Assembly: GCF_003865345.1 (NCBI RefSeq)
Contig: NZ_RMVE01000001.1
Span: forward strand, 868,001 to 932,000
Source: Nonlabens xiamenensis
GTDB lineage: Bacteria; Bacteroidota; Bacteroidia; Flavobacteriales; Flavobacteriaceae
DNA length: 64,000 nt
Direction of reading: 5' to 3'
Positions within the stretch are counted from its first letter, which is position 1, and every line of letters starts with the position of its first letter. Positions 1 through 64,000 of the stretch are shown piece by piece. The translations under genes and the position numbers were made by a program. The notes below the pieces were generated by a model, which did not search any database, was not told the DNA's origin, and saw nothing but the letters and a program-made list of their open reading frames with translations.

Positions 1-364
1 TGATCAACCAAAATAACACTGTCACTCCGGATAGAGCAGCACCTATAATTCCGATAATCTTACCCGCATTTACACTTTTATATGTATTGCGGCTGTAGCG
101 TTCAGGGTCTGAACGATAAATTCTTATGGCCTTATTAGCCATTACCCAGGCGATGATGCTTCCCACCAAGGTCAAAATTGATAGCAGGCCATAACAAATG
201 CAACCAATCAGGTATAGCACTAATGATATGATGGCTATAGTGAGCGCGGCCGGGTCGTTAACCAATTTTTCTCCTTCGTAGTCATAACGATAGGAGCGCT
301 GGCCTGTTGGTGATCCGGGTTGTTGTTGCCCAGAATTAGTGTAATTGGGGTTGTTTTCTTGCAC
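1..364 (-). CDS. Small membrane protein (CCC-motif / DUF4190-like), 3' end cut by window
   Basis: The reading frame is open from about 385 down to the window edge. It begins with a polar Asn/Gln/Tyr-rich stretch, followed by two hydrophobic segments: one around LIGCICYGLLSILTLVGSII and a second, GKIIGIIGAALSGVTV, near the edge. Polar head, Cys-containing TM1, short loop with NKAIRIYR, then TM2 is the layout of the small CCC-motif/DUF4190-like membrane proteins common in Bacteroidota. There is no ATG; I take GTG at 362-364, and TTG at 383-385 would add seven residues. It follows hmgA on the same strand with a gap of about 35 bp. The family is inferred from layout and the function is unknown. 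Confidence 0.6.
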   Translation of the reverse strand, partial: MQENNPNYTNSGQQQPGSPTGQRSYRYDYEGEKLVNDPAALTIAIISLVLYLIGCICYGLLSILTLVGSIIAWVMANKAIRIYRSDPERYSRNTYKSVNAGKIIGIIGAALSGVTVLFWLI

Positions 365-399
365 GCAGTATGAATTAGATTGCAATAATACTGATTTTG

Positions 400-1557
400 T
401 TATTCCAACCAGCTCTTGTGGTAACTTTCGTCGGCGATAGACAAAGCTTCTTTTGTAAGCATCAGTGGCTTGAAGGTATCGACCATGACGGCTAGTTCTT
501 CTGTTTCTTTTTTACCCAGACTGCGTTCTACTGCGCCTGGATGTGGTCCATGGGGTATGCCAGCTGGATGTAAACTGATGTGACCTGGGGCAATATCATT
601 GCGACTCATGAAGTCCCCATCTACATAATACAAGACTTCATCACTGTCGATATTGCTGTGGTTGTATGGCGCGGGTATTCCATCTGGATGGTAATCGTAT
701 AATCGAGGGACAAAACTGCATACCACAAAGGCGTCTGTTTCAAAGGTTTGATGTACTGGTGGCGGTTGATGTATTCTACCGGTGATCGGTTCAAAATCGT
801 GAATGGAAAATGCATAAGGATAATTGTAACCATCATAACCTACCACATCAAAAGGATGGGTGGCATAGATCATCTCGAACATATCATCCTGTTTTTTGAT
901 CTTCATCAGGAAATCGCCTTTTTCATCGTGGGTTTCTAAACTTTCAGGTCTCCTTAAATCCCTTTCACAAAAGGGTGCATGTTCCAATAACTGGCCAAAC
1001 CAATTTCTATAACGTTTTGGGGTGTAAATAGGTCGCCTGCTCTCTACAATAAACAAGCGGTTGTCCTCCGTATCAAAGTCAATTTGGTAAATAATACCTC
1101 TCGGAATTAACAGATAATCTCCGTATTTGAACGTAAGATTCCCCAAATGTGTTTTCAGGGTTCCAGTGCCCTTATGTACAAATAGCAATTCATCCGCGTC
1201 ACTATTTTTATAAAAATAATCGGTAATGGATTGTTGGGGTGCAGCGAGAATGATGGCAACATCGCTATTGACCAAAATAGTTTTGCGGCTATCCAAATAA
1301 TCTGCTTCAGGTTGAATATCAAAACCTCTCAATTTGTAGGATTTGATGTGGTTTTCCAGCGCAATTTCAGGTTTAAGGCTGTATTGATGGCGTATCTCCT
1401 TCACCTGTGTGGGGCGGTGTTCATGATACGAATTGGTAGACATTCCATCAAAACCGATGGTGCCAAACAATTGCTCAGAATACAAGCTACCATCTGGCTT
1501 GCGAAATTGGGTATGTCTTTTGGGAGGTATCTTCCCCAATTGGTGATAAAATGGCAT
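400..1557 (-). CDS. hmgA: Homogentisate 1,2-dioxygenase
   Basis: This protein of 385 residues opens the ring of homogentisate to maleylacetoacetate in tyrosine/phenylalanine catabolism, using non-haem Fe(II). It is a double cupin, and the C-terminal cupin carries the likely iron ligands: the His and Glu of NHSNIDSDE near residues 299-307 and the His of HPAGIPHGPHPG near 335-345. The N-terminal HEHRPTQV motif is typical of the Bacteroidota form, which is shorter than the roughly 440-residue human/proteobacterial enzyme. No other tyrosine-catabolic gene (hpd, fahA) is adjacent within the window. Its upstream gap (1558-1745) holds a palindrome of the TTTCGC...GCGAAA type. Confidence 0.9.
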   Translation of the reverse strand: MPFYHQLGKIPPKRHTQFRKPDGSLYSEQLFGTIGFDGMSTNSYHEHRPTQVKEIRHQYSLKPEIALENHIKSYKLRGFDIQPEADYLDSRKTILVNSDVAIILAAPQQSITDYFYKNSDADELLFVHKGTGTLKTHLGNLTFKYGDYLLIPRGIIYQIDFDTEDNRLFIVESRRPIYTPKRYRNWFGQLLEHAPFCERDLRRPESLETHDEKGDFLMKIKKQDDMFEMIYATHPFDVVGYDGYNYPYAFSIHDFEPITGRIHQPPPVHQTFETDAFVVCSFVPRLYDYHPDGIPAPYNHSNIDSDEVLYYVDGDFMSRNDIAPGHISLHPAGIPHGPHPGAVERSLGKKETEELAVMVDTFKPLMLTKEALSIADESYHKSWLE

Positions 1558-1701
1558 GGACTGTCAACTTTGGTCTAAATTTCGGAAATTTCTGGCACCA
1601 TTCCATGTGAATTCATGTTTTTTTATGGAGGACCATTATCTTAAAAGCAGATGCTCTTTCTATCCTTTAAGGTTTTTGAAATCACAAGAAACATTGACAC
1701 T

Positions 1702-1718
1702 TTTCGCTTTAAGCGAAA
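1702..1718. repeat. Palindrome TTTCGCTT-T-AAGCGAAA
   Basis: Perfect 8-bp arms around one central base, lying in the gap between the patatin-type gene and hmgA (both minus strand). It resembles the dispersed CGCTTTCGCGAAAGCG element but has a different centre. There is no U-run beside it, so it is a poor terminator candidate. Confidence 0.6.
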
Positions 1719-1745
1719 TAGTACACTGCAGAATAAAGCCGGAGT

Positions 1746-4007
1746 CTAAAAACGATATCCCAATTGCACAAAGAATTGCCCGTCATCCTGTTGCGGACTG
1801 AAGCTGTATTTCAATTTAATAGGTCCCAAAAAGGTCTCGATGCCATATCCCAAGGCATATCCGACATACTGCGCCTGGGTAAACCAGTCCCTGCGCTCAA
1901 AAAGGTCATCACTCACGTTGGCCAGATTAAAACCAAAACTTAGGTGGTTTTTTTTGAAAATCTCATAGTCGATCTCAGCCCCTGCATTGAGCATCGTATC
2001 TCCACCTAGGCTGATAAAGTCATAACCGTAAAAAGGAACTATATTATTAATGCGCCTGGCACCGTATCCTCCTAAGTAGAAATCCAAGGAAGAATTATTA
2101 TGCTGCCCAATACTGATGCCCAGCATGGCATCCAACGCTAAAGTCCATTTACCCGCACTAATTGCTCTACCCACTTCAATCTGTGCTATCGAGAATTCAT
2201 TAAAATCATCCCCGAATTCGGTGTTAAAAAGATACAAGTGAAAGTCTGTCTGCACCCACCAGCCGCTGTTAGGAAACTGCGCATTGTCGTATGAATCCAA
2301 CAGAATTTTACCGTAAATGCTACCTAAGGTTCCATCTGAAAAATACGTGCGGTCGTTTTCTAAATCATTGGTTTCAAGTGTTTCGGTAAATGCGGTAAGC
2401 GATTTAATTTCAGCTCCTGCAACAAGATTAAAGGATTTTGCGAGACTCGTTTGAAGATAAAACTGCTGGGTCCAATCCCGGTATTGAATTTCGATAGAAT
2501 TGACCCCAAGTGGCACACTATTATTGATATCCTCAACCAATGAAGCCCGAATGTCTTGCTCGAATTTTACAAATTCGCTGTGGAGCCCAATAGACCAATA
2601 TCGTCCTTTATCAATGTAGTAATCAAAGTTGTACCGAATGTTATCGCCCACGATAAAGTCGGCAGATACAATATCATTGTCAAATAGAACATTCTTCCGG
2701 CTCAAATTAACCAGTGCGGCGCTGCGTAGCAATTCGTCATAATGCAGTCCAAGTCTAAGATAATTTCGTACATCGCTTTCTTCTACCCTAATCTCCAAAA
2801 CGGTACCCACTTTCTTTTCTAAAATTTCGTAATTAATTTTTTTGAAATTATTGGTCGCTTGCAGGTTGTTGATACCATTATTGATATCCTCATAGGCCAC
2901 CATTCCGGGTGTTTTAATTTTGAATCGCCCCTTGATGAATGATCGTGAGTAATTCTCATTACCGGTGATATCCAGATACTTCAAATAGATACTATCCTGG
3001 GCAATATTGGTCAATTCTGGTTTTTGGTAATTCCTTTGCCTGTAGGCTTTGAGTTGATTTATTTTTTTTGAAGTTGCGGTGAACCCACGTTGAATGATTT
3101 TATTTCCTTGATCAAAAGACACCACGCTGAATTCTGAGATATCTGGAGCGATATAAATATCAGTTTTTGGGATCTTTTGTTCCATATCGTGGATGGTACG
3201 AAAATTATTGATCTGAGTAAGAATATCTAATGCTCCATTTAGTTCGTCTAATGTTCTGAGGTCATCTTGAACATCTACGCCAATAATAATATCCATTCCT
3301 TTGGCCCGTAACTTCTCAACTGGGTAATTGTCGGTTACTCCACCGTCAATTAACAATCGGCCATCGATCTCTACGGGGGCAAATAGGGAAGGTAAAGCAC
3401 CGCTAGCATTCACTGCCCTGGGCAAATATCCAGAGTCTAATACCACTTCCTCACCAGTGGTAACATCCGTAGCGATACAGAAAAATGGGATGGGCAAATT
3501 TTCAAAATTGTCAATTGACTTAACATTGGACAATAAGCGGGAAAGCAAATTGTAAATATTTTGTCCCTTGCTCAAAGATGAAGGCAGTTGTACTGAAAAA
3601 TCCTTGAAAGGTAGGGTGACGGCATATCTCTCGTTCTCCCTACGTTCATAAAAGGTTTTCGCTTTTCTAGGGATATCGTCACTGATAATATTATCAAAAT
3701 TTATGGTCTGGAATATAGAATCCAATTGCTGGCCTGTGTAGCCAGAGGCATATAGAGAACCTACAATTGCGCCCATACTTGTCCCGGCTACATAATCCAC
3801 CTCTATACCCAGAGAATCAATGACCTTCAGTGCGCCTATATGTGCCAGACCCTTGGCTCCTCCACCCGACAAAACAAGACCAATCTTGGGGTCAGATTTT
3901 TTTATTGGACGAATCGTAGCTGTGCTATCCTGTTGAGCGCTGGCAACACTTGCGCAAAACAACAGCGCAATGAAAAAAAGGGGTTGTATGTTATTCTTCT
4001 TCTGCAT
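1746..4007 (-). CDS. Patatin-like phospholipase fused to an outer-membrane beta-barrel
   Basis: A signal peptide (FIALLFCASVASAQ) is followed by a patatin domain at about residues 35-230, with the oxyanion motif GGGAKG, the nucleophile elbow GTSMG and the dyad Asp in DGG. A POTRA-like stretch follows at about 345-415, then a beta-strand-rich C-terminal barrel ending in aromatic YRF, as in BamA/surface-antigen proteins. This matches the secreted PlpD/type Vd architecture: an outer-membrane protein that exposes or releases a lipase. Substrate is not predictable. I start at MQKKNN (4007); an upstream ATG adds five residues. The start overlaps the end of uvrC by 17 bp, suggesting co-transcription. 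Confidence 0.85.
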   Translation of the reverse strand: MQKKNNIQPLFFIALLFCASVASAQQDSTATIRPIKKSDPKIGLVLSGGGAKGLAHIGALKVIDSLGIEVDYVAGTSMGAIVGSLYASGYTGQQLDSIFQTINFDNIISDDIPRKAKTFYERRENERYAVTLPFKDFSVQLPSSLSKGQNIYNLLSRLLSNVKSIDNFENLPIPFFCIATDVTTGEEVVLDSGYLPRAVNASGALPSLFAPVEIDGRLLIDGGVTDNYPVEKLRAKGMDIIIGVDVQDDLRTLDELNGALDILTQINNFRTIHDMEQKIPKTDIYIAPDISEFSVVSFDQGNKIIQRGFTATSKKINQLKAYRQRNYQKPELTNIAQDSIYLKYLDITGNENYSRSFIKGRFKIKTPGMVAYEDINNGINNLQATNNFKKINYEILEKKVGTVLEIRVEESDVRNYLRLGLHYDELLRSAALVNLSRKNVLFDNDIVSADFIVGDNIRYNFDYYIDKGRYWSIGLHSEFVKFEQDIRASLVEDINNSVPLGVNSIEIQYRDWTQQFYLQTSLAKSFNLVAGAEIKSLTAFTETLETNDLENDRTYFSDGTLGSIYGKILLDSYDNAQFPNSGWWVQTDFHLYLFNTEFGDDFNEFSIAQIEVGRAISAGKWTLALDAMLGISIGQHNNSSLDFYLGGYGARRINNIVPFYGYDFISLGGDTMLNAGAEIDYEIFKKNHLSFGFNLANVSDDLFERRDWFTQAQYVGYALGYGIETFLGPIKLKYSFSPQQDDGQFFVQLGYRF

Positions 4008-5793
4008 TGATATAAAAATCAATAATTTTCTGTGCCTTGGACGGGCCTATAACTTCCGCAAGTTCTTTTTTTTCAGCCGATTTGATCCGTTTGACGCTCC
4101 TAAAGTTTTTAAGCAGTTCAACCGCCGTTTTTTCTCCTATTCCAGGGATCTGGTCAAGCTCGGTTTCGATGGCCTGCTTACTTCTTTTGTTCCTATGATG
4201 AGAGATACCAAATCTATGGGCTTCATTTCGCATCTGTTGGATCACTTTTAGACTTTCAGAACGTTTGTCCAGGTATAAAGGTACGGGATCGTTGGGGTAA
4301 AAAAGTTCTTCCAGTCTTTTGGCAATGCCGATGATTGGAACCTTGCCTCTTAGCCCAAGTCTTTCTAGGGCAATTACACCGCTGGATAGTTGACCTTTTC
4401 CACCATCAACGATCACCAACTGCGGTAGGGGTTCATCTTCCTCCATCAACCTTCGGTAACGTCGGTAAACCACTTCTTCCATGCTGGCAAAATCATCTGG
4501 TCCTTCTACCGTTTTGATATTAAAATGCCGGTAGTCCTTCTTGCTGGGTTTACCATCCTTGAATACCACACAGGCAGCGACCGGATTGGTTCCCTGGATA
4601 TTGGAATTGTCAAAACACTCCATATGCCTGGGTTCTTCATCTAATCGTAAATCAGCTTTCATTTGTGCCATGAGTCGGTTCACATGTCGGTCAGGATCCA
4701 CGATTTTAATGGTTTTAAACTGCTCTTGTCGGAAGAATTTGGCATTGCGCTCAGAGAGTTCGACCACCCGCTTTTTATCACCTGCTTTAGGGATGGTGAC
4801 CTTGAGATTTTCTCCTAAATTCACATGAAATGGAACATATATTTCTGTGGACAGGGAATCAAACCTATTGCGTATTTCTACGATGGCCAGCTCTAGCAAT
4901 TCCTTGTCTGATTCATCCAATTGCTTCTTGAGTTCCATAGTATGGGATCTGGTGATGGCGCCGTGGTTGATTTGTAGATAATTCACATATCCTGCGGCCT
5001 CATCGCTAGCGATAGAAAACACATCCACGTTTGAAATGGTGGCATTGACTACGGTAGATTTGGCTTTGTAGCGCGTCAATACATCCAATTTGTCTTTGAT
5101 GCGTTGAGCGTCTTCAAATTCCATGCGTGAGGCGTGTTCCTGCATTAATTCTGTAAAATATTGCACGGCATCCTTAAAGTCTCCTTTTACAATGCCTCTG
5201 ATCGCTTCTATATTGCGGTTATAGGAAGTCTCGTCTTGCAATCCCTCACATGGTCCTAGGCAATTTCCGATGTGATATTCCAGACACACCTTGAATTTCC
5301 CTTCCTTTATTTTATCCTGCTGCAGATCGTAGTTGCAGGTGCGTATGGGATATAAGGTTTTTACCAGCTCCAATAAAGTTCGGACAGTCCGAACACTGGT
5401 ATATGGCCCAAAATATTCACTGCCGTCTTTGATCATTTTGCGGGTGAGAAATATTCTGGGAAAACGTTCTTTCTTGATACACAACCAGGGATAGGTTTTG
5501 TCATCCCTGAGCATGATGTTATACCTGGGGTTACGGCTCTTGATCAGGCTATTTTCCAACAGGAGGGCATCAGTCTCTGTATCCACCACAATATGCTCGA
5601 TGCGGTGAATATTCTTTACCATAGTCTTGATACGGAAACTATCGTGACTTTTGTTGAAATAGGAAGCTACTCTCTTTTTCAGCTTTTTAGCCTTTCCTAC
5701 ATATAACAACCGGTCTTTTTTGTCATAATATAGATAAACGCCTGGCGATAAAGGCAGGGTTTTGATCTGTACCTCAAGCGGTGGTGATTCCAT
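3991..5793 (-). CDS. uvrC: Excinuclease ABC subunit C
   Basis: UvrC makes both incisions around a lesion in UvrABC nucleotide excision repair. The N-terminal GIY-YIG nuclease is visible (GVYLYY then LYVGKAKKLKKR, residues 14-36), followed by a central UvrB-interaction (UVR) segment near EFEDAQRIKDKLDVL. The C-terminal RNase H-like domain has HMECFDNSNIQG and VIVDGGKGQL, and a helix-hairpin-helix pair (IPGIGEKTAVELLKNF) closes the protein. Start chosen at MESPPLEVQIKTLP, which gives 600 residues, the usual length. The frame stays open to 5928, but that extension runs through a dispersed palindrome (5825-5840) and has no family match. Confidence 0.95.
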   Translation of the reverse strand: MESPPLEVQIKTLPLSPGVYLYYDKKDRLLYVGKAKKLKKRVASYFNKSHDSFRIKTMVKNIHRIEHIVVDTETDALLLENSLIKSRNPRYNIMLRDDKTYPWLCIKKERFPRIFLTRKMIKDGSEYFGPYTSVRTVRTLLELVKTLYPIRTCNYDLQQDKIKEGKFKVCLEYHIGNCLGPCEGLQDETSYNRNIEAIRGIVKGDFKDAVQYFTELMQEHASRMEFEDAQRIKDKLDVLTRYKAKSTVVNATISNVDVFSIASDEAAGYVNYLQINHGAITRSHTMELKKQLDESDKELLELAIVEIRNRFDSLSTEIYVPFHVNLGENLKVTIPKAGDKKRVVELSERNAKFFRQEQFKTIKIVDPDRHVNRLMAQMKADLRLDEEPRHMECFDNSNIQGTNPVAACVVFKDGKPSKKDYRHFNIKTVEGPDDFASMEEVVYRRYRRLMEEDEPLPQLVIVDGGKGQLSSGVIALERLGLRGKVPIIGIAKRLEELFYPNDPVPLYLDKRSESLKVIQQMRNEAHRFGISHHRNKRSKQAIETELDQIPGIGEKTAVELLKNFRSVKRIKSAEKKELAEVIGPSKAQKIIDFYINAEEE

Positions 5794-5824
5794 AGCAAGG
5801 TAAAGATAGGGATTGTTTTGGGTA

Positions 5825-5840
5825 CGCTTTCGCGAAAGCG
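5825..5840. repeat. Dispersed palindrome CGCTTTCGCGAAAGCG, copy 1
   Basis: Perfect 16-bp palindrome in the short region upstream of uvrC, between the divergent uvrC and manA starts. It is one of six perfect copies in the window. Confidence 0.9.
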
Positions 5841-5982
5841 AAATTTTATACCTCAGATCAATTGATCGATCAATCTCAAGACGATCACCGTGTTTTGGCG
5901 CACTAGTAAAGTCAAGCCATCTAATCATGGCTAGTTAAAACAGGCTTATTTTGTAAATTGCGCCCGCATGCAAGCCGAACTG

Positions 5983-6954
5983 ATGAAAAAATACCCCTTG
6001 AAATTTGAACCTATCTTCCAATATCGCATCTGGGGAGGAACCAAATTAAAAACAGATTACGATAAAGAATTTCAAGGAGACAATATTGGTGAATCATGGG
6101 AAATCAGCGCGGTACCTGGAAATGAAACCAAGGTCAGCAATGGGGATTATAAAGGTAAAACCTTGAACGACCTCATTGCAGATTTTGGAACAGAATTGTT
6201 GGGGGAACGTATTGATCAACAATATGAGGGAAAATTTCCCTTACTGATCAAATTTATTGATGCCAAAAAACCATTGTCCATTCAAGTACATCCCAGCGAT
6301 GACCTGGCCAGGCAGCTTCATGGATCTTTTGGTAAAAATGAGATGTGGTATATCATGCCTTCCTTTGATGATGCAAGTATTATTGTAGGCTTTAACACAG
6401 ATGTTGATGAAGCTGATTATCAAAAGCTGATACAGGAAAAACGTCTTCCAGAGGTGCTCAATGAGATTCCTGTGAAGGAAGGTGATGTATTTTACATCCC
6501 TACAGGAAGGGTGCATGCCATAGGAAGTGGCGTGGTGCTCGCAGAAATCCAACAATCTTCTGATGTTACCTACAGGATTTATGATTATGACCGTAAGGAT
6601 GCACGTACTGGTCAGAAGCGTGAATTGCATACCGAACTCGCCTTGAAGGCTATAGACTTTAATAGGCCTGACCAATACCATACAGATTATTTAAAGAAGC
6701 CTAACCAGCCCAATTCTTTGGTGCAATCTTCATATTTTAAAACCAACTTCTGGTCGCTCAATGGCCGAATCGACAGGTCTTTGGATATACTGGATTCTTT
6801 TGTGATTTATATGTGCGTCAAGGGAAGCGCCACCTGTCATTATCAAGATAAAACTTATGCTTTGTCTCTGGGACAATGCTTATTGCTGCCTCATGGGGTA
6901 AAAGATATTACCTGGGAGGCCAAGGCAGCAGATTTAATTGAGATTTACTTGTAA
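5983..6954 (+). CDS. manA: Mannose-6-phosphate isomerase, class I (short form)
   Basis: The enzyme interconverts fructose-6-phosphate and mannose-6-phosphate, linking glycolysis to mannose/GDP-sugar synthesis. The short (323-residue) form is the type seen in Firmicutes and Bacteroidota. Zinc-site motifs are visible: IQVHPSD, NEMWYIM and YIPTGRVHAIG, each in its usual order within the cupin fold. I prefer ATG at 5983 (MKKYPLKFEP); ATG at 5968 would add MQAEL. It is divergent from uvrC. A TATTTTG box just upstream fits the Bacteroidota -7 element, but no matching -33 element was identified. Confidence 0.9.
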   Translation: MKKYPLKFEPIFQYRIWGGTKLKTDYDKEFQGDNIGESWEISAVPGNETKVSNGDYKGKTLNDLIADFGTELLGERIDQQYEGKFPLLIKFIDAKKPLSIQVHPSDDLARQLHGSFGKNEMWYIMPSFDDASIIVGFNTDVDEADYQKLIQEKRLPEVLNEIPVKEGDVFYIPTGRVHAIGSGVVLAEIQQSSDVTYRIYDYDRKDARTGQKRELHTELALKAIDFNRPDQYHTDYLKKPNQPNSLVQSSYFKTNFWSLNGRIDRSLDILDSFVIYMCVKGSATCHYQDKTYALSLGQCLLLPHGVKDITWEAKAADLIEIYL

Positions 6955-7045
6955 GCGTCCCGATTTACTCCTTTTGATCAAGGCTACTTTATTAAATTCC
7001 TAACGTAATTCAAGCAAAAACCATCGTATTTTTAAAATAAAAATC

Positions 7046-7339
7046 ATGGCCAGTTTTAAAGAACTCACCAACGGAGATGCCCCTGTTTTAATCGATTTTT
7101 ACGCCACTTGGTGTGGGCCTTGCCAGACCATGTTACCTGTATTGGATCAGCTGAAAAAAGATCTAGGTGATCAAGTGCGCATACTCAAAATCGATGTTGA
7201 TAAGAACCAGGCGCTCGCCCAAAAATTTGCCATCAGAGGTGTTCCTGCTTTTATGATCTTCAAAAATGGTAAGCAGGTGTGGAAAGGTGCTGGTGTACAA
7301 CCGTTGAGCGAACTCAAACAAAGGTTGCTGAGTGCCTGA
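7046..7339 (+). CDS. Thioredoxin
   Basis: A 97-residue single-domain thioredoxin without a signal peptide, so cytoplasmic. The redox centre WCGPC lies at residues 22-26, and the cis-Pro loop appears as GVPAFMIFKNG. It reduces protein disulfides and probably takes electrons from thioredoxin reductase, which is not in this window. It lies 91 bp after manA. The protein is slightly shorter than E. coli TrxA (109 residues) and starts at the first beta-strand region. Which of the usual several flavobacterial thioredoxin paralogues this is cannot be told. Confidence 0.9.
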   Translation: MASFKELTNGDAPVLIDFYATWCGPCQTMLPVLDQLKKDLGDQVRILKIDVDKNQALAQKFAIRGVPAFMIFKNGKQVWKGAGVQPLSELKQRLLSA

Positions 7340-7466
7340 TCGTTAAGTTTTTAAAACCGGTACCCTTTTTGAACCGTTGGACTTTCAACAATTACCGTTC
7401 GTCATAATTTGCTTTCTAGCGTGAGTCATAGCCTATAGATTTGAATTGATCTTTAAATTTATATCC

Positions 7467-8867
7467 ATGAAAAATTTCACCCAAAAATGTATTTGGATCG
7501 CCTTTATCTTGGCATCCTTTTTTAGTCAAGCCCAAGATTTCGTCGGACCTTGGAACGGCAGCATCGGTGGTTTACCGTTGGTTTTTGAAATCACCAAAAC
7601 CAGTGAGGGTTACGAGGGCAGCATGCAAAGTCCTAAACAATCTGAGGCCTATTTTCCACTGGACAAGGTAGAAGTAAAGCAGGATAGTATTTTTTTGGAG
7701 CTCAATTCCTTTAAAATCAAATATAAAGGTAGTCTTTCGGGTGATGAGATTAAAGGTTTTTTTAATCAAGGACCAGGTGGCCAGCCGTTAAATCTTCAAC
7801 GTGGTAACTACACCGTCAAAGAACCAACCAGACCTCAAACACCCAAAGCACCATTTCCTTATCAAATAGAAGAAGTGGTTTTTACCAACAGTGCAGCTAA
7901 CGGTATCAAGCTGGCAGGAACCTTGACCCTTCCTCAAAACAATAATCAGCCACCGGTAGCTATTTTGATTTCTGGTTCTGGACCACAGAACCGCAATGAG
8001 GAAATTTTTGGGCATGAACCTTTCTGGGTTCTGGCCGATCACCTGACCAGACAGGGTATCGCAGTATTGAGGTTTGATGATCGTGGCGTAGGGGAAAGTG
8101 AGGGAACTCAAGCCGGTGCTACGAGTGCAGATTTTGCCACAGATGTAGCTGCGGCTATTCAATTTCTAAAAGCTAGAAATGATGTCGACGACAAGGCAAT
8201 CGGATTAATTGGCCATAGCGAGGGCGGATTAATCGCACCGATTGTCATGGCGGCACAACCAGAAGATGTTGCCTTTTTTATATCGCTGGCAGGACCTGCT
8301 ATAAAAGGTGATCAGGTATTATTACCACAAATGAGAAAAAGCGCAGCCCTTCAAGGCGCACCAACTGTCGAATTGCAAGCTGAGATGGATTTGATGGAGC
8401 AAATATTTAAGCACATGAATTCCTCACCTAAAGCCACGGATGAAGAGCTGCAAAAGGATTTGATAAAAATGATTTCCCAGCGCAGATCTGCTTTACCAGA
8501 AAGCCTTCAGCCTAAATACAACGACACCTATATTGAAAAGTTTGTCAAAGAATTTTCATCCCCATGGATGCGCTTTTTTCTTGCCTATGATCCACAGCCG
8601 AACCTGGAGAAAATCACTGTTCCCACGCTAGTACTCAATGGCTCACTGGATTACCAGGTGATTGCATCTGATAACCTGCCTGGTTTTGAAGTCGCTTTCG
8701 CGAAAGCGAAACTCAAAGACTACAGCATCAAAGAACTCCAAGGTCTCAACCACCTTTTTCAACGTGCAGAAACAGGTGGAAGCAATGAATATGCACTTAT
8801 TGAGCAAACCATAGATCCCTCGGTCTTACAACTTATGACCGAATGGATCCATAGCAGATTCAATTGA
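7467..8867 (+). CDS. Secreted alpha/beta hydrolase (esterase/peptidase-like)
   Basis: A signal peptide (IWIAFILASFFSQAQ) precedes a beta-rich domain at about residues 25-120 of the kind found N-terminal to these hydrolases. The alpha/beta-hydrolase fold follows: oxyanion region ISGSGPQNRNE, nucleophile elbow GHSEGG, probable acid in LNGSLDYQV and catalytic His in GLNHLFQ. ATG at 7467 is chosen because it places the signal peptide at the N-terminus. The coding sequence contains a perfect copy of the 16-bp palindrome (8693-8708), read as AFAKAK in a surface-like segment between the acid and His motifs. Substrate unknown; the esterase-versus-peptidase role is unresolved. Confidence 0.85.
   Translation: MKNFTQKCIWIAFILASFFSQAQDFVGPWNGSIGGLPLVFEITKTSEGYEGSMQSPKQSEAYFPLDKVEVKQDSIFLELNSFKIKYKGSLSGDEIKGFFNQGPGGQPLNLQRGNYTVKEPTRPQTPKAPFPYQIEEVVFTNSAANGIKLAGTLTLPQNNNQPPVAILISGSGPQNRNEEIFGHEPFWVLADHLTRQGIAVLRFDDRGVGESEGTQAGATSADFATDVAAAIQFLKARNDVDDKAIGLIGHSEGGLIAPIVMAAQPEDVAFFISLAGPAIKGDQVLLPQMRKSAALQGAPTVELQAEMDLMEQIFKHMNSSPKATDEELQKDLIKMISQRRSALPESLQPKYNDTYIEKFVKEFSSPWMRFFLAYDPQPNLEKITVPTLVLNGSLDYQVIASDNLPGFEVAFAKAKLKDYSIKELQGLNHLFQRAETGGSNEYALIEQTIDPSVLQLMTEWIHSRFN
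8693..8708. repeat. Dispersed palindrome CGCTTTCGCGAAAGCG, copy 2 (intragenic)
   Basis: Perfect copy inside the alpha/beta hydrolase gene, in frame, encoding AFAKAK. Confidence 0.9.
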
Positions 8868-8948
8868 TTATTTTAGGATTACCTTGCTTGATATCCTTGC
8901 GATGCTAAAATTGATCCTTTGTAGTACAAAATTGTTGTCAATCCACTC

Positions 8949-9998
8949 ATGAAATTATCACAGAAGCATTTATACTGGTTGCTACAGGTACTAGGATGGG
9001 GAATACCATTTGGCCTGAATGCGGTCGCAAAAATTTGGATTGATAACCGCTTGAGCCACTACTATATTTTGGTGGAAAATGCGTCTATCATCATTTTGGG
9101 GATAGTGACTTCCCATAGCTTGAGATTTTTATGTAAAAATTGGATAGGATGGCCTGGTGAATGGAGTTGGATTAAATTGATAAAAACTGTGCTGAGTTTA
9201 TTGGTGCTCGGATTCGTACTGACTTTTCTGATAGAATATGTATGTGGCTGGGCGTATGGTTATTTTGAACCTGAACAGTTGAATCGCAATCTTTCCCAAT
9301 ATGTCATTGCCTATATCAATACGGTGATTTACCTGGTATTGTGGTTGGCATTATATGTGGCCATTACCTATTTTCTACGTAGTCAGGAAATGAAGTGGGA
9401 ACGATTACGGTTAGAAAATATGGCCAAAGAAAGTCAGCTCAACACGCTTAAAGGACAGGTCAATCCACATTTTATGTTCAATAGTTTGAACAACATCAGG
9501 GCGCTGATGTTAGAAGATGTAGACAAGGCAAGAGATATGCTGACCCAGCTTTCAGAAATGTTGAGGTTTTCGCTTACGCGAAATAATCAAAACCTGGTTC
9601 CTTTGAAAGAGGAATTAGGAATAGTGCGCAATTATATTGCTCTGGCCAAAATACACCTGGAGGATCGCCTGGCGTATGACGAAAATATTGAGGAAGGTCT
9701 TCAGACGGTTGATGTTCCACCCATGCTGTTACAAATGCTGGTGGAAAATGCAGTCAAACACGGAGTTTCTGAGCTCACCGCAGGAGGTTCAATAGTATTA
9801 AATATAGCAATCGTAGGAGATCAAGTAAGTATTAGATTGACCAACGATGGCCAGCTCAGGCAGGATACTCAGGGGACTCAGGTGGGCGTGAATAACATCA
9901 AAGAGCGTTTGCGTCTTATTTACGATGGTAAAGCTTCCTTCCATTTGGAAGAGCAAGAGAAAAAGGTAGTGGCCAGCGTCTTAATTCCTATCTCATGA
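8949..9998 (+). CDS. LytS-type sensor histidine kinase
   Basis: 349 residues. Four hydrophobic segments between about residues 10 and 145 form a membrane sensor. A coiled linker (QEMKWERLRLENMAKESQL) leads to the His_kinase domain with the phospho-acceptor His174 in GQVNPHFMFNSLNNIRAL. The ATPase domain shows LLQMLVENAVKHG (N box) and VGVNNIKERL (G box). This is the LytS/YehU class. The ligand cannot be predicted because no extracytoplasmic sensor domain is present. The stop overlaps the start of the response regulator gene (ATGA), so the pair is translationally coupled. A TTTCGC-TTAC-GCGAAA palindrome lies inside the gene (9568-9583). Confidence 0.9.
   Translation: MKLSQKHLYWLLQVLGWGIPFGLNAVAKIWIDNRLSHYYILVENASIIILGIVTSHSLRFLCKNWIGWPGEWSWIKLIKTVLSLLVLGFVLTFLIEYVCGWAYGYFEPEQLNRNLSQYVIAYINTVIYLVLWLALYVAITYFLRSQEMKWERLRLENMAKESQLNTLKGQVNPHFMFNSLNNIRALMLEDVDKARDMLTQLSEMLRFSLTRNNQNLVPLKEELGIVRNYIALAKIHLEDRLAYDENIEEGLQTVDVPPMLLQMLVENAVKHGVSELTAGGSIVLNIAIVGDQVSIRLTNDGQLRQDTQGTQVGVNNIKERLRLIYDGKASFHLEEQEKKVVASVLIPIS
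9568..9583. repeat. Variant palindrome TTTCGC-TTAC-GCGAAA (intragenic)
   Basis: 6-bp arms around TTAC in the histidine kinase gene, read as FSLTRN. It is a relative of the main dispersed palindrome. Confidence 0.5.
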
Positions 9999-10720
9999 AA
10001 GATGTTAAAGCCATTATAGTTGAAGATTCGCGTTTGGCCCGCAATGAGCTTAAACGACTGATCAAAGCCTATCCAGAAATCGAGTTAATTGGCGAGGCCG
10101 AAAACGCTGACCAAGCCCTAGAAATAATGAAGAGTGAGCGACCCGACCTTATGTTTTTGGACATCCACCTTCCTGGTCGAGATGGCTTTGAATTATTGGA
10201 ATCGGTGGACTGGGTACCTAGCGTAATTTTTACAACCGCCTATGATGAATATGCAGTCAAATCCTTTGAATACAACGCATTGGATTACTTGTTAAAACCT
10301 ATCAGTGCTTCGAGATTCCAGAAAGCCATTGAAAAGGCTTTAGAGAATATTAATGATTCAGAAAGTATCCAGAAATCGGAGATGCTGGAAGCTCACAGCA
10401 AATTATTTATCAAGGATGGGGAGCGATGCTGGATGGTTAAGGTAGGAGAAGTGAGTCTTTTTGAAGTGGAAGGTAATTACACAAAGGTTTACTGGGGTGC
10501 GCAATGCCCCATGATTTATAAATCACTGCACCAAATAGAAGAGCGATTAGATGACGCCATGTTTTTTAGGGTCAATCGGCAGCAACTCGTTAATTTAGAG
10601 CATATCGATAAAGTGGATCCCTATTTTAAAGGTAGCTTCAAAATCAAACTTAAAAATGGTTCGATCGTCAAGGTTTCCAGAAGGCAGGCCGTTATTCTGA
10701 AAGAAAAGTTTGGTATTTGA
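9995..10720 (+). CDS. LytTR-family response regulator
   Basis: 241 residues. The receiver domain (1-120) has the acidic pocket VEDSR, the phospho-acceptor Asp56 in FLDIHLPG, a switch Thr in TTAYDEYAV and the conserved Lys in LLKP. A LytTR DNA-binding domain follows at about 140-240 (FEVEGNYTKVYW, RVNRQQLVNLEHIDKV). LytTR proteins bind imperfect direct repeats in promoters. The partner kinase is encoded immediately upstream with a 4-bp overlap. The target genes are unknown, and no neighbouring transporter or effector gene points to one. Confidence 0.92.
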   Translation: MKDVKAIIVEDSRLARNELKRLIKAYPEIELIGEAENADQALEIMKSERPDLMFLDIHLPGRDGFELLESVDWVPSVIFTTAYDEYAVKSFEYNALDYLLKPISASRFQKAIEKALENINDSESIQKSEMLEAHSKLFIKDGERCWMVKVGEVSLFEVEGNYTKVYWGAQCPMIYKSLHQIEERLDDAMFFRVNRQQLVNLEHIDKVDPYFKGSFKIKLKNGSIVKVSRRQAVILKEKFGI

Positions 10721-10807
10721 AATTCAACACTAGTTTCACATCATTAGTTTTCAACCATTAACCGCATTTTCACAATAGGCGTCCCCTAATTTTCTTACAT
10801 TGAGGGC

Positions 10808-11194
10808 ATGGAAGAAATACCCTCACACCCCAAACAAAAAAATGTTTATGGAAATCCGCTGATTTCCTGTTGTACAGATCCGATGACTGGATATTGGCGT
10901 GATGGTTTTTGCAGGACTGCCTTAGAAGATCATGGTACGCATGTAGTTTGTGCGGTGATGAACAAAGAATTTTTGGAATTTACCAAATCCAAGGGTAACG
11001 ACCTATCTACACCAAATCTGAGGTATAATTTCCCAGGATTACAGGAGGGCGATCAATGGTGTCTTTGCGTGATGCGATGGGTAGAGGCAGAAAAAGCAGG
11101 CAAAGCACCAAAAATTTATTTAAAAGCTACTGCAATTCAGGCATTAGAGCACGTAAGCCTGGATACTTTGAAAAAATATGCTATCGATGAGTAG
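10808..11194 (+). CDS. DUF2237 family protein
   Basis: 128 residues. The DUF2237 signature is clear: NVYGNPLISCCTDPMTGYWRDGFC near the N-terminus (paired and single Cys), a conserved THVVCAVMN strand, GNDLSTP, and FPGLQEGDQWCLCVMRWVEA. The family is widespread and has no established biochemical role; the conserved cysteines suggest metal or redox binding, which is an inference. The stop overlaps the start of the gre gene by 8 bp. Confidence 0.85.
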   Translation: MEEIPSHPKQKNVYGNPLISCCTDPMTGYWRDGFCRTALEDHGTHVVCAVMNKEFLEFTKSKGNDLSTPNLRYNFPGLQEGDQWCLCVMRWVEAEKAGKAPKIYLKATAIQALEHVSLDTLKKYAIDE

Positions 11195-11702
11195 AGGTTT
11201 TGTCAAAGAAGGGGACCAAGAAGAACCTGTCATCATCCCGCAACGTGCAGTACTACCAGATCAGGTGATCAATTATGTGACTCCGCAAGGATATCAAGCA
11301 CTTAAAGAAGAGCTCGATCAATTGGAACATGATTTCAGTCATATCGTTGAAACCAATGAAACAGAACGTAGACGGGTCCAAACTTTAATTTCAGGCAAAA
11401 TTCAACTTTTAAAAGAGCGTTTGGCCAGTGCCAGACCAATTGACTTGCAGGAACAGCCCCAAGGGGAAGTGAGATTTGGGGCGAGGGTTAGTTTATATAA
11501 TGCTGCGATAAAGAGCAAACAGGTATTCACCATTACTGGAGTCGATGAAGCTAATGTCAATGAGGGAAAAATCGCTTTTACCACACCCATCGCCAAAGCC
11601 TTGATGGGCGCCAAGGTTGGCGAAACCGTCGAATTTAAATTAGGGAATGAAGTAAGACTGTTAAGGGTCGATGAAATTGATTACACTTACGTGAAAGACT
11701 AA
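11187..11702 (+). CDS. GreA/GreB-family transcription elongation factor
   Basis: 171 residues starting at MSRGFVKEGDQEE, a leader typical of GreB-like proteins in Bacteroidota. It has an N-terminal coiled coil (LKEELDQLEHD ... LKERLAS) and a C-terminal FKBP-like domain (FGARVSLYNAAIKSKQVFTITGVDEANVNEGKIAF ... GAKVGETVEFK). Gre factors insert the coiled coil into the RNA polymerase secondary channel and stimulate cleavage of backtracked RNA. Two acidic residues are expected at the coiled-coil tip, but the tip here (HIVETNETERRR) is atypical, so activity could differ from classical GreB. The start overlaps the DUF2237 gene. Confidence 0.8.
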   Translation: MSRGFVKEGDQEEPVIIPQRAVLPDQVINYVTPQGYQALKEELDQLEHDFSHIVETNETERRRVQTLISGKIQLLKERLASARPIDLQEQPQGEVRFGARVSLYNAAIKSKQVFTITGVDEANVNEGKIAFTTPIAKALMGAKVGETVEFKLGNEVRLLRVDEIDYTYVKD

Positions 11703-11811
11703 TCCACTGGTCATTCCCTATAAATCCTTATAAAACACCTCATTTCTTTTATTTAGAATGATTTTTAATTGATCCGTTCGAACCTTATCTTTGTCGTCTC
11801 TAACAATTGTA

Positions 11812-12951
11812 ATGAAGATAGAAAAGAAAGACGTGCTCAAGGCCTTAGAAAGCCTTTCTGTACCAGGAGAGGGTCAAAACATGGTGGAAAGCGGCGCCGT
11901 TAAAAACGTATTGGTTTTTGGTGAAGAAGTGGTAGTAGATATCACTATTAATAATCCCAGTCTTCAAGCTAAAAAAAAGGTGGAAGTGTCCATCTTAAAG
12001 ACAATCCACGATCAAGTTCACCCCAAAGCCGAGGTAAAAGTCAACCTTAAAGTTGAGGTGCAACAAACCGCTGATAAGAAACCTGAAATCAAAGGAAAAC
12101 CTATTCCAGGTATAGATAATATCGTAGCGGTCGCCTCTGGTAAAGGAGGTGTAGGAAAATCTACTGTTACCGCCAATATTGCGGTATCGCTAGCAAAAAT
12201 GGGATTTAAGGTAGGTTTGTTGGATGCTGATATTTATGGTCCTAGTGCGACGATTATGTTTGATATCATCAACGAGCGACCTCTATCTGTTACTGTTGAT
12301 GGTAAATCAAAAATGAAACCAGTAGAAAGTTATGGAGTTAAGGTGCTTTCCATTGGATTTTTTACCCAACCCGATCAGGCGGTAGTATGGCGAGGCCCAA
12401 TGGCTGCCAAAGCGTTGAACCAAATGATTTTTGATGCCGCGTGGGGAAATCTAGATTTCCTGCTCGTGGATTTACCACCAGGAACTGGAGATATCCACTT
12501 GAGTATTATGCAATCGCTTCCTTTAACCGGTGCTGTCGTAGTTTCTACCCCACAAAATGTTGCACTGGCTGATGCACGTAAGGGAGTGGCCATGTTTCAA
12601 CAGGAAAGTATCAATGTACCTGTTCTAGGTATCGTAGAAAATATGGCTTATTTCACTCCACCAGAATTACCGGATCACAAATATCATATTTTCGGTAAGG
12701 ATGGTGCCAGACATTTGGCCGAGGACTTGAAGGTGCCTTTCCTAGGAGAATTACCGTTACAACAGAGTATTAGAGAAGCTGGGGACGTAGGTCGTCCAGC
12801 CGCCATGCAAGAGGGAACGGATATAGAAAAAGCCTTTGAGGAAATTACAAGAAATGTGGTTTCTGAAACGGTAAGGAGAAATGATGCCTTGCCGCCTACC
12901 AAAGCCATACAGATTACGACCATGGCGGGTTGCAGTGCCGTAAAAAAATAA
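11812..12951 (+). CDS. Mrp/ApbC-type Fe-S cluster carrier ATPase
   Basis: 379 residues. A MIP18/DUF59-like N-terminal domain (1-90, KKDVLKALESLSVPG) is fused to a P-loop NTPase with the deviant Walker A GKGGVGKST, Walker A' DADIYGPS and LLVDLPPGTGD. Mrp/Nbp35 proteins bind and transfer [4Fe-4S] clusters. Usual family members carry a CxxC near the C-terminus; I see only single cysteines there (TMAGCS), so cluster binding would differ or need dimerisation. The start is ATG at 11812; frame-open sequence before it lacks a good start. It is followed 1 bp later by a NifU-C protein, a sensible functional pairing. Confidence 0.9.
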   Translation: MKIEKKDVLKALESLSVPGEGQNMVESGAVKNVLVFGEEVVVDITINNPSLQAKKKVEVSILKTIHDQVHPKAEVKVNLKVEVQQTADKKPEIKGKPIPGIDNIVAVASGKGGVGKSTVTANIAVSLAKMGFKVGLLDADIYGPSATIMFDIINERPLSVTVDGKSKMKPVESYGVKVLSIGFFTQPDQAVVWRGPMAAKALNQMIFDAAWGNLDFLLVDLPPGTGDIHLSIMQSLPLTGAVVVSTPQNVALADARKGVAMFQQESINVPVLGIVENMAYFTPPELPDHKYHIFGKDGARHLAEDLKVPFLGELPLQQSIREAGDVGRPAAMQEGTDIEKAFEEITRNVVSETVRRNDALPPTKAIQITTMAGCSAVKK

Positions 12952-12952
12952 T

Positions 12953-13237
12953 ATGATGACTGGAGCAAAACTTACCGCAGCAGTAGAAGCAGGTCTGGAA
13001 GAAATCCGCCCCTTCTTACAACGGGATAATGGAGATATTGAATTAGTTTCCATTAAAGATGATAAAGATGTGACCGTGAGACTTTTAGGAACTTGTGTGG
13101 GATGTCACGTCAATCAAATGACCCTCAAGTCAGGAGTCGAGCTGACGATTAAAAAACATGCTCCGCAAATTCAGACTGTCACCGATATTTCAGGTCAAGA
13201 ACTGGCAGAGGACTATCGTGACCAATTGGACGACTGA
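12953..13237 (+). CDS. NifU C-terminal domain Fe-S scaffold protein
   Basis: 94 residues, essentially just the NifU C-terminal (NFU) domain. The hallmark CVGCHVNQMTLKSGVE carries the CxxC that bridges an Fe-S cluster across a dimer, preceded by IRPFLQRDNGDIELV. NFU proteins deliver [4Fe-4S] clusters to apo-enzymes. It directly follows the Mrp-type ATPase, consistent with co-transcription and a shared role in cluster delivery. Two adjacent ATG codons (12953, 12956) are possible starts. It faces the egtBD genes, which end 12 bp beyond its stop. Confidence 0.92.
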   Translation: MMTGAKLTAAVEAGLEEIRPFLQRDNGDIELVSIKDDKDVTVRLLGTCVGCHVNQMTLKSGVELTIKKHAPQIQTVTDISGQELAEDYRDQLDD

Positions 13238-13249
13238 TTTTCTAGACTT

Positions 13250-14212
13250 TTATTGTTTGCGGAAGAGATAATCCTTGAAAAGATGATCGCTGTCTTCAAA
13301 TATTTCTTCTATTTCTAGTGAAGCTTGTTCAGCGAGCCATTCCACGGTAGGATCGTCGTATTTCTGAGAGATCTCTGTATGAATAGTCTCCCATTGTCTG
13401 AAATCAATATTCAAATTTAACTTCTCTAATCGCACTTTACAGGCTTTGGTGGCGATAAGGTAACTTTTGGCTGTTCCGGACTCTGGATCATAGGCCTCCC
13501 AATGTTCAAAGATTTCGACTGGAAAGTCAGCACCGAATTCCCGATTCAATCGATGTAACAGATTACGGTTGAATTCTTGGGTGACGCCAGTTGGGTCTGC
13601 ATAGGCAGTTTGTATAGTCAACGGGTCTTTCTTCTGGTCAAATCCCATAAATAACAAATCTGCCGGAGACATGCTCTCCTGAATTTCATGCAAGAATTGA
13701 ATCGCTGCTTCGTGTTTAAGGTTACCGATATTGGACCCCAAAACCATGATCACCTTTGGTCGGGCATTGTAGCTAGACAGCTCTTTTAGCACCTTAAAAT
13801 AGGTGCCTTGTTCCGGCTGAATCTCTAGTTCAGGCCATTCTGCTGTCAACCTTTCAGCCAAATCATCTAAAGCGTGTTGGCTGATGTCTATTGGAATATA
13901 AGTAAAATTGGTCTGGTGGTTAATTAATTCGCTCAGTAAGACTTTTGTTTTTTTTCCGTCACCAGCACCCAACTCGATCAGATCAAAGCCTTTGTCATTG
14001 CCAAATCTTTTGCGTAAGTCTGGGGCGTACCGCTCCATAATATTATACTCGGCATTGGTGAGGTAATATTCAGGGAGCGCCATAATCTGCTGAAATAAAG
14101 CATCTCCTTTATCATCATAAATGTATTTTGAACTTAGAAATTTGGGCGAACTCGTTAGTCCTTTACGGACGTGATCTTCAAATTCCTGTTGAAAGGATTC
14201 CTGTTTTGTCAT
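13250..14212 (-). CDS. egtD: L-histidine N-alpha-methyltransferase (ergothioneine synthesis)
   Basis: 320 residues, matching the length of mycobacterial EgtD. The SAM site shows LIELGAGDGKKTKVLL near residue 76, and the PKVIMVLGSNIGN motif is typical of this DUF2260-type methyltransferase. EgtD trimethylates histidine to hercynine. It overlaps egtB by 4 bp (ATGA), so the two are an operon with egtB first. No egtA, egtC or egtE lies nearby; many non-actinobacterial pathways do without egtA and egtC. Confidence 0.9.
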   Translation of the reverse strand: MTKQESFQQEFEDHVRKGLTSSPKFLSSKYIYDDKGDALFQQIMALPEYYLTNAEYNIMERYAPDLRKRFGNDKGFDLIELGAGDGKKTKVLLSELINHQTNFTYIPIDISQHALDDLAERLTAEWPELEIQPEQGTYFKVLKELSSYNARPKVIMVLGSNIGNLKHEAAIQFLHEIQESMSPADLLFMGFDQKKDPLTIQTAYADPTGVTQEFNRNLLHRLNREFGADFPVEIFEHWEAYDPESGTAKSYLIATKACKVRLEKLNLNIDFRQWETIHTEISQKYDDPTVEWLAEQASLEIEEIFEDSDHLFKDYLFRKQ

Positions 14213-15375
14213 AAAGATTGGGCCAATCTCAGGCTAGTGAACTGCCAACGCAGTGGTGGATGGAAAAAATTTCTATAGGTGGGTCTGGTGTGAAGGGATG
14301 CCGTGGCTATCGATCCGCCTCTCAGGACTTTTTGATTCACCATGAACTTACCATTATATTCTCCCAAAGCACCTTCTGGTTTTTGATAATTGGGATAGGG
14401 TAGGTAGGCACTTTCTGTCCACTCCCATCTCTTGCCATGATTAAAGTTAGATTGGGCCACTTCCCACTCAAATTCAGTAGGTAATCTCATGCCTTTCCAT
14501 TGTGCGTAGGCAAAAGCCTCATAATAGGAAATATGGGTAACAGCTGCCTCACTATCAACGGGTCGAGTACCACTCAAAAGATATTGCTCCCATTGGCCTT
14601 GGCTATTGTGCCAATACATAGGACTATCAATCTTATTCTTTTTTACCCAATCCCAGCCTTCTGTATGCCAAAGCAATACCTTCTCGTAACCACCGTCTTC
14701 CATAAAATCTAACCACTCACCATTGGTTACCAGCTTTTTGGAAATCTCGTAAGCTTCCAGAAAGACCCGATGTTTAGGCTTTTCATTGTCGTAACAAAAT
14801 TTGTCACCTCCATAGCCGACTTCATAAATTCCTTCTGGGATGGATATCATGGAAGCCGGTGTTGGTTCAAAGTATTCTTCATCCCCGGTCTTACCGTACA
14901 TCGGCAACAATGGATTATGTCCCAGAATATATTTAATATCAGTAAGCAATAATTCCTGATGTTGCTTTTCGTGATGGATACCTATTTCCAATACAGGTAA
15001 CCAATCCTCAGAAAAATGATTGCGTATCAAATCGGCCATGTGTTCAGTTACATGGCTGCGGTAGGCATAAATTTCTTCTACGCTGGGTCGGGAAAGGTTT
15101 CCCCTATCGGTGCGCACCACACGTTTGCCGACACTTTCGTAATAACTATTGAATACGTAGGCATATTGATCATGATATCTGGTGTATCCAGGTAGGTAAG
15201 GATCCAAAAGAAATTCTTCAAAAAACCAGGTGGTATGACCTAGGTGCCATTTGGGAGGCGACACATCTACAATAGGTTGCACCACATAATCCTCTGTTTG
15301 GAGAGGTCGACAAATCAATTCGGTCTGGGCTCTGGTATCAGAAAAAAAGCTTAGAAAGGATGCCTGGGTTGCCAT
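14209..15375 (-). CDS. egtB: Ergothioneine biosynthesis protein EgtB (hercynine sulfoxide synthase)
   Basis: 388 residues from MATQASFLSF. The N-terminal DinB-like helical domain carries the iron ligands: the His of PPKWHLGHTTWFFEE and the pair in HHEKQHQE. The C-terminal FGE-sulfatase domain is visible (IPEGIYEVG, RLPTEFEWEVA, VLRGGS, RPTYRNFF). EgtB couples hercynine to cysteine or gamma-glutamylcysteine by an oxygen-dependent C-S bond. It is too short for OvoA, which adds a methyltransferase. Upstream, 33-48 bp before the start, is a perfect copy of the dispersed palindrome. Confidence 0.88.
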   Translation of the reverse strand: MATQASFLSFFSDTRAQTELICRPLQTEDYVVQPIVDVSPPKWHLGHTTWFFEEFLLDPYLPGYTRYHDQYAYVFNSYYESVGKRVVRTDRGNLSRPSVEEIYAYRSHVTEHMADLIRNHFSEDWLPVLEIGIHHEKQHQELLLTDIKYILGHNPLLPMYGKTGDEEYFEPTPASMISIPEGIYEVGYGGDKFCYDNEKPKHRVFLEAYEISKKLVTNGEWLDFMEDGGYEKVLLWHTEGWDWVKKNKIDSPMYWHNSQGQWEQYLLSGTRPVDSEAAVTHISYYEAFAYAQWKGMRLPTEFEWEVAQSNFNHGKRWEWTESAYLPYPNYQKPEGALGEYNGKFMVNQKVLRGGSIATASLHTRPTYRNFFHPPLRWQFTSLRLAQSL

Positions 15376-15407
15376 GTATTTCAAAAGTAGGATGTTTTTA
15401 GGTTTTC

Positions 15408-15423
15408 CGCTTTCGCGAAAGCG
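15408..15423. repeat. Dispersed palindrome CGCTTTCGCGAAAGCG, copy 3
   Basis: Perfect copy 33 bp upstream of egtB, in the 5' region of the egtBD operon. Confidence 0.9.
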
Positions 15424-15535
15424 TTAACCTCTCGTTAAAGCCTATCTACTTGATGAATATGTGCATTAATCAATGGAATATTTTTCCTCGATGAATATTT
15501 TTTAGCGGGATAAATACATTTCAATGATCCATTTC

Positions 15536-16180
15536 TTATTCCCACCCATCTGAATAGTCGCGGTTTTCCAAAATCCTATTTTCCCTGGGATCTCGATGTC
15601 TGGTCAGGTAGCGAACGAGAAAAATGACAAGGGTGGTAAAAATAGCCAGCCCTAAAATTACTGCCCCTATTACAATCAGCCGAACCGTTCCCCTTAATTC
15701 CTTTTCTGCTTTTAGCTGCTCTCTTCTCTTCTGAATGGCCTGATGACGTCGGTCCCTATCTGATATGATTTCATTTTTTCGGGTGACTTGTTGGGCAAGT
15801 TGGGCCGCAGTCAAGGGACGGTGGATGACTGTTTTTGGTTTGCCCAAAAGATTATTGGACAATGGCATGATTGTGTAATGAGCATTGGCCGGTCCAATAA
15901 TGAAGTCTTTGCGTTGTATTTGACGATAAAATAATTCGCTGACACTAGAATCTCTGATCTCCACCAAAAATTTCTTGATAGATTTGTGTGCCACCCAGCT
16001 TACCTTGACCTGATTGGGTTGGTCAGTATCTTCTGCCCGCAATCTTTTCACGTAAAAACGATCTGACATTGGAAAACTGATGGTATCTACCTCACGATAT
16101 CCAGCGTAAGGATCCTGCGCAGTCGCTTGAGCTTGGATTGCACTCATTAAAAAAAGCACAATGACTATGGCCTTGTTCAT
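15536..16180 (-). CDS. Hypothetical protein with signal peptide and C-terminal membrane anchor
   Basis: 214 residues from MNKAIVIVLFL. It has a signal peptide (to about AQATAQ), an extracytoplasmic beta-rich region (about 23-120), a charged helical stretch (RKNEIISDRDRRHQAIQKRREQLKAEKELR) and one strong TM segment (LIVIGAVILGLAIFTTLVIFLV). A short basic/acidic tail follows. I do not recognise a family. It begins 10 bp after thyA ends, so it is probably co-transcribed with it. The long upstream extension to 16267 overlaps thyA and is rejected as the start. Confidence 0.75.
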   Translation of the reverse strand: MNKAIVIVLFLMSAIQAQATAQDPYAGYREVDTISFPMSDRFYVKRLRAEDTDQPNQVKVSWVAHKSIKKFLVEIRDSSVSELFYRQIQRKDFIIGPANAHYTIMPLSNNLLGKPKTVIHRPLTAAQLAQQVTRKNEIISDRDRRHQAIQKRREQLKAEKELRGTVRLIVIGAVILGLAIFTTLVIFLVRYLTRHRDPRENRILENRDYSDGWE

Positions 16181-16190
16181 ATTGACTGAC

Positions 16191-17015
16191 TTAGACCGCC
16201 ACAACGCCTTTGATGGCCGGATGCGGATCATAATTTTCCAGCTTAAAGTCTTCGTAGGTAAAATCAAAGATATTTTTGACGGATGGGTTCAGTTGCATGG
16301 TAGGCAATGGCCTGGGCGCTCTGGTTAATTGTAATTCCACCTGTTCCCTTAAATTATTGTAAATGTGAACATCCCCAAAACTGTGAATGAAGTCACCGTA
16401 TTCATAACCACAAACCTGGGCCATCATCATGGTTAACAAGGCATAACTTGCAATGTTAAATGGCACACCCAAAAATACATCAGCACTGCGTTGGTATAGT
16501 TGACAGCTCAGTTTGCCATTGGCCACGTAAAATTGAAAAAAGGCATGACAAGGGGGCAAGGCAGCTTTGCCGTTAGATACATTCTCGGCAAAACTTTTGC
16601 TAGTGTCTGGCATAACACTTGGATTCCACGCAGTGACCATCATTCTTCTACTGTCTGGATTGGTTTTTAAGGTATGTATCACTTCTTTAATCTGGTCGAT
16701 TCCCTCGCTGTTCCAGTTTCGCCATTGGTGTCCATAAACAGGACCTAGGTCTCCGTTTTCATCGGCCCATTCATTCCAAATGCGTACGTTGTTATCTTTT
16801 AAATATTTGATATTGGTATCACCAGACAACAACCATAATAATTCGTATATAATGGATTTTAGATGTACTTTTTTAGTGGTCACCAACGGAAAACCTTCAC
16901 TGAGGTCAAATCTCATCTGATGTCCAAATAGGCTACGAGTTCCAGTTCCTGTGCGGTCTCCTTTATCCACACCTTCATCCAAAATAAGTTGTAGTAAATC
17001 TTGGTATTGCTTCAT
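16191..17015 (-). CDS. thyA: Thymidylate synthase
   Basis: 274 residues. ThyA makes dTMP from dUMP using methylene-tetrahydrofolate. The nucleophile Cys sits in [13 protein letters not shown]; phosphate-binding arginines are in RTGTGTRS and [10 protein letters not shown]; the dUMP site is in [19 protein letters not shown]; the C-terminus ends near IKGVVAV as usual. ATG at 17015 (MKQYQDLL) gives the standard start; 17021 adds two residues. Dihydrofolate reductase, often its neighbour, is not seen here. Confidence 0.97.
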
Positions 17016-17115
17016 AATCATACGGATTGATCCTTGCTAGTTGTCCCAGCTTTCACAAAATACTCGAAAATTTAGATCAGATAAAAGTCAGGGTGCAAGA
17101 AGATATACTCAGTTA

Positions 17116-17517
17116 TTAACCGGTAGGTTTACTTAGCTTATCCTGAACAAATGTTTTGGCCCAAAGTACTGCACTTTCCATATTGTTGAAATATCCAAAT
17201 GAACCGTTGTACAGGGATTGTTCTGTAGTGGCCTGGATACGTTGAATGGATGAGTTTCCAACGATCGCAATCCCAATCATTTGCTTGGGGTTGATCAGCT
17301 TATAAACTTTAGGATCTACGCTATGTCCGAATTCACGGTTGGAAATATAAACCACTTTATTTTTGCCATAGTGGGATCGTATATCTGACAAAAGCTGTGT
17401 GGCAAGGGTAGTAGTTACCAATGAATCTTCGTCCAGCTTGCCGATCACATAATGGTCATAACAGAACAACTGGCCGAAATCATAATTAAATTTCTTATGG
17501 TAACCTTGTGGAATCAT
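17116..17517 (-). CDS. Hypothetical protein, SpoIIAA/STAS-like fold suspected
   Basis: 133 residues, no signal peptide or TM segment. Alternating strand/helix patterning (YVIGKLDEDSLVTTTLATQLLSDIRSHYG, KVVYISNREFGHSVDP, GIAIVGNSSIQRIQ, AVLWAKTFVQDKL) resembles the small SpoIIAA-like proteins of flavobacteria. That match rests on secondary-structure pattern only. It stands alone between thyA and the CNT transporter, with gaps of about 95 bp on each side. Confidence 0.7.
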   Translation of the reverse strand: MIPQGYHKKFNYDFGQLFCYDHYVIGKLDEDSLVTTTLATQLLSDIRSHYGKNKVVYISNREFGHSVDPKVYKLINPKQMIGIAIVGNSSIQRIQATTEQSLYNGSFGYFNNMESAVLWAKTFVQDKLSKPTG

Positions 17518-17610
17518 AAATGTGCCGGTGAATAGCTGGTTTTAAAAACAAAGATACAATATTTGGATTAACAAAACATTAAGAAACCTAAGTTTCATCA
17601 ATATTTTTGA

Positions 17611-19353
17611 TCAACCGAACAACATCCCTGCGATGGTAGCTGTAAGCAAGGCTGCGCAGGTACCTCCGATAAGTGCCTTAATACCAAATTTTGCCAATAC
17701 CTTACGTTGTGAAGGAGCCAGCACACCAATACCGCCAATTTGAATACCTATGGAGGCAAAATTGGCAAAACCACACAGGGCATAGGTAGAAATGACAATG
17801 GATCGATAATTAGTCAATACACCTGTGTTTTTAAGCGTACTTAATGAACCATAGGCAAAAAACTCATTCAATATTGTTTTTTCCCCTAATAATTGCCCTA
17901 CGCTCACGATGTCTTCAGAAGGAACGCCGATTAGCCAGGCCACAGGAGAAAACAAATTACCCATGATATATTGCATGGAAAAACTATCGTAGCGACCATC
18001 GGTAGAGTCAGCAATCCAACCATTTAGTCCGGTGGGTGCGCCAATCAGATCTCCCAGACCCCAATTGACTACTGCCATAATAGCCGTGAACACGAGAAGC
18101 ATGGCTCCCACATTGACAGCAAGTTTAAGACCATCTGTAGTACCAGTAGAGATGGCATCCAATACATTGGAACCAATTTTATCTTTGGAGATATTCAATT
18201 TACGGTCAATTTTTTCAGGCGCGTCTTCTGGGAACAACATTTTGGCGATCAATATGGCTGCAGGCGCGCTCATAATGGATGCCGTGAGCAGGTGCTTGGT
18301 GAATATGACTTTTTCAGCATCGCTGTCTCCACCTAAAAATGCAATAAAGGCCGCGAGTACACCACCCGCAATGGTGGCCATTCCCCCGACCATGAGGCAT
18401 AGAATTTCAGACTTGGTCATTTTTTCTAAGTAGGGTTTAACTACCAAAGGCGCCTCAGTTTGACCGATAAAAATATTGGCAGCAGCTGCCAGTGATTCTG
18501 CTCCACTCAATCGCATGGTTTTACTCATCACCCAAGCAAAGGCATAAACGATCTTTTGCAGAATCCCTAGATAATAAAGTAATGAAGTAAAGGCCGAAAA
18601 GAATACAATCGTAGGCAAGACTTTAAAGGCAAAAATGTATCCCATGCTGGCTGAAGGATCGATCAATTTTCCAAATACAAAATCTGCTCCTGCTTCTGCG
18701 GTATTTAAAAAGTTCACTACACCTTTGGAAACGGCATCAAATCCAGCTGCGACCCAATCCACCTCCAATACTAATACCGCAAATACAATTTGTAGGAACA
18801 ATCCAGTCCCAACAAGTTTCCAGTCGATCTTTCGTCTATTGGCGCTCAAGAGAAAGCATACACCCAAAATAAAGACTATACCGATCACCCCACGATAAAA
18901 ACTCTCAAAGGTAAAGCCCAATCCATTGGAAGGATCGATGGCAAAACTAGCTTTGCTATCTACAGGATCCACAGCAGTCGTTTCCAGCGGCGCTGTTTTA
19001 CTTTCAAATGCATAGCGGTACTGACTGTTTTCAATGACCAATCCATCATTGGTCAAGGATTGTACGTCAAAAATACTGGTCACAGCCTTGGGTTGATAAT
19101 AATGTAAGTTAAGCTGATTATTGGCTAAGGAGTAATTTCCGCTAGCCACAGTTCCATCAGCCTTGAAGGATTCAAAGTTTCCATTGAAAAACCTAAGGGA
19201 ATCCACTTTGAAATCTGTACTATCGACAGCTGTGAATTGTTGACTATTGATCCAGGTACCTTCAATAGAAACCATGGATTCCTGAGCGACTCCGGTGCTG
19301 ATAAAAAAGATAAACAACAATAGACTGCAGAGTCGGTGTAATGGATTTGTCAT
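17611..19353 (-). CDS. Na+-dependent nucleoside transporter (CNT/NupC family) with extra N-terminal secreted domain
   Basis: 580 residues. The C-terminal ~420 residues are a CNT transporter (GQTEAPLVVKPYL, MTKSEILCLMVGGMATIAGGVLAAFIAF, and the final GFANFASIGIQIGGIGVLAPSQR). Before it lies a signal peptide (LLLFIFFISTGVAQ) and a roughly 110-residue beta-rich domain (IEGTWINSQQF ... DGTVASGNYSLANNQLNLHYY) with a lipocalin/META-like strand pattern, then a TM linking into the carrier. CNT proteins import nucleosides with Na+ or H+. The added domain would sit outside the cytoplasmic membrane, perhaps binding ligand; that is an inference. Confidence 0.88.
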   Translation of the reverse strand: MTNPLHRLCSLLLFIFFISTGVAQESMVSIEGTWINSQQFTAVDSTDFKVDSLRFFNGNFESFKADGTVASGNYSLANNQLNLHYYQPKAVTSIFDVQSLTNDGLVIENSQYRYAFESKTAPLETTAVDPVDSKASFAIDPSNGLGFTFESFYRGVIGIVFILGVCFLLSANRRKIDWKLVGTGLFLQIVFAVLVLEVDWVAAGFDAVSKGVVNFLNTAEAGADFVFGKLIDPSASMGYIFAFKVLPTIVFFSAFTSLLYYLGILQKIVYAFAWVMSKTMRLSGAESLAAAANIFIGQTEAPLVVKPYLEKMTKSEILCLMVGGMATIAGGVLAAFIAFLGGDSDAEKVIFTKHLLTASIMSAPAAILIAKMLFPEDAPEKIDRKLNISKDKIGSNVLDAISTGTTDGLKLAVNVGAMLLVFTAIMAVVNWGLGDLIGAPTGLNGWIADSTDGRYDSFSMQYIMGNLFSPVAWLIGVPSEDIVSVGQLLGEKTILNEFFAYGSLSTLKNTGVLTNYRSIVISTYALCGFANFASIGIQIGGIGVLAPSQRKVLAKFGIKALIGGTCAALLTATIAGMLFG

Positions 19354-19369
19354 AAAAAACGAAGTGAGA

Positions 19370-19981
19370 TTAACGCTTGGAGATCTCGTCTCTGATTTGG
19401 GCGGCTAGCTCATAATTTTCATTAGAAACAGCTTCGGCCAGCATGTTATTCAATTCCTTAAGACTATAACGGCTATAGTCTTCTCCTTCTGAACTGGCAG
19501 TGCTGATTAGCTCCTCGATCATTTCCTCATCATCGAGTTCAGTCATCTCCAATTCCTTGTCTGGTTTAATGTGCTGTTGGATTCCGGCTTCTTCCAGTAT
19601 GTTTTCATAGGTAAATACCGGCGCTTTAAACCTAACGGCCAACGCGATAGCATCACTTGTACGGGCATCGATAATTTCTTCAATCCTGTCCCGTTCACAG
19701 ATCAGGCTGCTGTAAAATACACCATCCACCAATTTATGGATGATCACCTGCTTGACCACAATGGAAAATCGCTCGGCAAAACTCTTAAATAAATCATGGG
19801 TAAGTGGTCGCGGCGGACTTAATTCTTTTTCCAGTGCGATGGCAATACTCTGTGCCTCAAAAGCACCAATCACGATGGGCAACTGCCTTGAACCGTCCAC
19901 TTCCTTTAAAACTAGAGCATAGGCCCCATTTTGGGTTTGACTGTAAGAGATGCCTCTAATGTTTAATCGCTTTAGGCTCAT
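19370..19981 (-). CDS. Bifunctional nuclease (DUF151) family protein with C-terminal UVR motif
   Basis: 203 residues from MSLKRLNIRGISYSQ. The DUF151/BFN domain (1-140) shows LPIVIGAFEAQSIAIALE and RTSDAIALAVRFKAPVFTYE. The C-terminus has a UvrB/UvrC-type helical hairpin (LKELNNMLAEAVSNENYELAAQIRDEI). This two-domain arrangement is usual in Bacteroidota. Plant BFN1 has RNase/DNase activity; the bacterial role is not settled. The upstream frame to 20044 has no family match and is rejected as start. It lies 16 bp before the CNT gene on the same strand. Confidence 0.88.
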   Translation of the reverse strand: MSLKRLNIRGISYSQTQNGAYALVLKEVDGSRQLPIVIGAFEAQSIAIALEKELSPPRPLTHDLFKSFAERFSIVVKQVIIHKLVDGVFYSSLICERDRIEEIIDARTSDAIALAVRFKAPVFTYENILEEAGIQQHIKPDKELEMTELDDEEMIEELISTASSEGEDYSRYSLKELNNMLAEAVSNENYELAAQIRDEISKR

Positions 19982-20085
19982 GTGGCTTTGTGAACTGATA
20001 TAATGAAAAAGCTGTGCAAAAATGAGATTTTTCTCGTATTGCACAGCCTTAAATCTAAGAAATTCTAAACGAATTATTTTTTTTC

Positions 20086-21054
20086 CTAGGCATTTGCCGC
20101 TTTAAAGGCCTTCAGTTTCTCAATCAAAACAGGGACTACTTCAAAGGCATCGCCTACTACACCATAGTCTGCCGCCTTAAAGAAAGGAGCTTCTGCATCT
20201 GTGTTGATGACAACTTTAACTTTGGAAGCGTTGATACCAGCCAGGTGCTGAATGGCTCCTGAAATACCAATAGCAATATATAAATTGGAAGCTACTGGTT
20301 TACCAGTTTGTCCAACGTGCTCGCTGTGTGGTCTCCATCCCATATCACTTACAGGCTTGGAACAAGCGGTGGCCGCACCTAATACATCAGCTAATTCTTC
20401 AATCATGCCCCAGTTCTCTGGTCCTTTTAGACCACGTCCAGCACTCACCACAATCTCTGCATCGGCAATAGTGACCTTATCTGTAGCCTTATCTACAGAC
20501 TGTACTTCTACCATGAAGTCACCGTCAGATAGAGATGGAGTGAATTCCTTAACTGTACAATCGGTAGGGTTTTCTTTTAGTCCATAGGCGTTTTTACTGA
20601 GGCCAACCAATTTTACATCCGTGTTGATAGAGCTGTTGGCAAAGGCTTTGTTGGTAAATACCGTGCGTTTCACTGTAAAAGGCTCGGTAGAAGATGGCAA
20701 TTCAGTTACGTTGGAAACATATCCAGCTTCTAAATGGACACTCAGCAGTGAGCCCAAATATTTAGCATCTGCACTAGAACTGATCACCACTACCTTAGCG
20801 CCAACTTCCTTAGCGGTTTGGGCGATGGCTTTTGCATAAGCTGCAGCTTTGAATTGTGACAATTGATCGTCTTTGATATTGTGCAGACTGCTTACCCCAT
20901 AGGTCCCTAGCTCTCCGGCATCATTGGCATTAAAAGCAACCGCTGCCACATCGGTGCCCATCATGTCGGCAATTCCTTTGGCATAACTAGCCACTTCATA
21001 GGCAGTCTTTTTAAAAGACCCATTTTCTGATTCTGTATATACGAGTACTGACAT
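20086..21054 (-). CDS. etfA: Electron transfer flavoprotein, alpha subunit
   Basis: 322 residues. The C-terminal FAD-binding domain is obvious: VVSAGRGLKGPENWGMIEELADVLGAA, GWRPHSEHVGQTGK, YIAIGISGAIQHLAG, and INTDAEAPFF near the end. ETF passes electrons from acyl-CoA dehydrogenases to ETF:quinone oxidoreductase. It follows etfB by 151 bp, and that gap contains a perfect copy of the dispersed palindrome, unusual spacing for a two-subunit enzyme operon. Confidence 0.95.
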   Translation of the reverse strand: MSVLVYTESENGSFKKTAYEVASYAKGIADMMGTDVAAVAFNANDAGELGTYGVSSLHNIKDDQLSQFKAAAYAKAIAQTAKEVGAKVVVISSSADAKYLGSLLSVHLEAGYVSNVTELPSSTEPFTVKRTVFTNKAFANSSINTDVKLVGLSKNAYGLKENPTDCTVKEFTPSLSDGDFMVEVQSVDKATDKVTIADAEIVVSAGRGLKGPENWGMIEELADVLGAATACSKPVSDMGWRPHSEHVGQTGKPVASNLYIAIGISGAIQHLAGINASKVKVVINTDAEAPFFKAADYGVVGDAFEVVPVLIEKLKAFKAANA

Positions 21055-21138
21055 ATTCTATTTTTTTGTTGCGATTTGTTTGGAAATCGCGTTCCTATTT
21101 TAAGTAGGCTCAGCTGGTCAAACGACTTTTTGTGAAAA

Positions 21139-21154
21139 CGCTTTCGCGAAAGCG
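21139..21154. repeat. Dispersed palindrome CGCTTTCGCGAAAGCG, copy 4
   Basis: Perfect copy in the 151-bp spacer between etfB and etfA. As RNA it would form a GC-rich 7-8 bp hairpin between the two subunit genes. Confidence 0.9.
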
Positions 21155-21205
21155 GAACCTCTAATAATTAAACTGTAATGGTTGTCATGAAAGCATTTAG
21201 TCCAC

Positions 21206-21952
21206 TTATATGGCTTTTGCTTCATTGTGCAATAAATCAATTAATTTGTCCAAGTTATCCGGCTCTACCAAGGTGACTTGGCCTTTTGGTGCTGGCTTTT
21301 CAAAGCTTACGGTCGCTGTTTCAGCTGAGGCGTCTACCGCCGGAATGACATTCAGCGGTTTTTTTCTGGCCATCATGATACCGCGCATATTAGGTATTCT
21401 TAAATCACTTTCCTCAACCAAACCTTTTTGACCACCAATGACTAATGGAAGGCTAGTGGTAACAGTTTCTTTTCCACCATCAATTTCACGGATCGCCGTC
21501 GCTTTATCGCCATCAATTTCCAAAGAAATACAAGTGTTGACAAAACTGGCATCTGTCATGGCAGCTACCATTCCTGGAACCATTCCGCCATTATAATCAA
21601 TAGATTCACGACCAGCAATCACTAGGTCATAACCACCATCTTTAACTACCGCACTGATTTGCTGAGCTACAGCATATCCATCTGTTGCTGGAGTGTCTAC
21701 TCTAATGGCTGTGTCTGCACCTATAGCCAAGGCTTTACGCAAAGTAGGTTCTACATCAGCGCCTCCTACGGTCACTACATCTACACTAGCACCTTGCTTT
21801 TCTTTGAACCACATGGCTCTGGTCAAACCAAATTCGTCGTTAGGATTAATGACAAATTGTACACCATTGGTATCAAATTGGGTATCGTTATCGGTAAAGT
21901 TGATTTTTGAAGTGGTATCTGGCACGTGGCTGATACATACTAATATCTTCAT
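21206..21952 (-). CDS. etfB: Electron transfer flavoprotein, beta subunit
   Basis: 248 residues. N-terminal KILVCISHVPDTTSKI, then FVINPNDEFGLTRAMWFKEK and DVVTVGGADVEPTLRKALAIGADTAIRV, and IAGRESIDYNGGMVPGMVAAM near the AMP site. It pairs with EtfA; EtfB carries AMP and contacts the dehydrogenases. It is first in the etfBA transcription unit and divergent from the E1-beta gene. Confidence 0.95.
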   Translation of the reverse strand: MKILVCISHVPDTTSKINFTDNDTQFDTNGVQFVINPNDEFGLTRAMWFKEKQGASVDVVTVGGADVEPTLRKALAIGADTAIRVDTPATDGYAVAQQISAVVKDGGYDLVIAGRESIDYNGGMVPGMVAAMTDASFVNTCISLEIDGDKATAIREIDGGKETVTTSLPLVIGGQKGLVEESDLRIPNMRGIMMARKKPLNVIPAVDASAETATVSFEKPAPKGQVTLVEPDNLDKLIDLLHNEAKAI

Positions 21953-22242
21953 GTTTTATAGGCTTTAATGATGTTTTTCAATCGATTGCGAAATTAAGGA
22001 AAAAAGCACTAATAAACTATGCATGCATAATAAAAAAATCTTCAAATTTTGTTTAAGCCCTGAAAATCAATGGCTAGCAAAACCGGTTTCAAAAGGTTAA
22101 AATAAGCCCAATAGAATAGTAGGTTGTCTCAACTGTAATGATTGGTCCTTAAAATTGTACGTTTTTTACCTAAATTTCTTAGTATGCTTGCTTGCTGTAG
22201 GTTATTTTTGTTTCCTTGAAATTGAGATAATATCATTTCCAT

Positions 22243-23223
22243 ATGAAGACAATCCAGTTCCGCGAGGCGATCGCCGAAGCGATGAGTGAAGAGATGAGAC
22301 GAGATGAGTCCGTCTATTTGATGGGAGAAGAAGTTGCAGAATACAACGGTGCCTACAAAGCCTCCAAAGGTATGTTGGACGAATTTGGTGCCAAAAGAGT
22401 GATTGATACACCTATTTCAGAATTAGGTTTTGCGGGTATCGCTATCGGTTCGACCATGACAGGAAACCGACCTATCGTTGAATATATGACCTTCAACTTC
22501 TCGTTGGTTGGGATTGATCAAATCATCAACAACGCTGCGAAAATCCGCCAGATGTCTGGGGGTCAATTTAAATGTCCGATCGTTTTTCGTGGTCCAACTG
22601 CCAGTGCTGGACAGCTGGCCGCTACCCATTCGCAGGCTTTTGAAAATTGGTTTGCCAACACTCCTGGTTTAAAGGTGATTGTACCTTCTAATCCTTATGA
22701 CGCTAAGGGTTTATTGAAAGCTGCGATTCGCGATGATGATCCAGTCATCTTTATGGAGTCTGAGCAAATGTACGGTGACAAAGGTGAGGTGCCAGAGGAT
22801 GAATACGTACTGCCTATTGGCGTGGCTGAGCTCAAAAGAGAAGGGACGGATGTGACCATTATCTCTTTCGGAAAGATCATTAAAGAAGCCTATAAAGCTG
22901 CTGAAGAACTGGAAAAAGACGGTATTTCATGCGAAATTATCGATTTGAGAACTGTACGTCCATATGATAAAGAAGCGATATTAGAAAGTGTAAAGAAAAC
23001 CAACCGATTGGTGATTCTTGAAGAGGCATGGCCTTTTGGTAACGTTTCCACTGAAATCAGCCATATGGTACAAGCGGAAGCTTTTGATTATCTGGATGCT
23101 CCTATTTATAAAATCAATACCCAGGATACACCAGCACCTTATTCGCCCGTTTTACTGGCCGAATGGCTGCCTAATCATGAAGACGTGATCGAAGGGGTTA
23201 AGAAAGTAATGTACCGCAATTAA
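22243..23223 (+). CDS. Pyruvate dehydrogenase E1 component, beta subunit-type
   Basis: 326 residues, the E1-beta half of a 2-oxoacid dehydrogenase. Visible signatures: QFREAIAEAMSEEMRRDESVYLMGEEVAEYNGAYKASKG at the N-terminus (conserved Glu near thiamine diphosphate), GFAGIAIGSTMTG, IVFRGP, and VPSNPYDAKGLLKAAIRDDDPVIFMESEQMYG. The wording is closest to pyruvate rather than branched-chain enzymes. The alpha and E2 subunits are not adjacent, a common arrangement in flavobacteria. A TATTTTTG box at 22203-22210 matches the Bacteroidota -7 element; no -33 TTG was found at the right distance. Confidence 0.9.
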   Translation: MKTIQFREAIAEAMSEEMRRDESVYLMGEEVAEYNGAYKASKGMLDEFGAKRVIDTPISELGFAGIAIGSTMTGNRPIVEYMTFNFSLVGIDQIINNAAKIRQMSGGQFKCPIVFRGPTASAGQLAATHSQAFENWFANTPGLKVIVPSNPYDAKGLLKAAIRDDDPVIFMESEQMYGDKGEVPEDEYVLPIGVAELKREGTDVTIISFGKIIKEAYKAAEELEKDGISCEIIDLRTVRPYDKEAILESVKKTNRLVILEEAWPFGNVSTEISHMVQAEAFDYLDAPIYKINTQDTPAPYSPVLLAEWLPNHEDVIEGVKKVMYRN

Positions 23224-23287
23224 GCAAAACTAGTTGTTCTGTTGCAGTGGATGGAGGCTCCCTATAAAAAGCCCATCAGCTAGAATT

Positions 23288-23362
23288 TTGTCAGTCTGAG
23301 CTTGTCGAAGTCGTTCTGATAATCGGAAACGTAAAAATTTTTACGAGACTCAGTTTGACAGG
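23288..23362. repeat. Structured intergenic repeat with imperfect inverted arms
   Basis: Arms at 23288-23300 (starting TGTCAGTCTGAG after a T) and 23350-23362 (CTCAGTTTGACAG) are inverted copies with two mismatches. The spacer holds GTAAAAATTTTTAC, itself palindromic. It lies between convergent genes, where it could end transcription from both sides. The words CAGTCTGAGCTTGTCGAAG recall a dispersed flavobacterial intergenic repeat; that resemblance is from memory. Confidence 0.5.
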
Positions 23363-23389
23363 AGAAAGTTACGCTAAGAGGCGCCCTCT

Positions 23390-24247
23390 CTATTTGTTGA
23401 TAAGATAGCCGTTCATCACGCCAGAGTTTCTCATGTGAACGATTTGTCCTTCATCTGCAAATAAAGGCATAGCTGAAGGTCTGGCGCTGGATCCATCAGC
23501 GTTATTTGTACCTAAAAAAGCGACGGGCATTCCGTCAATCGTTATTTCGTTGATGGGATTATTGGTTGGTTGATTTGAATTTAAATACACAAATATCTTA
23601 CCTGCAGGAACCATATAGGACATAGTTGCATAGATCGGATCAACCGTGGCGTCAGCAATAAATCCATTGATCACACAATTTCCACCAATAAAGTCATTTT
23701 GCCTACAGATCAGCGGATTCTGAAAACTTGGATACGCATAGGAAGCTCTGGTGTTGCTTACCAATACAAAAGGCAAGGATTGAGTGGAGTCAAAAACATT
23801 TAATGTGACTTGTGCACTACCGCTATTAGTCAAAGTTGAAGTGATATAAAGGTTTTTACCCGCAGGAATGGTATAATTACCTAAGGATAAATCTGCGGTG
23901 ATGGGTTCGATACCTTTCATCCCATCTGGAAATTTTGGATGGGTCAATCGATCAAATTCGTTGCCATCCCCATCCAATAATTTTTTCCATCCACTACCGT
24001 CCTCATAATACCAATAACCTTTGCCAGGTGTTCCTGATCCGGTACAATAAATCATTAAGCCATCCTGATCTGCACTGACAAGCGCAGGAAATTCGTCCAT
24101 TCGCGGTAGTAATATTCCATTGAGTTCGTCAACACTCCCGGCAGCAATATGCAAATTGGCCTTAGGGTCACTGGTATTGATACCTATCTGGCTATGAGCA
24201 GTCAATGATAATAAAATAAAGCAGAGTGGTATAAGTAGTGATTTCAT
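23390..24247 (-). CDS. Secreted hypothetical protein
   Basis: 285 residues with a clean signal peptide (LIPLCFILLSLTAHS). The mature start IGINTSDPKANLHI is the motif that opens many secreted flavobacterial repeat/tail-like surface proteins. It is followed by GILLPRMDEFPAL and DGLMIYCTGSGTPGKGYWYYEDGSGWKKLL, a common module in that group. The C-terminal half is beta-rich with short repeats and has no sorting domain that I recognise. Function unknown, probably cell-surface or secreted. Confidence 0.75.
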   Translation of the reverse strand: MKSLLIPLCFILLSLTAHSQIGINTSDPKANLHIAAGSVDELNGILLPRMDEFPALVSADQDGLMIYCTGSGTPGKGYWYYEDGSGWKKLLDGDGNEFDRLTHPKFPDGMKGIEPITADLSLGNYTIPAGKNLYITSTLTNSGSAQVTLNVFDSTQSLPFVLVSNTRASYAYPSFQNPLICRQNDFIGGNCVINGFIADATVDPIYATMSYMVPAGKIFVYLNSNQPTNNPINEITIDGMPVAFLGTNNADGSSARPSAMPLFADEGQIVHMRNSGVMNGYLINK

Positions 24248-24416
24248 TAATCAAAAAATTTATTGTACAGTAAATGGGTAGTAGCGGAAATTTGCTACAT
24301 TCATCTATTGATGTACTCATCCATAAAAAGGTTAACATCATTTTTTTTGTGGCGGAATGCTTAGGCTTAAGGCAAGTATGTATATATTCGGCCATTTAAT
24401 CTGTTACATGTACATA

Positions 24417-26930
24417 ATGCATTTTCTCGCTTTCGCGAAAGCGAAATCCTCCCATATATCCATCCTGCTGTTCTGTTTGATCAGCTTTGGATTGCAGGCA
24501 CAGACAAAGGTAGGAGGCGTGATATACGACGAGTTTGGTGATACGGTACCTTTTGCCAATGTGGTGTTTCCCGGATCTAGTGAAGGGACGATCTCCAATG
24601 ACGATGGGAGATTTTATCTACAATCCGACCAGACCTTTGAGAACATTGAGGTTTCTTTTGTAGGTTATAAGACACAGTTGGTTCCGCTAGAGGGACGAGT
24701 GCAATTGGATTTGGTCATTAAATTGAGCACAGATACGGCAGAGCTAGATGCGGTGGTAGTGTACTCAGGGAAAACCTCTAAGAAAAACAATCCAGCCATT
24801 GATATCCTGCGCAAGGTTTGGGCCAATCGCAGAAAAAACGGCCTGTCACAATTCAACCAATACCAGTACGACAAGTATGAAAAACTGGAATTTGACATGA
24901 ATACCATCGACAGCGCGATGATCAATTCAAAGTTGTTCAAGGGGATGGAATTTATTTTTGACTATGCTGATACCAGTAAAGTCACCGGTAAAACCTACTT
25001 ACCCATCTTTATTAATGAATCCTTGTCTACGGTTTATGGGGATAATCAATTGAACAAAGAGAAGGAAGATGTCAAGGCCAATAAAAACTCGGGTTTCTCT
25101 CAAAACCAAACCATTATTGCTTTTGTCAAGGATTTATACAACGATATTGATGTTTACGATCGCTATTTAAAGTTCTTTGATAAAAGTTTTACCAGTCCGG
25201 TAGGGAAGAGTGGTATAGATACTTACAATTATGTACTGAGGGACACGGCCATGGTCGATGGGGTGGAAGCTTATAATATTGTTTATTATCCCAGAAGGAA
25301 AAACGAACTCACCTTTAAAGGAGATTTTTGGGTGGCGGCAGACTCTTATGCGATCAAAGAGATCAATATGCAGGCCACTAAGAGCGCCAATATCAACTGG
25401 GTCAAAGAAATTTATATCGAGCAGGAATACGATGTACTGAACGATAGTCTTTTCTTAATCACCAGGGATTATTTTTTAAGTGATTTTGCACTCAATAAAA
25501 AAGAAAAATCCAAAGGCATATACGGAAAACGAACCACCTTATTTGATGATTATCGTTTTGATGAGCAAAAGCCAGAAGATTTTTACAGACGCCGGGTCAA
25601 TGACTATGATCCCGAAATATACAACAGGGATGAAGCCTATTGGGATGAGCATCGCTTGGAAAAACTGAACAAGGACGAGAAGCAGGTCTATACGATGCTG
25701 GACACACTCAAGGAAAACAAAAAATTCAAGCGACTTTATAATTTAGGGACTATCCTGGCATCAGGTTATTATGAGATTGACAATTTTGATATTGGTCCGG
25801 TGTTTTCTGTGTTTGGTTTCAATGAGGTAGAGGGACTGCGATTACGAGGAGGTGGGCGTACTTATTTTGGTGCAAATGATCCTTGGCGTTTGGAGGGCTA
25901 TCTGGCTTACGGATTTAGAGACGATAAAGTTAAATACGGGATTTCTGGAAAATGGTTGTTGGACAAAAAGAGCCGACTTACCCTGTATGGTGGGAATAGG
26001 AGAGATGTGGAGCAATTGGCCGCCAGCTTAACCAATACCAATGATGTCTTGGGACGTAGCTTGGCATCCAGTGCATTGATTACTGCAGGAAACAACGGCA
26101 GGCTTTCCTCCATCAATCTATCCACTTTTGGGCTGAGTTTTGAACCATTATACAATCTGGAGTTCCGTATAGGTGCAAGTCACCGTACAATTAAGACTGC
26201 CAATCCAGGTGTGTTTAGTTTAGATTATAGAATTCCTGGGACGAGTATTGTAACTGGAGAGGTGTCCCAAACCGATGTATCCCTAACTACCACTTATACC
26301 CCAGGTCGCAAAACGTCCAATTATGGCGTAGACCGTACGATCATCAATGATGGGGACTATCCAATTCTATATGTCAACTACACCCGCGGTATTGAAGATT
26401 TTTTGGATAGTGATTTCAATTATAATCGGGCCCAATTTTATTATTCCCATCCATTTCAGATTGGGGCTTTCGGTCAGCTTACCGCTAGAGTAGAGGCAGG
26501 TAAAACATTTGGACAAGTGCCCCTGGCTTTATTGGATGTGATTCCAGGAAATCAGACTTACTTCAACTTGGCTGGAGCTTTTAACACCATGAATTTTTAC
26601 GAGTTCGTTACCGATCAATATACCACCCTTCACCTCAATCATAATTTTAACGGTAGATTATTCTCTAGAGTTCCTTGGTTAAGAGATCTCAATCTTAGGG
26701 AGCTGGTAGGGCTGCGTGCAGTATATGGAACCATCAGTGATGAAAATATTGCGATCAACCGCAGTAATCTAGAATACCGGGCGCCAGAAGATATTTACTG
26801 GGAATACAGTGCCGGTATTGGCAATATCTTTAAGATCCTACGCATAGACGTAAGTTTCAGGGGAAGTTACAACTACCTGCCTGACGCCAGAAGTATTGCG
26901 GTTACTGGTAGTTTTGGGTTTAGTTTCTAA
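24417..26930 (+). CDS. DUF5686 protein with carboxypeptidase-regulatory-like domain (outer-membrane type)
   Basis: 837 residues from ATG 24417. After the signal peptide (ISILLFCLISFGLQAQ) comes a CarboxypepD_reg-like beta-sandwich at about 30-110 (VGGVIYDEFGDTVPFANVVFPG, SFVGYKTQ). A long DUF5686 region follows (NPAIDILRKVWANRRKNGL onward), and the C-terminus is strand-rich and ends in Phe (VTGSFGFSF), as in outer-membrane barrels. Upstream in-frame ATGs at 24408, 24378 and 24357 are possible, but 24417 leaves a normal signal peptide. The n-region of that signal peptide is encoded by a copy of the dispersed palindrome. Function not established. Confidence 0.85.
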   Translation: MHFLAFAKAKSSHISILLFCLISFGLQAQTKVGGVIYDEFGDTVPFANVVFPGSSEGTISNDDGRFYLQSDQTFENIEVSFVGYKTQLVPLEGRVQLDLVIKLSTDTAELDAVVVYSGKTSKKNNPAIDILRKVWANRRKNGLSQFNQYQYDKYEKLEFDMNTIDSAMINSKLFKGMEFIFDYADTSKVTGKTYLPIFINESLSTVYGDNQLNKEKEDVKANKNSGFSQNQTIIAFVKDLYNDIDVYDRYLKFFDKSFTSPVGKSGIDTYNYVLRDTAMVDGVEAYNIVYYPRRKNELTFKGDFWVAADSYAIKEINMQATKSANINWVKEIYIEQEYDVLNDSLFLITRDYFLSDFALNKKEKSKGIYGKRTTLFDDYRFDEQKPEDFYRRRVNDYDPEIYNRDEAYWDEHRLEKLNKDEKQVYTMLDTLKENKKFKRLYNLGTILASGYYEIDNFDIGPVFSVFGFNEVEGLRLRGGGRTYFGANDPWRLEGYLAYGFRDDKVKYGISGKWLLDKKSRLTLYGGNRRDVEQLAASLTNTNDVLGRSLASSALITAGNNGRLSSINLSTFGLSFEPLYNLEFRIGASHRTIKTANPGVFSLDYRIPGTSIVTGEVSQTDVSLTTTYTPGRKTSNYGVDRTIINDGDYPILYVNYTRGIEDFLDSDFNYNRAQFYYSHPFQIGAFGQLTARVEAGKTFGQVPLALLDVIPGNQTYFNLAGAFNTMNFYEFVTDQYTTLHLNHNFNGRLFSRVPWLRDLNLRELVGLRAVYGTISDENIAINRSNLEYRAPEDIYWEYSAGIGNIFKILRIDVSFRGSYNYLPDARSIAVTGSFGFSF
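24428..24443. repeat. Dispersed palindrome CGCTTTCGCGAAAGCG, copy 5 (intragenic, in signal peptide)
   Basis: Perfect copy near the start of the DUF5686 gene, read in the same frame as copy 2 (AFAKAK). It supplies the two lysines of the signal-peptide n-region. Confidence 0.85.
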
Positions 26931-27045
26931 GACTACGCAACAGATTTTTCACTGTAGAGGGCTTACTTAATGATATTTTTTTACAGCTTTCCGTACCATG
27001 TTTCTGGTTCGAGAGTTGTTACAATTAATGAAAATAGGCTTAGAC

Positions 27046-27786
27046 TTAATAGGTAAGTCGGCTGATCATTGTTGTATTGCTTATTTGTGCTGGATCTAGG
27101 TCAAATTGGATGATCTCCTCTGGGCCAATCGCAAAAAGCTGATGGCCTCTTACAATCACATCATAAGTATCGGCTGTAATTTGGTACACTACATGGATAG
27201 ACCTTGGGTTAGTTATATCCAAAAACCGGATCTTATCTAAATCCGATAAAATTAAATAATCCTGATAGATGCCCATACCAATCGGCCGTTCAAAAGGCAT
27301 GGTTCCCAGAAGAACAGGATGAGTAAGGTCGGAAGTTTCATAGACCTCTAATTGATTCAGTTGGCCCTGACAGGTGGCGTTGGTGTGGAGACTGACAAAG
27401 GTGTAATTGTAATTACTGACGACCGGGTCACAGGAACGCAGGTGATTGGCTTCTGACAGCAGTTGCGGACTGGTCGGATCGTCTAGCCCATAAATATACA
27501 TACCCAGCTGGCTGCCTAAAAACAATGTGTTTTCAAACGAGTAAATGGTTTCAATACCAAAACCTATATATTGGCTATTCACTTTTACAGGTGCTTCAGC
27601 TTGATGAATGTCAAAAACGTGAAGGCTTTCCTCGTCCACGGTATAGAGATAGTCTTCTACAATGATGAATCTGGCTAAAGAACCACCCTGTCCAGTACCC
27701 TGATCGTTGAATGTAGTGCTGTCAGAATCGGCACTGCAGGAAATCGCCAGTGTTGCCAAAGCAATGAGAAAAATTATTCTATTCAT
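27046..27786 (-). CDS. Lipoprotein with beta-propeller-like (LVIVD-type) repeats
   Basis: 246 residues. The lipobox is LAISC (signal peptide MNRIIFLIALATLAISC). Repeated strands such as YLYTVDEESLHVFDIHQAEAPVKV, TLFLGSQLGMYIYGLDDPTSPQLL and YLILSDLDKIRFLDITNPRSIHVV follow the LVIVD/propeller blade pattern. Likely anchored in the outer membrane or at the periplasmic face. It begins 3 bp after the stop of a similar lipoprotein gene. Role unknown. Confidence 0.75.
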   Translation of the reverse strand: MNRIIFLIALATLAISCSADSDSTTFNDQGTGQGGSLARFIIVEDYLYTVDEESLHVFDIHQAEAPVKVNSQYIGFGIETIYSFENTLFLGSQLGMYIYGLDDPTSPQLLSEANHLRSCDPVVSNYNYTFVSLHTNATCQGQLNQLEVYETSDLTHPVLLGTMPFERPIGMGIYQDYLILSDLDKIRFLDITNPRSIHVVYQITADTYDVIVRGHQLFAIGPEEIIQFDLDPAQISNTTMISRLTY

Positions 27787-27789
27787 GGT

Positions 27790-28290
27790 TTATAGGATTC
27801 TGTAATCAATAATAATGTGGTCTTCAGGGATTTCAAAATGATCTGCTGACCATCCGTTTGGGGTCTTAAGTTGTGGAAAAACATCTGGGCTGATATGTAC
27901 TATTTGTAGATTACCTACGGTAAAATCAGGTCTTATGACTACCAGATCCGTATAATGATGAGCGTAGATCAAATTTCCCTTGATGGATATGTCGGTAATC
28001 CCGCCAATAGCGATGAAAAATTTAGGTACAGGTGTATTTCGGTTACTGTTATCATACACATGGATTCCCATGTCTTTTTCAATTACAAATAGAAAATCGT
28101 CTTTGATATAAATCTTGCCGGTATTGATGGACGTCTGGTGATCGGTCATTTCTATTTGAGCGTGCAATACAGCCCTGGAGACGCTGATGGGCTCGTAAAT
28201 ACTTGGGGGTTCAGTCAAAATATCATCCTCACCGCCGTAAAATAAACATGAGTTAAGTGCAAAAAAACAGAGGTATAAGAGACGTCTCAT
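27790..28290 (-). CDS. Short lipoprotein, LVIVD-type, paralogue of the next gene
   Basis: 166 residues. Signal peptide ends at a lipobox-like LNSC (MRRLLYLCFFALNSC). One or two blades are visible: GKIYIKDDFLFVIEKDMGIHVYDNSNRNTPVPKF and IYAHHYTDLVVIRPD. It resembles its downstream neighbour but is shorter, with too few blades for a complete propeller. It may be a truncated duplicate or may pair with the neighbour. Confidence 0.7.
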   Translation of the reverse strand: MRRLLYLCFFALNSCLFYGGEDDILTEPPSIYEPISVSRAVLHAQIEMTDHQTSINTGKIYIKDDFLFVIEKDMGIHVYDNSNRNTPVPKFFIAIGGITDISIKGNLIYAHHYTDLVVIRPDFTVGNLQIVHISPDVFPQLKTPNGWSADHFEIPEDHIIIDYRIL

Positions 28291-28498
28291 CAGTAGTTGG
28301 TTTTTGATTGGATGGAAAAAGTGCTTAAAGGTTGCCTAATAAAATTGCCTATTTTATTATTTTCTTACCAAACCCTAGTTTTTTTGTGCATTTGTCCGCC
28401 CAGTTACACCCACATTATGGGATCAGGAATCCTCAATCGTTTTCTTAACATTATTTTATTACATTTAGCCTCATTAAAAACCAAATACTTTAAAACAT

Positions 28499-30979
28499 AT
28501 GGAATCATATATGATTTATCTGCCGCTATTGCTGGCTGTTTTGGGCCTTGTTTACATGGTCGTCAAAAAATCTTGGGTTATGAAACAGAGTGCCGGTGAC
28601 GGCAGTATGAAGGAGATTTCAGACCATATTTATGAAGGAGCATTGGCGTTCTTGAAAGCTGAATACCGCTTGTTAGCCATATTTGTCGTAATTGTCAGCA
28701 TCTTATTGGCCATAGTTTCCTTTGTAGTCCCAACGACCCACTGGATGATCGTGATTGCTTTTGTTTTCGGAGCTGTGTTTTCAGCTTATGCAGGTAATAT
28801 CGGGATGAAAATTGCTACCAAAACCAATGTGCGTACCACTCAGGCGGCACGTACCAGTTTGCCGAATGCCTTGAAAATTTCTTTTGGCGGTGGAACGGTG
28901 ATGGGATTGGGAGTTGCCGGTCTTGCGGTATTGGGACTAACGGCCTTTTTTATCTTTTTCTATTGGTACTTTATGGGTAGTATTTGGGAGGCTGGAGCCT
29001 ACAATGGCGCCGAGTTGCAACCTACCGAATTAATGACTGTTGTCTTGGAAACCTTGGCAGGATTTTCCCTAGGAGCAGAGTCTATAGCTCTATTTGCTAG
29101 AGTAGGCGGCGGTATCTATACTAAAGCTGCCGATGTTGGAGCAGACCTGGTAGGTAAAGTAGAGGCTGGAATCCCAGAAGACGATCCTCGTAACCCGGCC
29201 ACCATCGCAGATAATGTTGGTGACAATGTGGGTGATGTAGCAGGTATGGGTGCTGATTTATTCGGTTCCTATGTGGCTACCGTTTTGGCTGCGATGGTAC
29301 TTGGTAATTATGTGATACGCGATGTGGTCAAGTTCAATGGTGATATGTCAGGTGATGCCAATTATGGATTTATGGATGCTTTTGGTGGTATTGGTCCTAT
29401 CTTATTACCGATGGCCATTGCTGGGGTAGGTATCATCATCTCAGTGATCGGAACCATGCTGGTGAAGATCAAAAATAATGAAGCCAAGGAAGCTCAGGTA
29501 ATGGGTGCATTGAATGTAGGTAACTGGACTTCTATTATACTTGTAGCCATCGCTTGTTATGCATTATGTACCTGGATGTTGCCAGAAACCATGGAAATGA
29601 AATTCTTTGGTGAAGGATATCTCAGGGTATCTTCCTTGAATGTGTTCTTTGCTACCTTGGTTGGATTGGTAGTGGGCGCTGTAATTTCGTCAGTGACTGA
29701 ATATTATACTGGATTGGGTAAAAAGCCGATTTTGAAAATCGTTCAACAGTCTTCTACTGGTGCAGGAACCAATATTATTGCCGGTTTGGCGACAGGGATG
29801 ATCTCTACTTTCCCTTCTGTGTTATTGTTCGCCGGAGCCATTTGGGCTTCTTATGCCTTGGCTGGATTCTACGGTGTTGCCTTGGCAGCAAGTGCTATGA
29901 TGGCCACCACCGCCATGCAATTGGCTATCGATGCATTCGGACCTATTTCAGACAACGCAGGTGGTATTGCCGAGATGAGTGAGCAAGATCCTATTGTGAG
30001 AGAGCGAACTGATATTTTGGATTCCGTAGGAAATACGACTGCGGCTACCGGTAAAGGTTTTGCGATCGCTTCTGCGGCCTTGACCTCACTAGCTTTATTT
30101 GCTGCATACGTAACTTTTACGGGAATTGACGGGATCAATATTTTCAAAGCTCCCGTATTAGCCATGCTGTTTGTGGGAGGGATGGTACCTGTTGTATTTA
30201 GTGCGCTGGCCATGAATGCGGTAGGTAAAGCTGCTATGCAAATGGTACAGGAAGTGCGGCGTCAATTTAAAGAGATTGCCGGTATCATGGAAGGTACGGG
30301 TAAACCAGAATATGATAAATGTGTAGACATATCTACCAAAGCTTCTCTTAAGGAAATGATGCTGCCAGGTCTACTTACCATTGGATTTCCATTGGTGATT
30401 GCCTTTTTACCCATGGCTTTTGGTATGAACCACGTATTGATCGCCGAAATGCTGGGTGGTTATATGGCTGGAGTAACCGTAAGTGGTGTTTTATGGGCCA
30501 TATTCCAAAACAATGCTGGTGGTGCATGGGACAACGCTAAAAAGTCTTTTGAGGCGGGTGTAGAAATCAATGGAAAAATGACTTATAAAGGTTCAGATGC
30601 TCATAAAGCTGCCGTAACTGGAGATACTGTCGGAGACCCATTCAAAGATACCTCTGGACCATCCATGAATATTTTGATCAAACTTACCTGCTTGATAGGT
30701 CTGGTTGTCGCTCCTATCTTGGGCGGACACACCCTGAGCGATGAAACGGAATTAGGTGCAAATATGTCTTCTGAGGTGAAAGAAGTAGAATATGTTTCCG
30801 ACAACATAAAAGTTCTCAAAACCCAAGATGAAGATACAGGTTTGGTAACTGCTGAGGTAACCATCACCACCAAAAAAAATGGAGCCAATATCTCCAAAAC
30901 ACAAGTCATTACTGGGACTGACGCTCAGGTAGACGCCAAAATCGAGTCACTCGAAAGGTCTATCGACAACTTTAGATAA
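28499..30979 (+). CDS. hppA: K+-dependent membrane-bound H+-translocating pyrophosphatase (predicted)
   Basis: 826 residues and about 16 TM segments. The enzyme couples pyrophosphate hydrolysis to ion pumping across the inner membrane. Substrate motifs: [40 protein letters not shown], and near the end [30 protein letters not shown] has Ala where K+-independent pumps have Lys, pointing to K+ dependence. Glu194 (GAESIALF) and Gly256 (GADLFGSY) bear on ion choice, see findings. A C-terminal extension of about 65 charged residues follows the last TM segment and is unusual in length. Start [10 protein letters not shown] is the first ATG. Confidence 0.93.
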
Positions 30980-31003
30980 GAAGTCTAATTGTTGCTTTCA
31001 ACG

Positions 31004-31038
31004 AAAACCCCATTTCAAATCATTGAAATGGGGTTTTT
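31004..31038. terminator. Bidirectional terminator between hppA and metK
   Basis: AAAACCCCATTTCAA and TTGAAATGGGGTTTT are perfect inverted arms around a short loop, with A- and T-runs on the outer sides. It sits between convergent genes, so it serves both strands. Confidence 0.9.
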
Positions 31039-31062
31039 AACTATTATTTACTCAGTGAGCGT

Positions 31063-32319
31063 CTACAGACCAAATGCTGCTTTCACTTGATCTACATAAT
31101 CCAACTTTTCCCAAGTGAACAATTCAACTTCGCGTTCGACGCGCCCATTATAAGGCGATTCGAACACCAGAGTCTCCATTCGTGGTGTACGACCCATATG
31201 GCCATAGGCCGCTGTATCGCTATAGATCGGATTTCTCAATTTCAACCTGGACTCAATCGCTGCTGGTCGCATGTCAAAAATTTCCGCTACTTTTTTTGAA
31301 ATTTCGCCATCGGTCATATCTAAGGTAGAAGTGCCATAAGTTTCTACATTGATGGAAGTTGGCTCAACGACTCCAATTGCGTAGGAAACCTGTACCAGCA
31401 CTTCGCTCGCCAATCCAGCGGCCACCAGATTTTTAGCGACGTGTCTGGAAGCGTAGGCAGCGCTGCGATCTACCTTGGAAGGATCTTTCCCTGAAAAGGC
31501 TCCTCCTCCATGAGCTCCTTTACCTCCATAGGTGTCCACAATAATCTTTCGACCGGTAAGTCCAGTATCACCATGAGGCCCGCCAATTACAAATTTACCC
31601 GTAGGATTTATATGGTAAGTGATGTCGTCGTTAAACAACTTTTGTGCATATTCTGGTAATTGAGCTATCACTCTCGGTATTAATATCTCCACCAAATCCT
31701 TTTTGATCTGGGCCAACATCGCATCATCATCTTCCAAAAATTCGTCATGTTGGGTGGATATAACGATAGCATCTATACGTTGTGGTACATTGTCGTCGCT
31801 GTACTCAATCGTGACCTGAGATTTGGCATCGGGCCTGAGGTAGTTGATTTGATCTGCTTCTCTGCGCAAAGCTGCTAGTTCGATCAATATTTTGTGAGAG
31901 ATATCCAGCGCCAACGGCATATAGTTTTCAGTCTCATTGGTGGCATACCCAAACATCATTCCTTGATCACCAGCGCCTTGGTCTTCCTTGGTTTCACGAT
32001 CTACACCTTGATTAATATCTTGGGACTGCTCATGGATAAGGGATATGACGCCACAGGAATCTCCAGAGAATTGATAAGCACCTTTGGTATAACCTATTTT
32101 GTTGATTACATCCCGGGCAATTTGTGCAGCATCGATATAGGTATTGGATTTTACTTCACCTGCCAATACCACCTGGCCAGTAGTGACCAAGGTTTCACAG
32201 GCCACTTTTGACTCAGGATCAAAAGCAAGAAAGTTGTCCAATAAGGCATCGCTGATCTGGTCAGCAACTTTATCCGGGTGTCCTTCACTCACGGATTCTG
32301 ATGTAAATAAATATGGCAT
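31063..32319 (-). CDS. metK: S-adenosylmethionine synthetase
   Basis: 418 residues. It makes SAM from methionine and ATP in the cytoplasm. Signatures: [18 protein letters not shown], the [18 protein letters not shown] motif, [23 protein letters not shown] and [31 protein letters not shown]. The length is typical of Bacteroidota MetK. A perfect dispersed palindrome lies 12 bp upstream of the start. No SAM riboswitch is visible upstream of this gene; one is found upstream of metY at the right end. Confidence 0.97.
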
Positions 32320-32331
32320 CTTTAAAATGTG

Positions 32332-32347
32332 CGCTTTCGCGAAAGCG
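32332..32347. repeat. Dispersed palindrome CGCTTTCGCGAAAGCG, copy 6
   Basis: Perfect copy 12 bp upstream of the metK start codon, in its 5' untranslated region. Confidence 0.9.
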
Positions 32348-32773
32348 TGAACAGTACAAGCTTCGCAAGATTAATAATCACAAGAAAAAATAGGCTGTCG
32401 TCTGATATGCAGTACACTGTTTTAGCGTTTGTGCTCCATTGTCAATGGAACGAGGTCGCAAGCAGCCAAATCTTTCCTCATGCTGAAGGGCAAATGTAAT
32501 AAACTCATAGGTTTCTCCCCAAGCCTAAGAAAGGATAATTAAAGTAAGCCATCAGATCAATTGATTTCATTACAATGGGCAGGGTATGCATAACCACGAA
32601 ACACCTCGTAGTAATCTCAAATATGATTCAGTCTTGCTGGGACAGCTACCTCACAACTGATGTTTTTACTGGTGGCATAAGTTCAGCGCATTAAAAGTTG
32701 CTTTTTTAAATCCAATTCTCAGGTTGGATCTACCCTTGACTATCATATATAGAATTGGTTCAAATCATTGTAA
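32348..32773. other. Intergenic stretch between metK and the ilv leader
   Basis: About 425 bp without a credible ORF. It presumably holds the divergent promoters of metK and the ilv operon. I looked for tRNA, S-box, T-box, TPP and cobalamin signatures and found none. TTGACTATCATATATAG at 32737-32753 looks promoter-like but does not give good Bacteroidota spacing. Confidence 0.6.
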
Positions 32774-32857
32774 ATGAGATTACTAAACCTAAGTCTTTGC
32801 TTTTGGGCAACAGTAGTATTGATTTTGAACCGTTTCAAGGGAATTGTTGCTTTTTAG
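32774..32857 (+). CDS. Putative branched-chain amino acid leader peptide (ilv attenuator)
   Basis: A 27-codon ORF ending with TAG 71 bp before the ilvD ATG. Eleven of 27 residues are Leu, Ile or Val (six L, three V, two I), including the run VVLIL at codons 14-18 and an early LLNLSL. This is the composition of ribosome-sensing leader peptides of ilv operons. It is not conserved-domain evidence, only composition and position. The ORF overlaps a hairpin with a T-run (32807-32861), listed separately. Confidence 0.7.
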   Translation: MRLLNLSLCFWATVVLILNRFKGIVAF

Positions 32858-32861
32858 TTTT
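32807..32861 (+). terminator. Candidate terminator/attenuator hairpin overlapping the ilv leader
   Basis: GCAACA (32807-32812) pairs with TGTTGC (32845-32850), with an inner stem TTGAA/TTCAA (32825-32829, 32834-32838), followed by TTTTTAGTTTT. It overlaps the 3' half of the leader ORF, so a ribosome stalled on VVLIL would cover the 5' arm. A second hairpin, CAGGTC/GACCTG (32884-32889, 32904-32909), lies just before ilvD and could affect its translation. Not folded computationally. Confidence 0.4.
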
Positions 32862-32927
32862 GGTAAAGAATAGGCGATACAACCAGGTCATGAGGAAAAT
32901 ACGGACCTGCCAACAACCTGATAATTG

Positions 32928-34601
32928 ATGATTAATAAATATAGTAAAACCGTTACCCAAGATCCTACCCAACCCGCAGCTCAGGCCATGCTACATGCCA
33001 TTGGCTTGAGCCGTGAGGATTTAAAAAAGGCTTTTGTAGGAATTGCCAGTACAGGCTACGAGGGCAATCCGTGTAATATGCACCTAAATGACTTGGCCAA
33101 ATTGGTGAAGAAAGGTACTCAGGACAGCGATTTGGTCGGACTTATTTTTAATACAATTGGCGTTAGTGATGGTATTTCCATGGGGACTCCGGGTATGCGT
33201 TATTCCTTGCCTTCCAGAGATATTATTGCCGATTCCATGGAAACCGTTGTTCAAGCCATGAGTTATGATGCCTTGGTGACGGTAGTGGGGTGCGATAAAA
33301 ATATGCCGGGTGCGCTTATGGCTATGATCCGTTTGAACAGGCCCTGTGTTTTGGTGTATGGAGGAACCATTGACTCTGGTTGCCATAATGGCCAAAAACT
33401 GGATGTTGTATCAGCCTTCGAGGCCTGGGGCAGCAAGGTAGCTGGAACGATGCAAGAAGAGGAATACCAAAGCATTGTAGAAAAAGCCTGTCCAGGAGCC
33501 GGTGCTTGCGGTGGTATGTATACAGCCAATACCATGGCCAGTGCCATTGAAGCCTTGGGCATGTCGTTACCTTTTAACTCTTCTAATCCAGCCTTGAGCC
33601 AAGATAAAAAAGAGGAGTCCATCGCTGCGGGAAAAGCAGTGCGTAAGTTGCTGGAGAAGGATATTAAACCTTCTGATATTATCACTCGTAAATCTCTGGA
33701 GAACGCAGTACGCCTGGTTACAATTCTAGGTGGTTCTACCAATGCTGTACTCCATTTTCTAGCCATTGCCAGAGCTGCACAAATTCCGTTTGACCTATCC
33801 GACTTTCAAAAAATTAGCGATAACACACCATTTTTGGCCGATCTTAAACCCAGCGGAAAATACCTTATGGAAGATGTCCATCGGGTAGGTGGTATTCCAG
33901 CAGTGATGAAATACCTTTTAGAAAAAGGTTTGCTCCATGGTGATTGTTTAACCGTTACTGGCCAAACCCTTGCCGAAAACCTGGCGTCAGTATCACCACT
34001 TACGCCAGGGCAGGACGTAATTAAAACCATCGATTCACCCATCAAGATTTCTGGACACCTCAGAATGCTTTACGGCAATCTTGCTAGTGAAGGAAGTGTG
34101 GCCAAGATCACTGGAAAAGAGGGTTTATACTTTTCTGGTTCTGCCAGGGTTTTTGATGGAGAATATGCGGCAAACGATGGAATCAGGGATGGCAAAGTGA
34201 AATCCGGAGATGTGGTGGTGATCCGCTACGAAGGCCCAAAAGGTGGTCCGGGCATGCCAGAAATGCTGAAGCCTACCGCCGCAATTATGGGGGCTGGATT
34301 GGGCAAAGAGGTGGCCTTGATAACAGACGGCAGATTCTCTGGAGGTACGCACGGATTTGTAGTAGGTCATATTACGCCAGAAGCACAGGATGGTGGAAAC
34401 ATTGCACTTGTGCAGGATGGCGATATCATCACGATCAATGCCGAAACCAATACCATCCACCTGGAGGTGTCCCAGGAAGAGTTGGAAAAGCGTAGAGCCG
34501 CGTGGAAGGCACCCCAACTCAAGTTTAATCGCGGCGTACTTTATAAATATGCCCGAACCGTATCCTCAGCCTCCCAAGGTTGTGTGACCGACGAATTTTA
34601 A
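32928..34601 (+). CDS. ilvD: Dihydroxy-acid dehydratase
   Basis: 557 residues from ATG 32928. It dehydrates dihydroxy-isovalerate and dihydroxy-methylvalerate, the third common step to Val and Ile. Fe-S cysteines are in [15 protein letters not shown] and [25 protein letters not shown]; the C-terminal [19 protein letters not shown] is intact. First structural gene of ilvDBNCA. Codons at 32925-32927 (TTG) could also initiate. Regulation is probably by the upstream leader peptide. Confidence 0.96.
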
Positions 34602-34618
34602 TCCAAAATCCCTATGCT

Positions 34619-36352
34619 ATGAAGGAACAGACAGCGTTGAAGCAAGCTCCCTTAACAAAAGACACGGAGCGTTTATCAGGAGCAGAAGCCATCATCAAAT
34701 GTTTTCTCGCTGAAGGCGTGGATACAATTTTTGGATATCCTGGAGGGGCGATCATGCCTTTTTATGATAAACTGTACCATTACCAGGATCAACTCAAACA
34801 TATACTTACCAGACATGAGCAAGGTGCTACACATGCGGCACAAGGCTATGCCCGTATTTCTAATAAAGTTGGTGTAGCTGTAGCAACCTCCGGACCTGGA
34901 GCAACCAACTTGATCACTGGACTGGCTGATGCGATGATTGATTCTACGCCCATGGTCTGTATCACTGGACAGGTCGCTTCCCATTTACTGGGGACTGATG
35001 CCTTTCAAGAAACAGATATTGTGGGAATTTCTACTCCGGTGACCAAATGGAACGCCCAAATTACTAAGGCTAGTGATATACCGACCGTTTTGGCCAAAGC
35101 CTTCTACATTGCTCAAAGTGGAAGACCAGGCCCGGTTCTGATTGATATTACCAAAAATGCCCAATTTGAGGAGTTGGATTTTGCTTACGCGAAATGTCAT
35201 TCCATCAGGAGCTATCAACCTGTACCAGAAACGGATTCTTCCTCATTGCAGGCAGCAGCCGAATTGATCAATGCGGCCCAAAAGCCCATGATCGTTTGGG
35301 GTCAGGGAGTGATTCTGGGGGAAGCAGAAAAAGAGTTTAAAGCTGTTGTAGAGAAAACAGGTATTCCCGCTGCATGGACGATATTGGGAGCCAGTGCGCT
35401 TCCTACATCACACCCGCTCAACGTCGGAATGGTAGGAATGCACGGCAATTACGCCCCCAATATGCTGACCAATGAATGCGATGTACTCATTGCCATAGGA
35501 ATGAGGTTTGACGACAGGGTAACTGGCGACCTCAAGCGGTATGCCAAGCAAGCCAAAGTCATTCATTTTGAAATCGATCCAGCCGAGGTACACAAGAATG
35601 TATTTGCTGATGTACCCGTGTTAGGTGATGTAAAAAACACACTCGCCGCCATCATGCCGCTACTGCAAGAGCGGAAACACGACGAGTGGCACCAAAATTT
35701 TAAAAAGCTGCATGCGATTGAAATAGAAAAGGTGATCAAAGAGGATTTGGAACCCAGTTCAGAAGGTTTGACCATGGCTGAAGTTATCGCGCAGGTCAAT
35801 AAAGAGTCTGAGGGAAAAGCGGCGATTGTAAGCGATGTAGGCCAACATCAAATGGCTGCCTGTAGGTACGCTCAGTTTCAATACACACGCAGTAATATTA
35901 CCTCTGGCGGTCTGGGAACAATGGGTTTTGCCTTGCCTGCTGCCATAGGCGCAAAGTTGGCTGCCCCTGATCGTGAGGTGGTGGCTGTGATCGGTGATGG
36001 TGGTTATCAAATGACCATCCAAGAATTAGGAACCATATTTCAAACCAAGGTACCCGTAAAGATCTTAGTACTTAATAATGAATTTTTAGGTATGGTACGT
36101 CAATGGCAACAGTTGTTTTTTGACAAACGATATGCCAGCACCGAAATGACCAATCCTGATTTCGTCAAAATTGCAGAAGGATACCAAATACCAGCCAAAA
36201 AAGTCACCCGTAGAGAAGAACTTGCGCAATCGATTAAAGAAATGATGGAAGCCAAAACTTCCTACTTTTTAGAGGTTTGTGTAGAAAAGGAGGCCAATGT
36301 GTTTCCTATGATACCAACAGGAGCTTCAGTGTCTGAATGTCGACTCGAGTAA
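34619..36352 (+). CDS. ilvB: Acetolactate synthase, large subunit
   Basis: 577 residues from ATG 34619. It forms acetolactate and acetohydroxybutyrate using ThDP and FAD. Catalytic Glu is in TRHEQGATHAAQGYAR, and the ThDP-binding motif runs GDGGYQMTIQEL to LNNEFLGM. It follows ilvD by 17 bp. An open frame to 34580 would overlap ilvD and lacks family match. The intragenic variant palindrome at 35179-35194 is read as DFAYAK. Confidence 0.96.
   Translation: MKEQTALKQAPLTKDTERLSGAEAIIKCFLAEGVDTIFGYPGGAIMPFYDKLYHYQDQLKHILTRHEQGATHAAQGYARISNKVGVAVATSGPGATNLITGLADAMIDSTPMVCITGQVASHLLGTDAFQETDIVGISTPVTKWNAQITKASDIPTVLAKAFYIAQSGRPGPVLIDITKNAQFEELDFAYAKCHSIRSYQPVPETDSSSLQAAAELINAAQKPMIVWGQGVILGEAEKEFKAVVEKTGIPAAWTILGASALPTSHPLNVGMVGMHGNYAPNMLTNECDVLIAIGMRFDDRVTGDLKRYAKQAKVIHFEIDPAEVHKNVFADVPVLGDVKNTLAAIMPLLQERKHDEWHQNFKKLHAIEIEKVIKEDLEPSSEGLTMAEVIAQVNKESEGKAAIVSDVGQHQMAACRYAQFQYTRSNITSGGLGTMGFALPAAIGAKLAAPDREVVAVIGDGGYQMTIQELGTIFQTKVPVKILVLNNEFLGMVRQWQQLFFDKRYASTEMTNPDFVKIAEGYQIPAKKVTRREELAQSIKEMMEAKTSYFLEVCVEKEANVFPMIPTGASVSECRLE
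35179..35194. repeat. Variant palindrome TTTTGC-TTAC-GCGAAA (intragenic)
   Basis: Like 9568-9583, with one arm mismatch, inside ilvB. Confidence 0.35.
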
Positions 36353-36393
36353 TAAAAAAGCTTTTCTCTACTCACCGTCCAAAACATACCCCA

Positions 36394-36921
36394 ATGGAAA
36401 ATAAAGAACGCTATACCATATCCATCTATACCGAAAATAATATTGGTTTACTCAATCGTATTTCGGCGATTTTTCAACGTAGACATGTCAATATTGAAAG
36501 TATTAACAGCTCTGCTTCTGAAATTGATGAGGTTTCCAGATGGACCATTTTGGTGAATGTCAGTGAAGATCAGATCAAGAAAATCATTGGCCAGATTGAA
36601 AAACAGGTAGAAGTCATAAAGGCATACTACCACACCGAAGATGAAACCATCTACCAAGAATCCTGTTTATTTAAAATCAAATCCGATCTTCTATTTGAAG
36701 AGCGCCAGATTCAAAATATCATTAAAGATAGCAACGCACGCATCGTTACAGTCAATAAAGATTTCTTTGTGCTAGAAAAATCAGGTCGTAGCAGCGAGGT
36801 GGATTTGCTTTATCGCGAACTCAGTGCTTTTGGAATACTACAGTTCAACCGTTCAGGTCGAATCGCTGTGACCAAAGAGGCCATGGAAATCACCAAATTA
36901 CTTCAAACATTCAACCCATAA
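36394..36921 (+). CDS. ilvN: Acetolactate synthase, small (regulatory) subunit
   Basis: 175 residues from [16 protein letters not shown]. The N-terminal ACT domain ([34 protein letters not shown]) binds valine for feedback inhibition, and a C-terminal domain follows. It stimulates IlvB. ATG at 36337 overlaps ilvB and adds 19 unmatched residues, so 36394 is preferred. ilvC follows after 10 bp. Confidence 0.93.
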
Positions 36922-36931
36922 ACTATTCAGC

Positions 36932-38431
36932 ATGTCAAATTATTTCAACACTTTATCCTTATCCCAAAAACTGCAGCAGCTTTCTCAATGCAGATTTATG
37001 GAGCCAGCCGAGTTTGAGGATGGTGTTCAAGCTTTAAAAAACAAAAAAATTACCATCATAGGTTGCGGCGCACAGGGACTTAATCAGGGATTGAATATGA
37101 GAGACTCTGGTTTGGATATTTCTTATGCCTTACGCCCAGAAGCCATCGAATCAAAGCGTGCTTCTTATCAAAATGCAACTGAAAACGATTTTAAGGTAGG
37201 AACGTATGACGAATTGATCCCAAATGCTGATTTGGTTTTGAATCTTACGCCAGACAAGCAACATGCCAATGTGGTAGAAACAGTCATGCCCTTAATGAAG
37301 AAGGGAGCTACTTTATCTTACTCACATGGCTTCAATATTGTTGAGGAGGGTCAACAAATTAGAGAGGACATCACTGTTATCATGGTGGCTCCCAAATGTC
37401 CGGGTTCTGAAGTTAGAGAGGAGTATAAAAGAGGTTTTGGAGTACCTACCCTGATTGCAGTACACCCAGAAAATGACCCTGAAGGAAAAGGCTGGGAACA
37501 GGCCAAGGCCTATGCCGTTGCCACAGGAGGTCATCGCGCAGGGGTTCTTGAATCTTCCTTTGTGGCAGAAGTCAAGAGCGATCTAATGGGAGAGCAAACT
37601 ATTTTGTGTGGGGTGCTTCAAACGGCATCCATCCTCTTATTTGATCGTATGATCGAATTGGGCATCGAGGAATCCTATGCCTCCAGATTGATTCAATATG
37701 GATGGGAACGTATTACAGAAGCCCTAAAACATGGCGGTATAACCAATATGATGGATCGCTTGGACAATGCTTCAAAGATAAAAGCCTATCAATTGTCAGA
37801 AGAACTGAAACAAATTTTGAAGCCGCTCTTTGAAAAACATATGGACGATATCATGTCAGGTCACTTCTCAGCCACCATGATGGAAGATTGGCACAATGAT
37901 GATGTTAATTTGCTGAAATGGCGAGCGGCTACAGAGAATACTGCCTTTGAGCAATCTAACGCTCAAGAAGCTACTCTGCCTGAACAGGAATATTTTGACC
38001 ATGGTACGGTAATGGTGGCTTTTATCAAATCTGGAGTCGAGTTGGCTTTTGAAACCATGGTTGCCTCTGGAATTGTAGAGGAAAGTGCGTACTACGAATC
38101 CTTGCACGAACTTCCGCTTATTGCCAATACGGTAGCCAGAAAAAAATTGTTTGAGATGAACAGGATCATTTCAGACACGGCAGAATATGGTTGCTATCTA
38201 TTTGATCATGCCTGTAAGCCATTGCTTGCGGATTTTGTAGATCAATTGGATAAATCCTTGATTGGTCAAGACTATGCCTATAAAACGGAAGGAGCATCTT
38301 CAACATCCCGAACCAAGAAACAAGTGGATAACCTGGAACTAATTGCTGTCAATAAAGCGATTAGAAATCATCCAATCGAATCTGTAGGTGAAAAACTTAG
38401 GGACTCCATGACGGCTATGAAATCCATCTAA
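36932..38431 (+). CDS. ilvC: Ketol-acid reductoisomerase (class II, long form)
   Basis: 499 residues, the long E. coli-like class with a duplicated knotted C-terminal domain rather than the roughly 330-residue class I. The Rossmann motif [19 protein letters not shown] is followed by SYALR, where Arg favours NADPH. Metal-site residues lie in [13 protein letters not shown] and in the second half. It converts acetolactate to dihydroxy-isovalerate and the Ile analogue. Confidence 0.96.
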
Positions 38432-38463
38432 TAACTATCAGAAATAGTTTTGAATAAATAAAC

Positions 38464-39729
38464 ATGAACGACAAACGACTTGCCTATTATCCAAAACTGG
38501 AAGACATCCGGAAGGCTGCTTTACGGCTGAAAGACGTGGCCTGTCGTACACCTTTGGAATTAAATGCCTGGTATTCTGACCAGTGGGATTGCTCGGTTTA
38601 TTTTAAACGAGAAGATCTACAGCCTGTCAGATCTTATAAAATTAGGGGAGCCTATAACAAAATCTCCTCATTGAGCAAAGAACAGCTGGACAAAGGAGTG
38701 GTTTGTGCCAGTGCTGGCAATCATGCACAAGGGGTCGCTATGTCCTGCAAACTGCTACAGTGTAAAGGTGTAATTTATATGCCCACGCCTACGCCTGTCC
38801 AAAAAATTGAGCAGGTCAGAATGTTTGGGGGCAGCTACATCACTATCCTTATGCAAGGTGATACCTATGATGATGCTTATGCCGCTGCCATGGAAAAGAA
38901 TAAAAAAGCTGGGATGACTTTTATCCACCCATTTGACGATGAGCAAGTGATTGAAGGTCAGGCTACAGTTGGTTTGGAAATTATTGACCAAGCCAAAGTG
39001 CCGGTAGACTACGTCATCATGCCTGTTGGAGGAGGTGGATTGAGCGCTGGCGTGTCTAGCGTGCTTAAATATTTATCACCAACGACCAAGATCATTGGGG
39101 TTGAACCCAAAGGAGCTCCATCAATGGGTACTTCATTGTTCAATGAGGTCAATACTACCTTAACCCATATAGATAGCTTTGTAGATGGTGCAGCAGTCAA
39201 GCGGGTGGGAGATCGTAATTTTGGTATCTGCCAGCAAAACCTATCTCAAGTGATCGCAGTGACTGAAGGCGCCATTTGTCAAACCATCTTGGATTTATAT
39301 AACAGCCAGGCCATAGTGGTGGAACCTGCAGGAGCCATGTCCATCACCGCCCTGGCCGAACTAAAGCAAGAGATTACGGGAAAGAATGTAGTATGTGTGA
39401 TCAGTGGAAGCAATAACGATATCACCCGTACGGCCGAAATCAAAGAACGCGCTTTGCTGGAATCCAGGCTCAAACACTATTTTATCATTCGTTTTCCACA
39501 GCGGGCAGGTGCTTTGAGAGAGTTTGTAGAAAAGGTCTTGGGCCCAAACGATGATATCACTCATTTTGAATATACCAAGAAAACAAACCGCATCAATGGA
39601 TCGGCAGTAGTCGGTATAGAACTCAAGGATACCGCAGATTTTGACGCGCTCGTGGAACGTATGAAAGCTTTGAACTTTTACGGTGATTATCTGAATGATA
39701 ATCCTACGCTCTTTGAATTCCTGGTCTGA
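38464..39729 (+). CDS. ilvA: Threonine dehydratase (biosynthetic)
   Basis: 421 residues. It deaminates threonine to 2-oxobutyrate, the entry to isoleucine. PLP Lys is in VRSYKIRGAYNKI; the phosphate loop is PVGGGGLSAGVSS; SAGNHAQGVA is intact. A single C-terminal ACT-like domain (FIIRFPQRAGALREFVEKVLG) gives the B. subtilis-type length rather than the two-ACT E. coli form. Last gene of the ilv unit. No obvious terminator follows before the arg leader. Confidence 0.95.
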   Translation: MNDKRLAYYPKLEDIRKAALRLKDVACRTPLELNAWYSDQWDCSVYFKREDLQPVRSYKIRGAYNKISSLSKEQLDKGVVCASAGNHAQGVAMSCKLLQCKGVIYMPTPTPVQKIEQVRMFGGSYITILMQGDTYDDAYAAAMEKNKKAGMTFIHPFDDEQVIEGQATVGLEIIDQAKVPVDYVIMPVGGGGLSAGVSSVLKYLSPTTKIIGVEPKGAPSMGTSLFNEVNTTLTHIDSFVDGAAVKRVGDRNFGICQQNLSQVIAVTEGAICQTILDLYNSQAIVVEPAGAMSITALAELKQEITGKNVVCVISGSNNDITRTAEIKERALLESRLKHYFIIRFPQRAGALREFVEKVLGPNDDITHFEYTKKTNRINGSAVVGIELKDTADFDALVERMKALNFYGDYLNDNPTLFEFLV

Positions 39730-39767
39730 TAACCATTATAATAAGCTTAAAATCTGCAGTTATGTTT

Positions 39768-39796
39768 TTGTCAATTAAAAAAATAGAGTACTTTTA
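39768..39796 (+). promoter_or_regulatory. Candidate Bacteroidota promoter for the arg operon
   Basis: TTG at 39768-39770 and TACTTTTA at 39789-39796 are 18 bp apart, close to the -33 TTG / -7 TAnnTTTG consensus of Bacteroidota. Start of transcription would fall near 39803, so the leader peptide may begin at the second ATG (39819) instead of 39801. Confidence 0.5.
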
Positions 39797-39800
39797 CTTT

Positions 39801-39872
39801 ATGAGTCAGTCACTGAATATGGAAAAAATACCGATGCCCTTGCGCCGCAGGGAGCGCCGTCGCCGTTTTTAA
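39801..39872 (+). CDS. Putative arginine leader peptide (arg attenuator)
   Basis: A 23-codon ORF ending in RRRERRRRF then TAA, with seven Arg in the eight codons 15-22, placed directly upstream of the arginine operon. An internal ATG at 39819 gives a 17-residue version, MEKIPMPLRRRERRRRF. Such Arg runs are expected only by selection for charging-state sensing. Downstream, 39966-40049, are alternative RNA hairpins. No homologue search was possible. Confidence 0.8.
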   Translation: MSQSLNMEKIPMPLRRRERRRRF

Positions 39873-39965
39873 TCAGGCCGTATTTTCTCACTATTCATTC
39901 TTATCACATTGACTTTTTCTTCTCACATATTTTTAAGCAGTATCAAACCCTTTAATTCCAAGGGG

Positions 39966-40049
39966 GCACCTTTGTTGCGCTGTGTGTTGAATCGCCGCCC
40001 GTAAGGGTGTAGCATTTATCGGGAACCAGGTGCGTCCGGTTCTTCTTTT
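39966..40049 (+). terminator. Arg attenuator: terminator hairpin with competing upstream pairing
   Basis: Terminator: GAACC (40023-40027) plus GG (40029-40030) pair with CC (40036-40037) plus GGTTC (40038-40042), one bulged A, followed by TTCTTTT. The A bulge and neighbours AGGTGC (40028-40033) can instead pair with GCACCT (39966-39971), which would break the terminator. This is the geometry of an antiterminator. About 37 nt separate it from the first gene. Confidence 0.55.
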
Positions 40050-40086
40050 CAAGTCAGCTTTTTTTCATTCACTCAAATCGATTACC

Positions 40087-40713
40087 ATGGACATCGTTAT
40101 TGCCCATAGTCAACATACCATTTATGCGCCTATCATCTGTGATACCATCGCCGAGGCCGCCAAAGTGCGCGGTACCGGGATTGCCAAGCGCACCCCAGAA
40201 TATATCCGCACCAAAATGCAAAACGGGAATGCCGTCATAGCCTTGGATGGCGAAAAGTTTGCCGGCTTCTGCTATATAGAACAATGGGGACACGGAAAAT
40301 TTGTCGCTAATTCTGGATTGATCGTTCATCCGGATTACCGCAACCAGGGACTGGCCAAATTGATCAAGAAACGCGTTTTTCTACTTTCTAGGGAAAAATT
40401 CCCAGAAGCCAAAATTTTCAGCATCACTACCGGATTAGCAGTGATGAAAATGAACAGTGATTTGGGCTATCGTCCGGTAACTTTCTCAGAACTCACCGAT
40501 GACCAACAATTCTGGAACGGTTGTCAAACCTGTAAGAATTACGATATCCTCCAGCGTACTGAACAGCGCATGTGTCTGTGTACCGGGATGATTTATGATC
40601 CAGAAAAACAGGCCTCCAACAACACCAAGCCCATCAAAAAATCGGTTTTCGATCGGCTCAAACAAATTAAACAACACTTGATCCTTAAAAATGATTCCCA
40701 TGAAAAAAAATAA
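40087..40713 (+). CDS. GNAT N-acyltransferase, candidate N-acylglutamate synthase
   Basis: 208 residues from MDIVIAHSQHTIYAPII. GNAT fold with FAGFCYIEQWGHGKFVANSGLIVHPDYRNQGLAKLIKKRVF (acyl-CoA binding QGLAK loop). It is the first gene of the arg operon, where Bacteroidota carry a GNAT enzyme that is the best candidate for the missing N-acetyl- or N-succinylglutamate synthase; no classical argA or argJ is in the window. A Cys-rich tail (GCQTCKNYDILQRTEQRMCLCTG) is unusual. The stop overlaps the argG start by 14 bp. Confidence 0.8.
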   Translation: MDIVIAHSQHTIYAPIICDTIAEAAKVRGTGIAKRTPEYIRTKMQNGNAVIALDGEKFAGFCYIEQWGHGKFVANSGLIVHPDYRNQGLAKLIKKRVFLLSREKFPEAKIFSITTGLAVMKMNSDLGYRPVTFSELTDDQQFWNGCQTCKNYDILQRTEQRMCLCTGMIYDPEKQASNNTKPIKKSVFDRLKQIKQHLILKNDSHEKK

Positions 40714-41893
40714 GAAATTGGTATTGGCCTATAGTGGTGGTTTGGATACCTCTTACTGCGCTGTCTCCCTTTCCAGGGAACACGGCTATGAAGTACATGC
40801 CGTATGCGTGAATACCGGTGGCTTTTCAACCGATGAGATCAAGACGATTGAGTCCAATGCCATAAAAATGGGGGTGGCTTCTTTTACAGCTATCGATGCG
40901 GTAGAGACCTTTTACCAAAAAGTGGTCAAATACCTTATTTATGGAAATGTACTTAAAAACAATACTTATCCTTTATCGGTCAGTGCTGAGCGTATAGTGC
41001 AAGCCGTCGAGATTGTAACCCATGCAAAAAAAATAGATGCTGCCTATATCGCTCACGGTAGCACTGGAGCTGGTAATGATCAGGTGAGATTTGACATGAT
41101 CTTTCAAACTCTGGCTCCAGCCATAGAAATTATCACCCCCATAAGGGATCAATCGCTTTCGCGAAAGCAGGAAATCGACTATCTCAAAGCACAAGGAATC
41201 GATCTGTCCTGGGAAAAAGCCCAGTATTCCATCAATAAGGGATTATGGGGAACCAGCGTGGGTGGATCCGAAACCCTGACTTCCAGACATCCATTACCGG
41301 AGGAAGCCTATCCCTCGCAGTTGAATCAAACCCAACCCAAAGAGCTCCAACTTTCTTTCCAACATGGCGAACTTGCCGCTGTCAATGGACAGACCGGAAC
41401 TGCGGTTGCGCTTATTCAAATGGTACAGAACGAGGCAAGCGCTTATGCCATCGGCAGGGATATCCATGTGGGGGACACCATTGTTGGACTCAAAGGCCGG
41501 GTTGGTTTTGAAGCGGCAGCCGCCTTGGTGATTATTAAAGCACATCACTTACTGGAAAAACATGTGCTCAGCAAATGGCAGTTGCAGCATAAAGATTATC
41601 TGGCCAATTTCTACGGAATGCACCTTCATGAAGGTCAGTATCTGGATCCGGTGATGAGGGATATGGAAGCTTTTTTACAAAGCAGTCAGCGGCAGGTAAG
41701 TGGGGAAGTATTTGTACGTTTAAAACCATATCACTTTAGCCTGGAAGGTGTGGAAAGCAACCAAGATTTGATGAATGCAGAATTTGGTACTTATGGCGAA
41801 GAAAACACGGCATGGAATGCTCAGGAAGCCAGAGGTTTTATCAAGATTCTGGGGAATAGCAATAAAGTATATCACCAAATTAATGCCTCATGA
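40700..41893 (+). CDS. argG: Argininosuccinate synthase
   Basis: 397 residues from MKKNKKLVLAYSGG. It joins citrulline and aspartate with ATP. The P-loop-like SGGLDTS and GSTGAGNDQVRFD are visible, as is the family's Bacteroidota form. Its start lies within the end of the GNAT gene. A near-perfect dispersed palindrome (41154-41168) is inside the gene, read as SLSRK. Confidence 0.95.
   Translation: MKKNKKLVLAYSGGLDTSYCAVSLSREHGYEVHAVCVNTGGFSTDEIKTIESNAIKMGVASFTAIDAVETFYQKVVKYLIYGNVLKNNTYPLSVSAERIVQAVEIVTHAKKIDAAYIAHGSTGAGNDQVRFDMIFQTLAPAIEIITPIRDQSLSRKQEIDYLKAQGIDLSWEKAQYSINKGLWGTSVGGSETLTSRHPLPEEAYPSQLNQTQPKELQLSFQHGELAAVNGQTGTAVALIQMVQNEASAYAIGRDIHVGDTIVGLKGRVGFEAAAALVIIKAHHLLEKHVLSKWQLQHKDYLANFYGMHLHEGQYLDPVMRDMEAFLQSSQRQVSGEVFVRLKPYHFSLEGVESNQDLMNAEFGTYGEENTAWNAQEARGFIKILGNSNKVYHQINAS
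41154..41168. repeat. Dispersed palindrome, imperfect copy (last base changed), in argG
   Basis: CGCTTTCGCGAAAGC followed by A instead of G; 15 of 16 match. Confidence 0.75.
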
Positions 41894-42885
41894 TAAAAGT
41901 AGGAATTATAGGAGGAGCGGGATATACCGCTGGCGAACTCATCCGGTTGTTGCTGAATCATCCGCAGGTTGAGCTTGATTTCGTTTTTTCTACCTCCAAT
42001 GCGGGTAACCCCATTCATCATATTCATCAAGATCTTTTGGGATCGATGGATCAAGACTTTACGGATCAAATCAATGCTGAGGTTGAGGTATTGTTTCTTT
42101 GCCTAGGCCATGGAAACTCTAAAGAGTTCCTGACTACCCATGAGTTTTCGTCAACTACCCGGATCATTGATTTGAGCAACGATTTTCGCCTTGAGCGTGA
42201 TGCAAACCCGCTATTAAAAGGGAAAAGTCATCCCAGCCCATTTGTTTATGGGCTAAGTGAATGGCAACGAGAAAAGGTGCAGAAGGCTCAATATATTGCC
42301 AATCCAGGTTGTTTTGCCACGGCCATCCAATTGGCTTTACTTCCCCTGGCATCCTCTGGATATTTAACCAGAGACGTCCATATCAACGCGGTGACAGGTG
42401 CAACTGGTGCAGGAACCAGTCTTTCTCCTACTACGCATTTTACCTGGCGGGACAATAATTTTTCCCATTATAAGGCTTTCCAGCACCAGCATCTGGACGA
42501 GATCCAAGAGAGCCTGTCTGCTCAACAATCTGCAGCTATAGGCTCCTTGATGTTTTTGCCCCATAGAGGGAACTTCAGCAGGGGGATTTTTGCTACTTCA
42601 TATACAGAAGTTGAGGCCAGTCTAGAAGAGATCAAGCAAATTTATGCTGATTGTTACAAAGATGCTGCCTTTGTACACTGCGCTGCATCACCTTTGCACC
42701 TCAAACAAGTAGTGAACACCAATAAGTGTTTTCTTCACCTTGAAAAACATGGGAAATACGTATTGATCACCAGTATCATTGATAATTTGCTGAAGGGGGC
42801 CTCAGGACAAGCCATTCAGAATATGAATTTGATGTTGGGTTTCCCAGAAGAACAGGGACTCCAATTAAAAGCCAACTTTTTTTAA
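41890..42885 (+). CDS. argC: N-acetyl/succinyl-gamma-glutamyl-phosphate reductase
   Basis: 331 residues. It reduces the acylglutamyl phosphate to its semialdehyde with NADPH. Rossmann start VGIIGGAGYTAGELIRLL; catalytic Cys in NPGCFATAIQLALLPL. Overlaps argG by 4 bp (ATGA). Confidence 0.95.
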   Translation: MIKVGIIGGAGYTAGELIRLLLNHPQVELDFVFSTSNAGNPIHHIHQDLLGSMDQDFTDQINAEVEVLFLCLGHGNSKEFLTTHEFSSTTRIIDLSNDFRLERDANPLLKGKSHPSPFVYGLSEWQREKVQKAQYIANPGCFATAIQLALLPLASSGYLTRDVHINAVTGATGAGTSLSPTTHFTWRDNNFSHYKAFQHQHLDEIQESLSAQQSAAIGSLMFLPHRGNFSRGIFATSYTEVEASLEEIKQIYADCYKDAAFVHCAASPLHLKQVVNTNKCFLHLEKHGKYVLITSIIDNLLKGASGQAIQNMNLMLGFPEEQGLQLKANFF

Positions 42886-42894
42886 AACTACAGC

Positions 42895-43695
42895 ATGAAA
42901 ATAGCGATTATAGGAACCGGAAACTTGGGCAGGTCAATCGCCAAAGGCTTGATTGATACGAATGCCATCACCAGCTTGTATCTCACTAAAAGAAATACAG
43001 CCGATTTGCAGGAATTTGCCGATTTTAAAGGTGTTCATATCACATCAGACAATGAAAAGGCCATTTCTAACAGCGATATCATTATTTATGCTGTGCAGCC
43101 CGCACACCTTAAAGATATCTTAGAACAATCTGTTCATTTACTCCACGATAATCACGTATTCATCTCTACAGTTACTGGGTTTACGCTGCAGGGACTGGAA
43201 GAGGCACTTGGGGCAGATCGATATATTATCCGCGCGATGCCCAATACAGCGATTGCCGTCGGTAAATCCATGACCTGTTTGTGTGGTAGCGAACAAGGAA
43301 AACAACGCATCAAAGTGGCTCAGGCGATTTTTAACAGACTGGGAGCAACCCTTGTCATCCCTGAAGAGCAAATGCAGGCAGCCACTGTGGTATGTGCCAG
43401 TGGCGTTGCTTTTTGGATGCGTTTGATCAGGGCCAGCACCCAAGCGGCTATCCAATTGGGTTTTGATGCCAAAGAAGCGCAAATGTTAGCCATGCATACG
43501 GCTGAAGGGGCCGCCAACCTGCTTATCCATACAGGGAACCATCCTGAAGAAGAAATCGACAAGGTGACTACACCCAAAGGATGTACAATTGAAGGCTTGA
43601 ACGAAATGGAACACAAAGGCCTGAGCTCTTCGCTTATTCAGGGAATGATCGCGTCCTTTCAAAAAATTAATAATATCAAGGAGAGACAGATATGA
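42895..43695 (+). CDS. proC: Pyrroline-5-carboxylate reductase
   Basis: 266 residues. IAIIGTGNLGRSIAKGL at the N-terminus and the C-terminal VTTPKGCTIEGLNEME with a conserved substrate loop. It makes proline from pyrroline-5-carboxylate. It sits inside the arg operon 9 bp after argC and overlaps argD by 4 bp, so it is coregulated with arginine genes. A role in the arginine route itself cannot be excluded but is not indicated. Confidence 0.93.
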   Translation: MKIAIIGTGNLGRSIAKGLIDTNAITSLYLTKRNTADLQEFADFKGVHITSDNEKAISNSDIIIYAVQPAHLKDILEQSVHLLHDNHVFISTVTGFTLQGLEEALGADRYIIRAMPNTAIAVGKSMTCLCGSEQGKQRIKVAQAIFNRLGATLVIPEEQMQAATVVCASGVAFWMRLIRASTQAAIQLGFDAKEAQMLAMHTAEGAANLLIHTGNHPEEEIDKVTTPKGCTIEGLNEMEHKGLSSSLIQGMIASFQKINNIKERQI

Positions 43696-44816
43696 GCTTA
43701 TTTGATGTATATCCTTTATTCGATGTAAATCCGGTAAAAGGCCGTGATGTTTATGTTTATGATGAATCGGGTAATGAGTACCTTGATCTCTACGGTGGTC
43801 ACGCGGTGATTTCCATCGGCCATTCCCATCCAGAATTTGTAAAGGCTCTAAAATCCCAATTGGACCAATTGGCTTTTTATAGCAATGCGGTTCAAAATCC
43901 GCTGCAGTCTAAGTATGCCGAGACCCTGGTTAAGGCCTCAGATTGTGCCAACTACCAGTTATTCCTATGTAACTCTGGCGCAGAAGCTAATGAAAACGCG
44001 CTAAAACTCGCTTCCTTTCACACAGGAAAAGCTAAAATTGTTGCTTTTAAAAATGGATTTCACGGACGTACATCAGCCGCTGTAGCAGCTACAGACAATC
44101 AAAAAATTATTGCCCCACTCAATCGGCAGCAACAAGTGGAACTGGTCGATTTAGGGGATCTTGAGGTGGTAGAAATAGCGCTTTCGCGAAAGGATTGCTG
44201 TGCGGTAATCGTGGAATGTATTCAAGGCGTGGGTGGTCTGGACGAGGGTGCAGGAGAATTTTTCAAGGAGTTACAGCGGTTGTGCAAAAAATATCAATGC
44301 CTGCTGATCGCTGATGAAGTGCAGTCGGGCTTTGGACGCAGTGGCGAATTCTTTGCCTTTCAAAAACACGGTCTGGAACCCGATATTATTTCTATGGCCA
44401 AAGGTATGGGTAATGGCTTTCCCGTCGGCGGAATTTTAATCCATCCTTCCATTAAAGCTTCCCATGGGTTGTTGGGAACCACTTTTGGTGGAAATCATTT
44501 GGCTTGTGTCGCTGGATTAAGTGTTCTGAAAGTATTGGAGCAAGAACAATTAATGAAAAATGTCAAGCAGCAGCAGGCGTATGTGCAGCAACAAGTCGAG
44601 CAAATTCCGGCCATTAAGAAGTTAAAGGGACGCGGATTGATGCTGGGTCTGGAGTTTGACTATCCAGTGTCTGATTTGCGTAAAAAGCTACTTTATGAGC
44701 ACCATATCTTTACTGGAAGTGCCAAAAACCCTAACCTCTTGCGTATACTACCTCCATTGACCGTTCAAACACAACACTGGGATCGATTTTTTCAAGCCTT
44801 AAAAGCATCTTTATGA
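43692..44816 (+). CDS. argD: Acylornithine aminotransferase
   Basis: 374 residues, PLP class III. Motifs: YLDLYGGHAVISIGHSHPEF, NSGAEANENALKLA, ADEVQSGFGRSGEFF and the PLP lysine in ISMAKGMGNGFPVGG. It transaminates acylglutamate semialdehyde. Overlaps proC and argF' by 4 bp each. It contains an imperfect dispersed palindrome (44179-44193, read as ALSRK). Confidence 0.94.
   Translation: MSLFDVYPLFDVNPVKGRDVYVYDESGNEYLDLYGGHAVISIGHSHPEFVKALKSQLDQLAFYSNAVQNPLQSKYAETLVKASDCANYQLFLCNSGAEANENALKLASFHTGKAKIVAFKNGFHGRTSAAVAATDNQKIIAPLNRQQQVELVDLGDLEVVEIALSRKDCCAVIVECIQGVGGLDEGAGEFFKELQRLCKKYQCLLIADEVQSGFGRSGEFFAFQKHGLEPDIISMAKGMGNGFPVGGILIHPSIKASHGLLGTTFGGNHLACVAGLSVLKVLEQEQLMKNVKQQQAYVQQQVEQIPAIKKLKGRGLMLGLEFDYPVSDLRKKLLYEHHIFTGSAKNPNLLRILPPLTVQTQHWDRFFQALKASL
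44179..44193. repeat. Dispersed palindrome, imperfect copy in argD
   Basis: CGCTTTCGCGAAAGG, same frame as the argG copy (ALSRK). Confidence 0.65.
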
Positions 44817-45748
44817 AGCATTACACCTCTATACAGGATATCAGCGAGTTGGACAGTTTGGTTAAAGATGCCTTTTCGCTCAAGCGAAATCCACGTGCTT
44901 TTGAAACTCTAGGTAAAGGAAAAACGCTGGTGATGCTTTTTTTTAATGCCAGCTTACGCACCAGGCTGAGTACGGAAAATGCGGCCAAGAATCTGGGAAT
45001 GGATGTACAAATACTCAACGTTACGGACTCTTGGAAACTCGAGTTTGCCGATGGCAGTATAATGAATGCCGATACTTCTGAACATGTAAGGGAAGCCGCA
45101 CAAGTAATTGCGCAATACGCAGACGTGCTAGCTGTTCGCGCTTTCCCCAGCCTGACCGATAAACAGGCCGACCAACAGGAAATGGTGTTGAAGTCATTTA
45201 TCAAATATGCTGGCATCCCTGTGGTCAATATGGAAAGCGCAACCCAGCACCCGCTGCAAGCACTGGCAGACTTGATCACGATTGAAGAAAACAAAACCAT
45301 AAAGCAACCGAAGGTGGTATTGTCTTGGGCGCCACACCCCAAAGCCTTACCCCATGCGGTGGCCAATTCTTTTATCCAAATCATGCAGCGTGCTGAGGTA
45401 GATCTAAGTATTACCCATCCTGAAGGCTACGGACTCGACCCTAACATTGTGCAAGGTACTCCGGTGATCTACGATCAGGAAAAAGCGCTGGAGCAAGCAG
45501 ATTTTGTCTACGTAAAAAACTGGAGTTCGTTTGAGAATTACGGCAAGGTGTTATCGCAGGATCCATCATGGATGATGACGACCGACAAACTAAATCATGC
45601 CCGGTTCATGCATTGTTTGCCAGTACGCCGAAATGTAGTCGTGGAAGATGCCGTATTGGATAGTGATCAGTCCCTGGTGATTCAACAGGCGGGAAACAGG
45701 ACCTTTTCAGCCCAAGTCGTGTTGAAAAATATATTGGAAAAGCTATGA
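44813..45748 (+). CDS. argF': N-succinylornithine carbamoyltransferase (ArgF'-type)
   Basis: 311 residues. Carbamoyl-phosphate site FFNASLRTRLSTENAAKNLGMDV; substrate region ADTSEHVREAAQVIAQYADVLAVRAF; EHCLPVR-equivalent FMHCLPVRRN; ATQHPLQALADLITI. It belongs to the acetyl/succinyl-ornithine class, not plain OTC. Ser89 sits where Xanthomonas AOTCase has Glu92 and Bacteroides SOTCase has Pro90 (by-eye alignment), favouring succinylornithine. It overlaps argD and argB by 4 bp each. The variant palindrome at 44874-44889 reads FSLKRN. Confidence 0.92.
   Translation: MKHYTSIQDISELDSLVKDAFSLKRNPRAFETLGKGKTLVMLFFNASLRTRLSTENAAKNLGMDVQILNVTDSWKLEFADGSIMNADTSEHVREAAQVIAQYADVLAVRAFPSLTDKQADQQEMVLKSFIKYAGIPVVNMESATQHPLQALADLITIEENKTIKQPKVVLSWAPHPKALPHAVANSFIQIMQRAEVDLSITHPEGYGLDPNIVQGTPVIYDQEKALEQADFVYVKNWSSFENYGKVLSQDPSWMMTTDKLNHARFMHCLPVRRNVVVEDAVLDSDQSLVIQQAGNRTFSAQVVLKNILEKL
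44874..44889. repeat. Variant palindrome TTTCGCT-CA-AGCGAAA (intragenic)
   Basis: 7-bp arms around CA in argF', read as FSLKRN, the same reading as the copy in the histidine kinase (FSLTRN). Confidence 0.45.
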
Positions 45749-46527
45749 AGGCATTGACGATTGTGAAAATTGGCGGCCACCTGATCGATGATGACCAAGC
45801 CTTAAAAAAGGTACTGGTTGATTTTGCTGGGATCCAGGGTCCTAAAATCCTGATCCACGGCGGTGGACGTGCAGCTACTGCTTTGGCCAAAAAGCTGGAT
45901 TTGGAGGTGCAGATGTTGGAAGGAAGGCGTATCACCGACACCGATATGCTAGAAGTAGCTGTAATGGTATACGCTGGTAAAACAAATAAATTCATGGTGG
46001 CTAAATTGCAAGCTTTTGGATGTATGGCCATTGGACTCACTGGGGCGGATGCCGACTTGGTCAGGTCCAAAAAAAGATCAGTGGATCCTGTGGATTACGG
46101 TTGGGTGGGTGATGTAAAGAAAGTCAATGCAGGTTTTTTAAGCCAATGGCTGGAAGGAGCGCAGCCAGTTGTTCCTGTATTTTGTGCCATTACCCATGAT
46201 GGAAACGGACAATTACTCAACACCAATGCAGATACCATGGCGGCTGAAATCGCGGTGGCGATGACAGAATTTTATACAACCAGCCTGATCTATTGCTTCG
46301 AAAAACCAGGAGTCTTACTGGATATATCAGATGAGGATAGTCTGGTGACCCAATTGAATCAAAAAGACTATGACCGGTTAAAAAAGCAAGGTGTCATCGC
46401 TGATGGTATGTTGCCAAAATTGAAAAATTGCTTTTATGCCTTGAATCATGGCGTAGAAAAGATCAGCCTGGGTCATCCGGAAATCCTAAGTGACCCACAT
46501 TATAAATGTACAAGAATAAGCTTATGA
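45745..46527 (+). CDS. argB: N-acetyl/succinylglutamate kinase
   Basis: 260 residues. Amino-acid-kinase fold: VKIGGHLIDD, IHGGGRAATALAKKL and the Asp/Lys-bearing LNTNADTMAAEIAVAM region. It phosphorylates the acylated glutamate. It overlaps argF' and argE by 4 bp each, so the run argC-argE is tightly coupled. Compared with the longer arginine-inhibited kinases it lacks the N-terminal extension, so feedback inhibition by arginine is not predicted. Confidence 0.94.
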   Translation: MKALTIVKIGGHLIDDDQALKKVLVDFAGIQGPKILIHGGGRAATALAKKLDLEVQMLEGRRITDTDMLEVAVMVYAGKTNKFMVAKLQAFGCMAIGLTGADADLVRSKKRSVDPVDYGWVGDVKKVNAGFLSQWLEGAQPVVPVFCAITHDGNGQLLNTNADTMAAEIAVAMTEFYTTSLIYCFEKPGVLLDISDEDSLVTQLNQKDYDRLKKQGVIADGMLPKLKNCFYALNHGVEKISLGHPEILSDPHYKCTRISL

Positions 46528-47591
46528 ATCTGCAAAACCAACTTACCGTCAGCGCCATAGAATTGCTTAAAAACCTGATTAGTACCCCATCCTTTTCTGG
46601 AGAAGAGCAGAATACAGCCCTATTCATTGAGCGGTGGCTGGCTGACCAGGACATCAAATACCAACGTAGGCAGAACAATATTTGGTCGGTGAACAAAGAT
46701 TTTGATGCAACCAAACCTACGGTGCTGCTCAATTCACATCACGATACGGTCCAACCCAACAAAGCCTACACCAAGGATCCATTTGATCCGGTGTTGGTAG
46801 ATGGCAAATTGTATGGCTTGGGCAGTAATGATGCCGGCGGTTGTTTGGTATCCTTGCTGGCCAGCTTTGCTTATTTCTATCATCAAGATGATTTGGCTTA
46901 TAATCTCGTGATCGTCGCCAGTGCAGAAGAAGAAAGCAGCGGTCCTAACGGCTTGAACAGTATGTTGGAGGTCATACCGCCCATCGATGTAGCTATTGTG
47001 GGTGAGCCCACTCAAATGCAGTTGGCTGTAGCCGAAAAGGGGCTCGTGGTCTTTGATGTTTATGTAGAAGGAACTCCTGGACATGCGGCACATCCGAATG
47101 ACAATCATGCCATTTATAATTCCATTGCATTACAGGAATGGTTGCGGGATTATAAATTTGAACGGATCTCAGATCAATTGGGAGAGGTGAAGATGACCTT
47201 GACCCAAATCAATGCTGGTGTACAACATAATGCGATACCTTCTGAGGTGCACCTGGTGGTAGATGTACGAGTGAATGATTTATACAGCAATCAGGAGATC
47301 GCTGAATTGCTGAAAACAGAAGCGCCCTGTGATCGAATCAAAGCCAGAAGCTTAAGACTCAACTCAAGTTCGATCCCGGTTTCCCACGAACTCGTTCAAG
47401 CCGGATTGGCATTGGGTAGGGAAACTTATGGCTCACCAACCCTTTCTGATCAGGCCTGTTTGACCGTACCTTCCTTGAAATTAGGTCCCGGCGATAGTAC
47501 CAGGTCACACAGCGCGGACGAATTCATCTATCTTTCAGAAATTGAAGAGGGAATAGATCTTTATATCAAAATATTACAGCAAATCTTATAA
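46524..47591 (+). CDS. argE: Acylornithine/acylcitrulline deacylase (M20 family)
   Basis: 355 residues from MNLQNQL (46524). Metal ligands and catalytic residues: NSHHDTVQP, LGSNDAGGC, ASAEEESSGPNGL and the late His in THSADEF-like TRSHSADEF. In this operon it most likely removes the succinyl or acetyl group after carbamoylation. Overlaps argB by 4 bp; 10 bp gap to argH. Confidence 0.9.
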   Translation: MNLQNQLTVSAIELLKNLISTPSFSGEEQNTALFIERWLADQDIKYQRRQNNIWSVNKDFDATKPTVLLNSHHDTVQPNKAYTKDPFDPVLVDGKLYGLGSNDAGGCLVSLLASFAYFYHQDDLAYNLVIVASAEEESSGPNGLNSMLEVIPPIDVAIVGEPTQMQLAVAEKGLVVFDVYVEGTPGHAAHPNDNHAIYNSIALQEWLRDYKFERISDQLGEVKMTLTQINAGVQHNAIPSEVHLVVDVRVNDLYSNQEIAELLKTEAPCDRIKARSLRLNSSSIPVSHELVQAGLALGRETYGSPTLSDQACLTVPSLKLGPGDSTRSHSADEFIYLSEIEEGIDLYIKILQQIL

Positions 47592-47601
47592 TATACCTTT
47601 T

Positions 47602-48882
47602 ATGAAACTTTGGGAAAAGGGCTTGGCCATCGATAAAAAAATGGAGCAATTTACCGTGGGAAACGACCGCCAAACAGATCTATACATCGCAACTTATGAT
47701 GTGCAGGCATCTCGAGCGCATGCCCGAATGCTTAAAAAGGTAGGGATGCTATCAGAAGCCGAATTAAACCAACTAGAGTTAGGGTTGGACCGGATCGATC
47801 AGGAGTTGGAGCAAGGAACTTTTGTCATCAATGATGAATTTGAGGATATTCATTCCAAAATTGAATACGAACTCACCGAACAATTGGGTGAAGTAGGCAA
47901 AAAAATCCACACGGCCAGATCCCGAAATGACCAGGTATTGGTGGCTTTGCAATTGTATTATAAAGATAACCTTAGTCAAATCAGAGGCCAGGTTCATCAG
48001 TTGTTTGAGACCTTATTGTCGCTAGCCGAAACCTACAAAGACAAGCTTCTTCCTGGATATACACATTTGCAGGTAGCCATGCCGTCCTCTTTTGGTTTGT
48101 GGTTTTCTTCTTATGCAGAATTACTGGTTGACGATGTTTATATGCTGGACGCTACTTTGAAAGTGGTGGATCAGAATCCGCTGGGAAGTGCAGCTGGCTA
48201 CGGGAGTTCATTTCCTATTGACCGGGAATTTACCACGGATCAATTAAATTTTGCTGAGCTAAAATACAATGTAGTAGCTGCCCAACTCACCAGGGGAAGA
48301 AATGAGCGCATCATTGCTTCCAGTCTGGGGCAAATTGCGCAAACCTTGTCCAAGGCCGCTATGGATGTGTGCTTATATATGAGCCAGAATTTTGGATTTA
48401 TCAGTTTTCCGGATGCATTGACTACTGGGAGTAGTATAATGCCACATAAAAAAAATCCAGATGTTTTTGAACTGATCAGGGGGAAATGCAACAAGATACA
48501 GGCACTACAAACCGAAATGCTCTTGATCTCCCATAACCTTCCTAGCGGGTACCATAGAGACTTCCAATTATTGAAGGAAAATCTGATACAGACCATAGAA
48601 GATCTTAAGGAGGTCTTGGATATTTTTGATTATGCGATCCGTCAGATTATTATCAAGGATATTGATCTAAACGAGCCCAAATATGAATACTTATTTACCG
48701 TAGACAACATCAACCAGTTGGTCGTGGAAGGTGCCAGTTTTAGAGATGCCTACCAACAGATCGGCCAACAAGTACAGGAGGGCAGTTATGTGCCAGATCG
48801 GTCCAAGCAGCATACCCATTTAGGAAGTATGGGCAACCTGGGTCTGGACCAAATACGCAGTAAGTTTCCTGATCAGGCTTAG
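47602..48882 (+). CDS. argH: Argininosuccinate lyase
   Basis: 426 residues. The fumarase-superfamily signature GSSIMPHKKNPDVFELIRG and IHTARSRNDQVLVALQLYYKD are clear. It splits argininosuccinate to arginine and fumarate. Last gene of the operon. A hairpin GAAGTT/AACTTC with TTTTG follows at 48984-49011. Confidence 0.95.
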   Translation: MKLWEKGLAIDKKMEQFTVGNDRQTDLYIATYDVQASRAHARMLKKVGMLSEAELNQLELGLDRIDQELEQGTFVINDEFEDIHSKIEYELTEQLGEVGKKIHTARSRNDQVLVALQLYYKDNLSQIRGQVHQLFETLLSLAETYKDKLLPGYTHLQVAMPSSFGLWFSSYAELLVDDVYMLDATLKVVDQNPLGSAAGYGSSFPIDREFTTDQLNFAELKYNVVAAQLTRGRNERIIASSLGQIAQTLSKAAMDVCLYMSQNFGFISFPDALTTGSSIMPHKKNPDVFELIRGKCNKIQALQTEMLLISHNLPSGYHRDFQLLKENLIQTIEDLKEVLDIFDYAIRQIIIKDIDLNEPKYEYLFTVDNINQLVVEGASFRDAYQQIGQQVQEGSYVPDRSKQHTHLGSMGNLGLDQIRSKFPDQA

Positions 48883-48978
48883 GACAAAGGAAGGTTTTAC
48901 CATTTATAGTCCAGTATTGACTTCAGCATGTTACAAATGATTCATTTAAAAGTTGCTTACTACAATTCTGCCCTTATA

Positions 48979-49034
48979 AAATGGAAGTTGTATGTTTTTA
49001 AACTTCTTTTGTACAGATTTTGATTCTTCCATTT
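48979..49034. terminator. Candidate terminator and inverted repeat after argH
   Basis: GAAGTT (48984-48989) pairs with AACTTC (49001-49006) and is followed by TTTTG. A second, 9-bp perfect inverted repeat AAATGGAAG (48979-48987) / CTTCCATTT (49026-49034) overlaps it. It marks the left edge of the AT-rich accessory stretch. The rest of 48883-49185 shows no gene. Confidence 0.4.
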
Positions 49035-49185
49035 AATGTGGTTTAACAGCGACGTATATCACTATAAAGGGATTTTAAGCTACCCACTTTTCAATTTGTA
49101 AAATACTTAAGTGAAGAGAAAAAGGGATTCAAGTTTATAATCACACCGCTATTGCTTATGCTTGGTATTGTTAGCTAATTTTTAT

Positions 49186-49767
49186 TTATCTGAATTGTTT
49201 CGGCTTTTGTCCGTTGCTTGCCAATTTTGCAATTTCATCAATGCGGTTTTGTCTGGTTTCTTGTCGCTTGGCAGAAACTACCCAATACAATAACATTTTT
49301 TTGGTGGATTTGCTTTGCCTGTCAAAGTAATCAAAAGTATTTTTAGAACTCATCAATGCTTCCTGTAAGTCTTGTGGCAAGATCAATTGCTCTATTTCAT
49401 CTAAAATTGTCCAAGAACCGTTTTGCTTTGCCACTTCAATACTTTTCAAACCAGATTCTTTCATCAAACCAATTTTAATGAGTTGTTCTACTTTCTCCTT
49501 GTTGAATTTTGACCAAGTACTCTTCGGTTTTCTTTTTGAATAATATTGCCGATAACTGAATTCGTCAATGGTCTGTTTTTTGCTATCAATCCAACCAAAA
49601 CACAGAGCCTCATCCACCGCATCACTCCAACTAATAGATTTCTTTTCTGACTTGTATTTATAAAACACGAGCCATACAGATGTCTTGGTTTTGTGATTTT
49701 CCACTAACCAATTTCGCCAATCTGTACGGCTTGTTGGACAAAATGTATCTATGTTTTTATTTGACAA
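49186..49767 (-). CDS. YdeI/OmpD-associated family protein
   Basis: 193 residues. FCPTSRTDWRNWLVENHKTKTSVWLVFYKYKSEKKSISWSDAVDEALCFGWIDSKKQTIDEF is the standard start of this family, with KSTWSKFNKEKVEQLI further on and the RIDEIAKLASNGQKP tail. No signal peptide. Function is unsettled; some members are linked to bacteriocin/antimicrobial-peptide protection. It overlaps the upstream RidA-like gene by 11 bp. Confidence 0.88.
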   Translation of the reverse strand: MSNKNIDTFCPTSRTDWRNWLVENHKTKTSVWLVFYKYKSEKKSISWSDAVDEALCFGWIDSKKQTIDEFSYRQYYSKRKPKSTWSKFNKEKVEQLIKIGLMKESGLKSIEVAKQNGSWTILDEIEQLILPQDLQEALMSSKNTFDYFDRQSKSTKKMLLYWVVSAKRQETRQNRIDEIAKLASNGQKPKQFR

Positions 49768-50149
49768 CTGTGGCTTCTAATTCTATTGTCAAAGTAGCGA
49801 AAAGTGCTTTAATTTCAAGTAAGCTTGTTGCTTGTTTTATACCGTACTTTTGTAAAAAAGGCACATACACATCCATACATGTTGTGAAAAAATCTTGTGT
49901 TGAAGTTGTGTAGACATTGAGTCTTACAATGTTTTTACATTCATATCCGGCATCATTGATCAGCGTTTCTAAATTCCGAATGGTTTGAATTAATTGAGAA
50001 CGCATATCTGCGGTACTTGGCACACCGTTCTCGTCGATGGCAACCTGGCCGGAACAGTACAAAGTTCCTTCTACCTTTTTTACTTCTACAGCTTGTGCAG
50101 AGTTAGTTTGTTCACCCCATTTCCAAGGGTCAATCGTTCTTTTTTCCAT
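49757..50149 (-). CDS. RidA/YjgF-YER057c-UK114 family protein lacking the catalytic Arg
   Basis: 130 residues. Fold motifs SGQVAIDENGVPSTADMRSQLIQTIRNLETLINDAGYECKNIVRLNVYTT are intact. Where RidA has PARSxVEV with the imine-deaminase arginine, this protein reads QATSLLEIKAL, with Thr. It is therefore probably not a canonical imine/enamine deaminase. It sits between a WYL regulator (80 bp upstream) and a YdeI-like gene. Confidence 0.88.
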   Translation of the reverse strand: MEKRTIDPWKWGEQTNSAQAVEVKKVEGTLYCSGQVAIDENGVPSTADMRSQLIQTIRNLETLINDAGYECKNIVRLNVYTTSTQDFFTTCMDVYVPFLQKYGIKQATSLLEIKALFATLTIELEATVVK

Positions 50150-50229
50150 TTTAAAATATTTTACTCATTTAACTTGAGACAAAACTAAATTGGAGTTGTG
50201 ACAGCCCTATGTCAGGGGTGGAAATAAGC

Positions 50230-50919
50230 CTAATAATATTTATCAAAATACTCTTGCAAGGTCATTTTGTGTGGTTCAAAATATTCGTTGAGCACTTGTA
50301 ATTTTTTAATTCTGTCTAAACGGAAAAACCGAAATTCTTTCCGTAAACGGCAGTAAGCAACTAACAACCAATTTTCCGTGCTTAGAAGGGCAAATGGTTC
50401 TAAAATTCGAGAGGTGGGCTTGTTGTCAGCATTTAAGTAGTCAACACTGACAAGTAGAAAATTAGTCAAGGCAAATTGTAATTCGGATAAATTGTTACTG
50501 TTTCTTTCGCGATTCAGGTTTTGACTGAATCTTGTCCTTTCAGATAACAAATTGACTTTGTCTTGAAGATTGTATTTCAAAACCGCTTTGACTTTTTCAA
50601 TTGCTTCTGAATACTCTTTTACAAAGGAAGCATCTTTGTTTTTTAATACTAATTGTTCGGCTGTGATTAATGCGTTGGCCTGAGATTCAGTAAACATTAC
50701 TGGCGGAATTTGATAACCTTCCATTAATGAATAGCCTTTGCCTTCTTCTGTGATGATGGGAACTCCAGCTTGTTCCAATGCTCGAATGTCTCTATAGATT
50801 GTTCTAACGCTTACCGAAAACTTGTTGGCTAATTCTGTTGAAGTCAAAAGTCGCTTCGTTTGCAACTGCGTTAAAATGGCAGTCAATCGTGGAAGTCGTT
50901 TTGTTTCATTTTCGTTCAT
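50230..50919 (-). CDS. HTH-WYL transcriptional regulator (YafY-type)
   Basis: 229 residues. An N-terminal winged HTH (LTAILTQLQTKRLLTSTELANKFSVSVRTIYRDIRALEQAGVPI) is followed by a WYL domain (LEPFALLSTENWLLVAYCRLRKEFRFFRLDRIKKLQVL). WYL regulators sense ligands, sometimes nucleic acids. The gene is upstream of the RidA-like and YdeI-like genes on the same strand and may control them. Confidence 0.9.
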   Translation of the reverse strand: MNENETKRLPRLTAILTQLQTKRLLTSTELANKFSVSVRTIYRDIRALEQAGVPIITEEGKGYSLMEGYQIPPVMFTESQANALITAEQLVLKNKDASFVKEYSEAIEKVKAVLKYNLQDKVNLLSERTRFSQNLNRERNSNNLSELQFALTNFLLVSVDYLNADNKPTSRILEPFALLSTENWLLVAYCRLRKEFRFFRLDRIKKLQVLNEYFEPHKMTLQEYFDKYY

Positions 50920-51041
50920 TCTTTATTTCTCGGTCGTTGTTCCCTGTGTGGTATGGGAAATTTACGGGCTTTAATCACTAAGTTTTCAGAAAGCAAGATA
51001 CTTTTTTAACGCAAAAACGATCCAAGTAAACACTTAAATCG

Positions 51042-51634
51042 CTATTGCTTATACCAGTCTATATTGTCCTGCGTTTTTCTAACTTCCACAGCTAATAATT
51101 TTATAAACTTCCAATCTCCTCTTTCCATCGATTCGCCAACCGTTAGCTCCATAATTTCCTTGCCAAGCGATAGCGTCTCGGTAACAGCATCCTTCCATTC
51201 ATCATGACTTGTTGGAATACCTAACTTGTCAGAAACAGCATTGACGTTAAATGCTAGAATAACACCCTCTTTTTCCATTTTTTTTACTTTCTCTCTAGTA
51301 ATAGTAAGATTTTTCTTCCATTTTTTTGAATTCGTCCCTTGAGGAACTTTCGCTCCGACAGTCAGTCCTTTTTTAATCTTAAAAACTGGTTCAAAGTTTT
51401 CATCAAAAATAACTAGACCATAAGCACCTTTTCCAGTGCCTGACATCCCACTTCTTCTAACATCAAAGCTTACGTCTAATTTTAAATTGTCGCCAGATTT
51501 GTACAGGTGATACGACCTTTGGCTCTGGTCTCTCCCTTTGTACTTTTCATATTGTCTTTGGCAATGGTCTGTCCAAATGAATACATTCCGACAAAAAGGA
51601 ACATAAAACAAATCAATAGATTTTGAGTTTTCAT
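51042..51634 (-). pseudogene. Secreted hypothetical protein split by a frameshift
   Basis: An ATG at 51632-51634 opens a signal-peptide frame (NLLICFMFLFVGMYSFGQ) that ends at 51482. The long downstream frame (RSYHLYKSGDNLKLDVSF ... WYKQ to 51042) is in another frame and has no signal sequence at its own first ATG (51611). Joining the two by one indel between 51611 and 51484, most naturally near 51505-51530, gives a normal secreted protein of about 195 residues. This could be decay, a sequencing error, or two unrelated frames. Family not recognised. Confidence 0.6.
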
Positions 51635-51841
51635 AAATTTATAGGTTGATAATTATTCCTCTAAAACTATTATTCAGGGTTTTATGCTACAATACCTATA
51701 CTGGGGATTTTCTCGAATGCATTGCATCAGACTTCTTCCGAATATGAAAAGCAGGGCTGGAAATAAGCGATCACCTGTTGGATGTAATGCAAGCAGAATA
51801 ACAACCATGTGCTGAATTAAAAAGTGCTGAAGAAAGTGTTC

Positions 51842-53134
51842 TTAACTCAGTTCTTTATGGGCCTGCCTCTTTTTGTAGAAGAATTCAAGTAAGAATGAAA
51901 ATATAATTATTCCAACAGCGACGATTACACCTATACTATTTGTCCCAAATTGCTGAACTAATAGCGTTATGAATGCTAAAATACACAACACACCAGCCAA
52001 GAGGTGTATCCATTTTTTAGAGTTTAATTCTTTGTGTTTTTTATATCCAATAAAGTTGACCACTGCAAAAATCAAGAGAAAACCAGCACTTCCTGCGGTA
52101 GATATGCTTTGTAAATTGAAAAGGTTGACCAATGCAACAGATAAAATGGCGGTTACCAAAAATCCTATTGGTTTACCCCAAAATTTGTGGCAAAAATATT
52201 TTGGTAATTCGTTGTCTTTGGCAATATCGTAATTGACACGACCACTACCTAGAACAGTGGCGTTAATGGCAGAAAATGTTGATATCAGGGCTGTTATAGT
52301 AATTACTGTAAAGCCAATATGCCCCAAGGTTGGTTCAGCAGCCTTGGCCAAAACGTAATCTTGAGCGCTTGCAATTTGATTGAAAGGTAAAGCACCTACG
52401 GTAACGATAGCAATCAAGATATATAGGACAATAACAAACCCCACTGCTCCAAAATAAGCCTTTTCGGTATTTTTATCTCTGTTTTTCAGATCGGAAATCG
52501 AGTTGGCAATCAGCTCAAAACCTTCATAGGCTACAAAAATTACCATTCCGCCGGAGAGCAGGAGTAGTGGGTTTTCCCAATTTGGTGGTGAAAGCTGATG
52601 TAAATTTTCTGGATGGTTTGAGAGTCCGTAAAAGCCTATACCTATAAAAGCTATTAAAATCAGTAGTTTAATGATAACTGCAACAGACTCTATGCCGCTC
52701 ACTAATTTTACACTCAAATAGTTAATCAACAGGGCCAACAAGAGAATGCTCGTTTGATAAATATGTGTATCAATATTTTTTGAACCGGTGATTGAAATTA
52801 ATTCGGCACCATAAGAACCAAATGCCGAAGCATAGAGCGCAAGCATCACAATATAACTGAGCCAAAGAAGATTGTTAATGCCACCTGAAAAAATTCCTTG
52901 ACCAAATTGGCTATTAACGAATTCAACAGTACCGCCATCTTTCGGATATTTTTTTGAAAGTTTGGCATAGGAATAGGCGGTTAATAAGGCAATTAAGCCT
53001 GCAAAGCAAAACGCAACTGGTGTTCCACCTTTGGCTAATGAAACTGCAAGGCCAAGCACGGCAAAAATTCCACCTCCCACCATACCGCCAATGCCGATGG
53101 AAATAGCATCTTTTAAACTTATTTTTTCATTCAT
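51842..53134 (-). CDS. APC-family amino acid permease
   Basis: 430 residues from MNEKISLKDA, with about 12 TM segments. The first TM region has the APC motif ISIGIGGMVGGGIFAVLGLA, and TM6-like GGMVIFVAYEGFELIANS follows. It imports or exchanges an amino acid; substrate not predictable. The frame runs on to 53152, but those six codons lie before the better start. On its 5' side, 27 bp away, is copy 1 of the 393-bp repeat. Confidence 0.9.
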   Translation of the reverse strand: MNEKISLKDAISIGIGGMVGGGIFAVLGLAVSLAKGGTPVAFCFAGLIALLTAYSYAKLSKKYPKDGGTVEFVNSQFGQGIFSGGINNLLWLSYIVMLALYASAFGSYGAELISITGSKNIDTHIYQTSILLLALLINYLSVKLVSGIESVAVIIKLLILIAFIGIGFYGLSNHPENLHQLSPPNWENPLLLLSGGMVIFVAYEGFELIANSISDLKNRDKNTEKAYFGAVGFVIVLYILIAIVTVGALPFNQIASAQDYVLAKAAEPTLGHIGFTVITITALISTFSAINATVLGSGRVNYDIAKDNELPKYFCHKFWGKPIGFLVTAILSVALVNLFNLQSISTAGSAGFLLIFAVVNFIGYKKHKELNSKKWIHLLAGVLCILAFITLLVQQFGTNSIGVIVAVGIIIFSFLLEFFYKKRQAHKELS

Positions 53135-53161
53135 AGGATGTTGTCTTCTCAAATCTCCCCC

Positions 53162-53554
53162 TCCTGAAATGTCTAAAGGTTATTCCCAAAAACTATCGGG
53201 TGATGTAGACCGTGTTTGTCTATCATTTCAGGTGTTTATCATCTAAAGATAAATCTAATCTCACAGAGTTGTAGAAGTAAATTGGGTTTTTAGCGGCAAG
53301 CTTTGCCTATTTGTCAACTTCACTTGAAGAGCAATAATAGCATAAGAACAATGAACACAGCTCAAATTAAATGATTACGGTAAGTACAAAGCAACGCAGG
53401 TGAACAGATGAGAATGGAACCCCATCGTTAAGCCAGTGTCAGTTTGATCACTCAAAATCAAAAAGGCGCTCATTTCTCCGATGGGTAGGTCAAATGAGAG
53501 TAAGATATATTGACCGCTCAGGCGGTGAATCACCTAGAGGGTGTTGAGCGAGTT
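53162..53554. repeat. 393-bp direct repeat, copy 1
   Basis: Nearly identical, same orientation and same length as 55563-55955; about sixteen substitutions by eye and no indel. It contains several small inverted repeats: CCCATCG/CGATGGG, CTCATTT/AAATGAG, ACCGC-TCAG-GCGGT and GGCAA-GCT-TTGCC. It lies 27 bp before the APC permease start on the minus strand. No convincing ORF: the reading frame open in copy 2 has a stop here. The stretch from 53555 to 53710 shows nothing further. Confidence 0.9.
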
Positions 53555-53710
53555 ACATCGTATGTAAATCTTCACAAACCATTGTGAAAAGGGAGAAGTT
53601 AGTCCTTATTTGGAGACTATAAATATTTCATTATTAACGGATTAAAATTAATAACACCGTTGAAAATTTTAAAAACACAATTCATAAAAGCCGTAGTCGT
53701 GGTGGCGCCT

Positions 53711-54571
53711 TTATTTTGTCTCTTTAATAATAATGTTCTGGTAGTTGTAGGGGATTTCTATGTTTTCTCGGTCAAAACGTTCTTTTATTGAGCGCAGTAG
53801 ATCACAATACATTATAAATCCATTGGCTGCATTGTCCGAATAGGCCCAAACTTTTAATGTAATGGAAGAATTTCCCAATGCGGTAACTCTTGAAACAACT
53901 TCAGGCACATTATTTTCTACATCTGCTGCAGTTCTATTATCTATATGTAACGGATGTTTTAAAACCTCTTCTTCCATCAATTTTAAAGCTCTTCCAATGT
54001 CGGAATTATATCCAATTCCAATTTCAATCATTTTACAAATTCTCGTGTCATTTAAGTTGGTATTGACAATAACATTAGAGCTAATAACTGAGTTGGGTAC
54101 TACAATCCTATTATTTTCAAAATCCCGAAGAACCACTTGTCTTAAATTAATTTCTTCGACAGTTCCAGTATAAGTTTGGTTAAATGTAATTCTATCGTTG
54201 ATTTTGAATGGTTTGAATATCACAATGAGAAATCCACTCATGATATTACTTAAGGCCTGTTGCGATGCTAACCCTGCTACAAGTGATATGATTCCAGCAC
54301 CTGCTAACAAAGAATGACCTATAGTCTTCATTTGAGGAATTTGTATCAGAGCAAATGAAAAACCTACAATAAAAATAAGTGCTGTTATAAGGTTCGTTAC
54401 AAAGAGGTAGCTTGTAGGATCAACATGTTTTGTTTTTACTAAGGAATCTATTTTTTTCTTGGATAAATACTTAAAAATCAAAGCAAAAAAAATGGTTAGC
54501 GCAATTATAATTCCGATGATGATTATCATTTTAAAATCAGTAAAAAAGAAGCTATCAAAATCTATTATCAT
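53711..54571 (-). CDS. Small-conductance mechanosensitive channel (MscS family)
   Basis: 286 residues, three TM segments, then the pore-helix signature LAGAGIISLVAGLASQQALSNIMSGFLIVIFKPFKINDRI and the beta domain GTVEEINLRQVVLRDFENNRIVVPNSVISSNVIVN. It releases solutes on osmotic downshock from the inner membrane. Start at 54571; a later ATG at 54532 would drop 13 residues. It lies between the two copies of the 393-bp repeat. Confidence 0.92.
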   Translation of the reverse strand: MIIDFDSFFFTDFKMIIIIGIIIALTIFFALIFKYLSKKKIDSLVKTKHVDPTSYLFVTNLITALIFIVGFSFALIQIPQMKTIGHSLLAGAGIISLVAGLASQQALSNIMSGFLIVIFKPFKINDRITFNQTYTGTVEEINLRQVVLRDFENNRIVVPNSVISSNVIVNTNLNDTRICKMIEIGIGYNSDIGRALKLMEEEVLKHPLHIDNRTAADVENNVPEVVSRVTALGNSSITLKVWAYSDNAANGFIMYCDLLRSIKERFDRENIEIPYNYQNIIIKETK

Positions 54572-54684
54572 TTTTTCTTAAGAGTTTTTAATTTTTTATG
54601 TCCTTTATGGACAGGAATTACAAGGAATGTAATATGAATAAAGTTGACGATAAGTCGCTTATACTTATGTTTTTATTGTGCTTA

Positions 54685-55544
54685 TTATTTCTTGAATACT
54701 TTTTTAAGTTTCCCAAGAAATCCTGATTCATTGCTCTTTCTTTCCTTAGTCATTTCTTTTTCCTTGTTATGCACTTCATTAACAAGTTTTCCTGGCTGCT
54801 CGTCATCATCTCGATGTACCCTTTTGACCTCAGGCACTTTCAAACCAGAAAGGAGTTCGTACTGTTCTTTAGCCTTTTTGAAAATTTCGATTTCTGCTTT
54901 TGTTCTTGTGTCTACTTGGGTCATTTCAGGGAAAAGTCCACTTGAATTTTTAACAGATTCACATTCAAAATCACTCAACATTCCTTGGTAGATTTGAATA
55001 GCTTGTTGTGTTTGTCCAACATTCGCATAAGATTCAGCAAACTGTAATAAATCTTTTCCTATATCTTCCTTCTTTAGTAAATTTCCAATTGAGGTAGTTA
55101 TTTGAGCTTTTGAAGCAGAAATATTAGCTATTGATTTTAGATCATTCTTTTCTTTAAGCAAATCAATAAATTCTTGGAATTTTGCTCTCAAATCAGAATG
55201 CACTTTATAAATATCAATATCAGATAAATAAACTCCATTTCTCATAGCGGTATCTGCCATAAGTTTTGTGAATCCACCAGTCTTAAAAGCCAACTGAACT
55301 AATATGTCTGAATATTCTTGAAGTTGTTCTTCATCAATTTCTGATTCATTAAGTGCTTTATAGATCTCTAAACCTTCAAAATATTCTTCATGATATTTTC
55401 AGCTTTAAAACTTTCTCTGTCAATCGTAACTTTTCGTCCTTTAATTACTTTGAAAAGGAATTTATGAATATCAAATGAATTTTCAGAATTCGAGAGTTCC
55501 TGTTCAAGTTCTTCAAATTTATTCTGTTTTATTAGATCTATCAT
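54685..55544 (-). pseudogene. TPR-like cytoplasmic protein split by a frameshift
   Basis: ATG at 55542-55544 opens MIDLIKQNKFEELEQELSN..., running to a TAG at 55368-55370. The rest of the protein (HEEYFEGLEIYKALNESE ... LKKVFKK, to 54685) continues in another frame, open after a TGA at 55399-55401. A one-base indel between about 55370 and 55400 would join them into about 285 residues. The downstream part has a helical repeat (AESYANVGQTQQAIQIYQGMLSDF) and a charged tail. Family not recognised. The gene starts 18 bp from copy 2 of the repeat. Confidence 0.65.
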
Positions 55545-55562
55545 TTTTGTTTTAATGTCAAA

Positions 55563-55955
55563 TCCTAAAATGTCTAAAGGTTATTCCCAAAAACTATCGG
55601 GTGATGTAGACTGTGTTTGTCTATTATTTCAGGTGTTTATCATCTAAAGATAAATCTAATCTCATAGAGTCGTAGAAGTAAATTGGGTTTTTAGCGGCAA
55701 GCTTTGCCTATTTGTCAACTTCACCTGAACAGCAATAATAGCATAAGAACAATGAACAAAGCTCAAATTAAATGAATACGGTAAGTACAAAGCAACGCAG
55801 GTGACCAGATGAGAATAGAACCCCATCGTTGAGCCAGTGTCAGTTTGATCACTCAAAATCAAAAATGCGCTCATTTCTCCGATGGGTAGGTCAAATGAGA
55901 GTAAGATATATTGACCGCTCAGGCGGTGAATCACCTAGAGGGTGCTGGACGAGTT
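55563..55955. repeat. 393-bp direct repeat, copy 2
   Basis: Second copy of 53162-53554, immediately after the stop of the next gene (6 bp) and 18 bp before the TPR-like gene's ATG. A 90-codon minus-strand frame spans it, but the frame is broken in copy 1, so it is probably non-coding. On the minus strand TAGTTTTTGG near the gene-proximal end resembles a -7 element, so the block may carry a promoter. Confidence 0.9.
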
Positions 55956-55960
55956 GTCAT

Positions 55961-56623
55961 TTAAAATTTAATCATTTCTAACTCATCAAAGTCTTTTATT
56001 TCAGACAGTGTAATTAGGTTGTTTATTTCAACATTACTCCAAGTTTCCTTAAACATTTCGTCTTCACCTGCTGCATTTTTATTTAAGTTTTCCTTGATTA
56101 GTTTCTTTTTTGTCAAAAAATTGATACTTGTTTCTGTCAGTGTGATTGGTCCACGATTGCTACTTGAATCATACCCAATCAATTCAAAATTTGAGTTTTG
56201 ATATCTGAAGGTATATTCCCAATATCCATATCTGCCGTGCCCGTAATGGATGTAAAGCTTTTCGTTTTCAATTTTAATCCATAATTCTGGCGGGAAATAA
56301 ACTCCGCCATCTTCATTTTCTGATGAAAAGCAGTTATAGTTTTCATCGGCTAGTTGATAACCTTTCTCACTTTTAAATAAGACAATAATTCCACGTCTAT
56401 TTCTGTCCACTTTTTCGTCAAAACGATTGGTGACGATGTTAGCTGTATTCGTCTCTTTGATGATTAAAACACAATCCTCCAACCCGTCTTTATTGAGGTC
56501 TCCAAAAACCTTGTCAAATTCAGTATATCCTTTCGGAATGAAATCAGATGGTTCTTTACCCGGTTTTTTAAAACCTAGAAATATCAGTATAAGAATGGGC
56601 AACAGGAATAAAATATTTTTCAT
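55961..56623 (-). CDS. Hypothetical membrane-anchored or secreted protein
   Basis: 220 residues from MKNILFLLPILILIFLGF. N-terminal hydrophobic anchor, then a VCBS/FG-GAP-like segment (KVFGDLNKDGLEDCVLIIKE) with acidic calcium-binding pattern, and ELWIKIENEKLYIHYGHGRYGYWEYTFRYQNSNFELIG. Similar modules occur in repeat-rich surface proteins, but this is a single copy. The frame is open to 56848; those upstream residues are polar and have no match, so they are rejected. Confidence 0.75.
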   Translation of the reverse strand: MKNILFLLPILILIFLGFKKPGKEPSDFIPKGYTEFDKVFGDLNKDGLEDCVLIIKETNTANIVTNRFDEKVDRNRRGIIVLFKSEKGYQLADENYNCFSSENEDGGVYFPPELWIKIENEKLYIHYGHGRYGYWEYTFRYQNSNFELIGYDSSSNRGPITLTETSINFLTKKKLIKENLNKNAAGEDEMFKETWSNVEINNLITLSEIKDFDELEMIKF

Positions 56624-56982
56624 TGTGTATTTAGCTTTTGGCAGTTGATTGAAATGTCTCACAACATTGTTCTTTATCGCGAGTTGGCTGTGTAGGGAAC
56701 GCGAATTTGTCGATTTAGTATTGTTTTGTTTTCGTAGATTATTATTAAGACTAGAATTGGCATGGTTCTCAAGTCGGATCAAGTTTTGCTGCTGGGTTGC
56801 TTTCCGCACACTGTATAAGGAGCAGCAGAGTGAAACATTAAACCACATGATATAAAATGAGGGTTCAAATCACGCAAAACTCGTTAAATCCACTCAAATC
56901 TACCCATATTTAATAAAGATCTCTGAATCATCGCATGCTTGGGTAGGTGTTATTCAGTGTACATCATGAATGGTTTCACTTT

Positions 56983-56994
56983 TTTCGCGAAAGC
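56983..56994. repeat. Partial dispersed palindrome TTTCGCGAAAGC
   Basis: 12 of 16 bp of the dispersed element, upstream arm degraded. Confidence 0.5.
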
Positions 56995-57047
56995 CTTTGT
57001 TCAAAAAATAGTCTGGCATTTTGATCGATGTTCCACAAAGCCATACA

Positions 57048-57073
57048 TAAAAAAAGCACTCCGTAGAGTGCTC
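57048..57073 (-). terminator. Intrinsic terminator of the leu operon
   Basis: AGCACTC (57055-57061) and GAGTGCT (57066-57072) pair around CGTA, with a run of A on the plus strand that is a U-run in the minus-strand transcript. It lies about 100 bp beyond the leuB stop. Confidence 0.9.
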
Positions 57074-57105
57074 AGTTCAAGGGTCGTTTCTAAGGCGGGT
57101 AGTCC

Positions 57106-57141
57106 GTCCTGCCGGTTGGTTGGTTAGGTGTTCGGCAGGAC
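57106..57141. repeat. 9-bp perfect inverted repeat
   Basis: GTCCTGCCG (57106-57114) and CGGCAGGAC (57133-57141) around an 18-bp loop, between leuB and its terminator. It could form a strong hairpin at the 3' end of the leu transcript. Confidence 0.75.
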
Positions 57142-57174
57142 GTGTTCCCCAAGGGGAGGCCAATTCAACGCTTC

Positions 57175-58293
57175 CTAAATAATGGTACTTTGTCCTAAAT
57201 GCACATTGGCAAAATTGATATTGCTATCATTAGGATGGCTAATAAAATCTTCAATAAAGTCACCCACTTTCGACGTGGTTATTTGTGTGTTTTCGGGATG
57301 CAAGTCGGGGGTAGTTATTTTTAATTCCAGGGATCGATCCACAGCAGTTTTGATCATGCCAGCCTCACTGTACAAACCAAAATGTTCCAACAACATTGCC
57401 GCGCTTAAAATAGAGGCCAGCGGATTAGCAATTCCTTTACCAGCGCCCTCTGGAAACGAACCGTGGATAGGCTCAAACATCGCATGTCGATCTCCTACAG
57501 AGGCCGAAGCTAGCAATCCGATGGATCCGCCGATCACACTGGCTTCATCGCTGATCACATCGCCAAAAAGATTTTCGGTCAGCACCACATCAAATTGAGT
57601 GGGTCGCAAAATCAATTGCATAGCGGCATTGTCCACAAACAAAAAGTCCAACTCCACCTCAGGATAATCGGTCGCAATATCCTTGACGACACGTCTCCAC
57701 AACCGGGAGGTCTCCAGCACATTGGCTTTGTCTACCAGCGTCACTTTTTTACGTCTGTGTTGCGCTGCCTCAAAAGCCTTTCGGGTAATGCGTTCGATTT
57801 CTTCTACGCTGTACGCACATAGATCCGAGGCCTGTTGGCCATCTTCACTCAAATGCTTTTCGCCAAAATAAATTCCGCCAGTCAACTCCCTAAAAATTGA
57901 GATGTCGGTCCCGGCAATCCGCTCCTTTTTTAAAGGCGATTGTTCCAGTAAGGCATCATAGGCCTGTACCGGGCGTATATTGGCATACAACCCCAATTCC
58001 TTACGCAGCTTTAACAACCCCTGTTCCGGTCGTACCGCAGCATTAGGGTCGTTGTCGTATTTAGGGTGTCCAATGGCACCAAATAATATGGCGTCTGTTT
58101 GTCGGCACAATGAAAGACTTTCTTCCGGCAAGGGATCATTGTGCGAATCAATAGCCGTAGCTCCAACTGGCGCATGGGTAAAAATAAAATTGTGGTCAAA
58201 TTCCAAGGCAATCGCCTTCAATACCTTGATGGACTCGGCCGTCACTTCAGGCCCAATCCCGTCGCCTGGCAATACAGCAATCTCTAATTTCAT
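57175..58293 (-). CDS. leuB: 3-isopropylmalate dehydrogenase
   Basis: 372 residues. AVLPGDGIGPEVTAESIKVL at the N-terminus; substrate arginines in RPEQGLLKLRKELGLYANIRP; NAD/metal region LTENLFGDVISDEASVIGGSIGLLASASVG; FEPIHGSFPEGAGKGIANP. It oxidises and decarboxylates 3-isopropylmalate. It lies 132 bp after leuD, the widest internal gap of the operon; that gap shows no gene. Confidence 0.95.
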   Translation of the reverse strand: MKLEIAVLPGDGIGPEVTAESIKVLKAIALEFDHNFIFTHAPVGATAIDSHNDPLPEESLSLCRQTDAILFGAIGHPKYDNDPNAAVRPEQGLLKLRKELGLYANIRPVQAYDALLEQSPLKKERIAGTDISIFRELTGGIYFGEKHLSEDGQQASDLCAYSVEEIERITRKAFEAAQHRRKKVTLVDKANVLETSRLWRRVVKDIATDYPEVELDFLFVDNAAMQLILRPTQFDVVLTENLFGDVISDEASVIGGSIGLLASASVGDRHAMFEPIHGSFPEGAGKGIANPLASILSAAMLLEHFGLYSEAGMIKTAVDRSLELKITTPDLHPENTQITTSKVGDFIEDFISHPNDSNINFANVHLGQSTII

Positions 58294-58425
58294 AAACTTG
58301 TGGTGCTAAGTTGATTTTTGTTTTCTGGGCGATTTCCCTGGCTGCCCACAGCCAGAGAACCGCGCTTTCCGTTATATTCCCGATTTCCATCGGGAGATGC
58401 CACTGCAATCGCTATCGCAAGAGCA

Positions 58426-59019
58426 TCATAGCTTACTTCCTGCCTTTTCAAAAGCAGCAATCTTTTCTTTTTTGCTTAATAAATAATCTATATCGTCATA
58501 TCCATTGAGCATACAGGTCTTTTTATACACATCAATGTCAAAATCTTCCTTAAATGAGGTGCCTTCTACCTTGATATGTTGTTGTTCAAGATCTACAACC
58601 AATCGGATGTCAGGTTGGCGCTGGATCGTGTCCATCAGTACTTTTAAAAAGTCAGGCGTTACTTGTACGGGCAGCAGTCCGTTGTTCAGGGCATTTCCTT
58701 TGAATATATCTGCAAAAAAACTGCTGACAATTACCTTAAAACCATAATCTGCCAAGGCCCAGGCTGCGTGTTCTCTACTGGATCCACAACCGAAGTTATT
58801 CCCTGCCACCAAAATCTCGCCTTGGTAGGTGGGATCGTTTAATACAAAGTCCTTTACGGGTTTTCCCTCCTTGTCAAATCTCCAGTCCCTAAAAGCGTTA
58901 TCGCCAAAACCTGCACGGGTGGTCGCCTTTAAAAAACGCGCCGGAATGATCTGGTCGGTATCAATATTTTCAATCGGCAGTGGGATCGCTCTGGATGTCA
59001 ATCGCTCAAATTTTTCCAT
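58426..59019 (-). CDS. leuD: 3-isopropylmalate dehydratase, small subunit
   Basis: 197 residues. [28 protein letters not shown] and [27 protein letters not shown] are the swivel-domain signatures. It forms the isomerase with LeuC. It begins 4 bp after leuC ends, so the two are translationally close. Confidence 0.95.
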
Positions 59020-59023
59020 AGTG

Positions 59024-60415
59024 TTATAATGCTTGTGGTACCCGTTCTGTAATGTCTACAATTCTTCCTTCAACTGCCACCGCTGCGGCCATCAGCGGGC
59101 TCGCCAAAATAGTACGACTTCCGGGACCTTGACGGCCTTCAAAATTTCGATTGGAAGTAGAAACACAGTAGGCGCCGGCGGGAATTTTGTCTTCGTTCAT
59201 GGCCAAACAGGCGCTGCAGCCGGGTTGACGCAATTCAAAACCAGCTTCTTCAAAAATCTGTTTTAAGCCTTCCTGCTCAATTTGTGCTTCTACCTGTTTA
59301 CTGCCAGGAACTAACCATGCGGTTACTTGTGGGGCTTTTTGTTTTCCCTTAATATAACTGGCGGCTGCCCTGAAATCTTCAATACGCGAGTTGGTACAAC
59401 TACCGATAAATACATAATCTATAGGTTGATCCAGTAAGGAGCTACCTTGTTTAAAATTCATGTATTGGAGTGATTTTTCAAAGGATGTATTAGAAGCTAC
59501 AGGAATAGGTTCACTGATTTTAATTCCCATGCCTGGATTGGTACCATAGGTAAGCATGGGCTCAATATCCTGGGCGTCAAATTCATATTCTTTGTCAAAT
59601 TTGGCGCCCTGATCCGTCGGCAGACTTTTCCAATACTCCAGTTTTTTATCCCAGTCGGCACCAGTAGGAGCAAATTGTTTTCCTTCTAGATAATCATAAG
59701 TGGTCTGGTCAGGTGCGATCATTCCGCCTCGAGCGCCCATCTCAATGCTCATGTTGCAAACGGTCATACGTCCTTCCATGGACATATTTTCAAATACCTC
59801 GCCAGCATATTCGCAGAAATAACCAGTGCCGGCATTGGTACCTACTTGCGAAATGATATACAGAATAACATCCTTAGGCAGAACTCCTTTTTTTAATTTG
59901 CCGCGAACGCTGATCCGCAAACTTTTAGGTTTGCTGAGTAATAGGCATTGACTGGCAAAAACCTGAGCGACCTGGCTTGTACCTATGCCAAAGGCAATAG
60001 CGCCAAAAGCTCCATGGGTAGAGGTGTGGCTGTCACCGCATACAATGCTCATTCCTGGCTGGGTGATACCCAATTCTGGTGCCATCACATGAACGATACC
60101 ATTATAGGGGTGGCCCAAACCATAAAGAGTAATACCGTACTTTTCGCAATTTTCGGTGAGCTGTTGTAATTGTTGTCTGGACAAGGCATCCTTGACCGGT
60201 AAGTGTTGGTTTTGGGTAGGCGTATTGTGGTCGGCTGTGGCGACGATCTGGTCGGGTCTAAAAACAGGAATACCGCGGTTTTCCAATTCCTGGAATGCCT
60301 GCGGACTCGTAACTTCATGGATCAGGTGTTTGTCAATATATAGCACCTGTGGGCCATCCGGAATGGATTCTACCACATGTGCATCCCAGACCTTATCAAA
60401 TAATGTTTTCTTCAT
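59024..60415 (-). CDS. leuC: 3-isopropylmalate dehydratase, large subunit
   Basis: 463 residues, aconitase fold. Fe-S cluster cysteines in [12 protein letters not shown] and [54 protein letters not shown] is intact. It isomerises 2- to 3-isopropylmalate together with LeuD. It follows leuA by 75 bp. Confidence 0.96.
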
Positions 60416-60490
60416 AAATCTTTCTCAATTTTCTTTTCATCCAGCACTATTTACACTTGTTTCTCAACATTCAGCACCAGTCTTTCAATT

Positions 60491-61666
60491 TTAAGCCGAT
60501 ATAATTTCTCTGTACAAATGACTGTTTTCTACGATGATATGGATGTCCTGATCGTGCACTTCTTTATGGCGATCTGCATAATCCAAAAATTGCTGATATA
60601 CCTGATCCAATTGCAATTTGGTCAATTCGTAGCCTACCTGTTTAGCCCGATAGGCGAGTGCAGCCCGTCCGGATCTGGCGGTAAGCACAATAGCCGACTC
60701 GGTTACTCCAACTTCTTTGGGATCTATAATCTCATAGGTCTCTCGATTTTTGATCACTCCGTCCTGGTGGATTCCCGAACTATGAGCAAAGGCGTTGGCA
60801 CCTACGATAGCTTTGTTGGGTTGGGTACGTATTCCCATATGCTCACTTACCAGCTGACTCATTCCATAGAGCATGGTACTATCGATGCGCGTATCCATGT
60901 TCAAACTGGGATGTTGTCTCAAAATCATGACTACTTCTTCGAGTGCGGTGTTTCCCGCACGTTCTCCAATACCATTGATGGTACATTCAATTTGTCGAGC
61001 ACCGTTAATGACACCTTCGATAGAGTTAGCGGTAGCCAACCCTAAATCATTGTGGCAGTGGACGGAAAGAATAGCTTTGTCGATGCCTTTTACGTGTTCT
61101 TTGAGGTATTTGATTTTGGCCCCATATTCTGCTGGAAGGCAATATCCTGTCGTATCTGGAATGTTCAGTACGGTTGCACCAGCTTTAATCGCAGCTTCAC
61201 AGACCCGGGCTAAATAAGCATTATCAGTACGTCCAGCATCTTCGGCATAAAATTCCACATCTTCTACAAAGGATTTGGCGTATTTGACCGCATCATAAGC
61301 CCGTTGGACAATACTTTCCCGATCCGAATTGAACTTAAACTTTATATGCGAGTCTGAGGTGCCTATCCCTGTATGAATTCTAGGTTTGACTGCTTTTTCT
61401 AAGGCCTGAGCCGCGGTTTTGATGTCTTTTTCTACCGCCCTGGTCAGACCACATACACTGGCGTTTTTGACAATCCTTGAAATGGCATCCACCGATTCAA
61501 AATCTCCAGGACTGGACACTGGAAAACCAGCTTCTATCACATCGACGCCTAACTGGTCCAGTTGACGTGCGATCTTTATTTTTTGCTCGGTGTTTAATTT
61601 GCATCCGGGAACTTGCTCACCATCCCTAAGGGTGGTATCAAAGATCTGTATGTTTTGGATCGCCAT
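60491..61666 (-). CDS. leuA: 2-isopropylmalate synthase, short form without regulatory domain
   Basis: 391 residues. [40 protein letters not shown] (metal His pair) and [19 protein letters not shown]-like [17 protein letters not shown] are the DRE-TIM motifs. The chain stops where the roughly 130-residue C-terminal leucine-binding (LeuA dimer) domain of classical LeuA would begin, so direct feedback inhibition by leucine is not predicted. First gene of leuACDB. The upstream gap to the divergent gene at 61813 has no leader ORF that I could find. Confidence 0.92.
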
Positions 61667-61812
61667 ACTATTGCAGGTTTAGGGTTTTTACCAAAGACTA
61701 AGTTATATTTACCAGCTTATTCCGTTGGGTAAAAGCCAGTTGTATATACGATGTTCAAACGGGAAATAATTTTTTAACGAACTGATAATTAAACAACTAT
61801 AACAATCTTGGC

Positions 61813-63354
61813 ATGATAACTAAAGGTCAAAACGATATGCTTTTTACCTTGATCAAGTCCCTGACGAAGTCAGAAAAAAGGCAGTTCAAACTCTATGTGG
61901 GTAGGCTGGACGTCAATCACCACAGTAAATTCCTGTCACTTTTTGATGTGCTCAATAAGGCCAAATCCTACAACGAGCGAGACATCCTTCAATCTACCGA
62001 GGTCACCAAAAAACAATTGGCCAATGTCAAGATGCATTTGTACCGTCAAATCCTGGTGAGCCTTAAACTTAACCCGGCCCACCAAAACATACGCTCGCAA
62101 ATCCGAGAACAAATGGATTTTGCTTCCATCCTTTATCACAAAGGCCTATACAAACAAAGTCTGCGGATTCTGGATAAAGCCAAGGAACTGGCCGTTTCTC
62201 ACGAGGAGAAAAACCTGGCTTTTGAGATTGTCGAACTGGAAAAGGTGATCGAAAGCCAGTACATCACCCGCAGTATCAGCACTCGTGCAGATGAGCTCTG
62301 TATACAAGCCAAGGAACTGAGCGCCGCCAATGTAATTGCTTCCAAATTGTCTAATTTGTCGCTGCAGCTTTACAATATCTTGCTCAAGACGGGTTATGTC
62401 AAAGACGAAGAGCAAAGCAAACGCATTACCGAATACTTTTCTGCACGTCTGCCCAACTATGACTTGCGACAATTGGGTTTTAGGGAGAAACTTTGGTTAT
62501 ACAAGGCCTATTTATGGTATAGCTTTTTAATGCAGGATTTCCTGAATTGCTACAAATATGCCTTAAAATGGGTGGAGCTTTTTGAGGAACATCAACATAT
62601 GATTCAACTCAATCCGGTATTTTTTCTCAAAGGAAACAATTACCTGCTCGAGGCCTTGTTTTTTCTCAAGCAAAAAGTAAAGTTTGACCAGCGCTTGCAA
62701 CAGTTTGAGCAAATCACTGCATCCAACAGTTTTCCGAAAGATGAGAATATTGAAGCACTGGGCTTTCTCTATATCAACCTCAATCGGATCAATGCCCATT
62801 TTATTGACGGTAGTTTCAAACTGGGATTGGGGCTGATTCCCAAAATCGAAAAACAATTGCCAGCATATACCGATCGTATCGATGAGCATCATGAAATGGT
62901 ATTTTACTACAAGTTTGCCAGTATGCATTTTGGGTCAGGCAACTATGCCGAAACCGTGCACTATCTCGATAAGATCACGGGTAACAAATCATTGACCGTT
63001 CGCGAGGATTTACTTTGTTTCTCCCGTATCCTGAGCTTGATCGCGCATTATGAAGCAGGGCAGGATGAGCACCTGGACCAACACCTGCGTGAGGTCTATA
63101 AGTTCCTGATTAAAATGAATGATCTTTATGCAGTTCAAAAAGAGATGATCAAATTTATCCGTGGCTTGCAGGATATTTATCCGCATGACTTAAAAAATGC
63201 GTTCAGGGAACTGTTGGAAACATTGCGGGTCTATGAGGATCACCCCTATGAACGTAGGGCCTTTTTATATCTGGATATCATTTCTTGGTTGGAAAGCAAA
63301 GTCTACAACAAACCAGTGGATCAGGTCATACGGGACAAATTCCTGGCACAATAA
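61813..63354 (+). CDS. TPR-like hypothetical protein
   Basis: 513 residues, all-helical, soluble, no signal peptide. The start LFTLIKSLTKSEKRQFKLYVGR is typical of a group of large flavobacterial hypotheticals. Helical hairpins resembling TPR/SEL1 repeats are seen around LYHKGLYKQSLRILDKAKELA, YFSARLPNYDLRQLGFREKLWLYKAYLWYS and YAETVHYLDKITG. Function unknown. It is divergent from leuA. Confidence 0.8.
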   Translation: MITKGQNDMLFTLIKSLTKSEKRQFKLYVGRLDVNHHSKFLSLFDVLNKAKSYNERDILQSTEVTKKQLANVKMHLYRQILVSLKLNPAHQNIRSQIREQMDFASILYHKGLYKQSLRILDKAKELAVSHEEKNLAFEIVELEKVIESQYITRSISTRADELCIQAKELSAANVIASKLSNLSLQLYNILLKTGYVKDEEQSKRITEYFSARLPNYDLRQLGFREKLWLYKAYLWYSFLMQDFLNCYKYALKWVELFEEHQHMIQLNPVFFLKGNNYLLEALFFLKQKVKFDQRLQQFEQITASNSFPKDENIEALGFLYINLNRINAHFIDGSFKLGLGLIPKIEKQLPAYTDRIDEHHEMVFYYKFASMHFGSGNYAETVHYLDKITGNKSLTVREDLLCFSRILSLIAHYEAGQDEHLDQHLREVYKFLIKMNDLYAVQKEMIKFIRGLQDIYPHDLKNAFRELLETLRVYEDHPYERRAFLYLDIISWLESKVYNKPVDQVIRDKFLAQ

Positions 63355-63584
63355 GATCAATTCTTGTCAAAATATCATTCTGAAGCGACAATATTCTACA
63401 AGTAGATGAAGTCCTGGACTACACCCGAAGAAAAAATATTACATTATTTAAACGACTGATAAACAGAGTTATATCTATTAATTATCTTTACCCTACTAAT
63501 TTTATAGACAAAAAATGTCGTCAATAATTTGGATATTCCGATTATATTTTTGAATCTTTACACTCACGTTCATAACCATACTGA

Positions 63585-63705
63585 AATTATCAAGAAAGGA
63601 CGAGGGAACAGACCCATCGACTCCTTAGCAACCCTTCATTTAAGTCGACAATAAAATGAAGAAGGTGCTAATTTCTGCCACGCCTATTAGGGTGGACAAG
63701 ATGAT
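63585..63705 (+). ncRNA. SAM-I (S-box) riboswitch
   Basis: P1 arms ATTATC (63585-63590) and GATGAT (63700-63705) enclose the conserved core: AAAGGACGAGGGA, GACCC, CTTAGCAACC and GGTGCTAATTTCTGCC, in the order and spacing of S-box RNAs. It precedes a metY-type gene by about 135 nt. Binding of SAM would lower expression. The downstream stretch holds small hairpins and T-runs, but I could not settle the expression platform. Confidence 0.92.
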
Positions 63706-63840
63706 GCAAACAAAATGTAGGTTATTCTACCACAAGTTTCTTTTTTGATTTTCCATTCCGTAGCATTTACGGAAAGGGAATTCCTATTTCTCATTGGTTC
63801 TGGGCATTCAATAATTTTTTAATTTTTAAAAGAAACTATT

Positions 63841-64000
63841 ATGTCACAACAGTTTTCAACCCAAGCCCTTCATGCAGGTCATGATGTTAAGAACAATGGC
63901 GGTACACGTGCCGTTCCATTGTATCAATCCACCAGTTATGTGTTCAACAACAGTGATCACGCTGCCAATTTATTTTCTCTGGCCGAGCCTGGTTTTATTT
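63841..64000 (+). CDS. metY: O-acetylhomoserine sulfhydrylase-type enzyme, 5' part
   Basis: 53 codons are in the window and the gene runs off the edge. The N-terminus [17 protein letters not shown] ... [24 protein letters not shown] is that of Cys/Met-metabolism PLP enzymes, closest to O-acetylhomoserine aminocarboxypropyltransferase. A SAM-I riboswitch lies just upstream, fitting methionine synthesis. The exact member (MetY, MetB or other) needs the rest of the gene. Confidence 0.8.

Follow-up and report, generated by a model that had tools for sequence, protein, structure and literature searches.

Organization of the arginine locus and its leader reading frames

The 64-kb window, that is, the whole stretch of DNA analyzed here, contains the genes ilvD-ilvB-ilvN-ilvC-ilvA, then a leader region, and then the operon GNAT-argG-argC-proC-argD-argF'-argB-argE-argH, so that the leader element sits ahead of an operon making the same amino acid, arginine, that is overrepresented in its reading frames. 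The first gene of the operon codes for a GNAT acetyltransferase whose closest relatives are found in Nonlabens (82 to 84% identical), and its genomic context points to a role as N-acylglutamate synthase; the family to which argF' belongs is that of the N-acetylornithine carbamoyltransferases. The features of the region, all of them on the plus strand, are the following.

39767..39796 (+): predicted Bacteroidota-type promoter, with TTTG at 39767-39770 and the -7 box TACTTTTA at 39789-39796
39801..39872 (+): leader ORF1, 23 codons, MSQSLNMEKIPMPLRRRERRRRF-stop, predicted to be leaderless (ATG at 39801, TAA at 39872)
39909..40004 (+): leader ORF2, 31 codons from TTG, ending in ...LLRCVLNRRP-stop, a conserved open frame
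39948..39964 (+): HP0, a hairpin within ORF2 (CCCUU/AAGGG), recognized from its mean z-score and from compensatory pair changes
39996..40009 (+): HP1, CGCCC-GUAA-GGGUG, spanning the last Arg codon of ORF2 together with its stop codon
40022..40043 (+): HP2, GGAACC-A-GG-UGCGU-CC-GGUUCU, with a conserved pentaloop, recognized from pairing and covariation
40087..40713 (+): GNAT acetyltransferase, first gene of the operon (Pfam Acetyltransf_7, Acetyltransf_1)
40691..48882 (+): argG, argC, proC, argD, argF', argB, argE-like M20 peptidase and argH

A first-pass annotation of this DNA had described a 23-codon ORF ending in RRRERRRRF before the arginine operon, and this description is exact: ORF1 carries seven Arg codons in eight and lies about 215 nt from the operon. 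A scan of the whole window for short ORFs that consist mainly of one residue and precede a long ORF retrieved ORF1 and a single unrelated Leu-rich ORF. In Flavobacterium, the -7 box TAnnTTTG is placed at -12 to -5 relative to the start site (PMC9723704), and from the box of the window (TACTTTTA) the predicted +1 is the ATG of ORF1 (39801). In 94 leaders a box could be matched with an ORF, and the most frequent spacing between them, seen in 53, is 5 nt, which places the start codon at +1; for this reason the first leader ORF is predicted, from its sequence, to be leaderless or nearly so.

Relatives of the leader region were gathered first by means of the GNAT protein and later with a covariance model covering HP1-HP2, and 119 distinct leaders with a full 6-bp HP2 stem were chosen from them by script. 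An Arg-rich ORF, defined as one with at least three Arg among its last eight codons, occupies the place homologous to ORF1 in 80 of the 119, compared to 0.9% in dinucleotide-shuffled sequence. Thus, the search in other Flavobacteriaceae that the first-pass annotation had proposed bears out its Arg-codon leader ahead of the arginine operon, which turns out to be both selected and widespread in the family.

The upstream regions of the relatives contain two Arg-rich ORFs rather than one. The second of them, ORF2, had been overlooked previously and is better conserved than ORF1, its frame staying open over 25 codons or more in every one of the 119 distinct leaders, while the other two frames are open in 12 and 15 of them. 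In 66/119 leaders, a start-type codon stands at a distance of 87 nt upstream of the anchoring Arg codon (TTG in 29, GTG in 22, ATG in 15), and since the three codons exchange for one another at one fixed place, the sequences give strong evidence that ORF2 is translated. The frame ends in RRP in 93/119 leaders, and in the Muricauda, Zobellia, and Arenibacter types, ORF2 is the only leader ORF and directly follows the promoter. The presence of ORF2 also accounts for the long distance, noticed earlier, between the stop codon of the first leader ORF and a presumed antiterminator arm, even though the arm itself was not supported (see below). Directly 5' of the ORF2 start codon, many relatives share a conserved T-rich tract (TTTTTATTTTTTT), upstream of which no GC-rich hairpin is found.

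Three conserved hairpins

Each of the three hairpins is stabler than shuffled sequence across the 119 leaders, different from the flanks before HP0 and after HP2, for which the mean z-scores are +0.3 and +0.06, respectively. The hairpin homologous to HP0, located between -48 and -31 relative to the last Arg codon, has a mean z of -1.77 and shows compensatory pair changes, but in the window itself its predicted probability is only 0.08 in the full fold. For HP1, the mean z is -1.83, with a probability of about 0.99 in the window, and for HP2 it is -1.60. According to the z-scores of the same leaders, no conserved structure occurs between HP2 and the first gene. The removal of identical sequences was the sole correction for relatedness applied to the conservation values, and since relatedness is otherwise uncorrected, the structure values show structure and not the number of independent events.

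HP2 is an 8-bp hairpin, usually without a U-tract, composed of a 6-bp lower stem, usually a bulge of 1 to 3 nt ending in A, two GG/CC pairs, and the pentaloop UGNGU. In an alignment of 34 sequences, 99.6% of the HP2 cells are paired and changes on both sides occur in four of the eight pairs; over the 119 sequences covariation is plain, with the exchange of the inner G-C for A-U included, and the loop is nearly invariant, so that its shape is well defined. Because the larger set was chosen for the full HP2 stem, its stem percentage does not count as independent evidence, which comes instead from the 34-sequence count and the compensatory exchanges. Sequence comparison thus shows ORF1 and ORF2 to be selected as reading frames, and it likewise shows their Arg codons, HP0, HP1, HP2, and the link with the arginine operon. 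Of these, HP0, HP1, and the conservation of the HP2 loop had, like ORF2, escaped the first-pass annotation.

Some other roles for HP2 were considered and discarded. The GTG in its loop is in frame with the first gene in the window and could have served as an alternative start, but the distances between HP2 and the ATG vary among relatives and the frame is not kept. A pairing of the loop with the Arg codons (CGCC/GGUG) was rejected by inspection, since changes at the variable position of the loop are not matched by changes at the base preceding CGCC. HP2 does not look like a DNA operator either: covarying arms with G-U pairs among them and a conserved loop are what one expects of an RNA.

Individual leaders provide further observations. 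In five of them (L020, L048, L053, L077, and L081) a small palindrome, such as ATTCCTG..CAGGAAT, is inserted between HP2 and the GNAT start, and since these palindromes lengthen the distance by 20 to 35 nt, the spacing between HP2 and the start is not critical. In Nonlabens ulvanivorans JCM 19298 (L016, about position 1900-1920), a deletion disrupts HP1 and shifts the frame of ORF2 through HP2, which may be either a real loss or an assembly error. Two genomes, G131 (L155) and G155 (L159), keep ORF1, ORF2, and a hairpin stem while the conserved HP2 loop is altered, and thus represent natural variants for the role of the loop.

Distribution of the element and of ArgR

In the genome to which the window belongs, the HP1-HP2 covariance model gives one convincing match, the arginine leader; the other, weak matches fall in apparent coding sequence or miss most of the structure and look like chance. 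This also speaks against HP2 as a generic module of amino acid operons. Furthermore, all 15 occurrences of AGGTGNGTCC in two genomes were inspected, and the full 6-bp stem (6 of 6) forms only at the two arginine leaders. In a sample of the phylum comprising 296 genomes, strong matches are confined to Flavobacteriaceae, and the single match outside the family (E = 0.003) looks like chance. Within the family, the element was found in 154 of 239 genomes, about two thirds, and the GNAT gene in 163; when the two genome lists were compared by eye, both turned up in 152 genomes, the GNAT gene alone in 11, and the element alone in 2. The window leader and three relatives had no match in Rfam up to E = 1.

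In the two genomes with the element alone (L153 in G105 and L154 in G173), the gene downstream of it encodes a GNAT acetyltransferase of a clearly different kind, with argG coming next, and this arrangement suggests that the first gene was replaced under the same leader. The element is missing in some GNAT-bearing genomes, such as those of Flavobacterium. In two Flavobacterium genomes devoid of the HP1-HP2 element (L171 in G337 and L173 in G148), an ORF that is not Arg rich, beginning with MNKISLHITSLSRT, was observed after a good promoter and ahead of the arginine GNAT gene, and it is perhaps another type of leader.

The arginine repressor ArgR (PF01316) was absent from all 29 Flavobacteriales genomes searched, among them both carriers and noncarriers of the element, whereas the same search found it in nine of 14 control genomes, Bacteroides included. 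Because of this absence, another mode of arginine control is to be expected in the searched Flavobacteriales. However, since ArgR is also absent from family members devoid of the element, the two traits are not strictly coupled.

Probable mode of action

The first-pass annotation had proposed a competing-hairpin attenuator, which corresponds to the classical ribosome-mediated mechanism: HP2 would be an intrinsic terminator, and its 5' part would pair with an upstream arm upon ribosome stalling. For the strain of the window, some data agree with it. The proposed arm, GCACCT (39966-39971), is indeed complementary to AGGTGC (40028-40033), with a modeled pairing probability of 0.98 in the nascent transcript before the 3' arm of HP2 is made; when HP0 is occluded, the GCACCT pairing reaches 0.43 versus 0.56 for HP2. 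The pairing is thermodynamically possible in this strain only. Moreover, a UCUUCUUUUC-like sequence follows the Nonlabens HP2. Nevertheless, the 6-nt pairing was not confirmed to exceed chance, and GCACCT occurs in just 1/119 distinct leaders, the window itself, so that the check in other Flavobacteriaceae gave a negative answer. In the nascent state, the pairing of the HP2 loop with upstream sequence over the 119 leaders equals that obtained with shuffled upstream sequence (0.482 versus 0.504; above the null in 56/119). The HP1-HP2 linker, in which the pairing UUCUA/UAGAA looked promising in Lacinutrix-type leaders, is no competitor for the 5' arm of HP2 either, its energy over the 119 leaders being -1.32 kcal/mol versus -1.70 kcal/mol for shuffled linkers, i.e., weaker.

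Likewise, the hairpin that had been placed at 40023-40049 as a T-tailed terminator exists, at 40022-40043, but is not conserved as an intrinsic terminator: over the 119 leaders a mean of 2.8 T occurs among the 8 nt following the HP2 stem, only 24 leaders have a run of at least four T, and the loop is conserved in sequence, something not required of a terminator. With an arm private to one strain, a loop pairing no better than shuffled, a linker that does not compete, and a U-tract generally missing, the competing-hairpin attenuator is not supported for the family, and classical attenuation appears improbable. A mutually exclusive antiterminator pairing is not conserved over the 119 leaders; a strain-specific role for the modeled GCACCT pairing is possible, as is a weak intrinsic terminator in Nonlabens.

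In our opinion, the more probable explanation, held with moderate confidence, is an arginine-responsive leader in which Arg-tRNA is sensed by way of ribosome progress across Arg codons and the signal is passed on through HP1/HP2, by a means other than a conserved intrinsic terminator. Its sensor part is likely, because of the identity of the codons, the conservation of the frames, and the linkage with the operon. As for the rest, we infer that transcription would start at or beside the ATG of ORF1, which would be translated as a leaderless leader peptide, with ORF2 translated after it and both ORFs ending in runs of Arg codons. When charged tRNA-Arg is scarce, ribosomes would slow on the Arg codons, HP0 could refold behind them, and the downstream HP1/HP2 module would stay in a state permitting operon expression. 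When arginine is plentiful, ribosomes would instead reach the ORF2 stop codon inside HP1 and be released, and HP1/HP2 would lower expression. Candidates for the output are factor-dependent termination, RNA decay, and protein binding at HP2; proceeding by exclusion, since a conserved intrinsic terminator is missing, the stretch before the first gene is unstructured, and the HP2 loop is conserved in sequence, the output most likely depends on a factor (Rho, an RNase, or an RNA-binding protein) that would recognize the HP2 hairpin.

Some observations do not fit well with this tRNA-sensing leader. In some Polaribacter-type leaders the Arg codons are gone from ORF2 even though HP1/HP2 remain, HP0 is predicted to be weak in the window itself, and ArgR is lacking irrespective of the element. 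Furthermore, HP2 begins about 17 nt past the usual stop codon of ORF2, out of reach of a ribosome that terminates there, and its conserved, arginine-operon-specific loop, which pure sensing of ribosome position would not need, suggests an additional ligand or protein. It is conceivable, although we advance it only tentatively, that a hybrid system has replaced ArgR in Flavobacteriaceae, in which tandem Arg-codon leader ORFs are combined with an HP2 that recognizes arginine or a dedicated RNA-binding arginine regulator. One could go further and regard HP2, together with HP1, as the sensor, binding free arginine or an arginine-dependent RNA-binding protein, with the Arg-codon ORFs as a second layer. 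The nearly invariant, well-shaped loop, its restriction to the arginine operon, and the absence of ArgR would agree with this possibility, which we nonetheless consider rather unlikely, as HP2 would make a very small metabolite aptamer, the strong conservation of ORF1 and ORF2 would be left unexplained, and G131 and G155 have lost the loop while keeping ORFs and stem.

The frequent RRP-stop ending of ORF2 might recall arrest peptides, similar to the fungal arginine attenuator peptide and TnaC, which would sense free arginine at R-R-P-stop instead of tRNA charging. Outside the Arg residues, however, the peptides are poorly conserved, and since several lineages have retained HP1 but not the Pro and stop codons that overlap it (e.g., ...RPLGV-stop), RNA pairing explains the ending and an arrest peptide seems quite improbable. 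Even less credit can be given to the HP2 loop AGGUGNGUCC as a Shine-Dalgarno-like site for 16S rRNA, e.g., for ribosomes lacking bS21. Its AGGUG and GUCC are complementary, with one bulge, to the 16S 3' end, GGAUCACCU, but in variants such as AGAUGAGUUC a compensatory change preserves the hairpin and the 16S pairing is broken, and no start codon is found at a fixed spacing after the loop. The use of strong Shine-Dalgarno sequences by bS21-lacking ribosomes has been reported in Flavobacterium (PMC9976891).

The preferred tRNA-sensing leader shares with the his, trp, leu, and ilv attenuators of the E. coli type its RNA hairpins and, before them and the biosynthetic operon, a short leader ORF containing a run of end-product codons, but differs from them in having neither a conserved intrinsic terminator nor a conserved competing antiterminator and in featuring two tandem leader ORFs and a hairpin with a sequence-conserved pentaloop. 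A precedent for control by an Arg-codon leader lacking a simple terminator is given by orf34 of Salmonella speF (SpeFL), where Arg codons of a leader ORF sense arginine and act through Rho and RNase G (PMC6386406). Both systems have consecutive Arg codons in a leader ORF and an output other than a simple intrinsic attenuator; speF orf34, different from the arginine element, controls an ornithine decarboxylase and has a single ORF and another structure. Its control involves Rho, RNase G, and sequestration of the ribosome-binding site (PMC6386406), Rho and an RNase being candidate factors for the arginine element as well. ArgR/AhrC performs the same physiological task as a protein repressor and, as seen above, was detected in the Bacteroides control and not in the 29 Flavobacteriales. 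In the same family, structured 5' regions of F. psychrophilum have been described, with leader-peptide attenuation inferred for amino acid operons, and the family-conserved elements named in the main text of that study are those of pheA and hisG, not of arginine genes (PMC9723704). Leaders bearing small ORFs are also reported in B. thetaiotaomicron (PMC7366714). A search of the open-access literature returned no earlier description of the arginine element.

The element is thus a candidate answer to the question of how arginine synthesis is controlled in Flavobacteriaceae devoid of ArgR, as well as a structured RNA that lacks an Rfam match and occurs in about two thirds of the sampled genomes of the family. 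With it, leader-peptide control can be put to a clear test in a phylum in which translation by ribosomes does not depend on Shine-Dalgarno pairing. The HP2 loop, conserved and confined to a single operon, hints at a putative binding partner.

A minor observation concerns the other amino acid operon of the window. Upstream of ilvD there is a short ORF rich in Leu, Val, and Ile (MRLLNLSLCFWATVVLILNRFKGIVAF, window 32774-32857), and among the relatives compared, several loci lay in an orientation other than the expected one. The ORF is followed, at about 32883-32912, by a hairpin (CAGGUC/GACCUG) without a U-tract, and the two are possibly a branched-chain leader of similar build.
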